64,000 nt of DNA from Phycisphaerae bacterium (GTDB taxonomy: Bacteria; Planctomycetota; Phycisphaerae; UBA1845; UTPLA1), in NCBI GenBank assembly GCA_019636475.1, contig JAHBXN010000002.1:372001-436000 (forward strand). Reading direction: 5' to 3'. Shown piece by piece: positions 1 to 64,000 of this stretch. The notes under the pieces were generated by a model that worked only from the letters and a program-made list of their open reading frames with translations, was not told the DNA's origin and did not search any database. The translations under genes were made by a program, and so were the position numbers. The stretch's first letter is position 1; each line of letters starts with the position of its first letter.

Positions 1-2471
1 CCCTTCAGCACCATCGGCGGCTGGAACGGCGGCGCCGCGCCGAGGGCGAAATTACCCTGATATTCGGAGCTTGAGGTCGTCGCATCATTGACCGAAGCGA
101 ATGATTCGCCGAAGTACAGGTCGTGCGATTCGGCGGCGGCATCGGCCGTCCAGCCTAATGCCGGGGTGAGTGCTATTCCACTGGCACCATTGGCCGGCGA
201 CGGGTCGGTCGCCTGTCCGGCAATGGTCGAGAACATCCAGACATCGCCCCTGGTTTTGCCGTCGGCGTTGACTTCATCGACGCGCCAGAAGTATGTCGTT
301 GCGCCGGCCAACTCCGTGTTGGGCGTGAAGGTTGTTCCGGCCTGATTGACCCGGAAGATGCCCGCGGACGCCGTTGTTGCCGCCGCAACCATCGCGGCAT
401 CGGTCCCGAGATACACGTCGTGCGAGGTGGCACCATCACCCGCAGTCCAGGACAGCGACGTATCAGTCGCGATCTGCTCGGCGCTGTCAAACGGAGCGGG
501 GAGCATGGCCTTTTCCGGTGCGGTCTTGAAACGCCAGACCACACCCTTGGTCGTGCCACCGGGTCCTCGAGCGTCGATTCTCCAGAAATACTGGGTATTG
601 CCGACGAGCAGTCCCGGATTGAAATCGGGCGAATTTACCTGGCCCTGGAACGCGGCATCGTCGGTGCCGGCATTCGAGACGGCGCTTTGATCCGTGCCGA
701 AATAGACTTCGTAGCGATTCGCGCCCGTGGCCACGGACCACGACAGTGTCTTGTCGAGTGCCACACCATTGGCGTTATTGGCCGGATTCGGGCCGGCCGC
801 GATCTCGGGCTTCGTACCGGTCGTGAAGCTCAGCACCGGACCGTCGTTCCGGCCGCCCGGTCCGATCGCGACGACGCGCCAGAAGTAGAGTGTGTTCGGA
901 GAAAGGCTGCTTGATTCCTCAATGCCGAGGGTCGTGAAGCCGACGTCCTGGGTCGACCGCAGCGCCCCGGCGTTGCGATTCACGACCGCGCTTTCGGTCG
1001 TGCTGAGATAAATCGAGAAGAGCGTCGTCGGTCCGCCGCCGCCCACATTCCAGGACAGCGTCGGATTGATATCCTGATTTGTCGCTCCGTTGGAGGGCGA
1101 GAAAGCCCCCACCACGGAACCGGGTGGATCGGCGGTCGTGAAGCTGAACACATCACCCTTGGTCAGACCGCCCTTGCCGAGGGAGTCCACGCGCCAGAAG
1201 TAGGTCATCGAACCAAGCAGGGAATCAGGATCGTAGGTCGTGATGCCGGTCTTCGTCCGGAAGAGCGGACTGGTTCGGTCCGCCTCGGCCACATCGACCG
1301 CATCCACTCCGAGGTAGACTTCGAATTCCTCGATGTCCGTCGTCGCCACCCAGGTCAGGACCTGCTGAATGTCGACGCCGGTCTCACCATCCATGGGCGC
1401 GGGCATGGAAACCTTCAATGGCATGGCGGCCGTGCGGAAGCTCCAGACGTCCCCTTTTGTCGTGCCGCCCGGGCCGACTTCGTCAATTCGCCAGAAATAC
1501 TCCTTGTCGGGCAACAATTCGCCGGGTACGTCCGCAGACTCATCCTCGGGGTCGAAGGAGGTTTCCGATTGATTTCCCTGGAACACGTCGTCGTCGGTTG
1601 TCGCGCCAGCGACGGCAGTCTGATTATCGCCGAAGTAAACGTCATGGTTCGTCGCGCGATTGCCGGCGCTCCACTTCAGCGAGCCGTTGACGCGCGCCGA
1701 ATTCGAGCCATTCGAGGGTGACGGATTTCGCGCCTTCTGAGGCGACCGCGCAGTCTTGAACGTCAGGACATCTCCGGTGGTGGTTCCCAGTTCGTTTACG
1801 CCGTCAATTCGCCAGAAATACGACGTATCGGGATCCAGCGTCGCGGGCGGCTGGAACTTCGATGCGAGTTGATTTCCCTGAAACTCCGGCGCCGCCTTGT
1901 TCGCCGCCTGAACGGCCGCCTTGTCCGTTCCGAAATACACATCGTGGCTGACCGTAAGAATTCCGGACTTCCACCGCAATTCGACATCGAGTGCCACTCC
2001 ATCGGCATTGTTCACCGGAACCGGCGCTGTGATGTTTCCGGGAAGATCTTCCGGAGAGGGATTGGGGCCCGGGCCGTTGCCGTTGTCGTTGTCGACGACG
2101 ATGATGTCGGTTTCAATCTGATCGACGAAACCCGACGCACCGAAGATGTAGGCCGTCACCGGATAGGTTCCGGGTGCGGTGTAGCGGTGGGTCATCGTGG
2201 CGCGATCGCTCGGACCCTCGACGAAGCCGGTGCCATCGCCGAAAACCCAGTTCACGCGCGCGACTGCATTGGGATTCAATACCGCAGTCTCGACCGACAG
2301 CGCGACCGTATAGTTCGGTTGCTCAAAGAGCTGAACTGATGTCACCTTGCCCAGCGGCAGGATGATCGGACTGCCGCCGAGTCCATCGCAACCGGAGAGC
2401 GGCGCAAAAGCGGCTGTCGCGGCGGTGAACATGAACACGGCAGACGTGAAGCGGTTTGTCAGAACTCTCAC
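1..2471 (-). CDS. Secreted lipoprotein with PKD domain and seven FN3-like repeats (3' end outside window)
   Basis: The frame is open from 2471 to the window edge, so the C-terminus is missing. I chose the GTG at 2471 because GGGGAG lies about 7 nt upstream and an in-frame stop sits at 2520-2522. The N-terminus is hydrophobic and ends in a lipobox, LSGC, so the product should be an outer-surface or periplasmic lipoprotein. Residues roughly 60-125 resemble a PKD domain (VNWVFGDGT, YTAPGTYPVTAY), followed by a short Asn/Gly/Pro linker. Seven tandem repeats of about 100 residues follow. Each has a 'LSW/LKWSAG' strand, an 'HDVYFGT' strand (also EVYLG, DLYFG), a 'FQGNQ' segment and a 'TYFWRVDEVN..GTTKGDVW.F.T' strand. 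This is the FN3-like module common in planctomycete secreted proteins. It is probably an adhesive or scaffold protein; no catalytic motif is seen. Confidence 0.85.
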   Translation of the reverse strand, partial: MRVLTNRFTSAVFMFTAATAAFAPLSGCDGLGGSPIILPLGKVTSVQLFEQPNYTVALSVETAVLNPNAVARVNWVFGDGTGFVEGPSDRATMTHRYTAPGTYPVTAYIFGASGFVDQIETDIIVVDNDNGNGPGPNPSPEDLPGNITAPVPVNNADGVALDVELRWKSGILTVSHDVYFGTDKAAVQAANKAAPEFQGNQLASKFQPPATLDPDTSYFWRIDGVNELGTTTGDVLTFKTARSPQKARNPSPSNGSNSARVNGSLKWSAGNRATNHDVYFGDNQTAVAGATTDDDVFQGNQSETSFDPEDESADVPGELLPDKEYFWRIDEVGPGGTTKGDVWSFRTAAMPLKVSMPAPMDGETGVDIQQVLTWVATTDIEEFEVYLGVDAVDVAEADRTSPLFRTKTGITTYDPDSLLGSMTYFWRVDSLGKGGLTKGDVFSFTTADPPGSVVGAFSPSNGATNQDINPTLSWNVGGGGPTTLFSIYLSTTESAVVNRNAGALRSTQDVGFTTLGIEESSSLSPNTLYFWRVVAIGPGGRNDGPVLSFTTGTKPEIAAGPNPANNANGVALDKTLSWSVATGANRYEVYFGTDQSAVSNAGTDDAAFQGQVNSPDFNPGLLVGNTQYFWRIDARGPGGTTKGVVWRFKTAPEKAMLPAPFDSAEQIATDTSLSWTAGDGATSHDVYLGTDAAMVAAATTASAGIFRVNQAGTTFTPNTELAGATTYFWRVDEVNADGKTRGDVWMFSTIAGQATDPSPANGASGIALTPALGWTADAAAESHDLYFGESFASVNDATTSSSEYQGNFALGAAPPFQPPMVLK

Positions 2472-2792
2472 GGCAAATCTCCCCGTCACGAGCCTCGAAT
2501 CGGCTCGGACCACTTTTCTTCATGCTCCACTGCATCGTGTAAAATGCGAAGCCACGGCGTTGTCAGGCCGGCAGGCTTTGGTGACATAATCAGCGAGGTC
2601 TTACGCGAGCGTGTACCGCCGCGGCGCAGGCTGTGCGGCGGCTGCGGCGCGAGGATCGAGTACAGATCAGTCTACGTCGGGGGATGCGGCGGTTCAAGCA
2701 ATCACGCCAACGGTGCGGGCCGGGCCGCCCCAATTTGGGACGCTGAGAACCGGATGATCAGGATCATCGGGAAGCGTGCGTCGTCGTCGGAA
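2472..2792. other. Intergenic region, no gene seen
   Basis: About 320 bp between plsY (ends 2793) and the repeat lipoprotein, both on the minus strand. Reading frames here are short and look like shadows. A short inverted repeat (GATGATC/GATCATC, about 2755-2770) lies just after the plsY stop but has no T-run, so I do not call it a terminator. The lipoprotein promoter presumably lies here, but no convincing hexamers were found. Confidence 0.4.
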
Positions 2793-3485
2793 CTAAGGCC
2801 GTTCGGCTCCGCCCGGGGATATCGCATTCGACCCGGACTGTCCGACCTTCGACTCCGTGCCCGCGAGCAAACGCCCGATATTGCTGCGATGCCGAAAAAT
2901 CACCACTGCGGCTGCGACGAGCGTGAGTCCCAGCAATGGATAATGGTCCGACAAGGTCCACTCCATCGGACCCGACAGCGCCGCGAGGGCCGTCGGAACC
3001 GCCAGCGCGGCCAGAATCGACGCGAGCGAGACGTAGCGGGTGAGCAGCACGGTGGCTATCCAGACGATCAACGCCACGAGCGCCGAATAAGTGAGGTAGG
3101 GATAGATGCCGATAATGACGCCGAGCGACGTCGCAACACCCTTGCCGCCTTTGAAGCGTAGATAGATCGGTGCGGTGTTCCCGACGACACAACAAACGCC
3201 GGTCCCGAGCCAGAGCCAATCGCGAACGGCCTCCGAGATTTCCACGCCAAACAGCGCGAGGCACGGGGCAGCGAACACCGACGTTGCCGCGCCTTTCATC
3301 GCATCGAGCAGCAGGACCAGCATGCCCCATTTTCGTCCGAGCACACGGCCGACGTTTGTCGCGCCATAGTTGCCGCTGCCATGCCGGCGGATGTCAACAC
3401 CGCGCGATTTCGCGACCAATAAACCGATCGGTATAGCGCCGATCAGGTATGAACCCATACAAACCGCGACGATCTGCCAACCCAT
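2793..3485 (-). CDS. plsY: Glycerol-3-phosphate acyltransferase PlsY
   Basis: An integral membrane acyltransferase that transfers an acyl group from acyl-phosphate to sn-glycerol-3-phosphate, the first step of phospholipid synthesis with PlsX. All three conserved PlsY motifs are visible. They are the N-terminal SYLIGAIP segment followed by the RRHGSGNYGATN phosphate-binding loop, the FKGGKGVAT loop in the middle, and RHRSNIGRLLAG near the C-terminus. Five or so hydrophobic segments alternate with these loops, as in the family. An upstream in-frame start at 3551 would add 22 polar residues. I chose the Met at 3485 (MGWQIVAV) because it starts directly in the first membrane segment. Length about 230 aa, slightly longer than usual because of a Ser/Gly-rich tail. 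It stands alone with no plsX beside it. Confidence 0.93.
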   Translation of the reverse strand: MGWQIVAVCMGSYLIGAIPIGLLVAKSRGVDIRRHGSGNYGATNVGRVLGRKWGMLVLLLDAMKGAATSVFAAPCLALFGVEISEAVRDWLWLGTGVCCVVGNTAPIYLRFKGGKGVATSLGVIIGIYPYLTYSALVALIVWIATVLLTRYVSLASILAALAVPTALAALSGPMEWTLSDHYPLLGLTLVAAAVVIFRHRSNIGRLLAGTESKVGQSGSNAISPGGAERP

Positions 3486-3666
3486 TTGAATATGCACCCA
3501 ATTGATCGCAATCGCGAAAACGCGCTTGCAGCGAAACTGGGCAGTGTACACGAAGAGGTCGGCGGGCGAGAGTCAGTTGGAGCGGACGTCGGTGTGGATT
3601 ATTCGACGCCGTCTGATATCGTCTGCCGATCCGCCGAAATCGGCGCTTCTGCGACCTCGTGTTGGG

Positions 3667-5076
3667 TCAAACGGTTGAGCGTTTGGAATTAACAACCGGG
3701 CGAAGCACCGTGATGCGGTTCTTGCCGCCGGCCTTGGCGAGATAGAGCGCCTCATCGGCTAGTTGCACGAGTTGTTCGGGCTCTCCGGGTTGATCCGATG
3801 CCCGACTCGCCAGCCCGATGCTGAGCGATGCGATGCTGGCCTCGGGCAGTTCCCGAACCAGATCGCGGCGGAACATTTCGATGATTCGCTCAGCGGAGGT
3901 TCTTGCGTCATCCGACGCGGTTTGCGGCATCAACACGATGAATTCGTCTCCGCCGTAGCGCACGGCCACATCGGATTCGCGGATGCATTGCTTGATGATC
4001 CGCGAGGTCATCTTCAGCAGATCGTCGCCGAGTTGATGGCCGAGGGAATCGTTGACGCGTTTGAAGTTGTCGAGATCGATCATCACGCAGGTCAGATCCG
4101 TGTGATAGCGCGTCGATTCGGCGAAGAATTTGCTGAGCAGATCATTGAAGTGTCGCCGATTGTACAGGCCGGTGAGCGAATCCAGCGCCGCCAGTTCCTT
4201 GAATCGATGGTTCGCACGTTCGAGCGCTGCGGTGCGCTTCTTCACTCGCTCTTCCAGTTCGGAGTTCAGCCGGATCAGGTTGCCATGCGTTTCCTCAAGT
4301 GCGTCGGCCATGCTGTTGAAAGCCGATCCGAGATGGCCGATTTCATCGTCGCGCCGAATCGTGACTCGCGTATTGAGGTGGCCGGCCGCCAGTTCCCTGG
4401 CCGCGTCTCTCATCTTGTTAAGCGGCGACACGAGGCTTCGCACAACCTCGTAACCGATTGGAATCATCAGGAGCGTGATCACAATGGCCAAGCCGACGGT
4501 ATCGCGGATGAGTCCGCTGATGCGGGCCTCCGCGTGGTCGAGACTCACACCGATTCGCACATAGCCGAGCGTCGGGCGGGCGTCAGAGGGCCGAGCCGAA
4601 TCCGTGCTTCCATAGACCGGATACACGACGTCGATTCGCGACCCGTTTCCATCCACCTGCGTCAGTTGCGGGTGGTCAATCGGCTCGACGGACACCTTCT
4701 TAACGTCTTCGAGGAGGTAGCGCGTGATGTTACCGGCCTCCCGTTGAAATCCAGCCAACATCTCTCCTGCGACATCCGCAAAGATGACGTAGGTCACTTC
4801 ACCGCCGCTCACGCAATTCGCCGCGATCTCGAGCAGATCCTCCCGATCATTTTCCGCGATCGGGCGCTGCGTCGTCGTCGCCAGCGCCCTGGCGATCTCT
4901 CGAGCATGCCGTTTGGTCTGTTCCAAGGTGATGCGCGTCGAAACTCGGAGCGATGACGCAGCGGTCACACCGGCCGCGGCGAATACCACAAATGTGAGCA
5001 GAAGGGTCGTCCGAAACTGGAGACCCGACAAGCTATGCTTCAATCTCCCGGCGATAGTTCGCACGCTCACTCCCAC
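3667..5076 (-). CDS. Membrane diguanylate cyclase (periplasmic sensor - HAMP - coiled coil - GGDEF)
   Basis: Makes the second messenger c-di-GMP from two GTP. The 469-residue protein has a membrane segment at about 22-41, a periplasmic sensor region to about 190, a second membrane segment at about 193-209, a HAMP linker to about 262, a coiled coil at about 265-295 (NSELEERVKKR) and a C-terminal GGDEF domain. The active-site signature GGDEF is intact at 375-379. RESD at 366-369, five residues upstream, is a canonical RxxD inhibitory site, so product feedback inhibition is expected. The LDSLTGLYNRR start of the GGDEF domain is typical. The sensor domain resembles a degenerate PAS-like fold but its ligand cannot be read. 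The gene is divergent from tRNA-His and stands alone. Confidence 0.92.
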   Translation of the reverse strand: MGVSVRTIAGRLKHSLSGLQFRTTLLLTFVVFAAAGVTAASSLRVSTRITLEQTKRHAREIARALATTTQRPIAENDREDLLEIAANCVSGGEVTYVIFADVAGEMLAGFQREAGNITRYLLEDVKKVSVEPIDHPQLTQVDGNGSRIDVVYPVYGSTDSARPSDARPTLGYVRIGVSLDHAEARISGLIRDTVGLAIVITLLMIPIGYEVVRSLVSPLNKMRDAARELAAGHLNTRVTIRRDDEIGHLGSAFNSMADALEETHGNLIRLNSELEERVKKRTAALERANHRFKELAALDSLTGLYNRRHFNDLLSKFFAESTRYHTDLTCVMIDLDNFKRVNDSLGHQLGDDLLKMTSRIIKQCIRESDVAVRYGGDEFIVLMPQTASDDARTSAERIIEMFRRDLVRELPEASIASLSIGLASRASDQPGEPEQLVQLADEALYLAKAGGKNRITVLRPVVNSKRSTV

Positions 5077-5273
5077 TCAGCAGAATGAACCGACAACCTC
5101 CCCCATTCCGTGGCGCGGACTCCGCACCGCAGAACGATCGGACGACTCGACCGGATAAATCATCGTCCAGAGGTCGCGGTCGCTGGAGAACTTATCGCGA
5201 CAAGTTCCGGAAAGGGGACGCCGTAACTCATTCATTGACAGACAGTTCCCATCTGTTTCGCGATTCACGGCGC

Positions 5274-5302
5274 TTGCAGGTCCGCGAATCATCGCGTAGA
5301 AT
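5274..5302 (+). promoter_or_regulatory. Possible promoter upstream of tRNA-His
   Basis: TTGCAG at 5274-5279 and TAGAAT at 5297-5302 are spaced by 17 bp. The predicted start lies about 105 nt before the tRNA, implying a 5' leader removed by RNase P. This is the only reasonable sigma-70-like pair seen in the 337-bp gap between the diguanylate cyclase (minus) and the tRNA; the rest of the gap holds no convincing gene. Confidence 0.35.
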
Positions 5303-5413
5303 GATTTTTCTTCGGCGTTCGGTTGCAATCCGGCGTGCGTTGGCAACTGCGACGTCCCGAACCGGGGATGCGGAAGCGGCCAAGTCCGTTTTGCCGGCGC
5401 CGGCAAACATCAT

Positions 5414-5488
5414 GGTGAGCGTAGCTCAGTTGGTTAGAGCACTAGGTTGTGATCCTAGGGGTCGCGGGTTCGAATCCCGTCGTTCACC
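5414..5488 (+). tRNA. tRNA-His (GTG)
   Basis: Cloverleaf: acceptor GTGAGCG at 5415-5421 pairs with CGTTCAC at 5481-5487, the D arm is GCTC...GAGC, the anticodon stem is CTAGG/CCTAG with loop TTGTGAT (anticodon GTG), and the T loop is TTCGAAT. The base before the acceptor (G at 5414) can pair with the discriminator C at 5488, as required for the histidine identity G-1:C73 pair. Here G-1 is genome-encoded. CCA is not encoded. Confidence 0.97.
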
Positions 5489-5557
5489 CTTCTTCAATTC
5501 AGACTTCATTCAGTCCGCGAGCGCGTTTGCTCTGCGCCGATCACCGGGAATCTGAAC

Positions 5558-5935
5558 ATGGGCAAACACGCTCCGTTATTCCTGAAGCTTGTCGACGAAG
5601 CCCGCTCGCGTATCGACGAAACCCACATCGACGCAGTGAAGGCTCGAATTGATGCGAGAGAGATTTTTCACCTCATTGACGTGAGAGAGGCTTACGAATT
5701 CGAAGCGGGCCATCTTCCCGGCGCGATCCATCTCAGCAAGGGCACGATCGAACGAGATATCGAACAGACGATCCCGGACCTGGGCGCGCCCATCGTGCTT
5801 TATTGCGGCGGAGGATATCGATCGGCGCTCGTGGCCGACAATCTGAAGAAGATGGGCTATACCGCAGTGCAATCAATGGACGGCGGCTATCGCGCCTGGC
5901 ATGATGCGGGCTATCTCGTCATGCACGACCGCTAG
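5558..5935 (+). CDS. Rhodanese-domain sulfurtransferase, single domain
   Basis: A 125-residue cytoplasmic protein with one rhodanese domain. It carries the LIDVREAYEFEAGHLPGA strand-loop near residues 39-56 and the active-site loop YCGGGYRSA, whose Cys would carry the persulfide. The six-residue loop CGGGYR fits small sulfurtransferases rather than Cdc25-like phosphatases, which have seven. The N-terminal ~30 residues form a helix rich in charged residues (VDEARSRIDE). The start ATG follows the tRNA-His gene by about 70 bp. The physiological sulfur acceptor cannot be inferred from this context. Confidence 0.9.
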   Translation: MGKHAPLFLKLVDEARSRIDETHIDAVKARIDAREIFHLIDVREAYEFEAGHLPGAIHLSKGTIERDIEQTIPDLGAPIVLYCGGGYRSALVADNLKKMGYTAVQSMDGGYRAWHDAGYLVMHDR

Positions 5936-5939
5936 CAGA

Positions 5940-6434
5940 TCACTCGATTTCGCTCGTCAGACCAGCCTTCAACAACAACTGGGTGAAACCGGCCGAGTCC
6001 TCCTCGGAGAATGCGGACAACTCGTGGCTGTCAACGTCCAGCACGCCCCAGACGCTTCCATCGGCCTCAAACAGCGGAATGACGATTTCGCTGCGGTCAC
6101 GCGGATCGCAGGCGATATAGCCCTCGCCCAGTTCGGCGACATCCTTGACCACCATGATCCGCCGATTGAGAAATGCCTGGCCGCAGGCGCCGTGCAGACC
6201 AATCGGCGAACAGGCCGGCTTGTCGCGGCGCGGACCGAGCACCAAGGAATGAGCATCGCCCGGCAGGTAGAAACCGATCCACGAAATGTGAGTGGAGCGC
6301 AATTCATCCCAGACGACATCGACGAAAGTCTGCATCGACTCCGCACGATTTGCGGCCGGTGCAATCCGTTTCAGGCAGGATGTGTAGTCGCGAAGCACAC
6401 TGCTGAATATGCGCGCGGACGAGGGCCGCGCCAA
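5940..6434 (-). CDS. msrC: GAF-domain free methionine-(R)-sulfoxide reductase
   Basis: A 164-residue single GAF domain. It matches the free Met-R-sulfoxide reductase family (E. coli MsrC/YebR type). Three conserved Cys are visible: one in KPACSP, one in HGACGQAF and one in YIACDPRDRSEI. The family also shows the SWIGFYL strand and the EIVIPLF...WGVLDVDS core. These Cys reduce free methionine sulfoxide and are recycled by thioredoxin. The gene converges tail-to-tail with the rhodanese gene, 4 bp apart. The presence of all three Cys is what separates it from a generic cyclic-nucleotide GAF sensor. Symbol msrC is by family, not by synteny. Confidence 0.85.
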   Translation of the reverse strand: MARPSSARIFSSVLRDYTSCLKRIAPAANRAESMQTFVDVVWDELRSTHISWIGFYLPGDAHSLVLGPRRDKPACSPIGLHGACGQAFLNRRIMVVKDVAELGEGYIACDPRDRSEIVIPLFEADGSVWGVLDVDSHELSAFSEEDSAGFTQLLLKAGLTSEIE

Positions 6435-6472
6435 GTCAAACCGCCATCGGAAGGATGCTATTTCGTTGCTGA

Positions 6473-7639
6473 TTAAACCGGCTTGGTCAGGGCCGGAGTG
6501 ACCTTCCGGGGATCCGGATTGCGGCCGTCCCCTCGCGTGTCATTCGGGGTGACGAGAGGCGTCTGCGGCGCCGTTTGCACCGGGGCCATTGCATCCGTTT
6601 CGGGCGACGCCGCCTGAACCGAAACACCGTCCGGGTCCGGCGCGAGAGTCACGCGATTTCTTCCGGCAGCTTTCGATTGATACAACGCCCCGTCGGCCGC
6701 CTTCATCAGTTCATCGGGGCTGCCGTATCGATGACTCGCCGCGGAGACGCCGATGCTGATCGTGACCATCAAAGGCGTGCCTTCGTATTCCACGGCCGCT
6801 GATTCGACCGCTTTGCGAAGGTGTTCAGCGCAGACCATCGCGCCCTTGGCTCCGACGCCCGGGCAGAGAATCAAAAATTCCTCGCCACCGACGCGACAAA
6901 CCAGATCGGACTTTCGGCAGCACTTTCGCAGGACCTGTGCGACCGCGCGCAGCACCAGGTCGCCCGCTGCGTGGCCGTGACTGTCGTTGAATCGCTTGAA
7001 GAAATCGATATCCAGCGTGATACAGGCAAACTCCTGATCGTAACGTTCGTAAGCCGCCCAGAGCTGCTCAAGCCGGCTGATGGCCTCTCGGCGATTCAGA
7101 AGCCCCGTCAATTCATCCGTCGTCGCCATCCGCCGAAGCTGATCGTTCGCGTGCTTCAGCTTCTGATGGGTCAGCGCCATCTCCGCGTTGATCCGGTGAA
7201 CCTCTCGCGTGCGTTTTGCCAGATCGGATTCCGCAGAGACGATGCGATCGGCGGCTCTGAGCCTGGCGATCAGTTCCGTCGGCTTGATCGGCTTTCGAAC
7301 GAAATCGTCGGCGCCCGAGTTCAACGCCTCGACCACCTTGTCATCGCCCCCCTGACTGGTCGTCACCACAATATAAGCAAAACGAACACCTTCATGCTGG
7401 CGCAACGCGCGACAGAGATCGAGGCCGTTCATTTCCGGCATGAACCAATCGGTGATAATGATTCGGGGCTCTTCGCTCAAGACAATGCGAAGCGCTTCGG
7501 AGCCGTCGGCCGCGGTGAGAATCTGAAACTCGGTATCACCCAGGTATTTCGTCATCAGCGCAAGCTGCAGCGGATCGTCGTCGACGATCAGCAGCTTCTT
7601 CGCGCGAGGACGGTCCTTGTTTTCCAACGGCGCGCTCAT
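6473..7639 (-). CDS. Response regulator diguanylate cyclase (REC-GGDEF)
   Basis: A 388-residue cytoplasmic protein. The N-terminal receiver has the acidic pocket (VDDDP, residues 19-23), phosphoacceptor Asp64 (ITDWFMP) and the conserved Lys116 (RKPIKP). A helical linker (about 135-170) connects to a GGDEF domain with GGEEF at 251-255, and an RKSD inhibitory site lies at 242-245. The C-terminal ~50 residues are low-complexity Pro/Thr-rich and probably disordered. It makes c-di-GMP in response to phosphorylation. It lies 18 bp downstream of the Hpt gene on the same strand, so the two form an operon. The Hpt protein is the obvious candidate phosphodonor. No histidine kinase is nearby. Confidence 0.93.
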   Translation of the reverse strand: MSAPLENKDRPRAKKLLIVDDDPLQLALMTKYLGDTEFQILTAADGSEALRIVLSEEPRIIITDWFMPEMNGLDLCRALRQHEGVRFAYIVVTTSQGGDDKVVEALNSGADDFVRKPIKPTELIARLRAADRIVSAESDLAKRTREVHRINAEMALTHQKLKHANDQLRRMATTDELTGLLNRREAISRLEQLWAAYERYDQEFACITLDIDFFKRFNDSHGHAAGDLVLRAVAQVLRKCCRKSDLVCRVGGEEFLILCPGVGAKGAMVCAEHLRKAVESAAVEYEGTPLMVTISIGVSAASHRYGSPDELMKAADGALYQSKAAGRNRVTLAPDPDGVSVQAASPETDAMAPVQTAPQTPLVTPNDTRGDGRNPDPRKVTPALTKPV

Positions 7640-7657
7640 CTTCGCCCCCTGACCCCG

Positions 7658-7996
7658 TCAATTCCTTGCCCGAGCCCGCTCACACAAATCAGCGACCTGC
7701 CGCAGATGCCCTGCCAACCGATCAATCGACTCCGACGCCTTGATCGATTCCTCGAGCGCTCCCGCCGCATCTGTAATGGCGGGAAATCCGTATCCGCCGG
7801 CCGCACCCTTGAGTTGATGTGCGACTCGGGCCAGCGTCGCCCAATCGCGCGCCGCAAGCGCCTCGGACATCGCGCCGACCCTCTTGGGAAGTTCGGCGAT
7901 AAAAAACTCAACTAGTTCGATCATGTCGGCGTCGTTCGAAAGTTCGCTTACCAACGCCGACTTCTCGCCTGTTCCTAAATCGTCGAAAGTCTTCAT
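7658..7996 (-). CDS. Histidine phosphotransfer (Hpt) domain protein
   Basis: A 112-residue all-helical protein consisting of one Hpt domain. The phospho-accepting His is His60 in the motif RVAHQLKGAAGGYGF, which matches the family consensus (HxLKGxAxxxG). It would shuttle phosphate between an unlinked hybrid kinase and a receiver, most likely the REC-GGDEF protein encoded 18 bp downstream. It is the first gene of that two-gene operon. Confidence 0.92.
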   Translation of the reverse strand: MKTFDDLGTGEKSALVSELSNDADMIELVEFFIAELPKRVGAMSEALAARDWATLARVAHQLKGAAGGYGFPAITDAAGALEESIKASESIDRLAGHLRQVADLCERARARN

Positions 7997-8358
7997 CGCA
8001 GTTGTCCGGTAACCACCTTTCCGGCATCAATCGAGTCGATGGACGCCGACGTCCGCAGTCCGACGACATGGAGCCGCCGTCATCCTGCGAAGGCCGCTCG
8101 ACTAATTCAGCCGAGCCTGATTAATCCGACAATTCATCGACAGAATAGCAATGCCCGCTTAGTTGAGCGCGGAAATCGTGAACGAATTTCTGACAGCGCC
8201 CGCGGGGTGATCGGGCGAAATTGCACGTGCATCCAGAGTTCATCGCGACGCCGAGAAAATTGACGCCGTGAAACGGTTGCCCTACAACGCCCGATATTTG
8301 ATAAATTTCACAGTCGTCTGATCTGTTTGCGTCAACCCGATAAGAAACTCGCAAGTCG
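7997..8358. other. Divergent intergenic region
   Basis: About 360 bp between the divergent Hpt operon (minus) and the TPR-like gene (plus). Only short shadow reading frames are present. It should contain both promoters, but no hexamer pair was strong enough to report. Confidence 0.4.
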
Positions 8359-8883
8359 ATGCCCATCCGAACCCAATCCAAGTCGACCGATGCACTGACA
8401 GCATGGCGCGAAACGCCGCCGCCCGAACGGATGAACCGGCTGAAAGCCATCGTCGAGGCGGAACCCAATAATGCAACAGCCTGGTACCTGCTGGGGGCGG
8501 TTCGACTTCGGGCGGGCCAGACGCGCGAAGCGGCCCGCTGTTTCGGCGCGGCCTACCATCGCGACGATCGCTTCGAGAGTGCCGCTATTCTGACATTCTC
8601 ATGCCTCAAATCCCGCGAGGACGATTACGCTGATTTCGTTTTCAGCGCGATCGCCACCTACCGCGAAGTGAGAGAAAAGAACCCGGGCCGAACTGCCCTG
8701 GATGCCGGTGTGCTCAATGCCCTTGATGATGAAGGGCGGCCTCTGGCCGCATTTTCGCCAATCGGGCGGGTGATCTGGTGCATGACCAGTCCGGAGAACC
8801 GCAACCGACTCGATCGGATTCTCGGAATGGATGAGGGGCAATCTCTTCGCGAGTCCGAGCGCAAAGCGCCCCCCCGGCGGTGA
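8359..8883 (+). CDS. Small TPR-like protein of unknown function
   Basis: A 174-residue soluble protein without signal peptide. Residues about 22-60 look like one tetratricopeptide repeat (MNRLKAIVEAEPNNATAWYLLGAVRL, given here as its core NATAWYLLG), followed by a second helix pair (AARCFGAAYHRDDRFESAA). The rest is not recognised. It ends in a basic tail. TPR-like helices suggest a protein-protein interaction role. The divergent position to the c-di-GMP operon may be coincidental. Confidence 0.6.
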   Translation: MPIRTQSKSTDALTAWRETPPPERMNRLKAIVEAEPNNATAWYLLGAVRLRAGQTREAARCFGAAYHRDDRFESAAILTFSCLKSREDDYADFVFSAIATYREVREKNPGRTALDAGVLNALDDEGRPLAAFSPIGRVIWCMTSPENRNRLDRILGMDEGQSLRESERKAPPRR

Positions 8884-8908
8884 GTCAGTTTCGAGGACGC
8901 ATTGCGCG

Positions 8909-9352
8909 TCACTCGGTTCCGGTCGCGACCTGCATTCCGGAAGCGCGCCAATCCGCGATCCCTCCGGCGTAGTACCAAACATGTGAATATCCCCACGATG
9001 CCGCCTTCTGAGCTGCATCGTGCCCGACCGGACAATGGACGCTGCCGCAGTAGAACACCATCGGCTGCGCCTTGTCCGCCGGCAAGCTGCTCACGGTCAT
9101 GTCCTGAATGTCGATGTTCTTCGCGCCCGGGATGTGTCCCTTGGCGAAATGCTCGGCATTCAACGCATGGATTACCAGAAGATTTCCCGCGTCCATCTTC
9201 GCTTTCAGTTCCGCCGCGGAGTCAATCCGCCCGACCTGAATGCCGGCGCCGCCCTGGTTCGCGCAGCCCGCGCCGACCGATATCGTCCAAACAATGCAGA
9301 GCAGGCTTCGGCGACTCCAAATTCGGCCGATTCCGCGATTACAACTCGTCAT
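8909..9352 (-). CDS. Rhodanese-domain lipoprotein
   Basis: The Met at 9352 (MTSCNRG) was preferred over the one at 9406. It gives a basic n-region, a hydrophobic stretch (LLCIVWTISV) and a lipobox VGAGC, so the product should be a lipid-anchored envelope protein. The mature part is one rhodanese domain with the DAGNLLVIHALN strand, HIPGAKNIDI and an active-site loop FYCGSVHCPVGHDAA. The loop is longer than in classical rhodaneses and contains a second Cys, so thiosulfate sulfurtransferase activity is uncertain. It has a thiol-rich pocket that might act in sulfur or redox handling. It lies 25 bp from the end of the upstream gene, which is on the opposite strand. Confidence 0.8.
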   Translation of the reverse strand: MTSCNRGIGRIWSRRSLLCIVWTISVGAGCANQGGAGIQVGRIDSAAELKAKMDAGNLLVIHALNAEHFAKGHIPGAKNIDIQDMTVSSLPADKAQPMVFYCGSVHCPVGHDAAQKAASWGYSHVWYYAGGIADWRASGMQVATGTE

Positions 9353-9430
9353 CGGATCTGTCTCCGGAAAATTCTTGAAAGTACCACCTGCAACCCGCTC
9401 GCACACGCGAAACGAGTTGCTCCCTCCACT

Positions 9431-10546
9431 TCAAACCACTTCAAGCAGTTCCTTGGATGTCGTGGTCAGATTTTCGATTCCGGTTTGTGTGGCAACCACC
9501 ATATCCTCGATCCGCACACCGCCCCAGCCCACGAAGTACAAACCCGGCTCGATCGTGAAAACCATTCCCGGCGCGATCTTTTCCTGGAACGTCTGTTTCA
9601 AGCGCGGCGGCTCATGAATTGCCAGCCCGACGCCGTGTCCGGTGCCGTGCATGAACGCATCCGCGCAGCCGTGGTCGCGGAAATAGTCCCGACACAGTGC
9701 ATCAATGTCCTGCCATGACATGCCGGGCTTAATGCCAGCCAGGCAGCGCAATTGTGCTTTTAAGACAAGGTCATATACCTCGCGATGCCGGGAGGAGGCC
9801 TTGCCCATGACCAACATTCGCGTCAAATCGCCGCAATAGCCGTGGTGCACTGCGCCGAAATCGAGCAGCACCAGGTGACCCGATTCCAGCTTGCGATTCG
9901 AATTCGGCGAATAATGCGGTCGAGCGCTGGTCTCGCCGAATGCCACGATCGGACTGAAGCTGTTGCCCTCGCTGTGCTTTCGTAGATAGGTATCAATTTC
10001 GAACGCGACGTCGCGTTCCGACATCCCCACGCGAATCCGCCCGGCAACATGCTCGAAACAGGCACCTGTGATTGCCTGTGCCTGGCGAAGTTCGGCGATT
10101 TCCTGTGCCGTCTTGATCATTCGCAGGCCCGTCATGATGTCGCCGGCCGGTCGACACTCGAGCGTCCCGAGGCACGCCAGAAGGGCGACGGCATCACTAT
10201 GAATCAATGCGTCCGGCTCATAACCCAGCACCTTCGTCGCGGGACCGAGAATTCTCAGCAATTCGTCCGCGATGATCTTCGGGGTGGTCGGCGATTCGAT
10301 TCGATGCGGAGTGATGCCGTTCAGTTCGCCCGCACCGGCGATGTATCGGCCATCGCAAAGCAGGTGAATTTCGCCACGATAGGCCAGCACGAATGCTTCC
10401 GGATCGCCGACGGACTGTACTTCGCCCGGCATCGTCGCATGAAAGCCTGACAGATAGAGGACATTCTTCGGATTGCTGATGAACAACGCATCCAGCCCGG
10501 CTTGGACCATCGCCTGGCTCAATCGCTCATGTCGCATGGAGATCAT
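9431..10546 (-). CDS. Xaa-Pro aminopeptidase-like M24 metallopeptidase
   Basis: A 371-residue cytoplasmic peptidase with creatinase N-domain (about 1-130) and a pita-bread M24 domain. All five metal ligands are visible: Asp in LLDFGAVHHG, Asp in CGDLTRM, His in GTGHGVGLAIHEPP, Glu in TIEPGLYF and Glu in GVRIEDMV. HGTGHGVGL and IHE are the hallmark of prolidase/aminopeptidase P. It removes N-terminal residues preceding proline or splits Xaa-Pro dipeptides, using two Mn/Co ions. The size fits PepQ/YpdF-type enzymes rather than long PepP. A second in-frame Met occurs at 10537; which is used is unclear. Confidence 0.92.
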   Translation of the reverse strand: MISMRHERLSQAMVQAGLDALFISNPKNVLYLSGFHATMPGEVQSVGDPEAFVLAYRGEIHLLCDGRYIAGAGELNGITPHRIESPTTPKIIADELLRILGPATKVLGYEPDALIHSDAVALLACLGTLECRPAGDIMTGLRMIKTAQEIAELRQAQAITGACFEHVAGRIRVGMSERDVAFEIDTYLRKHSEGNSFSPIVAFGETSARPHYSPNSNRKLESGHLVLLDFGAVHHGYCGDLTRMLVMGKASSRHREVYDLVLKAQLRCLAGIKPGMSWQDIDALCRDYFRDHGCADAFMHGTGHGVGLAIHEPPRLKQTFQEKIAPGMVFTIEPGLYFVGWGGVRIEDMVVATQTGIENLTTTSKELLEVV

Positions 10547-10724
10547 TTCAGGACACTCCGCTTTGCCGACGTTTCGGCCTGATTATCACTCGCTGCTTGC
10601 TTCGCGGGGAAATCTATCTTACCTCTTAATCCGAAGTCCACGGCTAGCGAGGTCTGGATCATGACCGCAACCGCATGCGCGGCCGGTCGCTCCCAATTTC
10701 AATCACCCAACCTGGAGAATCATC

Positions 10725-11117
10725 ATGCCAGCGAACAACGATCGCAACACGCCGAATCCGCGCGAGCAGCTCGAAGCACTGGTCAACGAAACGTTTGGCG
10801 AGCGCACGCCGCGAAAGCTGTTCAGGCTCAGCGTCGGCGACTACAGCGCCAACACCGGCTGCGGTGATTCGGAATTGTTCGAGGAGTTCTTCTATCTGAG
10901 CGACGAGGAAGCGTTCGAAGTCTGTCGAGGCCTGATCGCAAGCCTTAAACCCTATGCCAGCAGACGCGCGGACCGCGACGGCCGACCCAAAAACGCTCTA
11001 GGCAACCGGGCCCAGGTCGGCCAAGGTCAATCGAATACGAGCGGTGGGACCAACAATCAGCGTAACGGCAACCGCCGCGAACAGAACGTAGATGACCGGG
11101 AGATGGCGCACGCCTGA
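10725..11117 (+). CDS. Hypothetical protein with Asn/Gly/Arg-rich tail
   Basis: A 130-residue protein I do not recognise. GGAG lies about 7 nt before the ATG (AACCTGGAGAATCATC). Residues 1-75 are acidic and mixed alpha/beta in character (LFEEFFYLSDEEAFEVCRGL). Residues 85-130 are polar and low-complexity (Asn, Gln, Gly, Arg) and probably disordered. It lies just beyond the 5S terminator, in tail-to-tail orientation with the rRNA unit. Confidence 0.6.
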   Translation: MPANNDRNTPNPREQLEALVNETFGERTPRKLFRLSVGDYSANTGCGDSELFEEFFYLSDEEAFEVCRGLIASLKPYASRRADRDGRPKNALGNRAQVGQGQSNTSGGTNNQRNGNRREQNVDDREMAHA

Positions 11118-11195
11118 CGGCTGAATTCCGGATTCGGGGGGAGGGAGTCGAGGCCTACAATTGGAGCCGGAAGTTCACGAAAGTTAGGGCGCTAG

Positions 11196-11235
11196 AAAAA
11201 GGCGAGGCCCGGCAATCTCGCGATCGCCGGGCCTC
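11196..11235 (-). terminator. Intrinsic terminator of the 23S-5S unit
   Basis: On the minus strand, immediately after the 5S gene, a perfect 10-bp stem (GAGGCCCGGC/GCCGGGCCTC, arms at 11226-11235 and 11204-11213) with a 12-nt loop is followed by GCCTTTTTC. Confidence 0.9.
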
Positions 11236-11241
11236 GAAAAA

Positions 11242-11348
11242 GCCGGCACTAACCTACTCTCGCCCTTTAGGACTACCATCGGCCCAGAGGTCTTCACTAC
11301 TGAGTTCGGAAAGGGATCAGGTGTTACCCCTCTAGTATGGGCACCGGC
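11242..11348 (-). rRNA. rrf: 5S ribosomal RNA
   Basis: The universally conserved 5S core is present on the minus strand (complement of ACTGAGTTCGGAA...). Helix I closes between GCCGGTGC at the 5' end (11348-11341) and GTGCCGGC at the 3' end (11249-11242), with two G-U pairs. This gives about 107 nt, short compared with the usual 115-120. It lies about 270 bp downstream of the 23S gene and directly before a strong terminator. Confidence 0.93.
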
Positions 11349-11616
11349 ACAGCTGCGACGGATCCTTCGACCCGCCGCAACAAACCTGTACGCGACTGCG
11401 AGAGCGTGACACTACTTGGGCACCGCCCTCGGGCGGTGAGGCACACACCATGGTGGGTACCAGCAAAGCCAGATCGCCCTCGCAGGCGCAAAATATTAAG
11501 AATAGATGTGGGAGGATCAAATCGGCAAGTCACCGACCCGACAAACGAAGTTTGGACGTTGTTGACCGCGCCGCCCGGATGGGCGAGCGCGGGGTGTTGA
11601 TCAGCAATTCATCAAT

Positions 11617-14517
<2,901 letters not shown>

Positions 14518-14736
14518 ATTGATGAATCACTGCCGGCACCAGCACGGAACAACTCCTCACCTTTCGGCCAGTAGCTGAACCACACCAGGACGGCAACACT
14601 CTCAACGCAACCAAACGCCGTTTATCGGCGCTCAATTCACTTCGACGGGTCACGAAAACTTCTCGCAACCCGATCTCGGCAAACTGAACAATTTAATCGG
14701 TTCTTGTGATCTGAATCACATCCCACATCTATTCGG

Positions 14737-14749
14737 TTGTCAAAGAGCA
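14737..14749 (-). promoter_or_regulatory. boxA antitermination site before 23S
   Basis: TGCTCTTTGACAA on the minus strand, nearly identical to the known bacterial rRNA boxA (TGCTCTTTAACA). It sits in the ~320-bp spacer (14518-14839) between tRNA-Ala and 23S, the position of the spacer boxA in other bacteria. It recruits NusB/NusE antitermination factors in known systems. Confidence 0.8.
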
Positions 14750-14839
14750 GCAGAATCCCGGGACCGGAGTCCTCAGCATTCGGTTGACAGCTCTACACAT
14801 CGCAAAGCTGTCAACCGACTACTGCCAACCCACTCCCGA

Positions 14840-14912
14840 TGGAGCCGACCGGGATCGAACCGGCAACCCCTAGCTTGCAAAGCTAGTGCTCTCCCAATTG
14901 AGCTACGGCCCC
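14840..14912 (-). tRNA. tRNA-Ala (TGC)
   Basis: Minus strand. It starts GGGGCCG and ends CGGCTCC plus discriminator A; anticodon stem CTAGC/GCTAG with loop TTTGCAA (anticodon TGC); T loop TTCGATC. CCA is not encoded. It is co-oriented between tRNA-Ile and 23S. Confidence 0.97.
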
Positions 14913-15086
14913 GAGCTCTTTCGAGCCTACCTGCCGTGATCTCAGCCGAGCCACGCTCAGCCGCCACACCTGGGACCTCACCCACCGCCCCGCAGCCTGA
15001 TAAGCAACAAGACGACGAGAGCGCCAGCCAGAGCCAGTACGCCCCAATTCGACATCGAGCACTCGCGGCGACCTGATCGCCACCAA

Positions 15087-15160
15087 TGGGCCCGGTAGGA
15101 GTCGAACCTACGACCTCGTCGTTATCAGCGACGCGCTCTAACCAACTGAGCTACGAGCCC
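15087..15160 (-). tRNA. tRNA-Ile (GAT)
   Basis: Minus strand. It starts GGGCTCGTAGCTCAG; anticodon stem GTCGC/GCGAC region with loop CTGATAA (anticodon GAT); T arm GTAGG TTCGACT CCTAC; discriminator A. CCA is not encoded. The Ile-Ala pair is the usual content of a 16S-23S spacer, yet no 16S precedes it here. Confidence 0.97.
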
Positions 15161-15284
15161 AATCTCGCCGCACCACTGACCATTTCGCCAGCCGTGCCAA
15201 CCTGTCGTTTCCGACGGCGAGCGGATTCATCCTCAGCCGGCCAATCGACTCCGCCGTGCGACCAATCGCATCCGACGCGGCGAC

Positions 15285-15311
15285 AAAAAAACCACCGGCA
15301 ACCGCCGGTGG
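15285..15311 (-). terminator. Terminator-like hairpin in the 23S leader
   Basis: Minus strand: CCACCGGC, a GGTT loop and GCCGGTGG form a perfect 8-bp stem, followed at once by seven T (15291-15285). It has every feature of an intrinsic terminator. It lies between the unit's promoter (15457-15484) and tRNA-Ile, so it may act as an attenuator or end a short leader RNA of about 165 nt. Confidence 0.7.
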
Positions 15312-15456
15312 CTATTCGATTCGATCGAATGCCTCCGATTCGCGGCTATGCCGTTAATCTCGCCGAATTGCCAATCCTTCGAGTCAGCAGATACCTCCGC
15401 ATGTCTCACGCCAGTCGCTAAACGACTGACGTTGGATCAACTCGTCAGAGCAAGGT

Positions 15457-15484
15457 AATTTAGCAAGCCACCGGTCCGTGTCAA
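15457..15484 (-). promoter_or_regulatory. Promoter of the tRNA-Ile/Ala-23S-5S unit
   Basis: Minus strand: consensus -35 TTGACA (15484-15479), 16-bp spacer, -10 TAAATT (15462-15457). Transcription would start near 15450. The sequence after it (TGCTCTGAC) weakly resembles boxA. The rest of the 15161-15747 gap holds the leader and, on the plus strand, the upstream region of the small basic gene. Confidence 0.75.
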
Positions 15485-15747
15485 CAGCCATTTTTCAAGA
15501 ATCTTTGCGTGATTTTAGCATTTCGCAACATTCGGGCCTGTAACGAATTACAGGCGAGCCCGCCGGACCGCCCCACCACTGCATGCCGACTCGACGGGAA
15601 CTTTCTCTTTCGGGTACGCCGCATCATCGCAATTTCCGTTATACTTTCGCATCTTGCGGCGGCGAGAAACCGCCGCGTTGATCGGAAATTCACCCATATT
15701 GCGGTCGAATCCATGCATCGATCGGCCTGATTAGGAGCAGCGAATTC

Positions 15748-15918
15748 ATGAGAAAGAGCAAGGACATCAAACGAAAGCGAAAGCTCGCCGGCCAGGAGTA
15801 TCGCCGAGGAAATCGCCCGGAAGCCTACAAGATGTGGGCCGAAGCGAAGAAGGAAATGGACGAGCTTCGCGGCCGAAACAAGCCCCCGGCGCAGAAGGCC
15901 GAAGAGACGGCAGGCTGA
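15748..15918 (+). CDS. Small basic protein, 56 aa, unknown function
   Basis: ATG at 15748 follows TAGGAGC by 8 nt, a good ribosome binding site. The product begins MRKSKDIKRKRKLAGQEYRR and continues with helical, charge-rich sequence (EAYKMWAEAKKEMDELRGR). It is strongly basic at the N-terminus and probably one or two helices, so nucleic acid or ribosome binding is possible. I do not assign a function. It lies divergently to the 23S promoter and ends 45 bp before a terminator, which supports it as an expressed single gene. Confidence 0.6.
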   Translation: MRKSKDIKRKRKLAGQEYRRGNRPEAYKMWAEAKKEMDELRGRNKPPAQKAEETAG

Positions 15919-15962
15919 CACTTAGACAGAAGTCTATTTACAGCCGCTGGGACAGGCTACAC

Positions 15963-15991
15963 GGCCCGATGCATCGAGCGTCGGGCCTTTT
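15963..15991 (+). terminator. Intrinsic terminator after the small basic gene
   Basis: GGCCCGA (15963-15969) and TCGGGCC (15981-15987) form a 7-bp stem with an 11-nt loop followed by TTTTC. It lies between the small gene and the convergent transglutaminase-like gene. Confidence 0.7.
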
Positions 15992-17073
15992 CATTGCGCC
16001 GCTGTTGCCCGGCGGCGAGCGATGCAGGATGCGCGGAGTAGAAAGATCAGCCCTCCCAGTATATGGCCGAACCCGATCCACGAGGGGAGACTGCTTTCCG
16101 CCTCAGCTGATTCACTGGGAATAATGTAACGAAATCGCATGAAAAACAGCCCCTGAAACAGGAGCAATCCGCCGATCGCAGCGGCACGCCAACTCATCCG
16201 CCGGTGAAGCAGCAACAGCAGCGCCGTTGCCACCAGGATCAGCTCGCGCGACAGCGGAAACACCATGACGCCAAAACTCATCGCGATGGGAATATTCAAC
16301 AAGGCTGTTCCCAGATCGGTCCGATTTCCTTCCGGAGTCGATCTCACCGCCTTTCTTCCGCCCGGCCCCATGAACTCGCCCTGCGGTGTCATCACCCATA
16401 CATGCTTCAGGTCCGTCACCAGTTCAGACTTGTACCCCAGGCGGCGCATCAGGGATGCCGCCATGACGGCACGGCCATCACAGTCTTCCCGCAGCACGCC
16501 GTCCGGCGCCTTTCGCGCCTGCTCGAACATTTCGGCAACGGTCGGCATGTAGTCCGCGACTCCCCAGACCTCCCAGTCCCATTGATATCGCACTTCGCGA
16601 TATACGAGGTTTTCCACCACCTGCTGAACCACCCTGGGCGCGAAAGCCGAAAGGTCGTGCAGGAACCGAACCGGCCGGGCTGTCGAGTTCTGCACCACGT
16701 CGTTTGAAAAATCCGCAGGAATCTTTCCATCGAAAGCAGCCAGGACGGACTTCTGGCTGAAAGTGCGCGGCGTTTGGCCGGTCGACTTATCATTCTTTAA
16801 TGCACTTTCATATTCGTGGCGCTCGTACAGAGTCGCCCGCACGGCCGCCTCGAGCGGCATCAATTCGGGCGCATCCGGCGTGACCATCTGTTCAAGATTC
16901 CGGACTCGCTCGATCTGGCGAATGAACAGGCGCGGATCGGGAAAGAGCACGAAAAAAAGTACAACGAGGAAGACACCGAACTTCGCAGGCATTCGGATGT
17001 ACCACGCGCACGATCGACATGGCGCCGCCCGATGTTGATCGAATCCGGTCGACATTCCGGCCCTCACTTTCAA
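15991..17073 (-). CDS. Transglutaminase-like membrane protein
   Basis: About 360 residues. A first membrane segment (about 31-45, FGVFLVVLFFVLF) is followed by a long extracytoplasmic domain. Three further hydrophobic segments lie near the C-terminus (about 255-285, 288-305 and 325-345). The external domain contains the core of a transglutaminase/cysteine-protease fold: EDCDGRAVMAASLMRRLGY provides the nucleophilic Cys, and DLKHVWVM provides the His about 20 residues later. Such proteins may process or cross-link envelope peptides, but the substrate is unknown. Start is uncertain: Met at 17073, 17055 or 16992; the last begins right before the first membrane segment. Confidence 0.7.
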   Translation of the reverse strand: MKVRAGMSTGFDQHRAAPCRSCAWYIRMPAKFGVFLVVLFFVLFPDPRLFIRQIERVRNLEQMVTPDAPELMPLEAAVRATLYERHEYESALKNDKSTGQTPRTFSQKSVLAAFDGKIPADFSNDVVQNSTARPVRFLHDLSAFAPRVVQQVVENLVYREVRYQWDWEVWGVADYMPTVAEMFEQARKAPDGVLREDCDGRAVMAASLMRRLGYKSELVTDLKHVWVMTPQGEFMGPGGRKAVRSTPEGNRTDLGTALLNIPIAMSFGVMVFPLSRELILVATALLLLLHRRMSWRAAAIGGLLLFQGLFFMRFRYIIPSESAEAESSLPSWIGFGHILGGLIFLLRASCIARRRATAAQ

Positions 17074-17278
17074 CCCAGGTGTTCGTTTCGACGTCGAATT
17101 TATCAGATCATACCGGGCAGGATCGGCGATTTCCCGGACGCTCGTCGAAATTCACCAGGAATCCGTCCGAGGCGATCGGGCTCCAAATTCAAGCATTCGC
17201 ATTCGAGCATCGCCAGGAATTCGGCCTGCAGGGGATTCGACGCCGGACGAGATCGGTCGGGCGGCGCGGATGACGGTG

Positions 17279-18463
17279 TCACCTGGTCCCGAGCACCGCC
17301 TCGAGTCGGTCAAGGCCGTTGTTGATGTGATCCATGCCGTTTGCAAATGACAGACGGACGTGCATTTCGCTTCCGAAGGCGTCGCCCGGCACCAGCGCGA
17401 CATTGGCCTTGTCGAGCATGGCATCGCAGAACTCGCCCGAGTTCGCGACGCCGAGCGCGGCGTACGCGCCGGAGACGTTGGGAAAGCAGTAGAAGGCGCC
17501 GCTGGGCCGCACGCATGAGACGCCGCGCAGCGCGTTGAGCCGTCGCCACATGTGCTGGCCCCGTTCGTCAAAGGCCTGCCGCATGGTCTCCACGTGAGAC
17601 TGGTCGCCGGTCAGTGCTTCGACGAGGGCGCGCTGCACGAATGTCGGGGTGCCGCTGGTGGTATGGCTCTGCAGATTGCACATGGCCTTGATAATCGGCC
17701 GAGGCCCCGCGGCATAGCCAACGCGCCAGCCGGTCATGCTGTGGGTCTTGCTGGCCGCGTTGAAAGTGATCGTCTTCTGATACCACTCTTCGTTGATCGC
17801 CGCGAAGCTGAGATGCTCGCGTCGATCGCCGAATCGCAGCTTGTCGTACATTTCATCGCTGAAAACGATGATGTCGCGTCCTGAAAGGGCGCTTGCGATC
17901 GCACGCGTCTCCTCGGGGGAATAGGCGAATCCGCCGGGATTGGAGGGGCTGTTGAAAATCAGCACCCGCGTCCTGGGCGTGACCGCCGCCGCGATGGCGT
18001 CGGGTGTGAGGCGCATGTCGTTTGACTCGTCACCCCGCAAGGCGACGACTTTTCCGCCGCAGAGCTTGATCTGCTCCGGAAACGAAACCCAGTAAGGCAC
18101 CGGCAGAATCACCTCGTCGCCGGGCTCGATCAGTGCAAGGCAGGCGAGGTAGAGCGCTTCCTTGCCGCCGACGGTCACAATGACCTGATCGGGGTCGTAG
18201 GACAGGGCGTTGTCAACCTTGAACTTGTGGCACACGGCCGCGCGTGCCTCGGGTATTCCGTGCGTCGGCTTCGCGTAGGTGGTGTGGCCGGCGTCGAGGG
18301 CGATTTTGCACGCGTCCTTGATATGCTGCGGCGTTGGAAAATCGGGCTCACCCGCGCCAAAACCGATGATGTCCTTGCCGGCGCGGCGCAGTTCAGCCGC
18401 CTTGTTGGCGACTGCGAGCGTGGCGGAAGGCGTCAGTTGTTGAGAGCGTGTTGAGAGTCGCAT
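17279..18463 (-). CDS. aspC: Aspartate aminotransferase, class I fold Ib
   Basis: A 394-residue PLP enzyme that interconverts aspartate/2-oxoglutarate and oxaloacetate/glutamate; some members also use prephenate. Visible signatures are GFGAGEPDF near residue 34, VGGKEALYLA, NSPSNPGG with the PLP-contacting Asn, SDEMYDKL with Asp and Tyr, and the Schiff-base Lys in ASKTHSMTGWRVGYA. The substrate-carboxylate Arg lies in HVRLSFA near the C-terminus. The SKTHSMTGWR loop differs slightly from the usual SKxYAMTGWR. Length is normal. Single-gene unit. Confidence 0.92.
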   Translation of the reverse strand: MRLSTRSQQLTPSATLAVANKAAELRRAGKDIIGFGAGEPDFPTPQHIKDACKIALDAGHTTYAKPTHGIPEARAAVCHKFKVDNALSYDPDQVIVTVGGKEALYLACLALIEPGDEVILPVPYWVSFPEQIKLCGGKVVALRGDESNDMRLTPDAIAAAVTPRTRVLIFNSPSNPGGFAYSPEETRAIASALSGRDIIVFSDEMYDKLRFGDRREHLSFAAINEEWYQKTITFNAASKTHSMTGWRVGYAAGPRPIIKAMCNLQSHTTSGTPTFVQRALVEALTGDQSHVETMRQAFDERGQHMWRRLNALRGVSCVRPSGAFYCFPNVSGAYAALGVANSGEFCDAMLDKANVALVPGDAFGSEMHVRLSFANGMDHINNGLDRLEAVLGTR

Positions 18464-18596
18464 GGATGTACCGCTCGGCGAATCGGGCAGATCGCTATAA
18501 TGGCGAAACCTCGGACTCGGCGGACTCTATCGCGACCCACAGATCGAGGCAATTCGACCGCGCACGGAAGTGGCGGCGGACGATGGGGAGCAGAAA

Positions 18597-19001
18597 ATGG
18601 GAAATGCAAACTCGTCTGTGCTGGATGTCGGAAACTGCGACCCCGACCACGGCATGATACGAAAGATGCTTTTGAAACACTTCGACGTGGAAATTGATCG
18701 CGTGATGTTTGTCGACGAGGCGATTGAGAAGTTGCGCAAGCGTTCCTACGACCTTGTGATGTTCAACCGGCTGATTTTTGATGACGGCAGTGAGGGGATT
18801 GAGCTGCTGCGGCGAGCCAAGGTCGAACCTTCGCTGGCCGCCACGCCGATGATGATGATCAGCAATTTCGCTGAGGCCCAGGCCCGGGCGGTCGCCGCCG
18901 GCGGCGTGCCGGGATTCGGCAAGGACTCCATTTTCGCCGAATCGACGTGCGAGCTGTTGAGCCGGTACCTGAATCCTCGAAAAAGCGGTGCCGCAGTCTG
19001 A
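18597..19001 (+). CDS. Receiver-like protein lacking the phosphoacceptor Asp
   Basis: About 134 residues. I chose the ATG at 18597 because GGGGAG (18585-18590) lies 6 nt upstream; an earlier ATG at 18570 has no such site. The fold follows a CheY-like receiver: acidic residues at the end of strand 1 (DVGNCDPDH), a central strand YDLVMFN and ISNFAEAQ as strand 4. The residue in the phosphorylation position is Asn57 (VMFNRLIFDDGS), not Asp. It is therefore probably not phosphorylated in the usual way. It may be constitutively active-like or a phosphate-independent adaptor. There is no output domain and no kinase nearby. Confidence 0.75.
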   Translation: MGNANSSVLDVGNCDPDHGMIRKMLLKHFDVEIDRVMFVDEAIEKLRKRSYDLVMFNRLIFDDGSEGIELLRRAKVEPSLAATPMMMISNFAEAQARAVAAGGVPGFGKDSIFAESTCELLSRYLNPRKSGAAV

Positions 19002-19241
19002 GGGAGTCGCAAAAACTGATTGTCAGGGTCTCGGGCAGACTGGGTAATCCGGGGAATAGAGCGCAACATCCGAAAAATGGTGTGATATGGCACAGATACG
19101 GCCAAATCCACTATCGGGCGTTTTTGTCGCTGAAGAAATTCTACACGAAACGCTTGACCCCTAACCTGTTTCCATTAATGCGTTTACGGGATGATCATCC
19201 CCAAAAACCCTTCTTCATCGATTGTTTTTTTCATCTAGGAT

Positions 19242-19269
19242 TTGCCTGCCCCAATTTCTGGGGTATGTT
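19242..19269 (+). promoter_or_regulatory. Possible sigma-factor gene promoter with inverted repeat in the spacer
   Basis: TTGCCT (19242-19247), a 16-bp spacer and TATGTT (19264-19269). The spacer contains CCCCA-ATTTC-TGGGG (19249-19263), a perfect 5-bp-arm inverted repeat that could be an operator. It lies about 260 nt before the sigma gene. The 527-bp gap 19002-19528 otherwise shows only shadow frames. Confidence 0.35.
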
Positions 19270-19528
19270 TAGCGTGGTAGTAGTGAAAAAGACCCACTCC
19301 CCCCCGCACTCGGCTCCCGGAAGGGAGTCCAGCCGGTCGGCAAAGGGCAACAGAGCGGCTGCCCCCTCGTCGGCCAAGTAGAAAACTCGACTTCATCGTC
19401 CATCGGCAACAGGACGGACGCGGTTGATCGCGTGTTCGGTGCTTCGTGCGCCGCGCGGTCTGCTCTCCCAGCCCTGATAAGTTGTTGCCAAGCCATGCGG
19501 CCCCTGGAGGCTGCAAGGAGTTAGCGAC

Positions 19529-20524
19529 ATGATGAACGAAGGTGGCGCGACCCGTGTTGAGGGTAGTGTTGACCCGAGGATTCCGACGGCCCTTGCGCCG
19601 GTGGAATCGGTGCAGAAGACGCTCGACGCGACTGCTCGAGCGCGACTTCACCGGCTGCTCACGCGGCCGTTCGAGTACATCCATCACCCGAGCTTTGAGA
19701 AGGCCGGCGCCGGCAAGGAGCTCTTTAGTGACGAGTTTGCCGGCGAAGTTTCGGCCCGACCGTGGTGCAACGCGGTCGATCCGACCGCCCCGTCGTTTGA
19801 CACGTCGCTGGCCGCCCCGATTACGCTGACTGCCAAAGAAGAGAAGAAGCTGTTTCTTCAGTTGAACTATGCCCGATTTCGGATGGGCAAGATTCTCAGC
19901 CGGTTTGCCGGCAAGCGATTGAGCGAACAGGCCGCGCAGGAACTCATCTGGTGGCAGACGAAGGTCGAGGCCATCCGCGGCGAGATCGTCAAGGCCAACA
20001 TGCCGCTGGTGCTGGCGATGGCCAAGCGAACGCGCCTAGGCAATCTCGATTACGCAGAGTTGGTGAGCGAAGGGAACATGGCACTGCTGCGGAGCGTGGA
20101 CAAATTCGACTGCGGGCGGGGCTTCAAGTTCAGTACCTATGGTTGCCGGGCGATTCTGAAGAGCTTCAGCCGAGTGGCGATGAAGATCGGTCGATATCGC
20201 GGGCGATTTCCAGTTGAATTCGATCCTACGCTGGAGCGCAGCGACTTCGCGGAGCAGCAGCACGATAACGTCGAATCGGGATGCCTGGATGAACTGCGCG
20301 GGATTCTCGCGGACAACTCGGCCTCGCTGAACGAGGTCGAGGTAAAGGTTCTTCAAGCCCGGTTCGCACTGGCCCGCGTGGAAGGCGCGCCCGGGGACGG
20401 GCCGCAAACGCTGGAGGAAGTCGGCATGCTGATCGGCGTGACAAAAGAGCGCGTCAGGCAGATTCAGAATCGCGCCTTGTCGAAACTTCGGGAACGACTG
20501 CAGAAGGATTTTCTGGCGGCGTGA
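19529..20524 (+). CDS. RNA polymerase sigma-70-family factor lacking region 3
   Basis: A 331-residue sigma factor. An N-terminal ~110 residues are not conserved. Region 1.2/2.1-like helices follow (TAKEEKKLFLQLNYARFRMGK gives the helix TAKEEKKLFLQLNY), then the core of region 2 (NMPLVLAMAKRT, LVSEGNMALLRSVDKFD, GFKFSTYGCRAI). Region 4 follows (TLEEVGMLIGVTKERVRQIQ), the helix-turn-helix for the -35 element. Only ~50 residues separate regions 2 and 4, so region 3 is absent or very degenerate. AAGGAG lies 8 nt before the ATG. It is convergent with the 16S gene and shares its terminator. The promoter class it reads cannot be told from sequence. Confidence 0.88.
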   Translation: MMNEGGATRVEGSVDPRIPTALAPVESVQKTLDATARARLHRLLTRPFEYIHHPSFEKAGAGKELFSDEFAGEVSARPWCNAVDPTAPSFDTSLAAPITLTAKEEKKLFLQLNYARFRMGKILSRFAGKRLSEQAAQELIWWQTKVEAIRGEIVKANMPLVLAMAKRTRLGNLDYAELVSEGNMALLRSVDKFDCGRGFKFSTYGCRAILKSFSRVAMKIGRYRGRFPVEFDPTLERSDFAEQQHDNVESGCLDELRGILADNSASLNEVEVKVLQARFALARVEGAPGDGPQTLEEVGMLIGVTKERVRQIQNRALSKLRERLQKDFLAA

Positions 20525-20565
20525 TCCCTGTGGCGAGCGGGGATGCGCTGAGGAAGGAAAAAGAA

Positions 20566-20603
20566 AAAGCCCGTCGAGCGCTAGCGCGCACGACGGGCTT
20601 TCC
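20566..20603. terminator. Bidirectional terminator between the sigma gene and 16S
   Basis: AAAGCCCGTCG (20566-20576) and CGACGGGCTTT (20591-20601) form an 11-bp stem. On the minus strand it is followed by TTTTTC/TTTTTCC, a strong signal for 16S. On the plus strand the T-run is short, so it is weaker for the sigma gene. Confidence 0.85.
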
Positions 20604-20750
20604 TATATCAAGAAACAGAGATCGCCAGGAGGACCGTTTCCGGCACCTCCAACTGCCGGCCGAAGCCGACGATTCGAGATTGTGCTGACCATAATCGAGC
20701 CGGGGCCGTCACTCCGAAGAGTGTCGGCGGAAGCTCGTCTAGGTATCCCC

Positions 20751-22328
<1,578 letters not shown>

Positions 22329-22578
22329 TTATTCGTTGAACCCGCCTCGCCGAAGCGAGACAGATGTCCTGCGAATTGACAGCGTGACCCGGCCGAAGCC
22401 GAGCACGCCTATTGGCTCAAACGCTCGTCTGCTACGAGAATGTTTGAGCGTCGGCCGCCTATAACGACTGCCGACTCACCCATTTGCGACCGAATGAATC
22501 GGTCGACTTCTGGATCGACAACCGGTCGAATAGCAGACTCGACCGGTGCCTCACATTCCCGTGGCGATCTCTGTTCAC

Positions 22579-22591
22579 TTGTCAAAGAACA
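22579..22591 (-). promoter_or_regulatory. boxA antitermination site in the 16S leader
   Basis: TGTTCTTTGACAA on the minus strand, differing by one base from the boxA before 23S. It lies about 250 nt upstream of the 16S 5' end and about 75 nt after the promoter. Confidence 0.75.
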
Positions 22592-22663
22592 CTCTTCAAG
22601 CGGCCGTCAGGCCACCCGAAGCCGCCCGCAACGATGTTTCCATCCCTCACAGGCGAGCAGCGT

Positions 22664-22691
22664 AATGTACCGTCAGGATTGTAGGTGTCAA
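22664..22691 (-). promoter_or_regulatory. 16S rRNA promoter with A/T-rich upstream element
   Basis: Minus strand: TTGACA (22691-22686), 16-bp spacer, TACATT (22669-22664). Just upstream (about 22709-22727) is the A/T-rich run AATTAGTTTAAAAAAAT, placed like an UP element. It has the same hexamer and spacing design as the 23S-unit promoter. Confidence 0.75.
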
Positions 22692-23074
22692 GCGGCCTTG
22701 GCCGATTTTTTTAAACTAATTAGTGAGGCACGAGAAGAGGTTCAACGCCGAAGCCGGCAAAATACGCAACCGTTTATGCCGCCGAACGTTAAAATCCACA
22801 CCAACAAACGGGAATCCCGCCGCCCGACGCTATAATCGGCGGACTTGATCCACGCCGCCAAGCGATTCCCGAGCGGAGGCATCGAATCAACGCAAGAAAA
22901 CACGAAGTCGGCGAATCGGGGGTGAAGCGGCGGCGCAGAGCCCGCCCCGTCGCGACGAGGGTTATTGTGCCACGCGAATGACACACCCTCAATGAACGAC
23001 ACCAGTGCGATGCAGCCGGCCGAGTTGAATTCCAATTCGGCGGCGGTGTCCGAAAGGCGCGAGGAGAATCGAGC
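22692..23074. other. Divergent region upstream of 16S and the HD-domain gene
   Basis: About 380 bp. It holds the A/T-rich UP-like tract of the 16S promoter and the Shine-Dalgarno GAGGAG (23061-23066) of the next gene. The minus-strand frames here look like shadows: no ribosome binding site and no recognisable motifs. Confidence 0.5.
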
Positions 23075-23644
23075 TTGAAACGCGAGGCGGCATGGGAACT
23101 AGTCTGCGAGTATGTCGGATCCGTTGCGCTTCGGCAGCACATGCTTTCGGTTGAGGCCGCCATGCGGCACTACGCGCGCCGGCTCGGCGGCGATGTCGAG
23201 CAATGGGGTGTGACCGGACTGCTGCACGACTTCGATTATGAGCGATGGCCCGATCCACCGTCTCACACGCGAGAGGGCGCGCGGATTCTCCGCGAGATGA
23301 ACGTGGACGATGAGATTGTCGGGGCGATCCTATCGCATGCGGAGTGGAATCATGATTCGTATCCGCTCGATCGGCCGATTCGGAAGGCGCTGAGCGCAGT
23401 GGATGAGCTATGCGGCTTCATTTATGCGGTCGCACTGGTTCGGCCGACGAGGCTTGATGGGATGGAGCCGTCGTCGGTGAAAAAGAAGCTGAAGACGCCG
23501 CAATTCGCGGCGGCGGTGAATCGTGAAGACATCCGAAACGGCGCGGCGCTACTGGAGCTGCCGCTTGAGGAGCACATTTCGAACTGCATCACGGCGATGC
23601 GATGCGTCGAGTTGGAAATCGGGCTTGCAGCGCGAACCGGATAA
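23075..23644 (+). CDS. HD-domain hydrolase
   Basis: A 189-residue cytoplasmic protein of the HD metal-dependent phosphohydrolase superfamily. The ligand set includes His in ALRQHMLSVEAAM, the HD doublet in GLLHDFDYERWP, and a later His/Asp pair (SHAEWNHD, SAVDELCGF). This matches the group of small HD proteins often found with tRNA or nucleotide metabolism genes; the substrate is not known. The start is TTG with GAGGAG 8 nt upstream. It is followed 61 bp later by the M1 peptidase gene on the same strand and may be co-transcribed. Confidence 0.85.
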   Translation: MKREAAWELVCEYVGSVALRQHMLSVEAAMRHYARRLGGDVEQWGVTGLLHDFDYERWPDPPSHTREGARILREMNVDDEIVGAILSHAEWNHDSYPLDRPIRKALSAVDELCGFIYAVALVRPTRLDGMEPSSVKKKLKTPQFAAAVNREDIRNGAALLELPLEEHISNCITAMRCVELEIGLAARTG

Positions 23645-23705
23645 ACGGTTACGACCCCGGTGTCGAGACTGCGGCCTCATTCCCGGAGTGAAACTGGAGA
23701 AGGGT

Positions 23706-26486
23706 ATGCGAACTGAACCTGATATCCGCCTGGATGCGGATCATCTGCGCGTCGTGGCTTGCGGCGCTTCCGTGAATCGAGGCGAAGCGAACCGCGCCGG
23801 CCGGCCAAGGGGCGCTGCGTCTCGTGGTCTTCGCGGGCGATCGACCGTTTTCATTCTCACAACGGCTCTCTCTCTCTTGATCGGCGCGCGGCCGGGATTT
23901 GCCGATACGAGCGACGAACAACTGAAATTCGCAAAGGAACGTCCGTTCGACATCGAGCACATCAAGCTGGATCTCTACTTGGAACTTCCGCAAAAGTTTG
24001 TTCGGTCACGTGCGACCATCAAGGGACATGCGTTGCGGCCGCTGGAGCGAATCACGCTGGACGCCGTCGGCTTCAATGATGTCTCGGTGGCAGCACGTTT
24101 CAGCGGGGAATCGTCCGCGCCGGCCGTATTTGAAAACGACGGCGAGCGGATCACCGTTGAACTCAAGAGATCGCTGGAGGCCGGCGAGTCACTCGACCTG
24201 TTCATTGACTATACACTGGATGATCCGAAGTCGGGTCTGCACTTTTTTGCGCCGTCGGAGGAAGAGCCGGAGACGCCTTACCTGGTCTGGTCGCAAGGAC
24301 AGTCGATCGATAATCGGCACTGGATTCCGTGCTTTGACCATCCGAACGAGATGCAGACCTCGGAAGTTGTTTGCACAGTCGCAGAGCCTTACCAGGTTAT
24401 CAGCAACGGAAAACTGGAGCGCGTCACGGAGAACAGCGACGGCACGCGCACCTTTCACTGGTCGCAGACGAAGCCGCATGTCTCGTACCTGATTACGCTG
24501 GTTGCGGGCGAGTTCGCGACGCGGACGGACACGTGGCGCGATATCCCGGTCGCGTATCATGCGAACCCGAAGCACGAGGAGAAGCTCGAACGATCGTTCC
24601 GTAACACGCCGGCGATGCTGGAGTTTTTCAGCAACCAGATCGGCGTGAAATTCCCCTGGGCGAAATACGATCAGGTTTGCTGTCATGGATTCGGCGGCGG
24701 CATGGAGAACACCAGCGCTACGACGCTTGGCGAACGGGCCCTTTATGACGACCGGCGAATATTGGACGACGATCCGGACGGTCTGATCTCCCACGAACTC
24801 GCGCACCAGTGGTTCGGCGATTTGCTGACCTGTCGAGACTGGGCGCACATCTGGCTGAACGAAGGGTTCGCATCCTATTTCGAGGCGTTGTGGGATGAGC
24901 ATCACAGCGGGCCAGAGGAATTCTCCTACAACATGCGGAACAAGGCGCGCGGCGCGATCAACGGAGGCCGCGAGCATCCGGTGGTCTGGCGAGGTTACAC
25001 CAGTCCGGATGAACAGTTTGATTCACGGGCCTATCCGAAAGGCGCGTGGGTCGTCCACATGATCCGACGACGCCTTGGAGACGGGCTGTTCTGGCAGGTG
25101 ATCAAGACATACGTCGAGCGTTTCTCGCACCGCTCCGTCGACACCGAGGACCTGCGGAAGACAATTGAAGAGGTCACCGGGCGCAGTTTCGAGCGATTCT
25201 TCCTTGACTGGACGGGGCGAGCCGGCAGCCCGGAGGTGAAGGTCGCGTATCGGTGGCTGGAACAGGACCGGATGGCCAAACTGACGGTGGAGCAGACGCA
25301 GAAGGAGGATCCATTTCATTTTCCGCTGGTGTTTGAGTTCGGTTTCGGTGGGGATGAGACGCCCTACCGCATGACGCACGAGGTGACCGAGCGGCAATCC
25401 ACGTTTTATGTTCCGCTGAAGCGGCAACCGAAGCAGGTTCGCATCGACCCGGAGCAGGCCGTGTTGATGACGCTGGCGCGCGAGCAGCCTCGGAACATCT
25501 GGATTTCGCAACTGGAGGATGCCAATCCATCGGCGCGACTGGACGCAGTGGAGCATTTCGCGGACGCCGGAGGGCGTGCGAACATGAAGTTGCTCATTCG
25601 GCGGCTTTCGGTGGATTCATTCTGGGCGGTTCGGGCTGACATCGCGGAGCGACTTGGGAAAGAAGGCAGTGAGTCGTCGCGTGACGCACTTCTTGCGAAC
25701 ATCGGGACGGACCATCCGCGCGTTCGGGCCGCGGTGGTCGAAGCACTGGGGCAATTCGCGGGTGACGAGAAAGTCGCGGCGGCCCTGGCGGCGCTCGTTG
25801 AACGCGGCGATCCGAGTTACCGCGTCGAGACGGCTGCCATCCGCGGATATGCGGCGGTACACGACGGAGACTCGGCAGCCATCATTCGTGTGGCGATGGA
25901 TCGGGACTCGGACCGTGACGTGATCCGCGCGGCAGCGCTGGAGGCGATGGGTTCAAACGGGGGCACGGACGCATTCGGTGCTTTGAAAGCGTGGTCCCTG
26001 CCCGAAAAGCCGATGACGTGCCGGGCCGCGGCGATTCGGGCACTGGCCCAACTTGCATCGCGGGATGTGCTGGATGAGCACGCGGTGGATGAGGTCGTGT
26101 CCCTTGTCGAGAAAGCGATCAAGTCGACGCCGATGGAATTGCGGCGAGCCGGTTACGCGGCCTGCGGCACGCTGGGTCCGCGCGCGGCGGGACTGGCCGC
26201 GACGATCGAAGAGGCGATGAAAGGCGGTCCTCGCCGACTGCGTCGCATGGGCGAAGAGACGCTGAAGCGCATCCGCGGCGAGCAAAAGCCGGATAAGCAA
26301 TTGGCGGAGTTGCGCGAGAAATTGGAACAACTGACCCAAGAGTACAAACTGATGTCGGCGACGATTTCGAAGCTGAAATCCAGTAAGGGTTCCAGCGAGG
26401 CAGAGACCGAACCTCGATCCGGGAAGGAGCAGACATCAGACTCAGCTCCTGCCGCGGAGCCAAGCTCGGGCGTTTTGGCGAACTAA
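23706..26486 (+). CDS. Secreted M1-family aminopeptidase with C-terminal HEAT repeats
   Basis: About 926 residues. The ATG at 23706 has GAGAAGG upstream and gives an Arg-rich n-region followed by a signal-peptide core (VFILTTALSLLIG); the frame is open to 23523 but that start would be non-native. The catalytic domain shows the exopeptidase motif GGMENTSATT, the zinc site HELAHQW (His363, Glu364, His367) and the third ligand in WLNEGFASYF (Glu386). After residue ~600 come HEAT-like repeats (SSRDALLANIGTDHPRVRAAVVEALG gives one unit core DHPRVRAAVVEALG), ending in a coiled coil (KQLAELREKLEQLTQEY) and a Ser/Glu-rich tail. It probably cleaves N-terminal residues from peptides in the periplasm. 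HEAT repeats replace the usual ERAP1-like C-domain. Confidence 0.92.
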   Translation: MRTEPDIRLDADHLRVVACGASVNRGEANRAGRPRGAASRGLRGRSTVFILTTALSLLIGARPGFADTSDEQLKFAKERPFDIEHIKLDLYLELPQKFVRSRATIKGHALRPLERITLDAVGFNDVSVAARFSGESSAPAVFENDGERITVELKRSLEAGESLDLFIDYTLDDPKSGLHFFAPSEEEPETPYLVWSQGQSIDNRHWIPCFDHPNEMQTSEVVCTVAEPYQVISNGKLERVTENSDGTRTFHWSQTKPHVSYLITLVAGEFATRTDTWRDIPVAYHANPKHEEKLERSFRNTPAMLEFFSNQIGVKFPWAKYDQVCCHGFGGGMENTSATTLGERALYDDRRILDDDPDGLISHELAHQWFGDLLTCRDWAHIWLNEGFASYFEALWDEHHSGPEEFSYNMRNKARGAINGGREHPVVWRGYTSPDEQFDSRAYPKGAWVVHMIRRRLGDGLFWQVIKTYVERFSHRSVDTEDLRKTIEEVTGRSFERFFLDWTGRAGSPEVKVAYRWLEQDRMAKLTVEQTQKEDPFHFPLVFEFGFGGDETPYRMTHEVTERQSTFYVPLKRQPKQVRIDPEQAVLMTLAREQPRNIWISQLEDANPSARLDAVEHFADAGGRANMKLLIRRLSVDSFWAVRADIAERLGKEGSESSRDALLANIGTDHPRVRAAVVEALGQFAGDEKVAAALAALVERGDPSYRVETAAIRGYAAVHDGDSAAIIRVAMDRDSDRDVIRAAALEAMGSNGGTDAFGALKAWSLPEKPMTCRAAAIRALAQLASRDVLDEHAVDEVVSLVEKAIKSTPMELRRAGYAACGTLGPRAAGLAATIEEAMKGGPRRLRRMGEETLKRIRGEQKPDKQLAELREKLEQLTQEYKLMSATISKLKSSKGSSEAETEPRSGKEQTSDSAPAAEPSSGVLAN

Positions 26487-26546
26487 TCGCCGCGTCCCAG
26501 GTCCGTCGGCGTCGCGTCGATGCGGTTGGGTGGAGGAGGCCTGTGC

Positions 26547-26888
26547 ATGCGGTCTATCTTGCTACTGGTCGCGTCGAATCTGTTCATGACTTTTGCATGG
26601 TATGGCCACCTGAAATTCAAGCATGTCGGCCTGATTAAGGTGATTTTGATCAGCTGGGGCATCGCTTTTTTTGAATACTGCCTTCAGGTCCCGGCGAATC
26701 GCTGGGGGCACGGCGATGGGCCGGGCCAATTCGACGCCGCGCAACTGAAGACGATTCAGGAGATCATCACCCTGGTCATTTTCTGCGGCTTTTCGGTAAT
26801 TGTGCTGAAGGAAGAGATGAAGTGGAACTACATCGTGGGTTTCGTACTCATCGCGGCCGCTGGATTCTTTGTATTCAAGAAATGGTGA
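26547..26888 (+). CDS. DMT-superfamily small membrane protein (DUF486)
   Basis: A 113-residue protein with four predicted membrane helices (ILLLVASNLFMTFAW; LIKVILISWGIAFFEY; IITLVIFCGFSVIVL; YIVGFVLIAAAGFFVF). It carries the DUF486 hallmarks NLFMTFAWYGHLK, ISWGIAFFEYCLQVPANR and QLKTIQEIITL. Members are DMT-like and presumed transporters or channels of unknown substrate. The ATG at 26547 follows GGAGG by 8 nt; the frame extends to 26520 but lacks a site there. Convergent with the agmatinase gene. Confidence 0.88.
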   Translation: MRSILLLVASNLFMTFAWYGHLKFKHVGLIKVILISWGIAFFEYCLQVPANRWGHGDGPGQFDAAQLKTIQEIITLVIFCGFSVIVLKEEMKWNYIVGFVLIAAAGFFVFKKW

Positions 26889-26904
26889 CGGGCTCGCAGC
26901 GGCG

Positions 26905-27777
26905 TCAGCGATTGCCCTCGATGTGTGCCATCAGCTTATAGATCAGCTTGGCCGCGAGAAACTCGGTCTGGGCGGTTCCCGGCAGGGGCAGCACCTCGAC
27001 AACGTCGCAGGCGACAATTTTTCTGGCCATGGCCGTTGCGCGGAGGAGGTCGCTGACCTGAAACCAGTCGAGTCCTCCGGGTTCGGGTGTTCCGGTTCCG
27101 GGGGCGTAGGCGGGATCAAAGCCGTCGATGTCGATGGTGACGTAGACACTTTCGCTGAGCGAATCGACGGCCTGCATGATCCAGTCGGGATTGTTTCGGG
27201 TTTCCCGGGCGGAGATGGGCTTGAAGTCGTGGCTTTGCATGAAACGATGTTCTTCGAGGCTGTAGTTGCGGATACCGACGGGAATGACCGGGATTTTCAA
27301 ATCGAGGACGCGCCGCATGACGGCTGCATGGCTGTAGCGGGTGCCTTCGTATTCATCGCGCAAATCAGCATGGGCGTCGATCTGAAGCACGCTGAGCTTG
27401 CGGTGCTTTGATGCCACGGCGCGAACGAGCGCGCTGGTGATGGAGTGTTCGCCGCCGAGGCTGATGAGGGTTTTGCCGTCGCGGACGATTTTCCTGGCGA
27501 CATCATAGATGTCGGCGTGCATTTGCTCCGGGCCGGCCATGTTCGGGAAGATCGGATCGAGTGTGGCGATTCCGGCATCGAGGAATTCGCGTCCGTACTC
27601 TTCGTCGAACAGCTCGACCTGCTGGCTGGAGGTGATGATCGCCCTCGGTCCGTTTCGCGTGCCGACCTGGAAGCTGACCGTACTGTCGTAGGGGATCGGG
27701 AGCACGGCGTACTTCGCGCGTTTGTACTCGCTGTACGGCGCGGGGATGGCGAGAAAATTGTCGGGCATCTGTGACAT
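26905..27777 (-). CDS. speB: Agmatinase/arginase-family ureohydrolase
   Basis: A 290-residue binuclear Mn hydrolase, probably agmatinase (agmatine to putrescine plus urea). The metal-binding sets are LGGEHSITSA, QIDAHADLRDE, and TIDIDGFDPAYAPGTGTPEPGG, the last being the agmatinase-type signature. The chosen start (27777, MSQMPDN) follows GGAG; an upstream Met at 27999 would add 74 residues without family similarity. It is a single gene convergent with the DUF486 gene. Other ureohydrolases, such as guanidinobutyrase, share these motifs, so substrate is inferred. Confidence 0.87.
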   Translation of the reverse strand: MSQMPDNFLAIPAPYSEYKRAKYAVLPIPYDSTVSFQVGTRNGPRAIITSSQQVELFDEEYGREFLDAGIATLDPIFPNMAGPEQMHADIYDVARKIVRDGKTLISLGGEHSITSALVRAVASKHRKLSVLQIDAHADLRDEYEGTRYSHAAVMRRVLDLKIPVIPVGIRNYSLEEHRFMQSHDFKPISARETRNNPDWIMQAVDSLSESVYVTIDIDGFDPAYAPGTGTPEPGGLDWFQVSDLLRATAMARKIVACDVVEVLPLPGTAQTEFLAAKLIYKLMAHIEGNR

Positions 27778-28058
27778 GCGGTCAGTCGCTCCAGCAGGAA
27801 AGGTCAGCGGCGCTTCCGCCGCCTGTTCGAGGGGAAATACTATGTCAGCGGAGTGAAAATGGAAAACGAAGGCGCCGTCGGCGTTTGAGCGAGTCGGAAT
27901 GGCGGCTGGATTCGTCGCAGGGAAAGGTGTCCGGGGCATGTTGACGGAATGTGCGGCATGTGTCATAAAACGCAGACCGCCCCGGGAGATGGGGAGCAAA
28001 CCGCTCAGTCATTCCATTTCGCGAGGCGGCACAGGAACCTTTTGACGAGGATCAGGCC

Positions 28059-28412
28059 ATGACTCACGTCGTCACCGGACGTTGTGTGAATTGTCGCTAT
28101 ACAGACTGCGCCACCGTTTGCCCGGTGGAGTGCTTCTGGGAGACCGAGAATCCAGCGATGCTGGTAATCGATCCGGATACATGCATCGATTGCGGCTTGT
28201 GCGTCCCGGAGTGTCCGATCCACGCGATCTACACCGAGGACGAGGTTCCTGCCCCGTACGCCGAGTGGACGAAGAAGAATGCCGAACTCTTCAAGTCGGG
28301 CAAGAACATCACGGAAAAGAAGGATGCTCTGCCCGGCGCCCTCTCACTCGAGGAAATTCAACAAAAAGAGAAGGATCAGGGCTGGGATGTGCCCGAACCT
28401 GGCGGTGTTTGA
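28059..28412 (+). CDS. fdxA: 7Fe/8Fe ferredoxin, FdxA family
   Basis: A 117-residue electron carrier. The N-terminal half matches Azotobacter ferredoxin I-type proteins: CVNCRYTDCATVCPVECF followed by CIDCGLCVPECPIHAIY. The first Cys set (C-x2-C-x4-C-x3-CP) fits a 3Fe-4S cluster plus contributions to a 4Fe-4S cluster, while CxxCxxC in the second half binds the other 4Fe-4S. The tail (EDEVPAPYAEWTKKNAELF) is typical of the long FdxA group. It works in low-potential electron transfer; the partner enzyme is not evident from the neighbours. Confidence 0.93.
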   Translation: MTHVVTGRCVNCRYTDCATVCPVECFWETENPAMLVIDPDTCIDCGLCVPECPIHAIYTEDEVPAPYAEWTKKNAELFKSGKNITEKKDALPGALSLEEIQQKEKDQGWDVPEPGGV

Positions 28413-28446
28413 CGACTCCGCACGCGACGGGACGTCGTGCGCTGCA

Positions 28447-29244
28447 ATGGCAACCGGACTTCGTGACCGGCGGCTGCCGCGCGCGCTGCCGATCGTCCTG
28501 TTGATGGCGTTTTTCGCTTCGTTCGGCTGTACGGCGGAGTCCACGTCGAACAGCATCGTGTATTACTGCGACGGTGCCGGTTGGTACGCGGGAAGCGGAA
28601 AGGTTCAATCCGGGCTGAAACAGGCAAAATTTCCGGGCCGGTTTGAGCGGTATGGCTGGAGTACGCTGCTGGGCCCGGGCACGGACCATCTGATTGCGGC
28701 GCGGAGCACGGCTGTCGCAATGGGGCTGACGCGAAGAATCGAGAAGCACCTGCGCGAACATCCCGAAGCGGACGTTCATCTCATCGGGCTGTCGGCAGGG
28801 ACGGCGGTTGTGTTGAATGCGATTGAGCAACTGCCGGCTGATGTCAAAGTATCGAATGTCGTACTCTTGTCATCATCGGCGTCATCGCAGCGCGATCTGA
28901 CGAAAATCATGCAGCGGGTTTCGGGATGCATTTACAACACGGTGAGCCGGCGTGACTCGATCCTCAGCACGTTGACAGTGAATGCGGACGGCGGCGAAGG
29001 GAGGCCTGCCGGTGCGGTGGGATTCCGGCGGCCGCGCGGGACGAAGCGTCCGGGGAGCGATCAGGCGTATCGTCGGGTGGTCAACCTTCCCTGGAAGCCG
29101 GCGTATCTGGCGTATGATTGGGACGGCGGCCACACGCGCGTGACGAGTTCGAAATTCATTCGATCGGTGATCGCGCCGCGGCTGAAATCGAAGGATGCTT
29201 TCCCATTGGACCGGCCGATGGTCGCTTCGGCGACGAAAGATTGA
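28447..29244 (+). CDS. Alpha/beta-hydrolase-like lipoprotein
   Basis: About 265 residues. The start at 28447 gives a basic n-region, a hydrophobic core (ALPIVLLMAFFASF) and a lipobox FGC, so it is a putative lipid-anchored envelope protein. The nucleophile elbow GLSAG (HLIGLSAGTAV) is present, with a DGAGWY segment early that may be the oxyanion hole. A likely acid/His pair lies in DWDGGHTRVTS near the C-terminus. It looks like a serine hydrolase of the alpha/beta fold but substrate is unknown. It is followed 2 bp later by the next gene and is probably co-transcribed with it and with the ferredoxin. Confidence 0.75.
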   Translation: MATGLRDRRLPRALPIVLLMAFFASFGCTAESTSNSIVYYCDGAGWYAGSGKVQSGLKQAKFPGRFERYGWSTLLGPGTDHLIAARSTAVAMGLTRRIEKHLREHPEADVHLIGLSAGTAVVLNAIEQLPADVKVSNVVLLSSSASSQRDLTKIMQRVSGCIYNTVSRRDSILSTLTVNADGGEGRPAGAVGFRRPRGTKRPGSDQAYRRVVNLPWKPAYLAYDWDGGHTRVTSSKFIRSVIAPRLKSKDAFPLDRPMVASATKD

Positions 29245-29246
29245 AC

Positions 29247-30239
29247 ATGCCTATCTCCCGCCTCCTGCTCGGCACAGGTCCGACGCGATTACTGCGACGT
29301 CGCAGGGCGGCGCTGCGCATCGTCGTTGCGTGCGGCGCCGGCTGGATTCTGCCTCTTTCGTTGAACTGCTCGACCACCGGCAATCGGACGATCCGGGCGG
29401 CCAATGCCGCAGAAGACCGCGGCGAGGCACACGTTGCCTATGATGCCTATTGTCAGGCGCTTCGACAGGATCCGGGTGACAGGCGATCGGCATCAGCCAT
29501 TCAGCGACTTGCCCCGACGGCCGCGACCTACTGGGAGTCGCAAGCACGAATCTCCGAATCGAAAGGCGATCACGCCGAGGCATGGCGGCGCGGAATGAAA
29601 GCGCTGGACATTCGGCCGGACCAGCCAGGTCTGGCAGATTTCGTACGGCAATTGGAACAAACCTATCCGAACGACGTGGAGCCGGCGCGACAGGCCTGGA
29701 TACGGAGCGGACAGGTTCGCGTGGCAGCGGCAACGGCGATTGAGAGTCCGGCGGTTCGCGAGTCGACGCCGCCGGAGGAGCCTGTGCCGGACAGTGATGA
29801 GGCTGGGGGTGGAAAATTCGAGCGCAGTCGAAGCGAACCGGAACGTCGAGGAGCCAGGCAAGGAAGACGCGATCAGTCGCATGAGGATCGGCGTACGTCG
29901 GCGCGGGATGATCAGCGCGATGCGGCGGAGCGGCCGCGCGGATCGTCGGCGGAGACAGGCGAATTCGTCGCGGTTTACACGCTGAGCCGCCGGCGCGATT
30001 CGAATCCGGAACGACAGCGGATTGCGGACGGCATTTTCCTGAGGCTGCGTGATGTGGACGATGATCGATCGGTCGATATCGATCTGGACGACGGCAACGA
30101 TCGAATTCAGAAAATTCGCGGAATGGGTCAGGGGCAGTCGAAGCTGTTTCGTGGGCGGTCGGGCCGATGGTATCGATTCACCCTGATCGACGTGGACGCT
30201 CGCGAGCGGACGATTCGTGTCGGACTCCGACCGGGTTGA
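29247..30239 (+). CDS. Lipoprotein with TPR-like helices, unknown function
   Basis: 330 residues. N-terminal Arg-rich region, hydrophobic core (ALRIVVACGAGWILPLSL) and lipobox SLNC. Residues about 50-150 contain TPR-like helix pairs (AHVAYDAYCQALRQDPG; AWRRGMKALDIRPDQPG). A middle region (about 170-240) is rich in charged Arg/Asp/Glu/Ser and probably disordered. The C-terminal ~90 residues (VYTLSRRRDSN..., WYRFTLIDVDARERTI) form a beta-rich domain not recognised. It starts 2 bp after the hydrolase stop, so the two are translationally close. Confidence 0.7.
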   Translation: MPISRLLLGTGPTRLLRRRRAALRIVVACGAGWILPLSLNCSTTGNRTIRAANAAEDRGEAHVAYDAYCQALRQDPGDRRSASAIQRLAPTAATYWESQARISESKGDHAEAWRRGMKALDIRPDQPGLADFVRQLEQTYPNDVEPARQAWIRSGQVRVAAATAIESPAVRESTPPEEPVPDSDEAGGGKFERSRSEPERRGARQGRRDQSHEDRRTSARDDQRDAAERPRGSSAETGEFVAVYTLSRRRDSNPERQRIADGIFLRLRDVDDDRSVDIDLDDGNDRIQKIRGMGQGQSKLFRGRSGRWYRFTLIDVDARERTIRVGLRPG

Positions 30240-30296
30240 TGCTCGTGTGAGCAGCCGGTTTGTTCCATTGAGAGAACCGGATCGCCTGGATCGGGG

Positions 30297-33122
30297 TTAA
30301 TCCTGCAGTGCCGCGACGATGTTTGTTCTTCCGGCGTAGCGCGCGGGGCCGAGCGCGGCAAAGACGCAAAGCAATGTCGCCAAGGCGGCGCCGGCCGCCA
30401 CCAACGCCCAGGGCACGGCGAATTCGGGATGAAAACCGGAGAGCATTTCGGTCATCAGATTGCTCGTTCGCCCGAGGATCAGTCCGAGCGAAAGTCCCGC
30501 CGCGGAGCCGATGATCGCGAGCACGAGTGACTCCCCCACGACCATGCGAATCAACTGACTTCGCGTGATCCCAATGGCGCGGAGCACGGCGAATTCCCGG
30601 GCGCGGCTTGTCACGCTGGCAGCCATGAGATTCGCCAATCCGATCGCGGAGATCAGCAGACCGACGAACGGAACGGCCGACAGGAGCAGTGTCACCCGAT
30701 CGATGTTGCTGTCGATCTGCTTTTTGAGTTCGCGTGCGGTCACAAAGGCTCGAACCGGATAGTTCATCTTCCTGAGTATCTCGTTGACAAGATCGATTTC
30801 AGGCCCAGTTCCGGGCAAAGGCGAATTGCCGGTGAGCGCAAATGTGGGCCGACCATCGGGCGCGCTGTTCGCGCCGGGGATGAATCCGGGAACGGCATCG
30901 GGCGAGGTGAGGGGTTCGGCCTTTTCCTCGAAATCGAAATTGATGAGAAGAAGCTTTCCGAATGCGATGCCGAAGAACATTTTGGCGTCCTCCAGCGTTC
31001 CGACGATCGCGCCGACCGAATAGGACTGGAAATAAGACTCCGCGTTGAAGAAGCTGATCGCGATGTCGAGACCGGGGGAAGCAATGATACCGGCGATGAT
31101 GAAGTCAGCGCGTTTGGAGTTTGCGTAGATTCGCACTTTGTCGCCGAGTTTCTTCCCGTGCGCGGAGGCAAACTCGCGGGTGACAAGGATGTGCCCCCCC
31201 TGCTTGAGTTTAAGCCGAGCATCGTCCTGATCGCCTTCGAGGAAGGTCAGACGGATGATTCGGAAGGCCTCGTCGGGGTCGATGGCGAGAAATCGCTGAA
31301 GATTCTCCATGACGGATAACGTGCCAAAGAGGCTGCGTTTTCCGGGCGGCCGGAGTGAGTAGCCGAAATCGTCGGTGACGGCGAAATCCTTGATGCCGGG
31401 GAGATTTCGAAGTTCTCGCACCTTGTCGAGCGGCCGGCCCTCGTAGAAGTAGATAAGCGCATCGGGAAACTCCCTGGGGAATTGCCAGCCCTGTTTGACG
31501 GATTTGCCCCAGACGACGAGTCCGACGATCAGTGACAGGCCCACCATGAGGCCGCAGCAGATGGCGGCGGATCGGAATGGGGCCTTTTGCACTTCCTCGC
31601 CGAGCAGTTCGTGTCGCAGGCCGAGGCACCGGCCGGCGAGGAATACGGCGGACTTTCCGAGTACGATCACCAAAAGTGGCATGAGGAGCGCGGCGCCGGT
31701 GTAGAGCAGGAGGACGCTCCCGACTGACTGAGCATCGAATACGGCTGATCCGGTGTCAAGCGAGCGGTTCAGGAGTTCGTGTGCCACGAGCATAACAATC
31801 GCAAGACCGGCGGCAATCCAGACCCACCTGAGATACTCAGGATCCGCCGGGGATCGGGCTGCCTCGACCGGTGACACTTCAAAGGCACGCACGGCTGGAA
31901 ACGCCGCTCCAACGAGGGTCGTGGCGAAGCCACCGCAAACGGCCAAGGCGATTCCGGTCTGACTGATCGCGAAATGACCGAGGTATTCGGGAACGAACTG
32001 GAGGGTGAGCCATTGCAGACCCAACCCCAGAGGCACGCCAAGTATGACGCCAAAGGCACCGAAGGGCAGGGCCTGCACAAAAATGAGCGTGCAGAGCTGT
32101 CGTCGCGTCACGCCGATGCAGCGCAGCAGCCCCAATTCGGCGATCCGCTCGGTCACCCCCATACTCATGGTTGCGATGATGATGAAGAAGGCCGTCAGCA
32201 TGACGACGCAGGCAAGCAGCATCATGATGAATTGCAGGAGTCCCTGCGCCGCGCCAAGTTTTCGGAGTTGGGCTTCGGTCGTTCGCACCTCCAGCCGAGG
32301 CGGCGATTCGCCGGCAGCCTCCATCCGAGCGACATTCGTTTCGATCGTCTTTCGGACGGTGTCGGCGATCTTTCGGATACTGTCGTAGTTCGGATCTGCG
32401 GCGATCAGCTCGACGGACTTGATTCGCCCGGCCATCTGGCTGAGCGTCTGCACATCCGACAAGGGCATCCACGCCATGAGCGCCTGATTCAAGCTGGCAC
32501 GTCGGCGCTCGACGATTCCAACCACGGTCCACGCGCGAACAGCGGCATCGCTGTTCGGGTGGCGAAGACAAACCGCGTCACCGACGTTGACGCCCAACTG
32601 TCGCGCGAGCATGACTTCGAGCATGATTGCCTGGTGATCCGACGGAGCGAGCATCCGCCCCGACGCCATGACATATCTCCGAAAGTCGATTTCGGCGGCC
32701 GGCTCGATGCCCGTGACCTCGACGCGGATGAACGCGTCGTCGGGAGGAGTAGCGGGTTCGCCAGCAAATGTGGTGCCGGGCCGGCTTGCGGCCGGTGAAT
32801 CCGGTGAGAGGCGAGCGGCGATCTCGAGGTATTCGCGCGTGCGGGTGGTAGAGCGTGAAATGCCGTTGATGTCGCGTACCCAGTTGGCGACTTCGGCATC
32901 GAAGTGCCCCCAAACGCCGGCGGTGGACTCGACGACGACATGCGAGCGTCCGATCCAGTCGAGCACCACACTGGTGACGCCCCGGCGGACGGACTCGTAG
33001 CAGCAAGTGACCCAGACCACGACGCCGACACCGAGCGCGACTGCGGTGACGGCGAGGGCCGATCGACCCGCTCTAGTCCGCCAGTTCCGCGTAGCGAGCT
33101 GCAACCAGTGCCGCATCTGCAC
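30297..33122 (-). CDS. ABC transporter permease with two FtsX domains
   Basis: A 941-residue permease of the LolCDE/MacB superfamily. The N-terminus is a membrane segment (SALAVTAVALGVGVVVWV). A large periplasmic domain of about 200 residues follows, then a three-helix FtsX block (FIMMLLACVVMLTAFFII; LIFVQALPFGAFGVILG). Further helices come next, and a second FtsX block lies at the C-terminus (VPFVGLLISAIGLANLMAAS; SLVLAIIGSAAGLSLGLIL). The GLLRCIGVTRRQL and VLRAIGITRSQL helices that contact the ATPase occur once in each block. The gene overlaps the ATPase gene by 50 bp. Such doubled permeases carry lipoproteins or other envelope substrates; the cargo is unknown. Confidence 0.9.
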   Translation of the reverse strand: MQMRHWLQLATRNWRTRAGRSALAVTAVALGVGVVVWVTCCYESVRRGVTSVVLDWIGRSHVVVESTAGVWGHFDAEVANWVRDINGISRSTTRTREYLEIAARLSPDSPAASRPGTTFAGEPATPPDDAFIRVEVTGIEPAAEIDFRRYVMASGRMLAPSDHQAIMLEVMLARQLGVNVGDAVCLRHPNSDAAVRAWTVVGIVERRRASLNQALMAWMPLSDVQTLSQMAGRIKSVELIAADPNYDSIRKIADTVRKTIETNVARMEAAGESPPRLEVRTTEAQLRKLGAAQGLLQFIMMLLACVVMLTAFFIIIATMSMGVTERIAELGLLRCIGVTRRQLCTLIFVQALPFGAFGVILGVPLGLGLQWLTLQFVPEYLGHFAISQTGIALAVCGGFATTLVGAAFPAVRAFEVSPVEAARSPADPEYLRWVWIAAGLAIVMLVAHELLNRSLDTGSAVFDAQSVGSVLLLYTGAALLMPLLVIVLGKSAVFLAGRCLGLRHELLGEEVQKAPFRSAAICCGLMVGLSLIVGLVVWGKSVKQGWQFPREFPDALIYFYEGRPLDKVRELRNLPGIKDFAVTDDFGYSLRPPGKRSLFGTLSVMENLQRFLAIDPDEAFRIIRLTFLEGDQDDARLKLKQGGHILVTREFASAHGKKLGDKVRIYANSKRADFIIAGIIASPGLDIAISFFNAESYFQSYSVGAIVGTLEDAKMFFGIAFGKLLLINFDFEEKAEPLTSPDAVPGFIPGANSAPDGRPTFALTGNSPLPGTGPEIDLVNEILRKMNYPVRAFVTARELKKQIDSNIDRVTLLLSAVPFVGLLISAIGLANLMAASVTSRAREFAVLRAIGITRSQLIRMVVGESLVLAIIGSAAGLSLGLILGRTSNLMTEMLSGFHPEFAVPWALVAAGAALATLLCVFAALGPARYAGRTNIVAALQD

Positions 33123-33828
33123 ATCCCTTCGGCTCGGCTGATCCGGTGAATCTGCCAGCCTTGATGAAATGAACGACGTCCGCCTGCGCCGCGGCTGCGG
33201 ATTCGTGAGTGACCATGAGCACGGCGGTATTCCTCTCGGTGGCGAGATGGCGCAAGAGCCGCCAGACTTCGAGCGACGAGGTGGGGTCGAGATTTCCCGT
33301 GGGCTCGTCGGCGAGGACCAGCACCGGATCGACCATGAGCGCTCTGGCGATGGCGACGCGCTGCTGTTCGCCGCCGGACATCAAGGCCGGCCGATGTCTG
33401 AGCCGATGCCCGAGACGAACCTGATCAAGCAGATCCCTGGCGCGTTTTTCAGCGTGGTCCGCGGCGATACCATCAACAAGCAAGGGTAGCATGACGTTTT
33501 CAAGCGCCGTGAGCGTCGGCATGAGGTTGAACGACTGGAAGATGATCCCCAGTCGGCGGCGGCGAAATAGCGTCCTTTCAGAATCGGTCAACTCATTGAC
33601 CCGACGGCCGTCGACGCCGACTGAGCCGCGATCCGGCAGGTCGAGCCCACCGATGAGATGCAGGAGCGTGGTTTTTCCTGAGCCGCTGGCGCCCATGATG
33701 GCGATGAAACTGCCGCGTTCGGCATGGAGGCTGACGCCGGCAAGGGCGTCGATGACCTCTTCACCGAGGTGGTAGCGTTTGTGCAGATCATTGACCTGTA
33801 GGACGGGAGCGTCCGTCGTTGTTTCCAT
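33073..33828 (-). CDS. ABC transporter ATP-binding protein (LolD/MacB type)
   Basis: About 251 residues. Walker A is GASGSGKTT, the Q-loop lies in IIFQSFNLMPTLTALEN, the signature is MSGGEQQRVAIARAL, Walker B is VLVLADEPTGNLD, and the H-loop is MVTHES. These place it in the LolD/MacB/FtsE group, which couples ATP hydrolysis to lipoprotein release or efflux. The Met at 33828 (METTTD) is preferred to the TTG at 33840. It overlaps the permease gene by 50 bp, giving a two-gene operon. A third component (a LolE-like or MacA-like protein) is not seen; the doubled permease may replace it. Confidence 0.93.
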   Translation of the reverse strand: METTTDAPVLQVNDLHKRYHLGEEVIDALAGVSLHAERGSFIAIMGASGSGKTTLLHLIGGLDLPDRGSVGVDGRRVNELTDSERTLFRRRRLGIIFQSFNLMPTLTALENVMLPLLVDGIAADHAEKRARDLLDQVRLGHRLRHRPALMSGGEQQRVAIARALMVDPVLVLADEPTGNLDPTSSLEVWRLLRHLATERNTAVLMVTHESAAAAQADVVHFIKAGRFTGSAEPKGCADAALVAARYAELAD

Positions 33829-33961
33829 CCATCCTGCCAACTAGAATTGCTTTCGAGTCCCCGCGAGATCATCATCCCAAAGCGCGCCCGATGCAACGCG
33901 CTGAACGCGTTCACGCAAAATCGACGGGTGGGAATCTCGGCGGTTGTTTCTGAATGCCACC

Positions 33962-34831
33962 ATGCGAGTGATCGTCACCGCCGATCTTCATTATGACGTG
34001 GGCCGGAGCCGGGAGCCGACACGAGCCATCGCGCGGGAAATCGTCGAGCGCGGCGGGGATGTGCTGCTGATCGTCGGCGACTGCGCATCGAGCGATCTTC
34101 GCGTGCTGGACGAATCGCTGGCATTGTTCGATGGTTTTCGCGGCGCGAAGCTGGCGGTCGCGGGTAACCACGAATTGTGGACGGTTGGCGCGGCATCATC
34201 ACTACATCGCTATGAGAACGAGCTGGGCGAGGTTTTTTCACGCAATGGGTTTCATTTTCTGGATCAGCGGCCGATCGTTCTCGACGATGTCGCATTTGTT
34301 GGAAACGTGGGCTGGTACGATTTTTCGTTTCGGCCTTCGATCATGAAGATTCCGCTTCGCTTTTTTCAAAGCAAGGTAGGTCCCGGCGCCGCCGCACGGC
34401 TGGAGGAACACCAATCGCTCCTGGAACGCCGGGACGATCTGAGCGAGGGCGCGATGCAGGTGACAGCCCGCTGGATGGACGGGGTCCGCGTGAAGCTGCC
34501 GATGAGTGACGCAGCCTTTACACAAAGGCTGGCGGAGCGGCTCCGTTCTCATCTGGATGCGGTAAGCGGTCGGTCGCGTCAGGTTGTCGCGGCGATCCAC
34601 CATCTGCCATTTTCGGAGATGATACCACACAGTGTGCTGCCGGACTGGGAATTTGCCACGGCCTTTCACGGCGCGGAGATTTTCGGCGAGGTGATCCTGA
34701 ACTATCCAACAGTGACTCATGTTTTTTCGGGACACATCCATCGGGAGAAACGCCTGAAGAAGCGCAACCTGAACTGCATGAGCATCGGATCGACGTACAC
34801 GGAGAAGCGTTATGAGGTGCTCGATGTCTGA
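33962..34831 (+). CDS. Metallophosphoesterase, calcineurin-like
   Basis: About 289 residues. The bimetal ligands are DLHYD near the N-terminus, VGDCAS, AGNHELW, AAIHHLP and GHIHR, which match the calcineurin-like phosphoesterase fold. It is intracellular (no signal peptide). The substrate may be a nucleotide, phosphodiester or phosphoprotein and cannot be specified. Start at the second Met of the frame (33962, MRVIVTADL), which begins the first beta strand. It overlaps the following htrA gene by 8 bp (ATGTCTGA), so they are likely translationally coupled. Confidence 0.88.
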   Translation: MRVIVTADLHYDVGRSREPTRAIAREIVERGGDVLLIVGDCASSDLRVLDESLALFDGFRGAKLAVAGNHELWTVGAASSLHRYENELGEVFSRNGFHFLDQRPIVLDDVAFVGNVGWYDFSFRPSIMKIPLRFFQSKVGPGAAARLEEHQSLLERRDDLSEGAMQVTARWMDGVRVKLPMSDAAFTQRLAERLRSHLDAVSGRSRQVVAAIHHLPFSEMIPHSVLPDWEFATAFHGAEIFGEVILNYPTVTHVFSGHIHREKRLKKRNLNCMSIGSTYTEKRYEVLDV

Positions 34832-36245
34832 TCGTCGAACCCGGCCGATACGGCCCTTGTGTGCGCGATCTGGCGCAATCTGCATCATGATCCTTCTTGC
34901 AGCGCGCGGAATGGCCGCGAAAGGCGATGATTCGCCGGGATTCGATCCGGCCGCGAGAATCACGCCGGCGGTTCGCGTGTTTCGGGAATGCAGCCCCGCG
35001 GTGGTCAACCTCTCAACGACCAAGATCGTCACGGTTCAAAGTCCGCTGGGCATGGGCGGGTTATTCGATGACATTTTCGATTTTCCAATGCGCGGGCCCC
35101 GCAAGTACAAGACGCAGAGCGTGGGCTCCGGATTCCTGATTCATGCGGACGGCTACCTCGTTACGAACGCGCATGTCGTCGATCGCGCGGCGGAGTGCAA
35201 AGTTACCTTCGCCGACGGCAACATTCTCGACGCACAGGAGGTCGCCATCGATCGCGAACACGACCTGGCGGTTCTGAAGGTGAACGCCCGGCGAACACTG
35301 CCGCATCTGCGGCTGGGCCGGAGCGATGATCTCATGCCGGGTGAGACGGTCATCGCGATCGGTAACCCGCTCGGACTGCAACATACCGTGACGACGGGCG
35401 TCATCAGCGCGCTGGATCGAACACTGGAATTCGGGAATCAGCATACCTACAGGGGGCTGATTCAGACCGATGCCTCGATCAACCCCGGCAACTCTGGCGG
35501 ACCGCTGTTGAATGTGCTTGGCGAGTTGATCGGCATCAACACGGCAATTCGCGGCGACGCGCAGAACATCGGGTTTGCGATTCCCGTGGATCGTCTGAGC
35601 GAACTCCTGCCGGAGATGCTCGATATCGAGCGCCTGAGGCAGGTTGTTTTTGGCATTCACTTTGACGCCGCCGGCACGCGGGGAGGATCGGCAGACCATC
35701 CGATCGGGGTTCGGATCGGCCGGGTGGACCCTGATACGCCGGCAGCCGCGGCGGATGTTCAGGCGGGCGACGTGGTCGTCGCGATCGACAATCAGCAAAC
35801 ACGCGATTTCATCGAAGCGTTCAGCCTGCTGGAGCGGACGCCGGTCGGCCAGATGCTCAAGCTGGACATCGTCAAGAAGGACGGCAAGCGACGAACCATC
35901 GAGGTTCCGCTGGCCGCATTGAAACCGCAGGACGCCTCGCGCCTCCTGAAGCAGTTCTTCTCGCTCGGGCTTCGCGAAATGAACGCGGACGACCTGGCGC
36001 GAATCGGGGTATCACGGCCGATCGGGCTTGTGGTGACATCGGCCGGGCCCGGTAACGAAGCGACACGCGGTCAATTGCAGCCGGGAGATATCATAACGAA
36101 GTTCGGCGGCATTTCAGTTGCAGAGCTTGCACCGATGGCTCATCTAATGAAACAGGTGAACCCGGGCGACCGCATTCCATTCCAGGTTCTCCGAATTCGC
36201 GGTGATGCGATCGTTCGATTTGAGACCGCATTGCAGGCGCGGTGA
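34824..36245 (+). CDS. HtrA/Deg-family periplasmic serine protease with two PDZ domains
   Basis: About 473 residues. The N-terminal hydrophobic segment (AICIMILLAARGMAA) directs secretion. The trypsin-like domain has the complete triad: His117 in TNAHVVD, Asp147 in EHDLAVLK and Ser224 in NPGNSGGP. Two PDZ domains follow (GVRIGRVDPDTPAAAADV, GLVVTSAGPGNEATRG). It degrades or chaperones misfolded envelope proteins. The start at 34824 overlaps the phosphoesterase gene's stop by 8 bp, suggesting translational coupling. Confidence 0.93.
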   Translation: MSDRRTRPIRPLCARSGAICIMILLAARGMAAKGDDSPGFDPAARITPAVRVFRECSPAVVNLSTTKIVTVQSPLGMGGLFDDIFDFPMRGPRKYKTQSVGSGFLIHADGYLVTNAHVVDRAAECKVTFADGNILDAQEVAIDREHDLAVLKVNARRTLPHLRLGRSDDLMPGETVIAIGNPLGLQHTVTTGVISALDRTLEFGNQHTYRGLIQTDASINPGNSGGPLLNVLGELIGINTAIRGDAQNIGFAIPVDRLSELLPEMLDIERLRQVVFGIHFDAAGTRGGSADHPIGVRIGRVDPDTPAAAADVQAGDVVVAIDNQQTRDFIEAFSLLERTPVGQMLKLDIVKKDGKRRTIEVPLAALKPQDASRLLKQFFSLGLREMNADDLARIGVSRPIGLVVTSAGPGNEATRGQLQPGDIITKFGGISVAELAPMAHLMKQVNPGDRIPFQVLRIRGDAIVRFETALQAR

Positions 36246-36311
36246 ATCGGACACGATTGCCTGTGTGCTTCCGGGCCTTCCCGTGCGGTTGTTGCGGTTT
36301 ATGATTCCGGA

Positions 36312-37421
36312 ATGCCCAAAGTCGTCATTGCCCCGGACAGCTTCAAGGGATCGATCAGCGCGACCGCCGCGGCATCGGCGATCGCGGAAGGCGTCCGCCG
36401 CGCGCAGCCGTCGGCAACGATCATCGAGGCGCCGATGGCTGACGGCGGAGAAGGAACGCTGGAAATTCTCGTTCAGGCGCTCGGGGGGCAAATGCGTCGG
36501 GCTCGGGTTTCAGGCGCCATGGGTGACACGATTGATGCACCGATCGGCCTCATTCGAGACGCCACGACGGCAGTCATTGAGATTGCATCGATTGCCGGCT
36601 ATTCGATGGCAACGACTCGTCCGCGCGATCCACTGCGCGCGACGACGTTTGGAGTGGGACAGGCAATTCGCGTAGCAATGGAGACGGGCATCGAGCAGAT
36701 TATTCTGGCGCTCGGTGGGAGTGCGACCGTAGACGGCGGCGCGGGCATGCTTCAGGCACTGGGCATTATCCCACTGGATATCGACCGCCGCCCGATCGCG
36801 TCGCCAGCCGGCGGCGGTGATCTGATTCGAATCGATCGGCTCGCATGGGATCGACCACCGGAACATCTGGAGCAGGTTGAGTTCACGATTGCCTGCGACG
36901 TACTGAACCCGGCCTGCGGTCCGAATGGCGCGGCCGTCGTTTTCGGTCCGCAGAAGGGTGCGGACGATTCGGCCGTCGCGAAGCTGGATGCGGGTCTTTC
37001 GAATTGGGCCGGCGTGCTGGAGCGGATGAGCGGCCGGCCGTTGCGAGACGAGCCGGGCACGGGGTCCGCCGGGGGCGTGGCACTTCCGCTGCTGGCGTTG
37101 CTGAATGCCCACATTGTACCGGGTGTAGATCTGATCGCGGACGCAATCGGCCTGCGCGAGAAGATCGTGGAGGCGGACCTGGTCATCACCGGAGAGGGAC
37201 GCCTTGATCGGCAATCGCTGATGGGAAAGGTCGTCGGTTCCGTGGCGCGCATGGCCCACTGCGCGAATGTTCCGTGCGTGGCGGTTGTCGGAACGACGGG
37301 CGACGGCGTTGCGTCATGTTTGTCGGTGCTGGACGACTATGAGGTGATCGGCGGCCCGATCGAGGAGACGACGCCACGCCTTGCGGATGCAGCCGAGCGC
37401 GTGCTGCGCTCCTTGATGTAA
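36312..37421 (+). CDS. Glycerate 2-kinase (GarK/GlxK family)
   Basis: A 369-residue cytoplasmic kinase that phosphorylates D-glycerate, feeding photorespiratory/glyoxylate or serine-degradation carbon into glycolysis. It shows the family signatures VIAPDSFKGSISA at the N-terminus, PMADGGEGTLEIL, ALGGSATVDGGAGMLQALG, CDVLNPACGPNGAAVVFGPQKGA and ITGEGRLDRQSLMGK. Length is normal for the type I family. It is followed 17 bp later by an FAD-dependent oxidase gene, and the two may form a short operon. Confidence 0.93.
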   Translation: MPKVVIAPDSFKGSISATAAASAIAEGVRRAQPSATIIEAPMADGGEGTLEILVQALGGQMRRARVSGAMGDTIDAPIGLIRDATTAVIEIASIAGYSMATTRPRDPLRATTFGVGQAIRVAMETGIEQIILALGGSATVDGGAGMLQALGIIPLDIDRRPIASPAGGGDLIRIDRLAWDRPPEHLEQVEFTIACDVLNPACGPNGAAVVFGPQKGADDSAVAKLDAGLSNWAGVLERMSGRPLRDEPGTGSAGGVALPLLALLNAHIVPGVDLIADAIGLREKIVEADLVITGEGRLDRQSLMGKVVGSVARMAHCANVPCVAVVGTTGDGVASCLSVLDDYEVIGGPIEETTPRLADAAERVLRSLM

Positions 37422-37438
37422 GGAATGCCGAGGAGTCG

Positions 37439-38569
37439 ATGAGCGAAACCTATGACGTGATTGTAATCGGCTGCGGCGCGATGGGCAGCGCCTCGGCGTT
37501 TCATCTTGCACGTCGCGGCGCGAAGACCCTCGTGCTTGAACAATATGACATCGGTCACGAATTCGGCAGTTCCCACGGCCGAAGCCGAGTGATCCGGAAG
37601 GCATATTTTGAGGATCCTCGGTATGTGCCGCTGCTGCATCGCTCGTACGAACTTTGGCGAGCGCTGGAGCGCAAGTCGGGAGAGACGCTACTGCACCTGG
37701 TGGGATGCCTGAATATTGGTCCGCGCGGACACGTCGCGATTGAGGGCGTGCTTGAAAGCGTTCGAATGCACGGCCTGCCGCACGAGCTTCTCACTGCCGA
37801 GGAACTGCAACGGCGATGGGCTGTTTTCAGCCTGCCTGAAAGTGATGTCGGCATCTTCGAGCCGGAGGGCGGATTTGTTTCGCCGGAACGTTGCATCCGG
37901 ACTCATGCTGAACAGGCACGACGTCATGGCGCCGTTGTGAGGACCGGTGAGCGGGTCGTCGGCTGGTCACCGCGCAAGCACGGCCTTTCAGTCCGAACCG
38001 AATCGTCGGAATTTCACGCGGGCAGCCTGGTGATTACGGCAGGTCCCTGGCTTCCGAAGCTTGCGGCCGAGTTGAACCTGCCACTGCGGGTGGAGCGGCA
38101 GGTGCAGCTCTGGTTCCTCCCGGATGAAGCAGCGCCGTTCACCGCCGCGCGAATGCCGTCATTCATTCATTTTGTCGGAACATCGGCTTATTACGGCATT
38201 CCGATGCGCGAGCGTGAGGGCGTCAAAGTTGCGCGGCATCACGCCGGCGAGACGACATCGCCGGATGCCGTCAATCGTCTTGTCACTCAGGCCGATGTGG
38301 CGGACGTGCGGAGCTACTCCTCGCGTTACCTTCCGGCCGCGAATGGGCCGCTGGTAGACGGAAAAGTGTGCCTATACACGAACACGCCTGATGATCATTT
38401 CATAATTGACCGGCATCCGCGGCATGAGCAGGTGTTGATCGCGGGCGGCTTTTCAGGGCATGGGTTCAAATTCGCGCCGATCGTGGGATCGGCCCTTGCG
38501 GACATGGCAATCAACGGGGGCACGAACGAACCGATCGATTTTCTGTCGATTCGTCGATTTAGCGCGTGA
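37439..38569 (+). CDS. Monomeric sarcosine oxidase / N-methyltryptophan oxidase-like flavoprotein
   Basis: A 376-residue FAD enzyme that oxidises a secondary amine, with H2O2 released. The N-terminal dinucleotide fold is VIGCGAMGSASA. GSSHGRSRVIRKAYFEDPRYVPLL is the characteristic MSOX/MTOX segment (short core SRVIRKAYFEDP). The likely covalent-flavin Cys lies in KVCLYTNTPDDHF, as in the monomeric family. GGFSGHGFKFAPIVG is the C-terminal motif. The substrate (sarcosine, methyltryptophan or fructosyl-amine type) cannot be told from sequence. It lies 17 bp downstream of the glycerate kinase gene. Confidence 0.87.
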   Translation: MSETYDVIVIGCGAMGSASAFHLARRGAKTLVLEQYDIGHEFGSSHGRSRVIRKAYFEDPRYVPLLHRSYELWRALERKSGETLLHLVGCLNIGPRGHVAIEGVLESVRMHGLPHELLTAEELQRRWAVFSLPESDVGIFEPEGGFVSPERCIRTHAEQARRHGAVVRTGERVVGWSPRKHGLSVRTESSEFHAGSLVITAGPWLPKLAAELNLPLRVERQVQLWFLPDEAAPFTAARMPSFIHFVGTSAYYGIPMREREGVKVARHHAGETTSPDAVNRLVTQADVADVRSYSSRYLPAANGPLVDGKVCLYTNTPDDHFIIDRHPRHEQVLIAGGFSGHGFKFAPIVGSALADMAINGGTNEPIDFLSIRRFSA

Positions 38570-38729
38570 GCGCGGCTGCGGCTCTTCGTTTAGCGTGTGT
38601 TTGATTGCGACCGAACATGAACAATTCGGGCCGAGCGATTACACTTGGCAATGTCACCGGCGCGATCGCAATCGTGGGCGACGGTGGAGCCGCGCATACG
38701 GCGCAAGGTGATCGGCGAATCGACAAGCC

Positions 38730-40055
38730 ATGCCTTTCTTCCAACAGACTGAGGAAACGCGCACGCCGGAACAGATTGCATCGGCGCAACGAGAGAAATT
38801 GCGCCGGTTGATTCGAGCGGTTATCCAGACAAATCGATTTCAGCGTGCGAAGCTGGAGGCGGAATTCGGATCGGCGATCAGCCGGCCCGATTCATTTCTC
38901 GATGAGCTGACGCTTGAGCAACTTCCGTTCACGACGCGCGCGGAGCTTGAAGCGGATCAGGCGTCGAATCCACCCTATGGGACAAACCTGACCTTCGCGA
39001 TCGACGATTTTTCGAGGATGCACCAGACATCCGGCAGCGGCGGAGTGCCAATGCGGTGGCTCGACCGGGGCAAAGACTGGGGCTGGTGGATGAAGCTCTG
39101 GGCGGTGATTTATCGTGCAGGCGATGTCCGCGCAACGGATCGATTTTTCTTTCCGTTTTCATTTGGTCCTTTCATCGGATTCTGGGCGGCCTTTGACAGT
39201 GCCGCGGCACTGGGCAATCTCTGCCTGCCGGCCGGTGGCATGACCACGAAGGCGCGGCTTGGATTTATGCTCGACAATGAAGCGACAATTGTGTGCTGCA
39301 CGCCGACGTATGCGCTGCGCATGGCGGAGGTCGCGGCTGAAGCGGGCATTCGACTCGACCGTTCATCAATTCGGTCGCTATTCGTGGCAGGCGAGCCGGG
39401 CGGCAGCATCCCGGCGACGCGCGAGCGGATTGAATCGGCGTGGGGCGCGCGGGTGTTCGATCATGCCGGCATGACGGAGATGGGCGCCTACGCGTTCGAA
39501 TGCGTTGAATGTCCGGGTGGTCTGCACATCAACGAATCGGAGTTCATCGCCGAAGTAATTGACCCGCGCACGACCGAGCCGGTGCCCGACGGCCACGAAG
39601 GGGAACTCGTGCTGACCAACCTCGGGCGGTTCGGCATGCCGCTGATTCGATACCGCACGGGTGATCTAGTCCGCTTGTTACGAGGTCGTTGCGCGTGCAC
39701 ACGCTGGTATGTGCGCCTCAACGGCGGCATCCTCGGGCGAATTGATGACATGGTCACCGTTCGCGGCAACAATGTATTTCCGACTGCCATTGAGGCTATA
39801 CTTCGACGATTCGGGGACGTCGTGGAGTACCGAGTCAGCGTCGACGAGTTGGCGGTAAAGCAGGATTTGCGGATTGAGATCGAAGCGTCGGGCGCGTGCG
39901 ACGCCCCGGCGGCTCTGGCTCGCCGGATCTCCGAGGCGATTCGCGACCGATTGAACTTTCGCCCCGTCGTCACAATGGTACCTACCGGCACTCTGCCGCG
40001 ATTTGAGATGAAATCGAAGCGCTGGATTCGCGGGAGGCCGGTTCCACCCACTTGA
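38730..40055 (+). CDS. PaaK-like AMP-forming acyl-CoA ligase
   Basis: A 441-residue adenylate-forming enzyme. Visible family elements are the P-loop HQTSGSGGVPMRW, TPTYALRMA, the A5-like motif HAGMTEMG, and the C-terminal hinge YRTGDLVRL followed by a small domain with VRGNNVFPTAIEAIL. This fits the phenylacetate-CoA ligase family, which activates aryl-acids as adenylates and then thioesters, but the specific acid is unknown. It is shorter by a few residues than classical PaaK but complete. ATG at 38730. The downstream gene starts 33 bp after it. Confidence 0.85.
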   Translation: MPFFQQTEETRTPEQIASAQREKLRRLIRAVIQTNRFQRAKLEAEFGSAISRPDSFLDELTLEQLPFTTRAELEADQASNPPYGTNLTFAIDDFSRMHQTSGSGGVPMRWLDRGKDWGWWMKLWAVIYRAGDVRATDRFFFPFSFGPFIGFWAAFDSAAALGNLCLPAGGMTTKARLGFMLDNEATIVCCTPTYALRMAEVAAEAGIRLDRSSIRSLFVAGEPGGSIPATRERIESAWGARVFDHAGMTEMGAYAFECVECPGGLHINESEFIAEVIDPRTTEPVPDGHEGELVLTNLGRFGMPLIRYRTGDLVRLLRGRCACTRWYVRLNGGILGRIDDMVTVRGNNVFPTAIEAILRRFGDVVEYRVSVDELAVKQDLRIEIEASGACDAPAALARRISEAIRDRLNFRPVVTMVPTGTLPRFEMKSKRWIRGRPVPPT

Positions 40056-40087
40056 ATTCGGCCGCCGAACACAAGGGAGAAAAGAAG

Positions 40088-42343
40088 ATGAACAACATGC
40101 GTTTTCGTCGCGGGCTTGCTGGATTCGGAGCGGCAGTCGTCGCGGCGATTTCAACGAGCGCGCTCGGAGCGGACTGGACCTCCTGGCGCGGACCGGATCA
40201 GTGCGGGCTGGTTCGCGAGAATGCCGTTGTGAAGAACTGGTCGCCGAGCGGAGAGAACCTGCTCTGGAAAAGCAACGAGGGGGGGCGAACAACACCGCTG
40301 GTGATGGGCGGCCGTGTGTTTTTCATCGCTCCGGTCGGAGACGGCGACTGCCTTCAGGAGCGCGTGATCTGCCTCGACGGCAGCACGGGCAAGACGATCT
40401 GGGACTTTCATTTCAACGTCTTTTTCTCGGATATCGTCGCGCAGCGCGTCGGATGGACGGCGCTGGCGGGCGACGCGGAAACGGGCAATGTGTACGCCCA
40501 CGGAACCGGCGGTGAATTCATCTGCTTCAGCCGCGACGGCAAGGTGCTGTGGAAACACTCCATGACGGAGGAGTTCAACCGTATCGCGGGATACGGCGGC
40601 CGACTGCACACGCCTGTTGTCGACGAAGATCGCGTCGTCATCAGTTTCTTGAATACGAACTGGGGCGGACACGCGCGACCGGCGCATCGGTACGTGGCGT
40701 TTGACAAGCATACGGGGGCTGTGAAGTGGTGGAGCGAGATTCCCGGCATCGGCAAGGACACGACCTACGCGTGCCCGGTCGTCGCAACAATCGCGGGGCG
40801 ACGACAGTTGATCTGTCCGGCGGCCGACGGCGCTGTTTATGGACTGGAGAGCCGCACGGGGAAGATCATCTGGAGTTTTCTGCTGAGTAAGATGGGGCTG
40901 AATTCGTCGCCGGTGGTGAGCGGCAATCATGTTATCGTGTCGCACAGCGAAGAGAACATTGACTCGACGGTCATGGGGCGTCTCGTCTGCATCGACGCGA
41001 CGGGCACCGGCGATATCACCGCAACGGGCGAAGTGTGGCGAAGCGAGGGCGTCGATGCCGGGTATGCGTCACCCGCCCTTGCGAATGGACGAGTTTACAT
41101 CGTGGACAACTCCGCCAATCTGCACTGCGTCGATGCCGAGACCGGCAAGCCGCTCTGGAAATTCAAACTCGGTCGCGTTGGCAAGGGCTCTGCCACGGTC
41201 ACGGCGGACGGGGTGATCTACGTCGGCGAACAGAACGGCGTGTTCTGGATCCTGAAAGACGCCGGTGACCACTGCGAGAAACTGAGCGAGCAGGCCTTCG
41301 AAGGCCCGAATCACACCATCGACGAACTCTATGGCTCGCCGGCCGTCGTGGATGGGCGAGTTTACTTCATGACGCGCTACGGCAGCTATTGCCTGGCGAT
41401 AAAGGATGCGAAGGTACAGCGCGTATCCGCCGCCGATCCGGCACAAGAAATGAGCGTCCGGGCAGATGCCAAACCGGCGACCGTGCTCATCGAACCCGGC
41501 GATGTGACCATCGGGCCGGGCGGTACCATTCAGTTCATGGTCAAGCTCTTCACGGACCACGGCGCCGCAATTGACGGCGCGTCCACGAAGGTTGAATGGA
41601 CGATCGCGGGAATACAGGGCGAGATGACACCGAGCGGCGCCTTTACGGCCGCGACGGGCGTGCAATATTCAACCGGTCTGATCAACGCCCACGTCGCCGG
41701 GCTGACCGCCTCGGCGCGAGTTCGAATCGCTCCAGTGCTGCCGATCGAGGAAGACTTCGAGACGCTGGCGCTGGGTTCGACGCCGGCCGGTTGGATCGGT
41801 GCAATGGGCAAAACATCGATCGTCGAGCGGGACGGATCCAAGGTTCTTCAGAAGCTCGCGGAAAAAGGCAAGCCATCGCCGGTCTGGAAAATGCGGGCAT
41901 ACATCGGGCAGCCGCTGGAGGCGGGCTACACCGTGGAGGCCGACGTTCTGGGTTCGTTGGCACGAAAGCGGTTCAAGCCGGACATGGGCATTATCAACGA
42001 CCGCTACGAGTTGATTCTGCTCGGCGCCCAGAAGGAACTGGAGCTTTCTCGCTGGCGAGATGAACCGACCCACGGAAAGCGCCTTCGCATTCCGTTCGAG
42101 TTCAAGCCCGATGTCTGGTATCGGATGAAGCTCCGCGTCGATGTGACAAACGGCAAATCGGCGGTGCAGGGCAAGGTCTGGCCGCGCGAAGACGCCGAGC
42201 CGAAGGACTGGACGATTCGCTTCGACGACGAGTGTCCGAACCTGGAGGGCTGTCCCGGCTTGTTTGTGTATTCCAACGGCACGACGGACAAGAGCAACGG
42301 TCCCGAAGTGTTTTTCGACAACCTCAAGGTCACGCGAAACTGA
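40088..42343 (+). CDS. Secreted PQQ-type beta-propeller protein with C-terminal beta domain
   Basis: About 751 residues. GGGAG lies ~9 nt before the ATG (40088), and residues 1-30 form a signal peptide (GLAGFGAAVVAAISTSALGA). The middle ~400 residues are repeated PQQ-like blades, each with a GK/GxxLW motif (DGSTGKTIWDF, SRTGKIIWSF, DAETGKPLWKF). The C-terminal ~270 residues contain an Ig-like strand block (VLIEPGDVTIGPGGTIQFMV, shortened) and a concanavalin-like part (VWYRMKLRVDV). It does not show a clear dehydrogenase active site, so it is probably a binding or scaffold propeller. It may form an operon with the next gene (75 bp). Confidence 0.87.
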   Translation: MNNMRFRRGLAGFGAAVVAAISTSALGADWTSWRGPDQCGLVRENAVVKNWSPSGENLLWKSNEGGRTTPLVMGGRVFFIAPVGDGDCLQERVICLDGSTGKTIWDFHFNVFFSDIVAQRVGWTALAGDAETGNVYAHGTGGEFICFSRDGKVLWKHSMTEEFNRIAGYGGRLHTPVVDEDRVVISFLNTNWGGHARPAHRYVAFDKHTGAVKWWSEIPGIGKDTTYACPVVATIAGRRQLICPAADGAVYGLESRTGKIIWSFLLSKMGLNSSPVVSGNHVIVSHSEENIDSTVMGRLVCIDATGTGDITATGEVWRSEGVDAGYASPALANGRVYIVDNSANLHCVDAETGKPLWKFKLGRVGKGSATVTADGVIYVGEQNGVFWILKDAGDHCEKLSEQAFEGPNHTIDELYGSPAVVDGRVYFMTRYGSYCLAIKDAKVQRVSAADPAQEMSVRADAKPATVLIEPGDVTIGPGGTIQFMVKLFTDHGAAIDGASTKVEWTIAGIQGEMTPSGAFTAATGVQYSTGLINAHVAGLTASARVRIAPVLPIEEDFETLALGSTPAGWIGAMGKTSIVERDGSKVLQKLAEKGKPSPVWKMRAYIGQPLEAGYTVEADVLGSLARKRFKPDMGIINDRYELILLGAQKELELSRWRDEPTHGKRLRIPFEFKPDVWYRMKLRVDVTNGKSAVQGKVWPREDAEPKDWTIRFDDECPNLEGCPGLFVYSNGTTDKSNGPEVFFDNLKVTRN

Positions 42344-42418
42344 ATTTCGCGGATGAAAAAAAACGACTGCCAACGCGCGACGATCGCGCCGCGCATAGAT
42401 GAACGGAGGAAAAAGATC

Positions 42419-44005
42419 GTGCACGACGATGTCAAGATCAGCCTGAATGTGTCGGCCGAGGTCCGCGTGCCCGACGGCGCCGCGGCGGGCCATCGCAACC
42501 TTTCACGGTGGGCCGCGAGTTCAATCGTATTTTCGCTCTGTATTGCGGCGATCCTTCTGGCAGCGCCAACCGGACTCGCCAGCGAACCGACGAAACCGAA
42601 GAAAGGCGATTGGCCGATGTGGGGCGGCTCGACGGATCGCAACATGGTGTCGGACGAGACGGGCATTCCCACGAAATGGGATGCCAAGAAAGGCGTCAAC
42701 ATTAAGTGGACCGCTCCGCTCGGATCGCAGACGTACGGCAATCCGGTGGTTGCCGGGGGTCGCATCTTCGTGGGCACGAACAATGAACATGAATATCGTC
42801 CCAAGATCAAAGGCGACAAGGGAATCGTGCTCTGTTTCGATGAGAAGACCGGCAAGTTCCTCTGGCAGGCGACGCACGACAAGCTGCCCGCTGGCCGCGT
42901 CAACGACTGGCCTGAGCAGGGCATTTGCTCAACCGCGGCGGTTGAGGGCAACCGCGTCTATTACGTCAGCAATCGCTGCGAAGTAATCTGTGCGGATGTC
43001 GAGGGCTTTCTCGATGGTGAGAATGATGGTCCGTTCAAGGATGAAAAGTACAACGAGAAAGAGGACGCCGACTTCATCTGGGTCTATGACATGATCGAGG
43101 AGTTGGGCGTTTTTCCGCACAACCTCGCGACCGCATCTCCCGTGATCGGCGGCGATCTTGTTTTCGTCCTCACATCAAACGGCGTCGACGAAGGCCACCT
43201 TAATATCCCGAGTCCCGATGCGCCGGACTTTCTCGCGATCAACAAGAACACCGGTGAGTTGGTCTGGGAGAAGAATGACGTCGGCAAGAAAATCTTCCAC
43301 GGTCAGTGGTCCAGCCCGGCCTATGGCATGGTAGCGGGCAAACCCCAGGTCATTTTCGGCGGGGGCGACGGCACCTGCTATGCCTATGAGCCGAAGTCTG
43401 GCGAGCTTCTGTGGAAGTTTCATTTGAATCCGCCAGACGCAAAGTATGTACTCGGCGGGCGCGGCACAGCCAATGAAATCATCGCCACACCGGTGATCCA
43501 CCATGACAGGGTCTATCTCTGCGTGGGTCAGGATCCGGAACACGGCGAGGGCATCGGTCATTTCTACTCGATCGACGCCACGAAGCGCGGTGACATCACC
43601 ACGTCCGGTCGCATCTGGCACATCGGCAACGACAAGTTCAACCGCTCCATCAGCACCTGTGCGATTCGCGACGGCCTGCTCTATGCCGCGGACCTGAGCG
43701 GATTTCTCTATTGCATGGATGTCGAAACGGGCAAAGTGAACTGGCGACATGACACATTCTCGGCAATCTGGGGATCGCCCTATTACGTCGATGGCAAAGT
43801 GATGCTCGGCACGGAGGACGGCGAGGTGCTCGTCTTTGAGCACGGAAAAGAGAAGAAACTCCTGGCGACGAACGACATGGGCAACTCCGTTTACACGACC
43901 CCCGTCGCGGCCAACGGCGTGCTTTACATCACGAACAGGAACACCCTCTTTGCCATCGAAGGCAAAGATGAAAAGAAATCCGAGGAAAAAGCGGCAGTGA
44001 AGTAG
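42419..44005 (+). CDS. Secreted PQQ-like beta-propeller protein
   Basis: About 528 residues. I chose the GTG at 42419 because GGAGGA lies 8 nt upstream; an ATG at 42353 in the same frame lacks a good site and would add 22 residues. A hydrophobic signal segment ([19 protein letters not shown]) follows a ~30-residue N-region. The mature part is a propeller of GDWPMWGG-type start and repeated blades ([44 protein letters not shown]). It has no obvious quinoprotein dehydrogenase active site. It lies 75 bp after the first propeller gene and is probably co-transcribed; the pair resembles tandem planctomycete PQQ-binding-like proteins. Confidence 0.87.
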
Positions 44006-44196
44006 AGTGTCTGACGGGCGGCATGTGTTCGAGATGAATTCGCGCGCCGCCGGACATCCAATCGCGAATCCCACGACGGAGCGGCGAAAGCCCGCCTGAT
44101 TCGGCGGCGATCCAGTGGTTTGCGACCGCGCGGGTCCGGTTCACTCCATCCTGATTCATCGTTCAACCGATTGTGCAACGTCGGCCGAGTTGTACA

Positions 44197-45633
44197 ATGC
44201 AAATCGCCGAGTGGTGGTTGAATCGTTTGAATCCTGGCCGATCCGCCTCGCGATTTCACGGGTGTTGCGTGTCACGACAATTTCACTTGCCGTTGTTCAT
44301 AATACCCCTGTTTTTTTCGGCCTGCGGGCCGGAGGAGCAGACCGCGCCGTTTGTTCTGCTGCCCGCGGAGGAAGTCGGCGCAGCGACGCGGCCGGCGAAT
44401 CCGCCGCCGTTCTGGTGGGGTGTATCGACGTCATCTTTTCAGACAGAAGACCGCCGACTGCCTTCAGGTGAACTTAGCTTTCTTACGGACTGGGATGCAT
44501 TTGGCACTCTGGGCCTCGTGCGAGAGCCAGACGACCGTATCGGCAGCTTCAGCCATTTCGAGCGCGACCTGGCCGCCCTGAAATATCTCGGTGTGACGCA
44601 CTATCGCGTCGGCATCGAGTGGGCCCGCATTGAGCCGACGCAGGGGGAATTCAATGAATCAGCCATTGAGCACTATGTCCGAATCGTCCGGCGATTGAAG
44701 GAAGAGGGCATCGAGCCGCTGGTCTGTCTCTGGCATTTCACGTTTCCAAGCTGGCTCGGCGATGTGAACAATCCGGACCAACACGGGTGGCTGCATCCTC
44801 ACGCCGCCGACGCCTGGGGCGCCTATCTCAAGGTCATCACGAAGCGGTTGGCACCCTATGTTGAGCTCTACGCACCGATCAACGAGCCGAATGCCTATGC
44901 CTTCGGCATGATGGTCGGGTTCTTCAAAGGTGGTCGGGTGCTTGACGGGCCCTATCACGACCGCCTTAATCAAAAGCTGATTGATGTCTTCATGCAGGCG
45001 GCGGGAATCATCCGCGACGCGCGGTCTGATGCGAAGATTGTGAGCATTCAGTCGATCACCGCCTGGCGGCGCGACTCATTTGACCCGTTCGGAACGCTGT
45101 ACAAACTGGGTATTGACCACAACTACTCGCATCTGGACGGAGTCGTGTCAGCCGTCGATTATGTGGGAATCAACTACTATCAGCGCGCCGTGGCGTCGCC
45201 ACTGTTCTTCCTCTCGATCCTGAACAACCAAGGCGAGAATGTGTCGGACATCGGCTGGGTGATCGATGCGGAGGGGCTTGAGGTGCAGATCGTGGAATTC
45301 AGCCGTCGATACCACAAGCCGATCATCATCACGGAGAACGGCGTGGCAGATCGCACGGACCGCAAGCGGCAGAACTACATCTACACGCATCTTCTGGCGG
45401 TGCGCCGCACCCTCGAAGCGAATTACGACGTGCGCGGCTATTTCCACTGGACCCTGGTGGACAGCTTCGAATGGCTGTTCGGATATGATTACGACTTCGG
45501 CCTGTTCCGCCTCGGCGACGACATCAATCAACTGACACCGAAGGCCTCAGCCGACTACTACCGCTCGATGATCGCGTCCGGTTTCATGGACCACGGAGTC
45601 GATGTGACGCAGCTCGCACCGACGGCGCCCTGA
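44197..45633 (+). CDS. GH1-family beta-glucosidase-like lipoprotein
   Basis: About 478 residues. The catalytic domain is a GH1 TIM barrel: the acid/base Glu230 lies in APINEPNAY, and the nucleophile Glu380 in IITENGVAD. Other GH1 elements are HYRVGIEWARIEP, WHFTFP and GYFHWTLVDSFEW. A hydrophobic segment ending in a lipobox (PLFFSAC) makes it a probable outer-membrane lipoprotein. Start choice is uncertain: the ATG at 44197 gives a long n-region, whereas a GTG at 44269 would leave a compact lipoprotein signal. It hydrolyses beta-glucosides or related disaccharides; the exact sugar is not known. Confidence 0.85.
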   Translation: MQIAEWWLNRLNPGRSASRFHGCCVSRQFHLPLFIIPLFFSACGPEEQTAPFVLLPAEEVGAATRPANPPPFWWGVSTSSFQTEDRRLPSGELSFLTDWDAFGTLGLVREPDDRIGSFSHFERDLAALKYLGVTHYRVGIEWARIEPTQGEFNESAIEHYVRIVRRLKEEGIEPLVCLWHFTFPSWLGDVNNPDQHGWLHPHAADAWGAYLKVITKRLAPYVELYAPINEPNAYAFGMMVGFFKGGRVLDGPYHDRLNQKLIDVFMQAAGIIRDARSDAKIVSIQSITAWRRDSFDPFGTLYKLGIDHNYSHLDGVVSAVDYVGINYYQRAVASPLFFLSILNNQGENVSDIGWVIDAEGLEVQIVEFSRRYHKPIIITENGVADRTDRKRQNYIYTHLLAVRRTLEANYDVRGYFHWTLVDSFEWLFGYDYDFGLFRLGDDINQLTPKASADYYRSMIASGFMDHGVDVTQLAPTAP

Positions 45634-45754
45634 TGAATCGGCGAATGACTCGCACACACTCAACCGATTCATCAGAAGCAGCCGTCGATGATTATCCGCC
45701 TCAGGAGGCTCCGGCACGCCGGTTCATTCGCCCCCTGCAAAGTCAAACTTCAAG

Positions 45755-48685
45755 TCAACGCCGTACGCGCCGCTGCCGCCGGTTCGACCGCATGCGACGC
45801 CCCGTGCCGATCATGGCAAGCATGAGCGACGAGGCCATGGCCGCGCCGCCGCCGCACGCGCCCGAGCCGAAATCAACCGGCGTACCCGCACTGTCGCTTG
45901 ATTGATCGCCACCGGTTTCCGTATCGGCATTGTCGACGGTTTGACCTCCGGCCGTATCCACCTCGCCGCTGTCGACACCGGATTCATCCTGCTCAACCGG
46001 AACTTCAGCGGGGCCGACAGCACCGCGCTCGATGAGCGCGAACGCACCGAGTTTTGCAATCTGAGTTTCCACGGCGAGTTTTCCGTTCAGGAATCGCGAG
46101 TCAATCTCATTCCAGAAGCCGGTTTGCTCATCAAATGCCAGGACAATAAGCAGCTGAGGATCGATCTCGTTCAGCATGGACTCCTGGCTGTCGAACGGAA
46201 GGAGGAACCGCAGAACGACGGGAGCCGACAAAACCGCACCGTCTGTTGAAAGGGCGATCGGTCCAGCCACCATGCGACCGGGAAAGTCATGCGGCAACGG
46301 CGCGGTGGAGCCTCCAATCGCGATTCGCGTCGGTTCCATGAATGCTCCGGCCTGCACTTCGATCTCGACGAGCCCGTCGGCGGACGCCAACTCGCTCGCG
46401 TCGTCATGCGCGGCCCCGGCGATGGTCGATTGTGTCACGACTTCGGCACTCTCTCCGGTCGCGTTGACGGCACTTACCTCGGCAATGACGGTGAACTGCT
46501 CCGGAAATCCGGACATTCGACCGATCCAGTCGCCGGTCGCGGGTTCGAGGCTCATTGGGACGTCTCGCGGTGCTAACTGGGTCTCAACGGAAAGCCGAAC
46601 AATCGGAGCGGACGCCAGTTCCGCGCCGGGTCGAACACGAACCAGGATTTCGTCGACACCAATCGGCTCGAGCTGCACCGCCAGATCAAACGGTGCCGCC
46701 TCAGCCACGAGTTGATGCACCTGCTGCGAGGGCAGCACCTGTCCGGGAGCGGGTTTCAGTACGACAAGCGCACTCGTGCAATCATCCTGTGTGAATTTTC
46801 TTTTCTTTGTAAGAACCTGATAGGAGTTGCCGACATACGCAGTCCACTGGGCACCGACCGTATCACCGATGTGGACTCCCGCAACGGTTCGCACGTTGTT
46901 CTGAAACGGCTTGATGACGCCTGTCGCATCGGTGAATCCCTGAACGATCATGCGGCCTCGGGTGTCTTTCGAGAATACCCGCGCGCCGAGCGCCATCCCG
47001 TTGTGGCTGGACCACTTGAACTGAACCGGCTGACATAGTTGCACATTATTGGCGTCATCGATTCCGACGAATGCCCGCCAGTCGTCAACGGGAATTCCAG
47101 CAAGGCGCCCGACGATGACGCCGCGATCGACCGGCGTTCTGATTCGCCATCGCGGTGCGCCATTCGGTCCCGGGGCCTCCGCTGTGAAGTGCTCCTTGAT
47201 CTCGCTCCAGCAGTCCTGATTACCCTGTCGAGTGCCGGTGAGATGCGGATTGTCCGGATGAATGGAACAGATTTTCGTATAGCTCCATTGATTGAACATC
47301 ATGCAGGATGCCTTTCCGCCGTTGCTCGCGAATTTCGGATCCGCCCCACCGACACCGTGCGCGCAGTGCGTGTCGTTGTCGTCTTCGTATTCATCCTTCA
47401 GGAGCAAGCCGTAGTGTCCGAACTCGTGTACATAGACCGGGGAGTCGTTGCTGCGCGACATGTGAATATGGCTGCTTCGCCAGCAGCACAGATCGTCGCT
47501 TCTCCAGAATCCGTCGGCGGGCCAGTCCACATGGGCGCGGAGGGATGCATTGGCGTAAATTCGGAAATCCGCCTCATCCCAGCGCGCCATGTCATCGAAG
47601 ATATCCACGCGCTCAATGAGCATCTGACCGTCGGTCGCGTTGTACAGATATTCAGAAGCGTCTCGAAGATCATTGGCGAGGCCGCTCAGTTCGCTCGGTG
47701 ATGCGTCCCACTCGACCGATGCCACGAGGTGCAGACCGATGTGCGCCGCGTCGCGCTGCAACTGAAGCGAATAAGCGCCGTTGGGGTCGGTGACAAGGGT
47801 TGGAGTAAAGCGCGGGTTGTCGCCGTTGGCGTCGTGAATCAGCGGAAGGCTCGTGATATACGCACGATATTTCCAGTTTTGCGTGCCGCCGCGGCTGTGA
47901 CCGTCGCGTTCGCTCGCGCTTTCATGGACCAGTGCCCGAGCAACAAGCTTGGACCCGGCGGCAAGCGGCGGATTGACCGTGATGAACCCGTTCGCGTTGG
48001 ATCTCTCGGGATAGAGCACTCCGTTTACATAGAGTTCGGCATTCAGGACGCCGCCACCGTTGGGACTCAGGATGCGAATTCGAGTGCCTTCGGTGACGCA
48101 GTAGTTCACGTCTTCATAGACGAAATACTCCTGATTCTGATTCTGGCCGTAGAATGCGGTCTGCCAGATTGGGACGGTGCCGTTGTCGTCAATGACGACG
48201 ATGCGCACCTGGGTTGTCGTCAGCGGGCTGTTCGGCGCCACGCCTGTATAGAACTCGATATCGAACTCGCCATTGGAATCCGTCTGGCCGGTGGCGATTT
48301 CGCTCTCAAAAAAACTTGCCGGCGGGTTGTAATTGGGATCGCATGAGAAGACCTGCGTCGTCACAAGCAGCTTGACTTTGACGGCCTTGTCAGCGACGGG
48401 CCGAAGGATTCCGCCGCAGGTTTCACGAATCTGTCCGCGGGCGTACGAAGGCAGCATGGGGCCGGGCGGCAACTGAGGTGGATTGCAAGGAATCCCGGGA
48501 GGCAAGGGATCGATGACCACTCCCCCACCACCAAGCGGCGGGCGCGGTCCGGATCCGGTGTTCTGCTCGGCGACAACGCCGACGGCACAAAAAAGTGCAA
48601 GCGCGGCGGCAACACCGCCAGAACACAGGAGCGACCGGTTGCGACGATCGTCACGAGATTCCGAGGCAATAATGAAACGCAGCAT
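45755..48685 (-). CDS. Large secreted protein with CLCA-like metalloprotease motif and sorting-type C-terminus
   Basis: About 976 residues. Start at 48685 (MLRFIIASES) gives a signal peptide (GVAAALALFCAVGVVA); the frame is open to 48844 but that extension is not signal-like. Residues ~40-400 are beta-rich with Gly/Pro segments. At His420 the sequence HEFGHYGLLLKDEYED gives HExxH plus a D-E-Y at the spacing of CLCA-type metalloproteases. A SCMMFNQW segment ~25 residues later could be a Met-turn. Two large beta domains follow. The C-terminus ends in an acidic linker, GACGGGAAM, a short hydrophobic stretch and an Arg-rich tail, like a surface-sorting signal. Probable extracellular protease; proteolysis is inferred from motif only. 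Confidence 0.8.
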   Translation of the reverse strand: MLRFIIASESRDDRRNRSLLCSGGVAAALALFCAVGVVAEQNTGSGPRPPLGGGGVVIDPLPPGIPCNPPQLPPGPMLPSYARGQIRETCGGILRPVADKAVKVKLLVTTQVFSCDPNYNPPASFFESEIATGQTDSNGEFDIEFYTGVAPNSPLTTTQVRIVVIDDNGTVPIWQTAFYGQNQNQEYFVYEDVNYCVTEGTRIRILSPNGGGVLNAELYVNGVLYPERSNANGFITVNPPLAAGSKLVARALVHESASERDGHSRGGTQNWKYRAYITSLPLIHDANGDNPRFTPTLVTDPNGAYSLQLQRDAAHIGLHLVASVEWDASPSELSGLANDLRDASEYLYNATDGQMLIERVDIFDDMARWDEADFRIYANASLRAHVDWPADGFWRSDDLCCWRSSHIHMSRSNDSPVYVHEFGHYGLLLKDEYEDDNDTHCAHGVGGADPKFASNGGKASCMMFNQWSYTKICSIHPDNPHLTGTRQGNQDCWSEIKEHFTAEAPGPNGAPRWRIRTPVDRGVIVGRLAGIPVDDWRAFVGIDDANNVQLCQPVQFKWSSHNGMALGARVFSKDTRGRMIVQGFTDATGVIKPFQNNVRTVAGVHIGDTVGAQWTAYVGNSYQVLTKKRKFTQDDCTSALVVLKPAPGQVLPSQQVHQLVAEAAPFDLAVQLEPIGVDEILVRVRPGAELASAPIVRLSVETQLAPRDVPMSLEPATGDWIGRMSGFPEQFTVIAEVSAVNATGESAEVVTQSTIAGAAHDDASELASADGLVEIEVQAGAFMEPTRIAIGGSTAPLPHDFPGRMVAGPIALSTDGAVLSAPVVLRFLLPFDSQESMLNEIDPQLLIVLAFDEQTGFWNEIDSRFLNGKLAVETQIAKLGAFALIERGAVGPAEVPVEQDESGVDSGEVDTAGGQTVDNADTETGGDQSSDSAGTPVDFGSGACGGGAAMASSLMLAMIGTGRRMRSNRRQRRVRR

Positions 48686-49059
48686 ATCTTGATTCTCCCT
48701 TTGCGAGGAAGGCCTGAGTCCGAACTCTGACACGAACGAGCCCTCCGCGCGGACTGCAAAAAAAATGTAGCGATCAGAAAAAAGGCCGAGCGGCGTAGCC
48801 ACAGGCGGCTGGGTCCGAATTACCTGTCCATCGACCGCCCCCACGAGAGCGTGATCGGGTGGAAAATCGCGACCGAAACCGGTAATCGAGGTCTGGCACC
48901 TGGAATTGACGGACCGGAAGAAATTCCCCGCCCCGCGGACGCCGACTTTCGCAAAGGCTTCCCCGGGATTACGATCCGCGCCGGAATTTCGTGTCAGGAG
49001 GCGCCGGCGATTGACCGAATTCGCGCTTCCGCGAACGCCGTACGACCGACGCTATCATC
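48686..49059. other. Divergent intergenic region
   Basis: About 370 bp between the giant protease-like gene (minus) and the transporter gene (plus). It has A-rich stretches (AAAAAAATGTAGC near 48758-48770). It presumably carries both promoters; no clear hexamer pair was found and the frames present are shadows. Confidence 0.4.
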
Positions 49060-50694
49060 GTGGTCCAGTTACTCCATTCCTCCCCCTTTTTCCTGCTCTT
49101 TGGCCTGATCGCTGCGGGCATTTCGATCGGAGCATTCAAGTATCGCGGGCTGTCGCTCAGTTCGGCCGGCGTATTCTTCCTGGCGCTGATCGCCGGGCAT
49201 TTCCAGTTCATCGTGCCATACGAACTCACGGAGTTGGGCCTCGTCCTGTTCGTCTATGCCGTCGGACTTCAGTCAGGTTCGCGTTTTTTCCGCGTGCTGA
49301 AGTCGCACGGTCTGTCATTCCTTGTCGTGGGTCTCGGCGCGACGCTCGTCGGCGCACTGACCACGATCGGACTTGCACGCCTGCTGAATATCGCCCCGCA
49401 TCTTGCGGGCGGTCTCTACGCCGGAAGCACGACCTGTACGCCGGGCCTAGCCGCTGTGCTTGAGGCGGTGCGGCGAATTCAACCGGCGAACACCGATTTC
49501 GCGGCAGTGGGCTACGCAATTGGCTATCCATTCAGCGTCATCTCCGTGGTGATCTTCGTGCAGTTGCTCCCGCGCATCATGGGCACGACGGCCCAAGCGG
49601 CAGGCGAAGCGTTTCAGCGGGAGCAGGCGGCTCGGGTGACGCCGCTCGAACGCTGTGCCTTTCGAATCACAAATCCCAATTGCGCCGGAATCACAATTGA
49701 TGAATGGCAGGCGCTCCACCTGAGCGGAGCCGTGCTGTGCCGCGTCGAGCATGAAGGTCACGTTCAGCCGGCTCGTCCGGGCACGATTCTGCACATGGGT
49801 GATGTGGTGCTGGCGGTTGGCCCGCCGGAGGAACTTGCCAAGCTGGAGGCGATTCTGGGAACGATCACACCGGAGCCGAAGCCCGACGGGGCAGCCGATT
49901 ATGCCAGCGAACTGGTTGTTGTGTCTCGGGCCGATGTCTTCGGCAAACGGCTGCGCGAGCTGCGCATCTGGGAAAAGTATGGCGTGACTGCGACGCGGCT
50001 TCGGCGCGGCGTTGTGGAGATTACGCCTCGGGGCGAAACGGCGCTGGAGCCTGGTGATGTGCTCAGGCTTGTGGGAGGCCGGGCCGATGTCAGGATGGTG
50101 ACATCCGTCGTCGGTCTGGAAGAGCGACGCCTTGATGAGACCAGCATGATACCGTTCGCTGCTGGCATCACGCTGGGTGCGGCCGTCGGATTCATTCCGA
50201 TTTCGCTGCCGGGCGGCTTGAGCTTTCGGCTTGGGATTGGCGGCGGCGCGTTCATCGTCGCGCTGATCATGGGCTATGTGGGGCACGTCGGAAAGCTTCG
50301 CATCTATGTACCCAATGCCGCCAAGCATTTCGCCCGCGAACTCGGATTGGTGATCTTTCTCGCCGGAGCGGGCACATCCGCCGGCCAGCAGCTTGTGCCG
50401 GTACTTCGGGAAGCCGGCGTGAAGCTGCTCCTGGCCGGAGCGATCATCACTCTCGTCACCACGACGACGGCGCTTCTGCTCATGTGGAGATACTTCCGAT
50501 GGAATCCACTCTTTGCGGGCGGCGGGCTCAGCGCTGTCATGACAAGCCCGCCCGGTCTGTCCGCCGCGTCGGACATGACGGATACCGATGCACCCGCGGT
50601 TGGATTCGCAAGTGTCTATCCATTGGCACTACTCGCAAAGATCGCGCTGGCTCCGCTGACATTTCTGCTGCTTGATCTGATGGGCTCGCATTAA
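49060..50694 (+). CDS. AspT/YidE-family membrane transporter with two RCK_C domains
   Basis: 544 residues, GTG start at 49060. The N-terminal half has about five hydrophobic segments (FFLLFGLIAAGISIG; FVYAVGLQSGSRFF; FSVISVVIFVQLLP), with the GSTTCTPGLAA motif of the aspartate:alanine exchanger family. A central cytosolic region carries two TrkA-C/RCK_C-like domains (PARPGTILHMGDVVLAVG; GETALEPGDVLRLVGG). A second membrane half follows (VIFLAGAGTSAGQQL; LSAVMTSPPGLSAAS). This is the AAE architecture. Such carriers move amino acids or other carboxylates; the substrate and the RCK ligand are unknown. Confidence 0.88.
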   Translation: MVQLLHSSPFFLLFGLIAAGISIGAFKYRGLSLSSAGVFFLALIAGHFQFIVPYELTELGLVLFVYAVGLQSGSRFFRVLKSHGLSFLVVGLGATLVGALTTIGLARLLNIAPHLAGGLYAGSTTCTPGLAAVLEAVRRIQPANTDFAAVGYAIGYPFSVISVVIFVQLLPRIMGTTAQAAGEAFQREQAARVTPLERCAFRITNPNCAGITIDEWQALHLSGAVLCRVEHEGHVQPARPGTILHMGDVVLAVGPPEELAKLEAILGTITPEPKPDGAADYASELVVVSRADVFGKRLRELRIWEKYGVTATRLRRGVVEITPRGETALEPGDVLRLVGGRADVRMVTSVVGLEERRLDETSMIPFAAGITLGAAVGFIPISLPGGLSFRLGIGGGAFIVALIMGYVGHVGKLRIYVPNAAKHFARELGLVIFLAGAGTSAGQQLVPVLREAGVKLLLAGAIITLVTTTTALLLMWRYFRWNPLFAGGGLSAVMTSPPGLSAASDMTDTDAPAVGFASVYPLALLAKIALAPLTFLLLDLMGSH

Positions 50695-51039
50695 CATCAC
50701 CGGCCCCGGCCCTGCGACGCAACGAATCGGGGCTCATCCGGAATCGCACCGAATTCCGCGAATCACAGGTGCGTCAGCGAGAATCAGTTCATCTCCGCCA
50801 GTCCGGGCGAGTACTCAGATAATGAGCGGACGGCCGATCGCCCCGCCTGAACCAGCCAGTTCGATGAAGCGTCGACTCCGAGGAACGCCGCCTCCCCCCA
50901 TCGCGCCGCCGTGCGGCCAAAACCACGAAAGGACCACGTCGCAGATCGGCCGACGGATGGATCGCTGTATTTCTAATCACGAATGAAACCGGTAAACTCC
51001 ACGGGTTATCCGATCCGGATGCGGAACTGAGGCCGACCT
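50695..51039. other. Intergenic region before the AsnB-like cluster
   Basis: About 345 bp after the transporter. No credible gene is seen and no clear promoter hexamers. It probably carries the promoter of the four-gene set beginning at 51040. Confidence 0.4.
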
Positions 51040-52371
51040 ATGCAATCATCGCAATATATACACCGTGTCGTCGATCTGACATCTCAACATCATTGTTGCA
51101 TCCACAATCTGTCGATTGACGAGGCGCGTTCCCGCATCGCCCGCGGCGACGCCGAGGGTGTGCGATCGATCGACGGACATTTCGCACTGGTCGCGATCGT
51201 CGGAAGGACGGTACGAATGGCGAGATCGCTGGGCGTGCCGATGCGCTACTTCCTCGCAAAGCATCACGATGGGCCGGTGCTCATCGTCGCGCATCGGATC
51301 GACGAAATCCACGCTCACCTCCTGGCGAACGGTCTATCGGATCAGTTTCATCCCACATACACGCGGATGGTGCCGGCCCATTACATCACGGAGCTGGAGC
51401 TGGTCGGCTGCCCCGATCCAAGCCCGGTCCATCGGCGATTCTTCGATCCCGCGCGCGCCGCCCTGCCGGCCGAGCCATCGCGGATCGGCGAGCGATATAT
51501 CACGGCCCTCAAGGACGAAATCATCAAGCATATCCGCAGGTTGCCGGCGGATTCGCCGATCGGTGTATGCTTCTCCGGCGGCATCGACAGCGGTGCGGTG
51601 CTGCTCACGACCTATTGCGCTTTGCTGGAGACCGGCTCGCATCCGGGGCGTCTGAAGGCATTCACGCTCAGTGTCAATGGTGACGGCGACGACCTGCGCC
51701 AGGCGCGGCGGTTTCTTGAACCTCTGAAACTGGGCTACCTGCTCGAACCGATCGACACCACGGCCGACGCACTGGACCCGAATGAAACCCTGCGTGTCAT
51801 CGAAGATTACAAACCGCTCGACATCGAGGCGGCAACGATGCTCCTGGCGCTGACGCGCGGCATCCGCAAGCGCTACCCGGACTGGCGGTATCTCTTTGAC
51901 GGTGACGGCGGCGACGAGAATCTGAAAGACTATCCCATCGAGGAAAATCCGGAATTGACCATCCGCAGCGTGCTGAACAATCCCCTGCTCTATCACGAGG
52001 GCTGGGGCGTCGGATCGTTCAAACATTCGCACACCTACAGCGGGGGTCTGAGCCGTGCCTACGTCCGAAACTTTGCCGTGCATGTGTCGCAGGGATTCGT
52101 CGGATTCAGCCCGTTCACACTTCCGCGCCTGATCGAAATCGCGGAGGGCATTCCATTCATCGAGTTGACTGACTGGTCGCACGAGCGCCTGTACGAACTG
52201 AAGGGCCGCATCACGGCCGAAGGCATTCGCGCGGTGACGGGGCTGGAGATGCCCGTCTTTCCGAAGCGGCGATTCCAGCATGGCGTCGCGCCGCGAGAGA
52301 CCATTGACGCCCGATTCGTGTTGCGGGAGGCCGCTTATCGTCGGCGGTATCATGCGATGTATGAAGCCTGA
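51040..52371 (+). CDS. Asparagine-synthetase-like ATP-PPi amide ligase without glutaminase Cys
   Basis: 443 residues. The C-terminal domain has the PP-loop CFSGGIDSGAVL (Ser179 region) and the acidic GDGGDENLK motif of asparagine synthetase B. It would adenylate a carboxylate and form an amide. The N-terminal region keeps only the latter part of the Ntn glutaminase fold (DGHFALVAIVG; AHRIDEIHAH). The first ~60 residues and the N-terminal Cys that releases ammonia from glutamine are missing. Relatives with lost glutaminase work in beta-lactam or amide antibiotic synthesis, using an amine as nucleophile. The gene overlaps the radical SAM gene by 11 bp. Its substrate is unknown. Confidence 0.85.
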   Translation: MQSSQYIHRVVDLTSQHHCCIHNLSIDEARSRIARGDAEGVRSIDGHFALVAIVGRTVRMARSLGVPMRYFLAKHHDGPVLIVAHRIDEIHAHLLANGLSDQFHPTYTRMVPAHYITELELVGCPDPSPVHRRFFDPARAALPAEPSRIGERYITALKDEIIKHIRRLPADSPIGVCFSGGIDSGAVLLTTYCALLETGSHPGRLKAFTLSVNGDGDDLRQARRFLEPLKLGYLLEPIDTTADALDPNETLRVIEDYKPLDIEAATMLLALTRGIRKRYPDWRYLFDGDGGDENLKDYPIEENPELTIRSVLNNPLLYHEGWGVGSFKHSHTYSGGLSRAYVRNFAVHVSQGFVGFSPFTLPRLIEIAEGIPFIELTDWSHERLYELKGRITAEGIRAVTGLEMPVFPKRRFQHGVAPRETIDARFVLREAAYRRRYHAMYEA

Positions 52372-53329
52372 AACAGCCGGCGCGCTGCCGCGAATGGATG
52401 ATGAGTGGATTCTGTCTCGGCGCGGTCCACGCGCGACGGTGGACCCGCAGCGGGCCTACGCATGTCTGGTCGAGCCCGAGTATCAGCGCGATGGACGGCT
52501 TGAAGACGTCGCGACGATCTTCATCACGAACAAGGAGTGTCCGTTCCGCTGCCTGATGTGCGACCTGTGGACGCACACCACGAGGACGCGGTCCCGGCCG
52601 GGGATGGTCATCGAGCAGATTCGCCACGCCTTGTCGGAGCTTGCCCCGGCCCCGCATGTCAAGCTCTACAACGCCGGCAACTTCTTCGATGCGCAGGCTG
52701 TTCCGCCGACGGACCTCCCGGACATCGCGCGACTCGTGAAGTGCCATCGAACTGTCATTATTGAATGCCATCCGCGGCTGGTCAACGATCGGTGCACGGC
52801 GTTTGCCGACCTGATTGACGGCCGGCTGGAGGTCGCGATGGGCCTGGAGACCGTGGACCTGGGCGTACTTCCGTTGCTGAACAAGCGAATGACGCTCGAT
52901 GATTACCGGAAGGCGGCGGAATTTCTCTTGGCACGCGGCATCGGCGTGCGAGCGTTCATCCTCCTGCGGGCCCCGTTTCAATCCGAGGCCGACGGTCTGC
53001 ACTGGGCGATGCGCTCACTCGACTGGGCTTTCTCCATCGGCGTCGAGTGCTGCGTGGTGATTCCGACGCGCCCGGGCAATGGGGCATTGGATGCCCTCCA
53101 GGGAATGGGTCAGTTCTCGCCGCCCCAGCTGGCTTCGCTGGAAACCGCCGTGGAATACGGGCTGTCGCTCGGACGCGGCCGGGTTTTTGCGGATCTGTGG
53201 GACGCTCACCGCTTTATCGTCGAGGCCGAAGATGCAGCGCGGATCGATCGAATCGCCCAGATGAACGCGACACAGTGCCGCCCATCCGGCGCGGGCACCA
53301 AGGCGAAGGGCCGAGCGGCGCGAGCATGA
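52361..53329 (+). CDS. Radical SAM protein, RaSEA/TIGR01210-like
   Basis: 322 residues, ATG at 52361 overlapping the previous gene by 11 bp. The cluster motif CPFRCLMC (Cys60, Cys64, Cys67) binds the 4Fe-4S cluster that cleaves S-adenosylmethionine. The barrel shows strands and loops such as VKLYNAGNFFDA and TVIIECHPRLV. These recall the archaeosine-synthase-associated radical SAM group and other Elp3/MiaB-type proteins with 'GSFLD' and 'E.RP' segments. There is no obvious second cluster or SPASM domain. The stop overlaps the next gene's ATG (ATGA). Which C-H bond or insertion it acts on is unknown. Confidence 0.83.
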   Translation: MKPETAGALPRMDDEWILSRRGPRATVDPQRAYACLVEPEYQRDGRLEDVATIFITNKECPFRCLMCDLWTHTTRTRSRPGMVIEQIRHALSELAPAPHVKLYNAGNFFDAQAVPPTDLPDIARLVKCHRTVIIECHPRLVNDRCTAFADLIDGRLEVAMGLETVDLGVLPLLNKRMTLDDYRKAAEFLLARGIGVRAFILLRAPFQSEADGLHWAMRSLDWAFSIGVECCVVIPTRPGNGALDALQGMGQFSPPQLASLETAVEYGLSLGRGRVFADLWDAHRFIVEAEDAARIDRIAQMNATQCRPSGAGTKAKGRAARA

Positions 53330-54861
53330 GTCACATGCGCGCAGAATTGCTCGTCATCGGCTCCGGTTTCGGCGGCTCGATGATTGCGCAAATGATGCAG
53401 CGCCACGGCATGCGCGTCGCCCTGGTCGATCGGTCGCACCACCCGAGGTTCGCAATCGGTGAATCGTCCACGCCGATCGCGAACCTGCTGATCGAACGCA
53501 TCGCAGTCGAGCAGGGCCTTCCTCAGTTGCAATCGTTTGCCCGTTACGGCGACTGGCGACAAGCACACCCGACCATTCCATGCGGCCCCAAGCGCGGCTT
53601 TGCCTATATTCATCATATTCCGAACCGTCCGTTTTTGCGGCGGGCCGACCACGCCAACGAACTATTCGTCGCGTCGAATCCGGACATCGAGCGCTCTGAT
53701 TGCCAGTGGCTTCGATCGGAGTTCGACGCGTATCTCTTTGGCGAGGCGTGCCGCGCCGGCGTTGCCTGCTTCGAGGATGCCGAGCCTGTTGCGCTGCACC
53801 GCGCTGGCAGAAAACGCCGCAACGCAACCTGGCAAGCTTGCTTCGAACGGGCCGGCGCACACCACACGATTGATGCGGATTTCGTCATCGACGCGACCGG
53901 CAGCGGCGTCATACCGACGGCACTTGATGTGCCGGACGCGCTCAGGGGGATTCGCACGAACTCACGAACAATCTATGCCCACTTTCGCGACATCGCACGG
54001 TGGAACGAACTCCACGCGACTCACGGCGCGGACGAGCATCCGTTTTCGGCGGATGAGGCGACCCTGCACCACGTCTTCGACGGTGGCTGGATGTGGATCA
54101 TCCGCTTTGACAACGGTGTGACGAGCGCCGGTTTTTCCCTCGATACGACGCGCTTCCCGAGCAACCCGGCCACGCCGCCCGAACAGGAATTCGGAGGGCT
54201 GGTCGCGATGTTTCCTTCCATTCAACGGCAGTTCGCCCGGGCACGCCCCATCACGCCGATGATACGAAGCGGCCGCATTCAGCGTTTCCGGTCGCATGCG
54301 GCCGGGAACGACTGGGCGATGTTGCCGGCGACCGCGGGGTTCGTCGACCCCTTCTTCTCAACCGGCAATGCACATACGCTCCTGGGCGTCATGCGCCTGG
54401 CAGAGATTGTGACGAGGACCACGCCCGGCGACGACCGCGCGGAGCGACTCGTCGCGTATGATCGGATGATCCGCCAGGAAATCCGTGCGATCGACCGGCT
54501 GGTGCACGGCTGCTTCCGCTGTTTCGGCGACATGGGCCGGCTGAGCGCCTTCGCGATGCTCTATTTCCTCGCGGCGACAACCTGCGAAGCCCGCCTGCGC
54601 CGGGGGGAACCCGTGGACGACGTCGGCTTCCTCCTGGCGGGAGACGCCGCCTTTCAGGACATGGTTGCCGGCTTTCATCATCGGATATGCATCGATCGTG
54701 ACGCAGCGACGCCGGCCGGGGATTCGTCGCTGCTGTGCGAGATTCGCGACCGCGCGGCAGCCTACAATTCGGCCGGACTCTGCGACCCGAACCGGCGGAA
54801 CCTGTATCCGTACCTCGCGCCGACGGACGAAACCTCAGCGCGCAGCCGCTCGGAGCGTTGA
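53326..54861 (+). CDS. Flavin-dependent halogenase/monooxygenase-like oxidoreductase
   Basis: 511 residues. Starts by ATGA overlap with the radical SAM stop. The dinucleotide-binding fingerprint is VIGSGFGGSM (residues 10-19), followed by FAIGESSTPIANL (GESSTP at 45-50). This is the GEx(S/T)xP region of tryptophan-type flavin halogenases. A WxWxI motif is present at W255/W257 (GGWMWIIRFDNGVTSAG, given as its core WMWII), though the usual Pro after it is Arg. It is likely a halogenase or related FADH2 oxygenase. The position of the catalytic Lys is not certain, so chlorination/bromination is possible but not proven. Confidence 0.82.
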   Translation: MSHMRAELLVIGSGFGGSMIAQMMQRHGMRVALVDRSHHPRFAIGESSTPIANLLIERIAVEQGLPQLQSFARYGDWRQAHPTIPCGPKRGFAYIHHIPNRPFLRRADHANELFVASNPDIERSDCQWLRSEFDAYLFGEACRAGVACFEDAEPVALHRAGRKRRNATWQACFERAGAHHTIDADFVIDATGSGVIPTALDVPDALRGIRTNSRTIYAHFRDIARWNELHATHGADEHPFSADEATLHHVFDGGWMWIIRFDNGVTSAGFSLDTTRFPSNPATPPEQEFGGLVAMFPSIQRQFARARPITPMIRSGRIQRFRSHAAGNDWAMLPATAGFVDPFFSTGNAHTLLGVMRLAEIVTRTTPGDDRAERLVAYDRMIRQEIRAIDRLVHGCFRCFGDMGRLSAFAMLYFLAATTCEARLRRGEPVDDVGFLLAGDAAFQDMVAGFHHRICIDRDAATPAGDSSLLCEIRDRAAAYNSAGLCDPNRRNLYPYLAPTDETSARSRSER

Positions 54862-54981
54862 GACCCGCGATGTTCTGCCTTATCCTGACGCGTCCGACCC
54901 GCCGCATCCGGCCCGGACGAAAGCCCTTGGGCATTGCGACGGGCGAGGACACACTGACCCCGGACGAATCAGGAAACCACC

Positions 54982-56067
<1,086 letters not shown>

Positions 56068-56092
56068 ACAGCGCCGCGCCCTTGAGGTAGCG

Positions 56093-56290
56093 GTGGGCGT
56101 GCCGGGCGACCTTCCGCCGCCGCGCCGGTTCACGGCCGATCAGATGAAAAGCTGGATCGCCGAAGACGATGCCGACCTGGCGCGGAACCTGCTGAAGTTG
56201 CGGGTACGGAAGAGTGGCATGGAATGCGCAGGATATGTCAGCCTTTTGACCCTAAAGCGTGTTCGCGGGCAGGTGAGCGGTCAAGGCTGA
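56093..56290 (+). pseudogene. Possible gene fragment in the gap after the ligase
   Basis: The ~410-bp gap 56068-56480 has no clear gene. A GTG-started 65-codon frame begins VGVPGDLPPPRRFTADQMKS and keeps coding-like composition for about 35 codons (WIAEDDADLARNLLKLRV), then degenerates. It might be a remnant of a small DNA-binding or antitoxin-like gene. I do not claim it is expressed. The 3' part of the gap includes the leader of the Gly-rich gene. Confidence 0.25.
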
Positions 56291-56480
56291 CAACGCTACG
56301 GCACTCGTCCAACCTTTGGCACTGCCCCGCACTGCGGACGGTTCGCCACCGCAGGCCCTTTAAGAATAAGGGAAAAACATAAAGACAAGCGAAGTCTCGA
56401 CTCAAAAAGAAGGAAACTGTACACTTCCGCGCATCGGTGCCGTGGATCGGGCTCGCGGCAATTGACAACGGAGAGATCAC

Positions 56481-58007
56481 ATGAAAGCAAGAACTGCCGT
56501 CCTTGCCGCGTTATTTGGCGCGTTGTTCTGCGGGTTTCAAGCTCGCGCGGAAGTGGTCTGGGTCGACTGCCACAGGACACGCGACCACACGATTGACATC
56601 GCGGAAAAAGTCGAAGGCGAAATCACCACGATCGAACTCAAATACGATGGCGAGCCGCTCCAGGATGTCCAATTCACGCGTGAACCAGAGATGGGCCAGC
56701 TCAAGTACATCGCTCCCGAATGGACTGGCGCGATCGTCTACGATGATTGCGATAATGTCACGCACGTGACATTCTGGAATCTTGATCCGTCCATCAGTCC
56801 CCTTCACATCGCCATCACCCACGACAAATCGAAGCTCGCGCCTGAGGCGACGGTGAAGAGCAGTCCCGACAACGTGAACATCGCGCTGATGCAGAAGTCA
56901 ATTCCGCCTGAACCGTGCGGTGGCTGGGGCGGGACCAATCCCAACACCGGACGAGGCAACCCTGGGTATCCAGGCAATCATCCGGACAACCCGTACAAGC
57001 CAAACGGCGGTCCCGGCGGCAACGGCACTGGCCCCAACGGAGTCGGCGGACCCGGTGGCGACGGCGTCGGAAACGGCAACGGTGGGCCCGGCGGAAATGG
57101 TTCAGGGACGGGAAGTGGCGGAAATGGCGGAAACGGTTCGGGCACCGGAAATGGCGGTGATGGGGGTAATGCCGGCGAATCCGGAAGTGGCGGCACTGGC
57201 GGAAGCGGCGGAAACAATGGCGGAAATGGCGGGGCTGGAGGGGATGCCGGATCCAACGGAAAGGGCGGAAGCGGCGGAAGCGGTGGCAGCAACGGCGGTA
57301 ACGGCGGTGCGGGAGGAAACGGCGCTGGAAATGGTGCCGGCGGCGCCGGCGGTGCTGGTGGAAGCGGTGGCGGCAACGGCGGCAACGGTGGAAACGCCGA
57401 AACAAGCGGAAATGGAGGCAAGGGGGGCAACGGAGGAAGCGGCGGGGGCAATGGAGGCGCGGGCGGGAACGGGGGCACGACAGAAGGTAGCGCTGGAAAC
57501 GGTGGCCATGGCGGTGCTGGAGCCGCACCGAACGGTTCGGGTGGCGCCGGTGGAAACGGCGGGAGCGCCGCGCATGGCAATGGTGGCGCAGGCGGGAATG
57601 GCGGTTCGGGTACCGGCACGGGAAACGGAGGCGCTGGCGGTAACGGAGGAGTCGGTGGTGGGACCGGCAGCACGGGTGGGAATGGAGGCAACGGAGGTTC
57701 CGCATCGAGTGGCAACGGTGGCGCTGGCGGAAATGGCGGGACTGGGCGCGATGGCGGAAGCGGCGGAGGGGGAGGGAACACCTCGGGCTCAGGAACCGGT
57801 GGTGCCGGCGGGACTGGCGGGAACGCCAGCGGAACGATTGGGAATGGTGGGGCTGGTGGAATCGGAGGCAATTCCGGCAGCGGTTCGGGTGGCGCCGGTG
57901 GTAATGGCGGCAACAGTGGATCGCACAGCGGCACTCCGGGTCAAGGCGGCGCGGGCGGCACCGGAAATCCTGGCGGTGCGAACGGCAATCCCGGCAATCG
58001 GCCGTAG
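56481..58007 (+). CDS. Secreted glycine-rich protein with PGRS-like repeats
   Basis: 508 residues. GGAGA lies 6 nt before the ATG. N-terminal signal peptide (AVLAALFGALFCGFQARA), then a folded ~130-residue domain (VVWVDCHRTRDHTIDIAEK; VTHVTFWNLDPSISPLHIA, cores only) ending near CGGWGGTNPN. The remaining ~340 residues are almost entirely GGxGG and GGNGG motifs, alternating with Asn, Ser, Ala, Thr, a pattern like mycobacterial PE_PGRS domains. The repeats are expected to form a polyglycine-II-like fold. Function unknown; surface adhesion or matrix is a guess. The stop at 58005-58007 is directly followed by copy A of the 191-bp repeat. Confidence 0.85.
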   Translation: MKARTAVLAALFGALFCGFQARAEVVWVDCHRTRDHTIDIAEKVEGEITTIELKYDGEPLQDVQFTREPEMGQLKYIAPEWTGAIVYDDCDNVTHVTFWNLDPSISPLHIAITHDKSKLAPEATVKSSPDNVNIALMQKSIPPEPCGGWGGTNPNTGRGNPGYPGNHPDNPYKPNGGPGGNGTGPNGVGGPGGDGVGNGNGGPGGNGSGTGSGGNGGNGSGTGNGGDGGNAGESGSGGTGGSGGNNGGNGGAGGDAGSNGKGGSGGSGGSNGGNGGAGGNGAGNGAGGAGGAGGSGGGNGGNGGNAETSGNGGKGGNGGSGGGNGGAGGNGGTTEGSAGNGGHGGAGAAPNGSGGAGGNGGSAAHGNGGAGGNGGSGTGTGNGGAGGNGGVGGGTGSTGGNGGNGGSASSGNGGAGGNGGTGRDGGSGGGGGNTSGSGTGGAGGTGGNASGTIGNGGAGGIGGNSGSGSGGAGGNGGNSGSHSGTPGQGGAGGTGNPGGANGNPGNRP

Positions 58008-58008
58008 G

Positions 58009-58199
58009 CCGGCCGCGCCGAAGAAGCGCCGCTCGAAGGCGGGCCGGTGATCCACGCGGGGCGAGAGCGGCAGATCCATCGCGTGTGTCGTGGCGCGTGC
58101 CAGCGAACGCCGCCGTGCCCGAAGGTCCCGTGGGACGGGTGTGCGAATGTGCGGCCCTGTTCGGGGATGCAGCAGGCGGTGGTGGAGGGGGTGTACTGA
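58009..58199 (+). repeat. 191-bp direct repeat, copy A
   Basis: Perfectly identical, as far as I can read, to 59002-59192 (offset 993 bp). It contains the last 13 codons and stop of the antitoxin-like gene followed by ~100 bp homologous to the 3' end of the ligase gene (55969-56067, about 89 percent; the last 40 bp through the stop codon are identical). In copy A the antitoxin tail has no upstream gene body: it abuts the Gly-rich gene stop. Confidence 0.95.
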
Positions 58200-58225
58200 T
58201 CCGGCGTCGTCCACCAACAATCGAC
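58191..58225 (+). repeat. 35-bp direct repeat, first copy
   Basis: GTGTACTGATCCGGCGTCGT and the following 15 bases recur exactly at 58257-58291, a 66-bp period. The first nine bases are the end of the ligase-3'-end homology, so this is a second, partial duplication nested in copy A. Confidence 0.9.
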
Positions 58226-58256
58226 AGACGAGGATGCGCTCATCTGTCGCCTGATG

Positions 58257-58291
58257 GTGTACTGATCCGGCGTCGTCCACCAACAATCGAC
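58257..58291 (+). repeat. 35-bp direct repeat, second copy
   Basis: Identical to 58191-58225. It lies just upstream of the PIN toxin gene and precedes its GTG start by 46 bp. Confidence 0.9.
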
Positions 58292-58336
58292 TGCTGACCC
58301 TTAATTCCAGCCTGGCATTCGATTAGAATTCAGCGC

Positions 58337-58810
58337 GTGAAGCCATCCGTTTATCTTGAAACAACAATCGCCAGCTACTTGTCGGCCCGTCCCAGCCGCG
58401 ATCTGGTCGTCGCGGCCAATCAGGCGCTCACTCGCGAATGGTGGACGGACCGAAGCCATCGGTTCGACCTGTTTGTGTCGCAGATCGTGCTGGATGAGGC
58501 AGCCGGGGGCGATGTTCAGGCAGCCGGGAGACGTTTGGAGTTGCTGGAGGGCCCCGGACGCCTTGATGTCACCGAGCCGTGCCTGACTCTCGGCCGCGCC
58601 ATCCTGCGCGGGGCGAAGATGCCGGCCCGCGCGGCGACCGACGCGCTCCATGTCGCCATCGCGGCCGTTCACCAGATGACTTACCTGCTGACGTGGAATT
58701 GCACGCACATCGCCAACGCATCCATGCGGCAGGGCATAGAATCCGTGTGCGTGGCCCGCGGCTTTCGACCGCCGGTCATCTGCACGCCGTTGGAGCTGAT
58801 GGAGGTCTGA
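58337..58810 (+). CDS. PIN-domain protein, probable VapC-type toxin
   Basis: 157 residues, GTG start (MKPSVYLETT). The PIN fold is shown by the N-terminal YLETTIASYL strand with an acidic residue, the VLDEAAGG segment, TDALHVAIAA and a C-terminal LLTWNCTHIANA strand. These provide the acidic cluster that coordinates metal for RNase activity. In known systems such proteins cleave tRNA or rRNA when released from their antitoxin. The ATG of the partner gene starts 2 bp after the stop, so they are coupled. Toxin-first order is less common in VapBC. Ribonuclease activity is inferred, not shown. Confidence 0.8.
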   Translation: MKPSVYLETTIASYLSARPSRDLVVAANQALTREWWTDRSHRFDLFVSQIVLDEAAGGDVQAAGRRLELLEGPGRLDVTEPCLTLGRAILRGAKMPARAATDALHVAIAAVHQMTYLLTWNCTHIANASMRQGIESVCVARGFRPPVICTPLELMEV

Positions 58811-58812
58811 CC

Positions 58813-59043
58813 ATGTGGCGGGACCCGATTGTCGAGGAAGTGCGGCGGATGCGCGACGACTACGCGCGGCGGTTCAATTACGACCTGGAGGCCATCGTCC
58901 GCGACGTCCAGTCGCGGCAGAAGAAGGCGGGCACGCCCGTGGTGGACCGGTCCAGGCCCGCCGCCAAGGCGCGGAAGCCGGCCAAGGCCCGGCGCGCCCG
59001 ACCGGCCGCGCCGAAGAAGCGCCGCTCGAAGGCGGGCCGGTGA
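58813..59043 (+). CDS. Small Lys/Arg-rich protein paired with the PIN toxin, probable antitoxin
   Basis: 76 residues beginning MWRDPIVEEVRRMRDDYARR and continuing with a helix FNYDLEAIVRDVQSRQKK. The last ~30 residues are Lys/Ala/Arg-rich (PAAKARKPAKARRARP) and disordered. It is a common companion of PIN proteins and may bind the toxin through the N-terminal helices; no DNA-binding ribbon-helix-helix is obvious. Its 3' end (the last 13 codons) falls inside repeat copy B. The stop TGA overlaps a GTG that opens a 50-codon Cys-rich frame to 59192. Confidence 0.6.
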   Translation: MWRDPIVEEVRRMRDDYARRFNYDLEAIVRDVQSRQKKAGTPVVDRSRPAAKARKPAKARRARPAAPKKRRSKAGR

Positions 59044-59192
59044 TCCACGCGGGGCGAGAGCGGCAGATCCATCGCGTGTGTCGTGGCGCGTGCCAGCGAA
59101 CGCCGCCGTGCCCGAAGGTCCCGTGGGACGGGTGTGCGAATGTGCGGCCCTGTTCGGGGATGCAGCAGGCGGTGGTGGAGGGGGTGTACTGA
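59002..59192 (+). repeat. 191-bp direct repeat, copy B
   Basis: Identical to 58009-58199. It covers the 3' end of the antitoxin-like gene and the ligase-3'-end homology. In the ligase frame it reads CQRTPPCPKVPWDGCANVRP then CSGMQQAVVEGVY and a stop, differing from the intact ligase in only three residues over the last 32. It is therefore a gene-end fragment or a GTG-started small ORF, not a full gene. Confidence 0.95.
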
Positions 59193-59649
59193 ACAAAAAC
59201 AACGTGTCCCACTAATATGGGGAATACCAGGTTACCCGATAGCGATCCGTATCAAGAATGTCATCAAGTGCGGATATAGTTCACCTACATCCAGCGTTGG
59301 GATCGATTGCCCAAGCCTTCGCATCCGTCTCTCGGAACCTCCCTCCCGTCCTTCCGGCCGGGTATTGCATCCATCAAATCCGGAATTTGATGGATCGATT
59401 TGTCGAGCGGGTGCCTTTTTTGCGCGATCCGATTCATCCCGGCGTCAAAACGGTCTTTCGCGGCGCGGATTGCATGTCTTGATTCGCAAAATCAGTTGAT
59501 CATTTCGCGAAATCGGTTCATCCGTAGCGAAAGTCGGGCCCTGCGGCGGCCGATCACTGGGGCGGGATGTGCGAGAAGGGATTCTCGCACGAGCGTCGAA
59601 GCGTTTGGTTTCGGCGTTTCGACTTTTCGGCGTTTCGGCGTTTTCAGCG
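59193..59649. other. Intergenic region after the repeat zone
   Basis: About 450 bp without a credible gene. It is less GC-rich than its flanks near 59200-59280 and includes a low-complexity stretch with repeated 'TTTCGGCG' at 59608-59645 just before the next gene. The plus-strand frames here (for example 59258-59482) carry no motif and look like shadows. Confidence 0.4.
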
Positions 59650-60465
59650 ATGAGCACCTTTCCGACCGGCAAACGTTCCGACTTTCTGCTCTGGGCCCAG
59701 GCCCATGCCCCCGTGTGGGAGGCCCATGCCGGTGACATCGGCCTGACGCCCGCCCGGGCCGCGGCCTTCGGCATCGCCGTCGTCAAGCTGGCCGATGCGG
59801 AACGGGCGCTGGAGGAGGCGCGGCAGGCCTATCTTGCCGCCGCCGCCAAGGCGCAGGGCGCCTGTCGCGCCGCAACCCGCGAGGCCTCCGAGGCGGTGCA
59901 ACTGATCCGCGCCCATGGCGGCGCGGCGAAAAATCCGCTGCACGTCTACAACCTCGCCCAGATCGCCCCGCCGCGGAAGCGCTCGCCCGCCCCGCCGCCG
60001 GCCCAGCCCGCGCGCCTCGCGGCCACGCTCGACGCCAGTGCCGGCAGCCTGACACTCACGTGGAAATGCTCGAACCCGGCGGGGACCAGCGGCACGAACT
60101 ACGCCGTCCGCCGCCGCCTGCCCGGTGAAACCGGATTCACGATTCTCGGCATCGCCGGGAAAAAGACGTTTGTCGATGACACCCTGCCCGCCGGCGTCGA
60201 ATGCGTCGAGTACACCGTCCAGGGCCAGCGGGCCGATCGCCGGGGGGCGGCCAGCCCCATTCTCACCGTGCAGATCGGACGGACGCCGGCGACGACGCCG
60301 GCCGACGCGCTGCGCCACGCGGCGGCCCGCGCGGCGAATGCCGCCCGCCAACCCGACCCGCCCCGCGCCGGACCGGACGGACGCCCCGTTGTCGCCCCCC
60401 GCCCGCCAGCCTTCGCGCCGGCCGCCAGGACCTCCCCGCGACCGATGTCGGCCCATATTCCGTAG
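59650..60465 (+). CDS. Helical and FN3-like protein, planctomycete type
   Basis: About 271 residues, ATG at 59650 (MSTFPTGKRSDFLLWAQAHA). Residues 1-105 are helical and Ala-rich (LADAERALEEARQAYLAAAAK, given by its core ALEEARQAYLAAAAK). Residues ~120-215 are an FN3-like beta domain (SLTLTWKCSNPAGTSGTNYAV shortened to LTLTWKCSNPAGTSG; CVEYTVQGQRAD). The C-terminus is Pro/Arg/Ala-rich and disordered. The protein has no signal peptide. I recall this helical-FN3 layout from planctomycete genomes without known function. The 182-bp gap to the next gene, 60466-60647, has no clear feature. Confidence 0.65.
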   Translation: MSTFPTGKRSDFLLWAQAHAPVWEAHAGDIGLTPARAAAFGIAVVKLADAERALEEARQAYLAAAAKAQGACRAATREASEAVQLIRAHGGAAKNPLHVYNLAQIAPPRKRSPAPPPAQPARLAATLDASAGSLTLTWKCSNPAGTSGTNYAVRRRLPGETGFTILGIAGKKTFVDDTLPAGVECVEYTVQGQRADRRGAASPILTVQIGRTPATTPADALRHAAARAANAARQPDPPRAGPDGRPVVAPRPPAFAPAARTSPRPMSAHIP

Positions 60466-60647
60466 GACCGCCGTTCGGGTACACTGATCCGCGGTTCGGT
60501 CGATGCCGGATCGAGACGGCGGACTGGCCGGCGTCGCGGCACGGCCCGGGCCCGCCCCGCCCCCGCGGACGTTCCGCCCGGCCGGGCATCGCCCGACATG
60601 AACGCTGGACCCCGGCGCCCCCGCGCCCCACAAGGCCTCAAGCCGCC

Positions 60648-63600
60648 ATGCCCTACAAACCGCCACGCAGCCTGATCGAAAAGCTGGCCGTCCGGATCGG
60701 CCTGCTGCCCGACCTGGATGGACCCGACGCGACATCCACCGTGACCGCCACCGGAAAGCTGTCTCGCTATCCATCGCAGGCCGACTGGAACGACGTGGTC
60801 GAATTCGACCCGGGGCACTGGCCGCGCCGCGCTGTCGCCAGGCACTATCAGCTCGTGCCGACCACCTGCTTCAACTGCGAGTCGGCGTGCGGACTGCTGG
60901 CGTACGTCGATAAGAACACCCGCGAGATCCGCAAGTTCGAGGGCAACCCCGTCCACCCCGGCAGCCGGGGAAAAAACTGTGCCAAGGGTCCGGCAACGAT
61001 CAATCAGGTCACGGACCCCGATCGCATTCTCACGCCGATGAAGCGGGTCGGTCCGCGCGGCGGCGGTCAGTGGCGGGAGGTCGGATGGGACGAGGCGCTC
61101 GCCGACATCGGCGGACGCATTCGACGCGCGATCCGGGAAGACCGCCGCGACGAGGTCGTCTACCACGTCGGCCGGCCGGGCGCCGAAGGCTTCATCGACC
61201 GCGTGCTGCGCGCCTGGGGCGTCGATGGACACAACAGCCATACGAACATCTGCTCGTCCGGCGCGCGGCTCGGCTATGCGCTCTGGTCCGGCTATGACCG
61301 GCCATCACCCGATTATGCCCACGCCCGGTTCATCCTGGCGCTCAACGCCCACCTGGAGTCCGGCCACTATTTCAACCCGCACGCCCAGCGCATCAGCGAG
61401 GGACTGAAGCGCGGCGCGACGATGGCGGTCGTCGATCCCCGGTTGTCGAACACGGCGTCGATGGCCACGTACTGGCTGCCGACGCGGCCGGGGAGCGAGG
61501 CGGCGCTGCTGCTCGCCATGGCCCGCGTGATACTCGAGGAGGGACTGTACGACCGCGGATTCATCGAGCGCTGGACCAACTGGCGCGAATCGATGCAGGC
61601 GATGTCGAACCGCCCCGGCTCCCGCGACTCGGCCGACGCACCGGCGGCGCCGCACGCAATCGACGACTTCATCCGCGCGCTTCGAAAACGCTATGCGTCC
61701 TTCACGCCCGAATATGCCGAGGCGGAATGCGGCGTGCCGCGTGACAGGATCGTGACCGTCGCACGACAGATCGGCGAGGCCGGATCGCGATTCTGTTCGC
61801 ACACGTGGCGCGGCGCGGCCAGCGCGCACGAGGGCGGCTGGCAGGTCTCGCGCTGCCTGTTTCTCCTGCATGTGCTGACCGGGAGCGTCGGCACGGAAGG
61901 CGGCTGCCTTCCGTCGGCCTGGAACAAGTACAAGGCCAATCTGATCAACGTCCCGCCGCCGCAGAATCACTGGAACGAACTGCACTGGCCCCGGGAGTTT
62001 CCGCTTGCGCACTACGAGATGAGCTTCTTGCTGCCGCACTTTCTCAAGAGCGGACGGGGACGGATCGACACCTACTTCACGCGCGTCTTCAATCCGGTCT
62101 GGACCTATCCCGACGGCTTTGTCTGGATCGAAGCCCTCCGGGATGAATCAAGGATCGGCTGCCATGTCGCCCTGACGCCGACATGGAATGAAACGGCGCT
62201 GTACGCCGATTATGTGCTGCCGATGGGACACGGACCCGAGCGTCACGATCTGAACACATACGAAACGCACAGTGCCACATGGATTGCATTCCGTCAGCCG
62301 GTGCTGCGGGCGGTCGCGCAATCCGAGGGCCGGGTCATCCGCGACACGCGAGAAACGAATCCCGGCAAGGTCTGGGAAGAGGACGAATTCTGGATCGCCC
62401 TGACCTGGGCGATCGATCCGGACGGATCGCTGGGCATTCGCAGGTACTTCGAGAGTCTCAAGCGTCCGGGCGAGATTCTCGGCGTCGATGAATACTACGA
62501 ACACATCTTCGACCGCGTTCCGGGACTGACGGAGAAAGCCCGGGAGCAGGGACTCTCGCCGCTCGATTACATGCGAAAGGTCGGCGCGTATGAGGTGAAG
62601 AAGAAGTCGTACAGACGGCACGAGCGCGTCCTGAGCGATGACGAACTGTCCGGCGCAACGATCGATCCCGCGTCGGGCGTCGTCAGCAGGAATGGCCACG
62701 CGATCGGCGTCTGCCTCGACGTGGCACATCGAGACCGGCAGAATCGTGCCGCGGCAGGAGCGACCTCCGCCATCTCCGCCCTGGAAAATCCGAAATCGCC
62801 GGTGGCCTTCCGGGCGAGCAGGTTCGAACTGTCCCGGTCGGTTACGGCGGAAGAGGCCGGCGATGTGCCGGCGGTTGACGACGCCTTCACGGCGACAGTC
62901 GTCGAGGGATTCGCGACACCCTCGCGGCTGCTGGAGTTTTTCAGCCCGACGATGGCTGAATGGGGCTGGGCGGACCAGTCGTTCCCCGGCTACATCCCGA
63001 GTCATGTGTATGTTGAAGAAACGCCCCAGGCCGCGAACGCGCCGCCACGGGAGGCGTTTGTTCTGCTTAACACCTTCCGCCTGCCGACGCTGATTCACAC
63101 ACGCAGCGGCGCCGCCAAATGGCTGAACGAGATCTCGCAGCGCAACCCGGTCTGGATACACACCTCCGATGCCGCGCAGTTCGGCCTGTCCACCGGCGAC
63201 CTGGTCCGCGTCGTCACGGACATCGGCCATTTCGTCGATCGCTGCTGGGTGACCGAAGCGATTCGACCGGGGGTGATCGCCTGTTCGCACCATCTCGGGC
63301 GATGGCGTCGACGGGTGGACCCGCCGAACAGCCGGTGGAGTGCCAATACTGTGGCAGTCGAGGAGGCGGGCGAAGGGGTTTGGCGGATGCGGACCCTTGA
63401 AGGCCCCGTTCCATTTGAAAGCAAGGACCCCGACAGCAAACGGCTGTGGTGGCGCGAAGGCGGCGTGCCGCAGAATCTGACCTTCCCCGTCCATCCCGAC
63501 CCGATCAGCGGCATGCACTGTTGGCATCAGCGCGTGCGGATTGAGCGGGCCGGGCCGGGCGATCAATGCGGCGATGTCGTTGTCGACACCAAAAAGTCGA

Positions 63601-63719
63601 TGCAGATATTCGAGGCATGGATGAATAAGACGCGATGGCCGGTCGGACCGGGAAATCTGCGACGTCCGCTCTGGTTCAATCGACCGCTGCGGCCGACGGA
63701 TGAGGCCTACCGGATTTGA
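60648..63719 (+). CDS. Molybdopterin oxidoreductase catalytic subunit with N-terminal 4Fe-4S site
   Basis: 1023 residues. I chose the ATG at 60648; the frame is open to 60201 but that part overlaps the preceding gene. A C-x2-C-x3-C-x29-C set (Cys74, Cys77, Cys81, Cys111) binds a 4Fe-4S cluster. NICSSGARLGYALWSG holds Cys202 where the Mo ligand of formate-dehydrogenase-like enzymes lies. Further MGD-binding segments include VVDPRLSNTA and, near the end, SGMHCWHQRVRIE. No Tat signal is visible, so it is probably cytoplasmic. No electron-transfer or membrane-anchor partner is adjacent. Substrate unknown. Confidence 0.85.
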   Translation: MPYKPPRSLIEKLAVRIGLLPDLDGPDATSTVTATGKLSRYPSQADWNDVVEFDPGHWPRRAVARHYQLVPTTCFNCESACGLLAYVDKNTREIRKFEGNPVHPGSRGKNCAKGPATINQVTDPDRILTPMKRVGPRGGGQWREVGWDEALADIGGRIRRAIREDRRDEVVYHVGRPGAEGFIDRVLRAWGVDGHNSHTNICSSGARLGYALWSGYDRPSPDYAHARFILALNAHLESGHYFNPHAQRISEGLKRGATMAVVDPRLSNTASMATYWLPTRPGSEAALLLAMARVILEEGLYDRGFIERWTNWRESMQAMSNRPGSRDSADAPAAPHAIDDFIRALRKRYASFTPEYAEAECGVPRDRIVTVARQIGEAGSRFCSHTWRGAASAHEGGWQVSRCLFLLHVLTGSVGTEGGCLPSAWNKYKANLINVPPPQNHWNELHWPREFPLAHYEMSFLLPHFLKSGRGRIDTYFTRVFNPVWTYPDGFVWIEALRDESRIGCHVALTPTWNETALYADYVLPMGHGPERHDLNTYETHSATWIAFRQPVLRAVAQSEGRVIRDTRETNPGKVWEEDEFWIALTWAIDPDGSLGIRRYFESLKRPGEILGVDEYYEHIFDRVPGLTEKAREQGLSPLDYMRKVGAYEVKKKSYRRHERVLSDDELSGATIDPASGVVSRNGHAIGVCLDVAHRDRQNRAAAGATSAISALENPKSPVAFRASRFELSRSVTAEEAGDVPAVDDAFTATVVEGFATPSRLLEFFSPTMAEWGWADQSFPGYIPSHVYVEETPQAANAPPREAFVLLNTFRLPTLIHTRSGAAKWLNEISQRNPVWIHTSDAAQFGLSTGDLVRVVTDIGHFVDRCWVTEAIRPGVIACSHHLGRWRRRVDPPNSRWSANTVAVEEAGEGVWRMRTLEGPVPFESKDPDSKRLWWREGGVPQNLTFPVHPDPISGMHCWHQRVRIERAGPGDQCGDVVVDTKKSMQIFEAWMNKTRWPVGPGNLRRPLWFNRPLRPTDEAYRI

Positions 63720-63773
63720 ACGGATTGTCAGTATTCACCCGCGCCGAGATCGCGCACGGCGACAATCGATGCA

Positions 63774-64000
63774 ATGACCGACGCCATCACCAGCACGAGA
63801 AACCCGCGCATCAAGGAAGTGACCGATCTGCGCGATGCGCGGACCCGGCGCGAGACCGGCCTGATTCTCATCGACGGCCTCCGCGAAATTCAGCGCGCCA
63901 TCGACTCCGGCGTCGTGATCGAAGAAGCCTTCGTCCACCAGCCGAAACTCCAGACCCCCGCCGGACAGGCCGTTTTGCACCGACTCCGCGAGATCGGAGC
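63774..64000 (+). CDS. SpoU/TrmH-family RNA 2'-O-methyltransferase, N-terminal part
   Basis: The frame runs off the right edge; only ~75 residues are seen. The sequence MTDAITSTRNPRIKEVTDLR, then ETGLILIDGLREIQRAIDSG and EEAFVHQPKL is the substrate-binding N-domain of TrmH/RlmB-type methyltransferases, in which the GLREIQRAI helix is conserved. The catalytic SPOUT knot would lie beyond the window. It lies 54 bp after the molybdopterin enzyme stop. Confidence 0.8.
   Translation, partial: MTDAITSTRNPRIKEVTDLRDARTRRETGLILIDGLREIQRAIDSGVVIEEAFVHQPKLQTPAGQAVLHRLREIG

Follow-up and report, generated by a model that had tools for sequence, protein, structure and literature searches.

A probable cell-surface zinc endopeptidase related to CLCA-like zincins in a Phycisphaerae bacterium

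The window, a stretch of 64,000 nucleotides from a Phycisphaerae bacterium (assembly GCA_019636475.1), carries on its minus strand a coding sequence for a protein of 976 aa, here P0001, at 45755–48685. The extent agrees with the preliminary description; "giant", the word used there, is generous for 976 aa. The start codon is the ATG at 48685, with AGGGAG at 48700–48695 and nine bases between. On either side lies a gene of the opposite strand, one encoding a GH1 glycosidase and the other an Asp-Al_Ex permease, and the search for promoter-like sites of the P0001 gene found 0 against 0.9 expected. The features of the gene and its product are as follows.

45755..48685, minus strand: coding sequence of P0001, 976 aa (open reading frame check, ribosome-binding site, orthologue 52–54% identical)
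48569..48685, minus strand: probable signal peptide, residues 1–39, core GGVAAALALFCAVGVVA (hydropathy; cleavage site placed by eye)
47966..48448, minus strand: N-terminal region, residues 80–240, kept in the orthologue, without a Pfam or NCBIfam match
47171..47758, minus strand: zincin-type catalytic domain, approximately residues 310–505 (profile comparisons)
47387..47428, minus strand: HEFGHYGLLLKDEY, residues 420–433, predicted zinc ligands (counts in 29 loci; M64 analogy)
47210..47305, minus strand: C461-M462-M463 Met-turn candidate, C473, H481 and C492-W493 (counts in 29 loci)
46025..46414, minus strand: C-terminal region, residues 758–887, probably beta-rich (orthologue; AlphaFold strands)
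45869..46024, minus strand: acidic low-complexity linker, residues 888–939 (sequence)
45758..45862, minus strand: tripartite tail, GACGGGAAM/hydrophobic/Arg-rich, residues 942–976 (C944 invariant in 10 tails)

The top hydropathy windows of P0001 cover residues 17–42. As a whole, the protein reached no Pfam or NCBIfam cut-off and matched no PDB sequence at E<1. Its C-terminal region is kept in the orthologue and, weakly, in four relatives that likewise carry no VWA domain (i-E 1.8e-4 to 0.008); the AlphaFold model of this region is marginal (pLDDT 53.5), consists mostly of strands and gave no Foldseek match at E<=0.001. A CarboxypepD_reg domain lies directly before the zincin domain in L048 and L049, the two relatives without VWA that were scanned.

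The stretch HEFGHYGLLLKDEY at residues 420–433 (H420, E421, H424, D431, E432, Y433) has the proposed spacing of HExxH, six residues and DEY, and the orthologue keeps this motif, the cysteines and the Cys/Arg tail. Among the 387 window frames of at least 80 aa (stop to stop), HExxH occurs in six, P0001 counted, and the full HExxHx6DEY in P0001 only. The CLCA consensus is HExxHxxxGxxDEY (Lenart et al, 2013, PMC3650047). The proposed match to it holds for HExxH and the DEY spacing and fails at the consensus Gly, which is Leu in P0001 and Gln in the orthologue; the Gly is present in L048–L051, of the same class as P0001. The HExxHx6DEY spacing alone is not diagnostic, because HExGHx6DEY matched 59 stretches in viral contigs and the 57 instances read by eye belong mostly to other families, with a few M64-like. 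Judged on sequence, kinship is decided by what surrounds the motif, not by the motif. Viral contigs and plasmids were also searched for relatives of P0001, and none was found in either.

A scan of genome contigs with whole P0001 found no relative, and a two-row profile built from the catalytic regions of P0001 and its orthologue found the orthologue only. The close form of P0001 is rare, at 2 of 61 relatives with its own genome counted. Across 397 genomes of the class, the two-row profile matched L006 (E 6.4e-7) and L007 (E 1.2e-4) in two other genomes, both with a VWA domain after the zincin. A four-row profile (P0001, L002, L009 and L010) matched 45 of 392 genomes of the phylum at E<=0.01, own genome counted, and the loci read from this search were the stronger matches, L015–L043. 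The orthologue translation is identical in L002 and L008; this pair and the pairs L006/L009 and L007/L010 were each counted once, as were L015–L025 and L044–L054, which by coordinates are the same loci in the same order.

These proteins were placed in three classes; the class profiles drew in part on these loci, which makes the labels partly a matter of construction; the DxSxS pattern is not. The VWA-less class comprises P0001, its orthologue and L019–L022. No VWA domain with a MIDAS follows the zincin in P0001 or the orthologue, and DxSxS is present in none of the six frames of the class. The VWA class (L006, L007, L015–L018, L023–L025 and L032) has DxSxS in 10 of 10. The remaining 17 loci form a third class with open frames of 223–711 aa in the fetched stretches and a single DxSxS (L040), taken as chance. 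The Pfam VWA model confirmed the domain in eight proteins, namely L006, L007, L045, L046, L047, L052 and two in L054. In BLASTP within a 10-sequence set, P0001 and L048 (L019 in a longer fetch) aligned collinearly over residues 229–887 (E 3.6e-23); hence the VWA-less layout is itself conserved. In some loci DE is changed to DH or EH.

Conservation was at first read from a 24-domain alignment, with L044 added by hand and L050 omitted, that had been picked by a regular expression demanding HExxHx6[DN]E and the CxM/C pattern. Conservation in this set is partly built in, and the residues were therefore recounted on 29 loci, L015–L043, the best-ranked matches of the four-row profile after the own genome was dropped, which are not independent of that profile. 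H420, E421 and H424 are present in 29/29 of these loci, D431 is D in 25 and E in 4, E432 is E in 25 and H in 4, and Y433 is kept in 23. The only replacement seen at E432 is His, itself a metal ligand, as a metal-binding role predicts. Four cysteines follow the active site of P0001 (C441, C461, C473 and C492). C461 is found in 28 of 29 loci (1 Ser), C473 in 28 (1 gap), H481 in 24 (5 gaps) and C492 in 23 (6 gaps, which include forms without the CW element); C461, C473, H481 and C492 are thus near-invariant where aligned. The Met-turn suspected downstream has a candidate in C461-M462-M463-F; the orthologue retains C461 and M463, and M463 occurs in 24 of 29 loci (4 other, 1 gap).

This pattern is consistent with two zinc ions, one catalytic (H, H, D) and one structural of the M64 type (E, C, C, C). 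In an M64 enzyme, the catalytic set is H539/H543/D550 and the structural zinc is held by E551/C606/C616/C619 (PMC12402451); a second paper places a Met-turn at C606-I-M608 with Y552 nearby, and a figure legend there gives the structural site as three cysteines and an aspartate (PMC12237041). AlphaFold gave no usable fold for the zincin domain (pLDDT 30.7 on a two-row alignment). By analogy with M64 enzymes of solved structure, which match the P0001 class only around the motif, H420, H424 and D431 would cluster in space.

We compared the classes through their profiles. In hhalign, the VWA-less set aligned with a disjoint VWA set over 165 columns (E 1.9e-21) and with the third set over 154 columns (E 3.2e-26). 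An HMM of the VWA-class zincins alone gave P0001 50.3 bits, against 24.4 bits for the best viral frame sharing the motif only (L069). Small E-values overstate kinship here, because such motif-only viral frames reach a nominal 3.4e-6 with the VWA-class HMM (L069) and up to 4.9e-6 with the third-class HMM. In the reverse direction, the P0001-class HMM scored L044, L010 and L009 at 50, 42 and 39 bits, respectively, within a full VWA-class range of 14.9–51 bits; some members lie at 14.9–31 bits, and the weakest barely clear the viral background, at 14.9 vs 13.6 bits for the best viral frame.

Comparison with curated CLCA models set limits to this relationship. The preliminary description had suggested a search with the CLCA N-terminal profile, and with CLCA_N (PF08434) the P0001 zincin stayed below the cut-off (14.1 vs 25.6 bits), the match lying outside the motif at domain residues 46–73. 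Whole P0001 gave no match at the gathering score of this model, which matched nothing in the genome of P0001 and, weakly, 2 of 294 genomes of the phylum. The Pfam CLCA model matched 6 of 24 related zincin domains at E<=10 (best 6.3e-5). Of the two matches in the phylum, L012 and L013, the latter looks by eye like a kinase with a beta-helix and was considered false. The hCaCC model (TIGR00868) matched 8 of 13 full proteins, nine of which are of the VWA class, with a best E of 3.5e-33; P0001 is not among the matches, and all lie under the cut-off of 900.85, which is set for a full-length animal-type model. With the zincin domain alone it matched 3 of 24 (best 0.011). In L009 as a whole, its best stretch, residues 191–283, spans the Cys region and runs into the VWA domain. 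As the zincin alone matches poorly, part of the full-length score is due to VWA, and the VWA and later domains may account for a large share of the 3.5e-33.

On its sequence, P0001 is CLCA-like and not a formal CLCA member, since it falls under the cut-off and has no VWA domain. What stands of the proposed CLCA-type protease is hence the kinship of its zincin with proteins of CLCA layout, seen over the 165 hhalign columns; formal membership does not. P0001 resembles the CLCAs in HExxH-x6-DEY and in a Cys-rich stretch past the active site, which is a CLCA feature, and its relatives combine a zincin with a VWA domain bearing DxSxS. It differs from them in the missing VWA and consensus Gly, the sub-threshold score, its own flanking regions and its Cys/Arg tail. 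The bacterial CLCAs in Table 2 of PMC3650047 come from Chloroflexi, Synergistetes, Proteobacteria and Thermococcus. PMC6851300 describes the domain order and self-cleavage of CLCA1. Section 8 of PMC3650047 describes CLCA_X, bacterial CLCA-related zincins of which many are long; their consensus, HExxHxxxD as printed, differs from the HExxHx6DEY of P0001, and we set the two apart by description.

P0001 might instead have diverged within another zincin family, M64 or M6, and not be CLCA-like; we consider this unlikely. HExxHx6DEY and CxM..C are common to P0001 and M64, and M64 is frequent in the phylum (50 of 119 genomes). Searched against the PDB, the 24-domain profile found M64 IgA peptidase structures at E 1.2e-7 (0.23 with the P0001-class profile alone and 0.012 with the VWA-class profile), and PF09471 (M64) matched 13 of the 24 domains weakly (best 0.0054). 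P0001 shares with M64 (Thomasclavelia ramosa IgAse, BF3526, 3P1V; PMC12237041, PMC12402451) the H-E-H-D set with one extra residue, the CxM of a predicted Met-turn and a Tyr after DE; the Glu of DEY and three Cys, which hold the structural zinc in M64, are by alignment present and conserved in P0001 as a candidate site. The likeness is limited to the motif: in hhalign the P0001 class, whose profile is shallow (Neff 1.9), aligned with 21 M64 domains of the phylum (30 loci, 25 domains extracted by script, 21 aligned) over 24 motif columns only (prob 91, E 1.3e-6), and all three classes over 24–25, against the 165 columns shared with the VWA class. P0001 has C473...C492-W493 (C...H...CW) in place of the M64 CxxC and no match to PF09471, and its own genome holds no M64 match at E<=1e-5. 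M64 membership was rejected on the missing PF09471 match, the 24 shared columns and the absent CxxC, and we read the similarity as probably distant zincin kinship. For M6, the model TIGR03296 is the best NCBIfam match of P0001 (15.7 vs 110.8 bits, E 0.011) and matches 14 of the 24 domains (best 4.7e-6), yet it aligns only ~35 residues around the P0001 motif.

Two further alternatives concern activity and fold. P0001 could be a zincin without proteolytic activity that keeps its metal sites and serves on the surface in a structural or adhesive role. This would accord with the many CLCAs with substituted sites (PMC3650047), with the absent consensus Gly and with the rarity of the close form; as both P0001 and its orthologue retain HExxH, D, E, Y, CxM and the whole Cys set, we give this reading a small chance. 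That HExxH arose by chance in an unrelated fold was already disfavoured and is very improbable: the motif does occur in other viral proteins and AlphaFold gave no fold for the zincin, but HExxHx6DEY is expected 1.6e-6 times by chance in a protein of the length and composition of P0001, similarity in hhalign and the class HMMs extends far past the motif, and the ligands are conserved in 29 loci. In the comparison with metzincins, too, the CxM of P0001 is present and conserved, next to a zincin model of pLDDT 30.7.

The C-terminus had been likened to a surface-sorting signal, and the comparison with other tails supports a tail of the sorting type: GACGGG, a hydrophobic stretch and an Arg-rich end are present, and the final 60 residues are similar to the C-terminus of a repeat protein of the same genome that has no other match (E 0.0014). 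Searching the own genome and G009 with a three-tail profile gave 28 matches, of which three were the seed tails; a scripted look at 14 of the 25 non-seed matches identified 7 as tails ending a long frame (2 in the own genome, 5 in G009). A ten-tail profile matched 55 of 61 related genomes at E<=0.05, the own genome and G009 being included by construction. In eight new genomes, with one locus taken from each, the tail ended 0–15 residues before the stop in 8/8. The consensus of the ten tails is GxCGxGAxxMAPxxLAGLxxxRRxRRRR, with Cys-Gly invariant, and such tails terminate several otherwise unrelated proteins, whose signal peptides were judged by eye.

No NCBIfam family matched the P0001 tail. 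Of the ten related tails, three matched MYXO-CTERM models (TIGR03901/TIGR03382) at E<=10 (best 0.0016 and 0.011), and Synerg-CTERM scored 10.4 vs 22.5 bits on the orthologue. In the model of PMC11980579, a MYXO-CTERM tail is cut with the myxosortase MrtX, leading to lipid-anchored surface display; the P0001 tail resembles it in the short motif with an invariant Cys, the hydrophobic stretch and the Arg-rich end, and in being a tripartite tail on several proteins per genome. Unlike in that system, the tail has no NCBIfam match and the CPBP proteases of the genome lie under the myxosortase-type cut-offs. A CPBP processing protein, which had been suggested as a partner, thus has six candidates (L114–L119), none over those cut-offs; L118 passes TIGR03008 (83.3 vs 81.05) and L115 an ABC-permease/CPBP model. 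Across 61 genomes Mrt_core matched 10 at E<=1e-10 and none over its cut-off. Among the literature matches listed, none concerned a planctomycete Cys tail by title.

Taken together, we consider P0001 to be probably a Sec-exported cell-surface zinc endopeptidase from a VWA-less branch of the CLCA-like zincins, and probably active. Domain homology, the conserved ligand set, the hydrophobic N-terminus and the shared C-terminal tail all point this way. H420, H424 and D431 would hold the catalytic zinc and E421 would activate water. M463 would form the Met-turn; Y433, a possible tyrosine switch, may stabilise the intermediate. A second zinc, structural in role, would be bound by E432 with C461, C473 and C492, in the manner of E551/C606/C616/C619 in M64. 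By analogy with the MYXO-CTERM model, the tail would insert in the inner membrane and be cut near C944, and the lipid-anchored protein would be displayed outside via the acidic linker. The substrate would most likely be an extracellular protein; with VWA, the CLCA partner domain, absent, it would be left to the flanking domains to bind the target.

CLCA proteins are a subject of research on mucus and airway disease, and the question of where they originated is not settled. Two bolder readings, a CLCA-like zincin radiation in the phylum and a Cys-based surface-sorting pathway across the order, are put forward tentatively, with the odds somewhat against them; apart from tool controls, the zincin-class and tail profile searches covered genomes of the phylum. 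The radiation would be broad and perhaps old; besides zincins with and without a VWA domain it would include other forms, and in some members DE is replaced by DH or EH. In that case animal CLCAs may have inherited the zincin–VWA pair from bacteria, opposite in direction to the animal-to-bacteria transfer of the 2013 proposal (Lenart et al, PMC3650047). Among the literature matches listed, that paper was the only one on bacterial CLCA by title, its text contains no planctomycete term, and the matches included no structure of a CLCA zincin domain.

A second zinc in CLCA has so far only been postulated, and a VWA-free bacterial relative with the full ligand set would be a simple protein for testing it (the E of DEY with the Cys cluster). 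In the other reading, the Cys-Gly/Met-Ala-Pro/Arg tail would be a sorting signal whose enzyme is missed by the curated myxosortase models, and the tail is a tangible starting point for tracing how proteins are sorted in this group. The model NF058595, which stands for a putative anchoring domain at the C-terminus, matched 5 of the 13 zincin proteins, and surface anchoring may therefore recur in the zincin family by other means.

Six of the relatives found by the profile search carry altered residues at the DE of the DEY motif, with DH or EH in four loci (L035, L038, L042 and L043) and EE in two (L032 and L034). HExxH and the cysteines were retained in all six, and the variants are, as judged from sequence, natural ligand swaps. 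The weak match of L013 to the CLCA model PF08434 lies within a frame that, by eye, resembles a kinase plus a beta-helix, and was regarded as a false positive. One genome had a tandem pair of zincin-VWA genes (L054:3176-6574 and L054:6578-9820).

Among the 13 full zincin proteins, 7 matched choice-of-anchor X and 5 matched NF058595, a putative C-terminal anchoring domain. A C-terminal Cys-Gly/Met-Ala-Pro/Arg tail was common to otherwise dissimilar proteins:

Window 45758-45862, tail of P0001, the CLCA-like protein
L011:6436-6549, tail
L126 and L129, tails in the source genome
L008, L125, L127, L130, L145 and L148, tails in the related genome G009

Profile matches to this tail occurred in the majority of sampled genomes of the order.

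At window 51040-54861, genes for asparagine-synthase-like, radical-SAM-like (score slightly below the cut-off) and tryptophan-halogenase-like FAD proteins lie side by side, perhaps forming a natural-product or peptide-modifying cluster.
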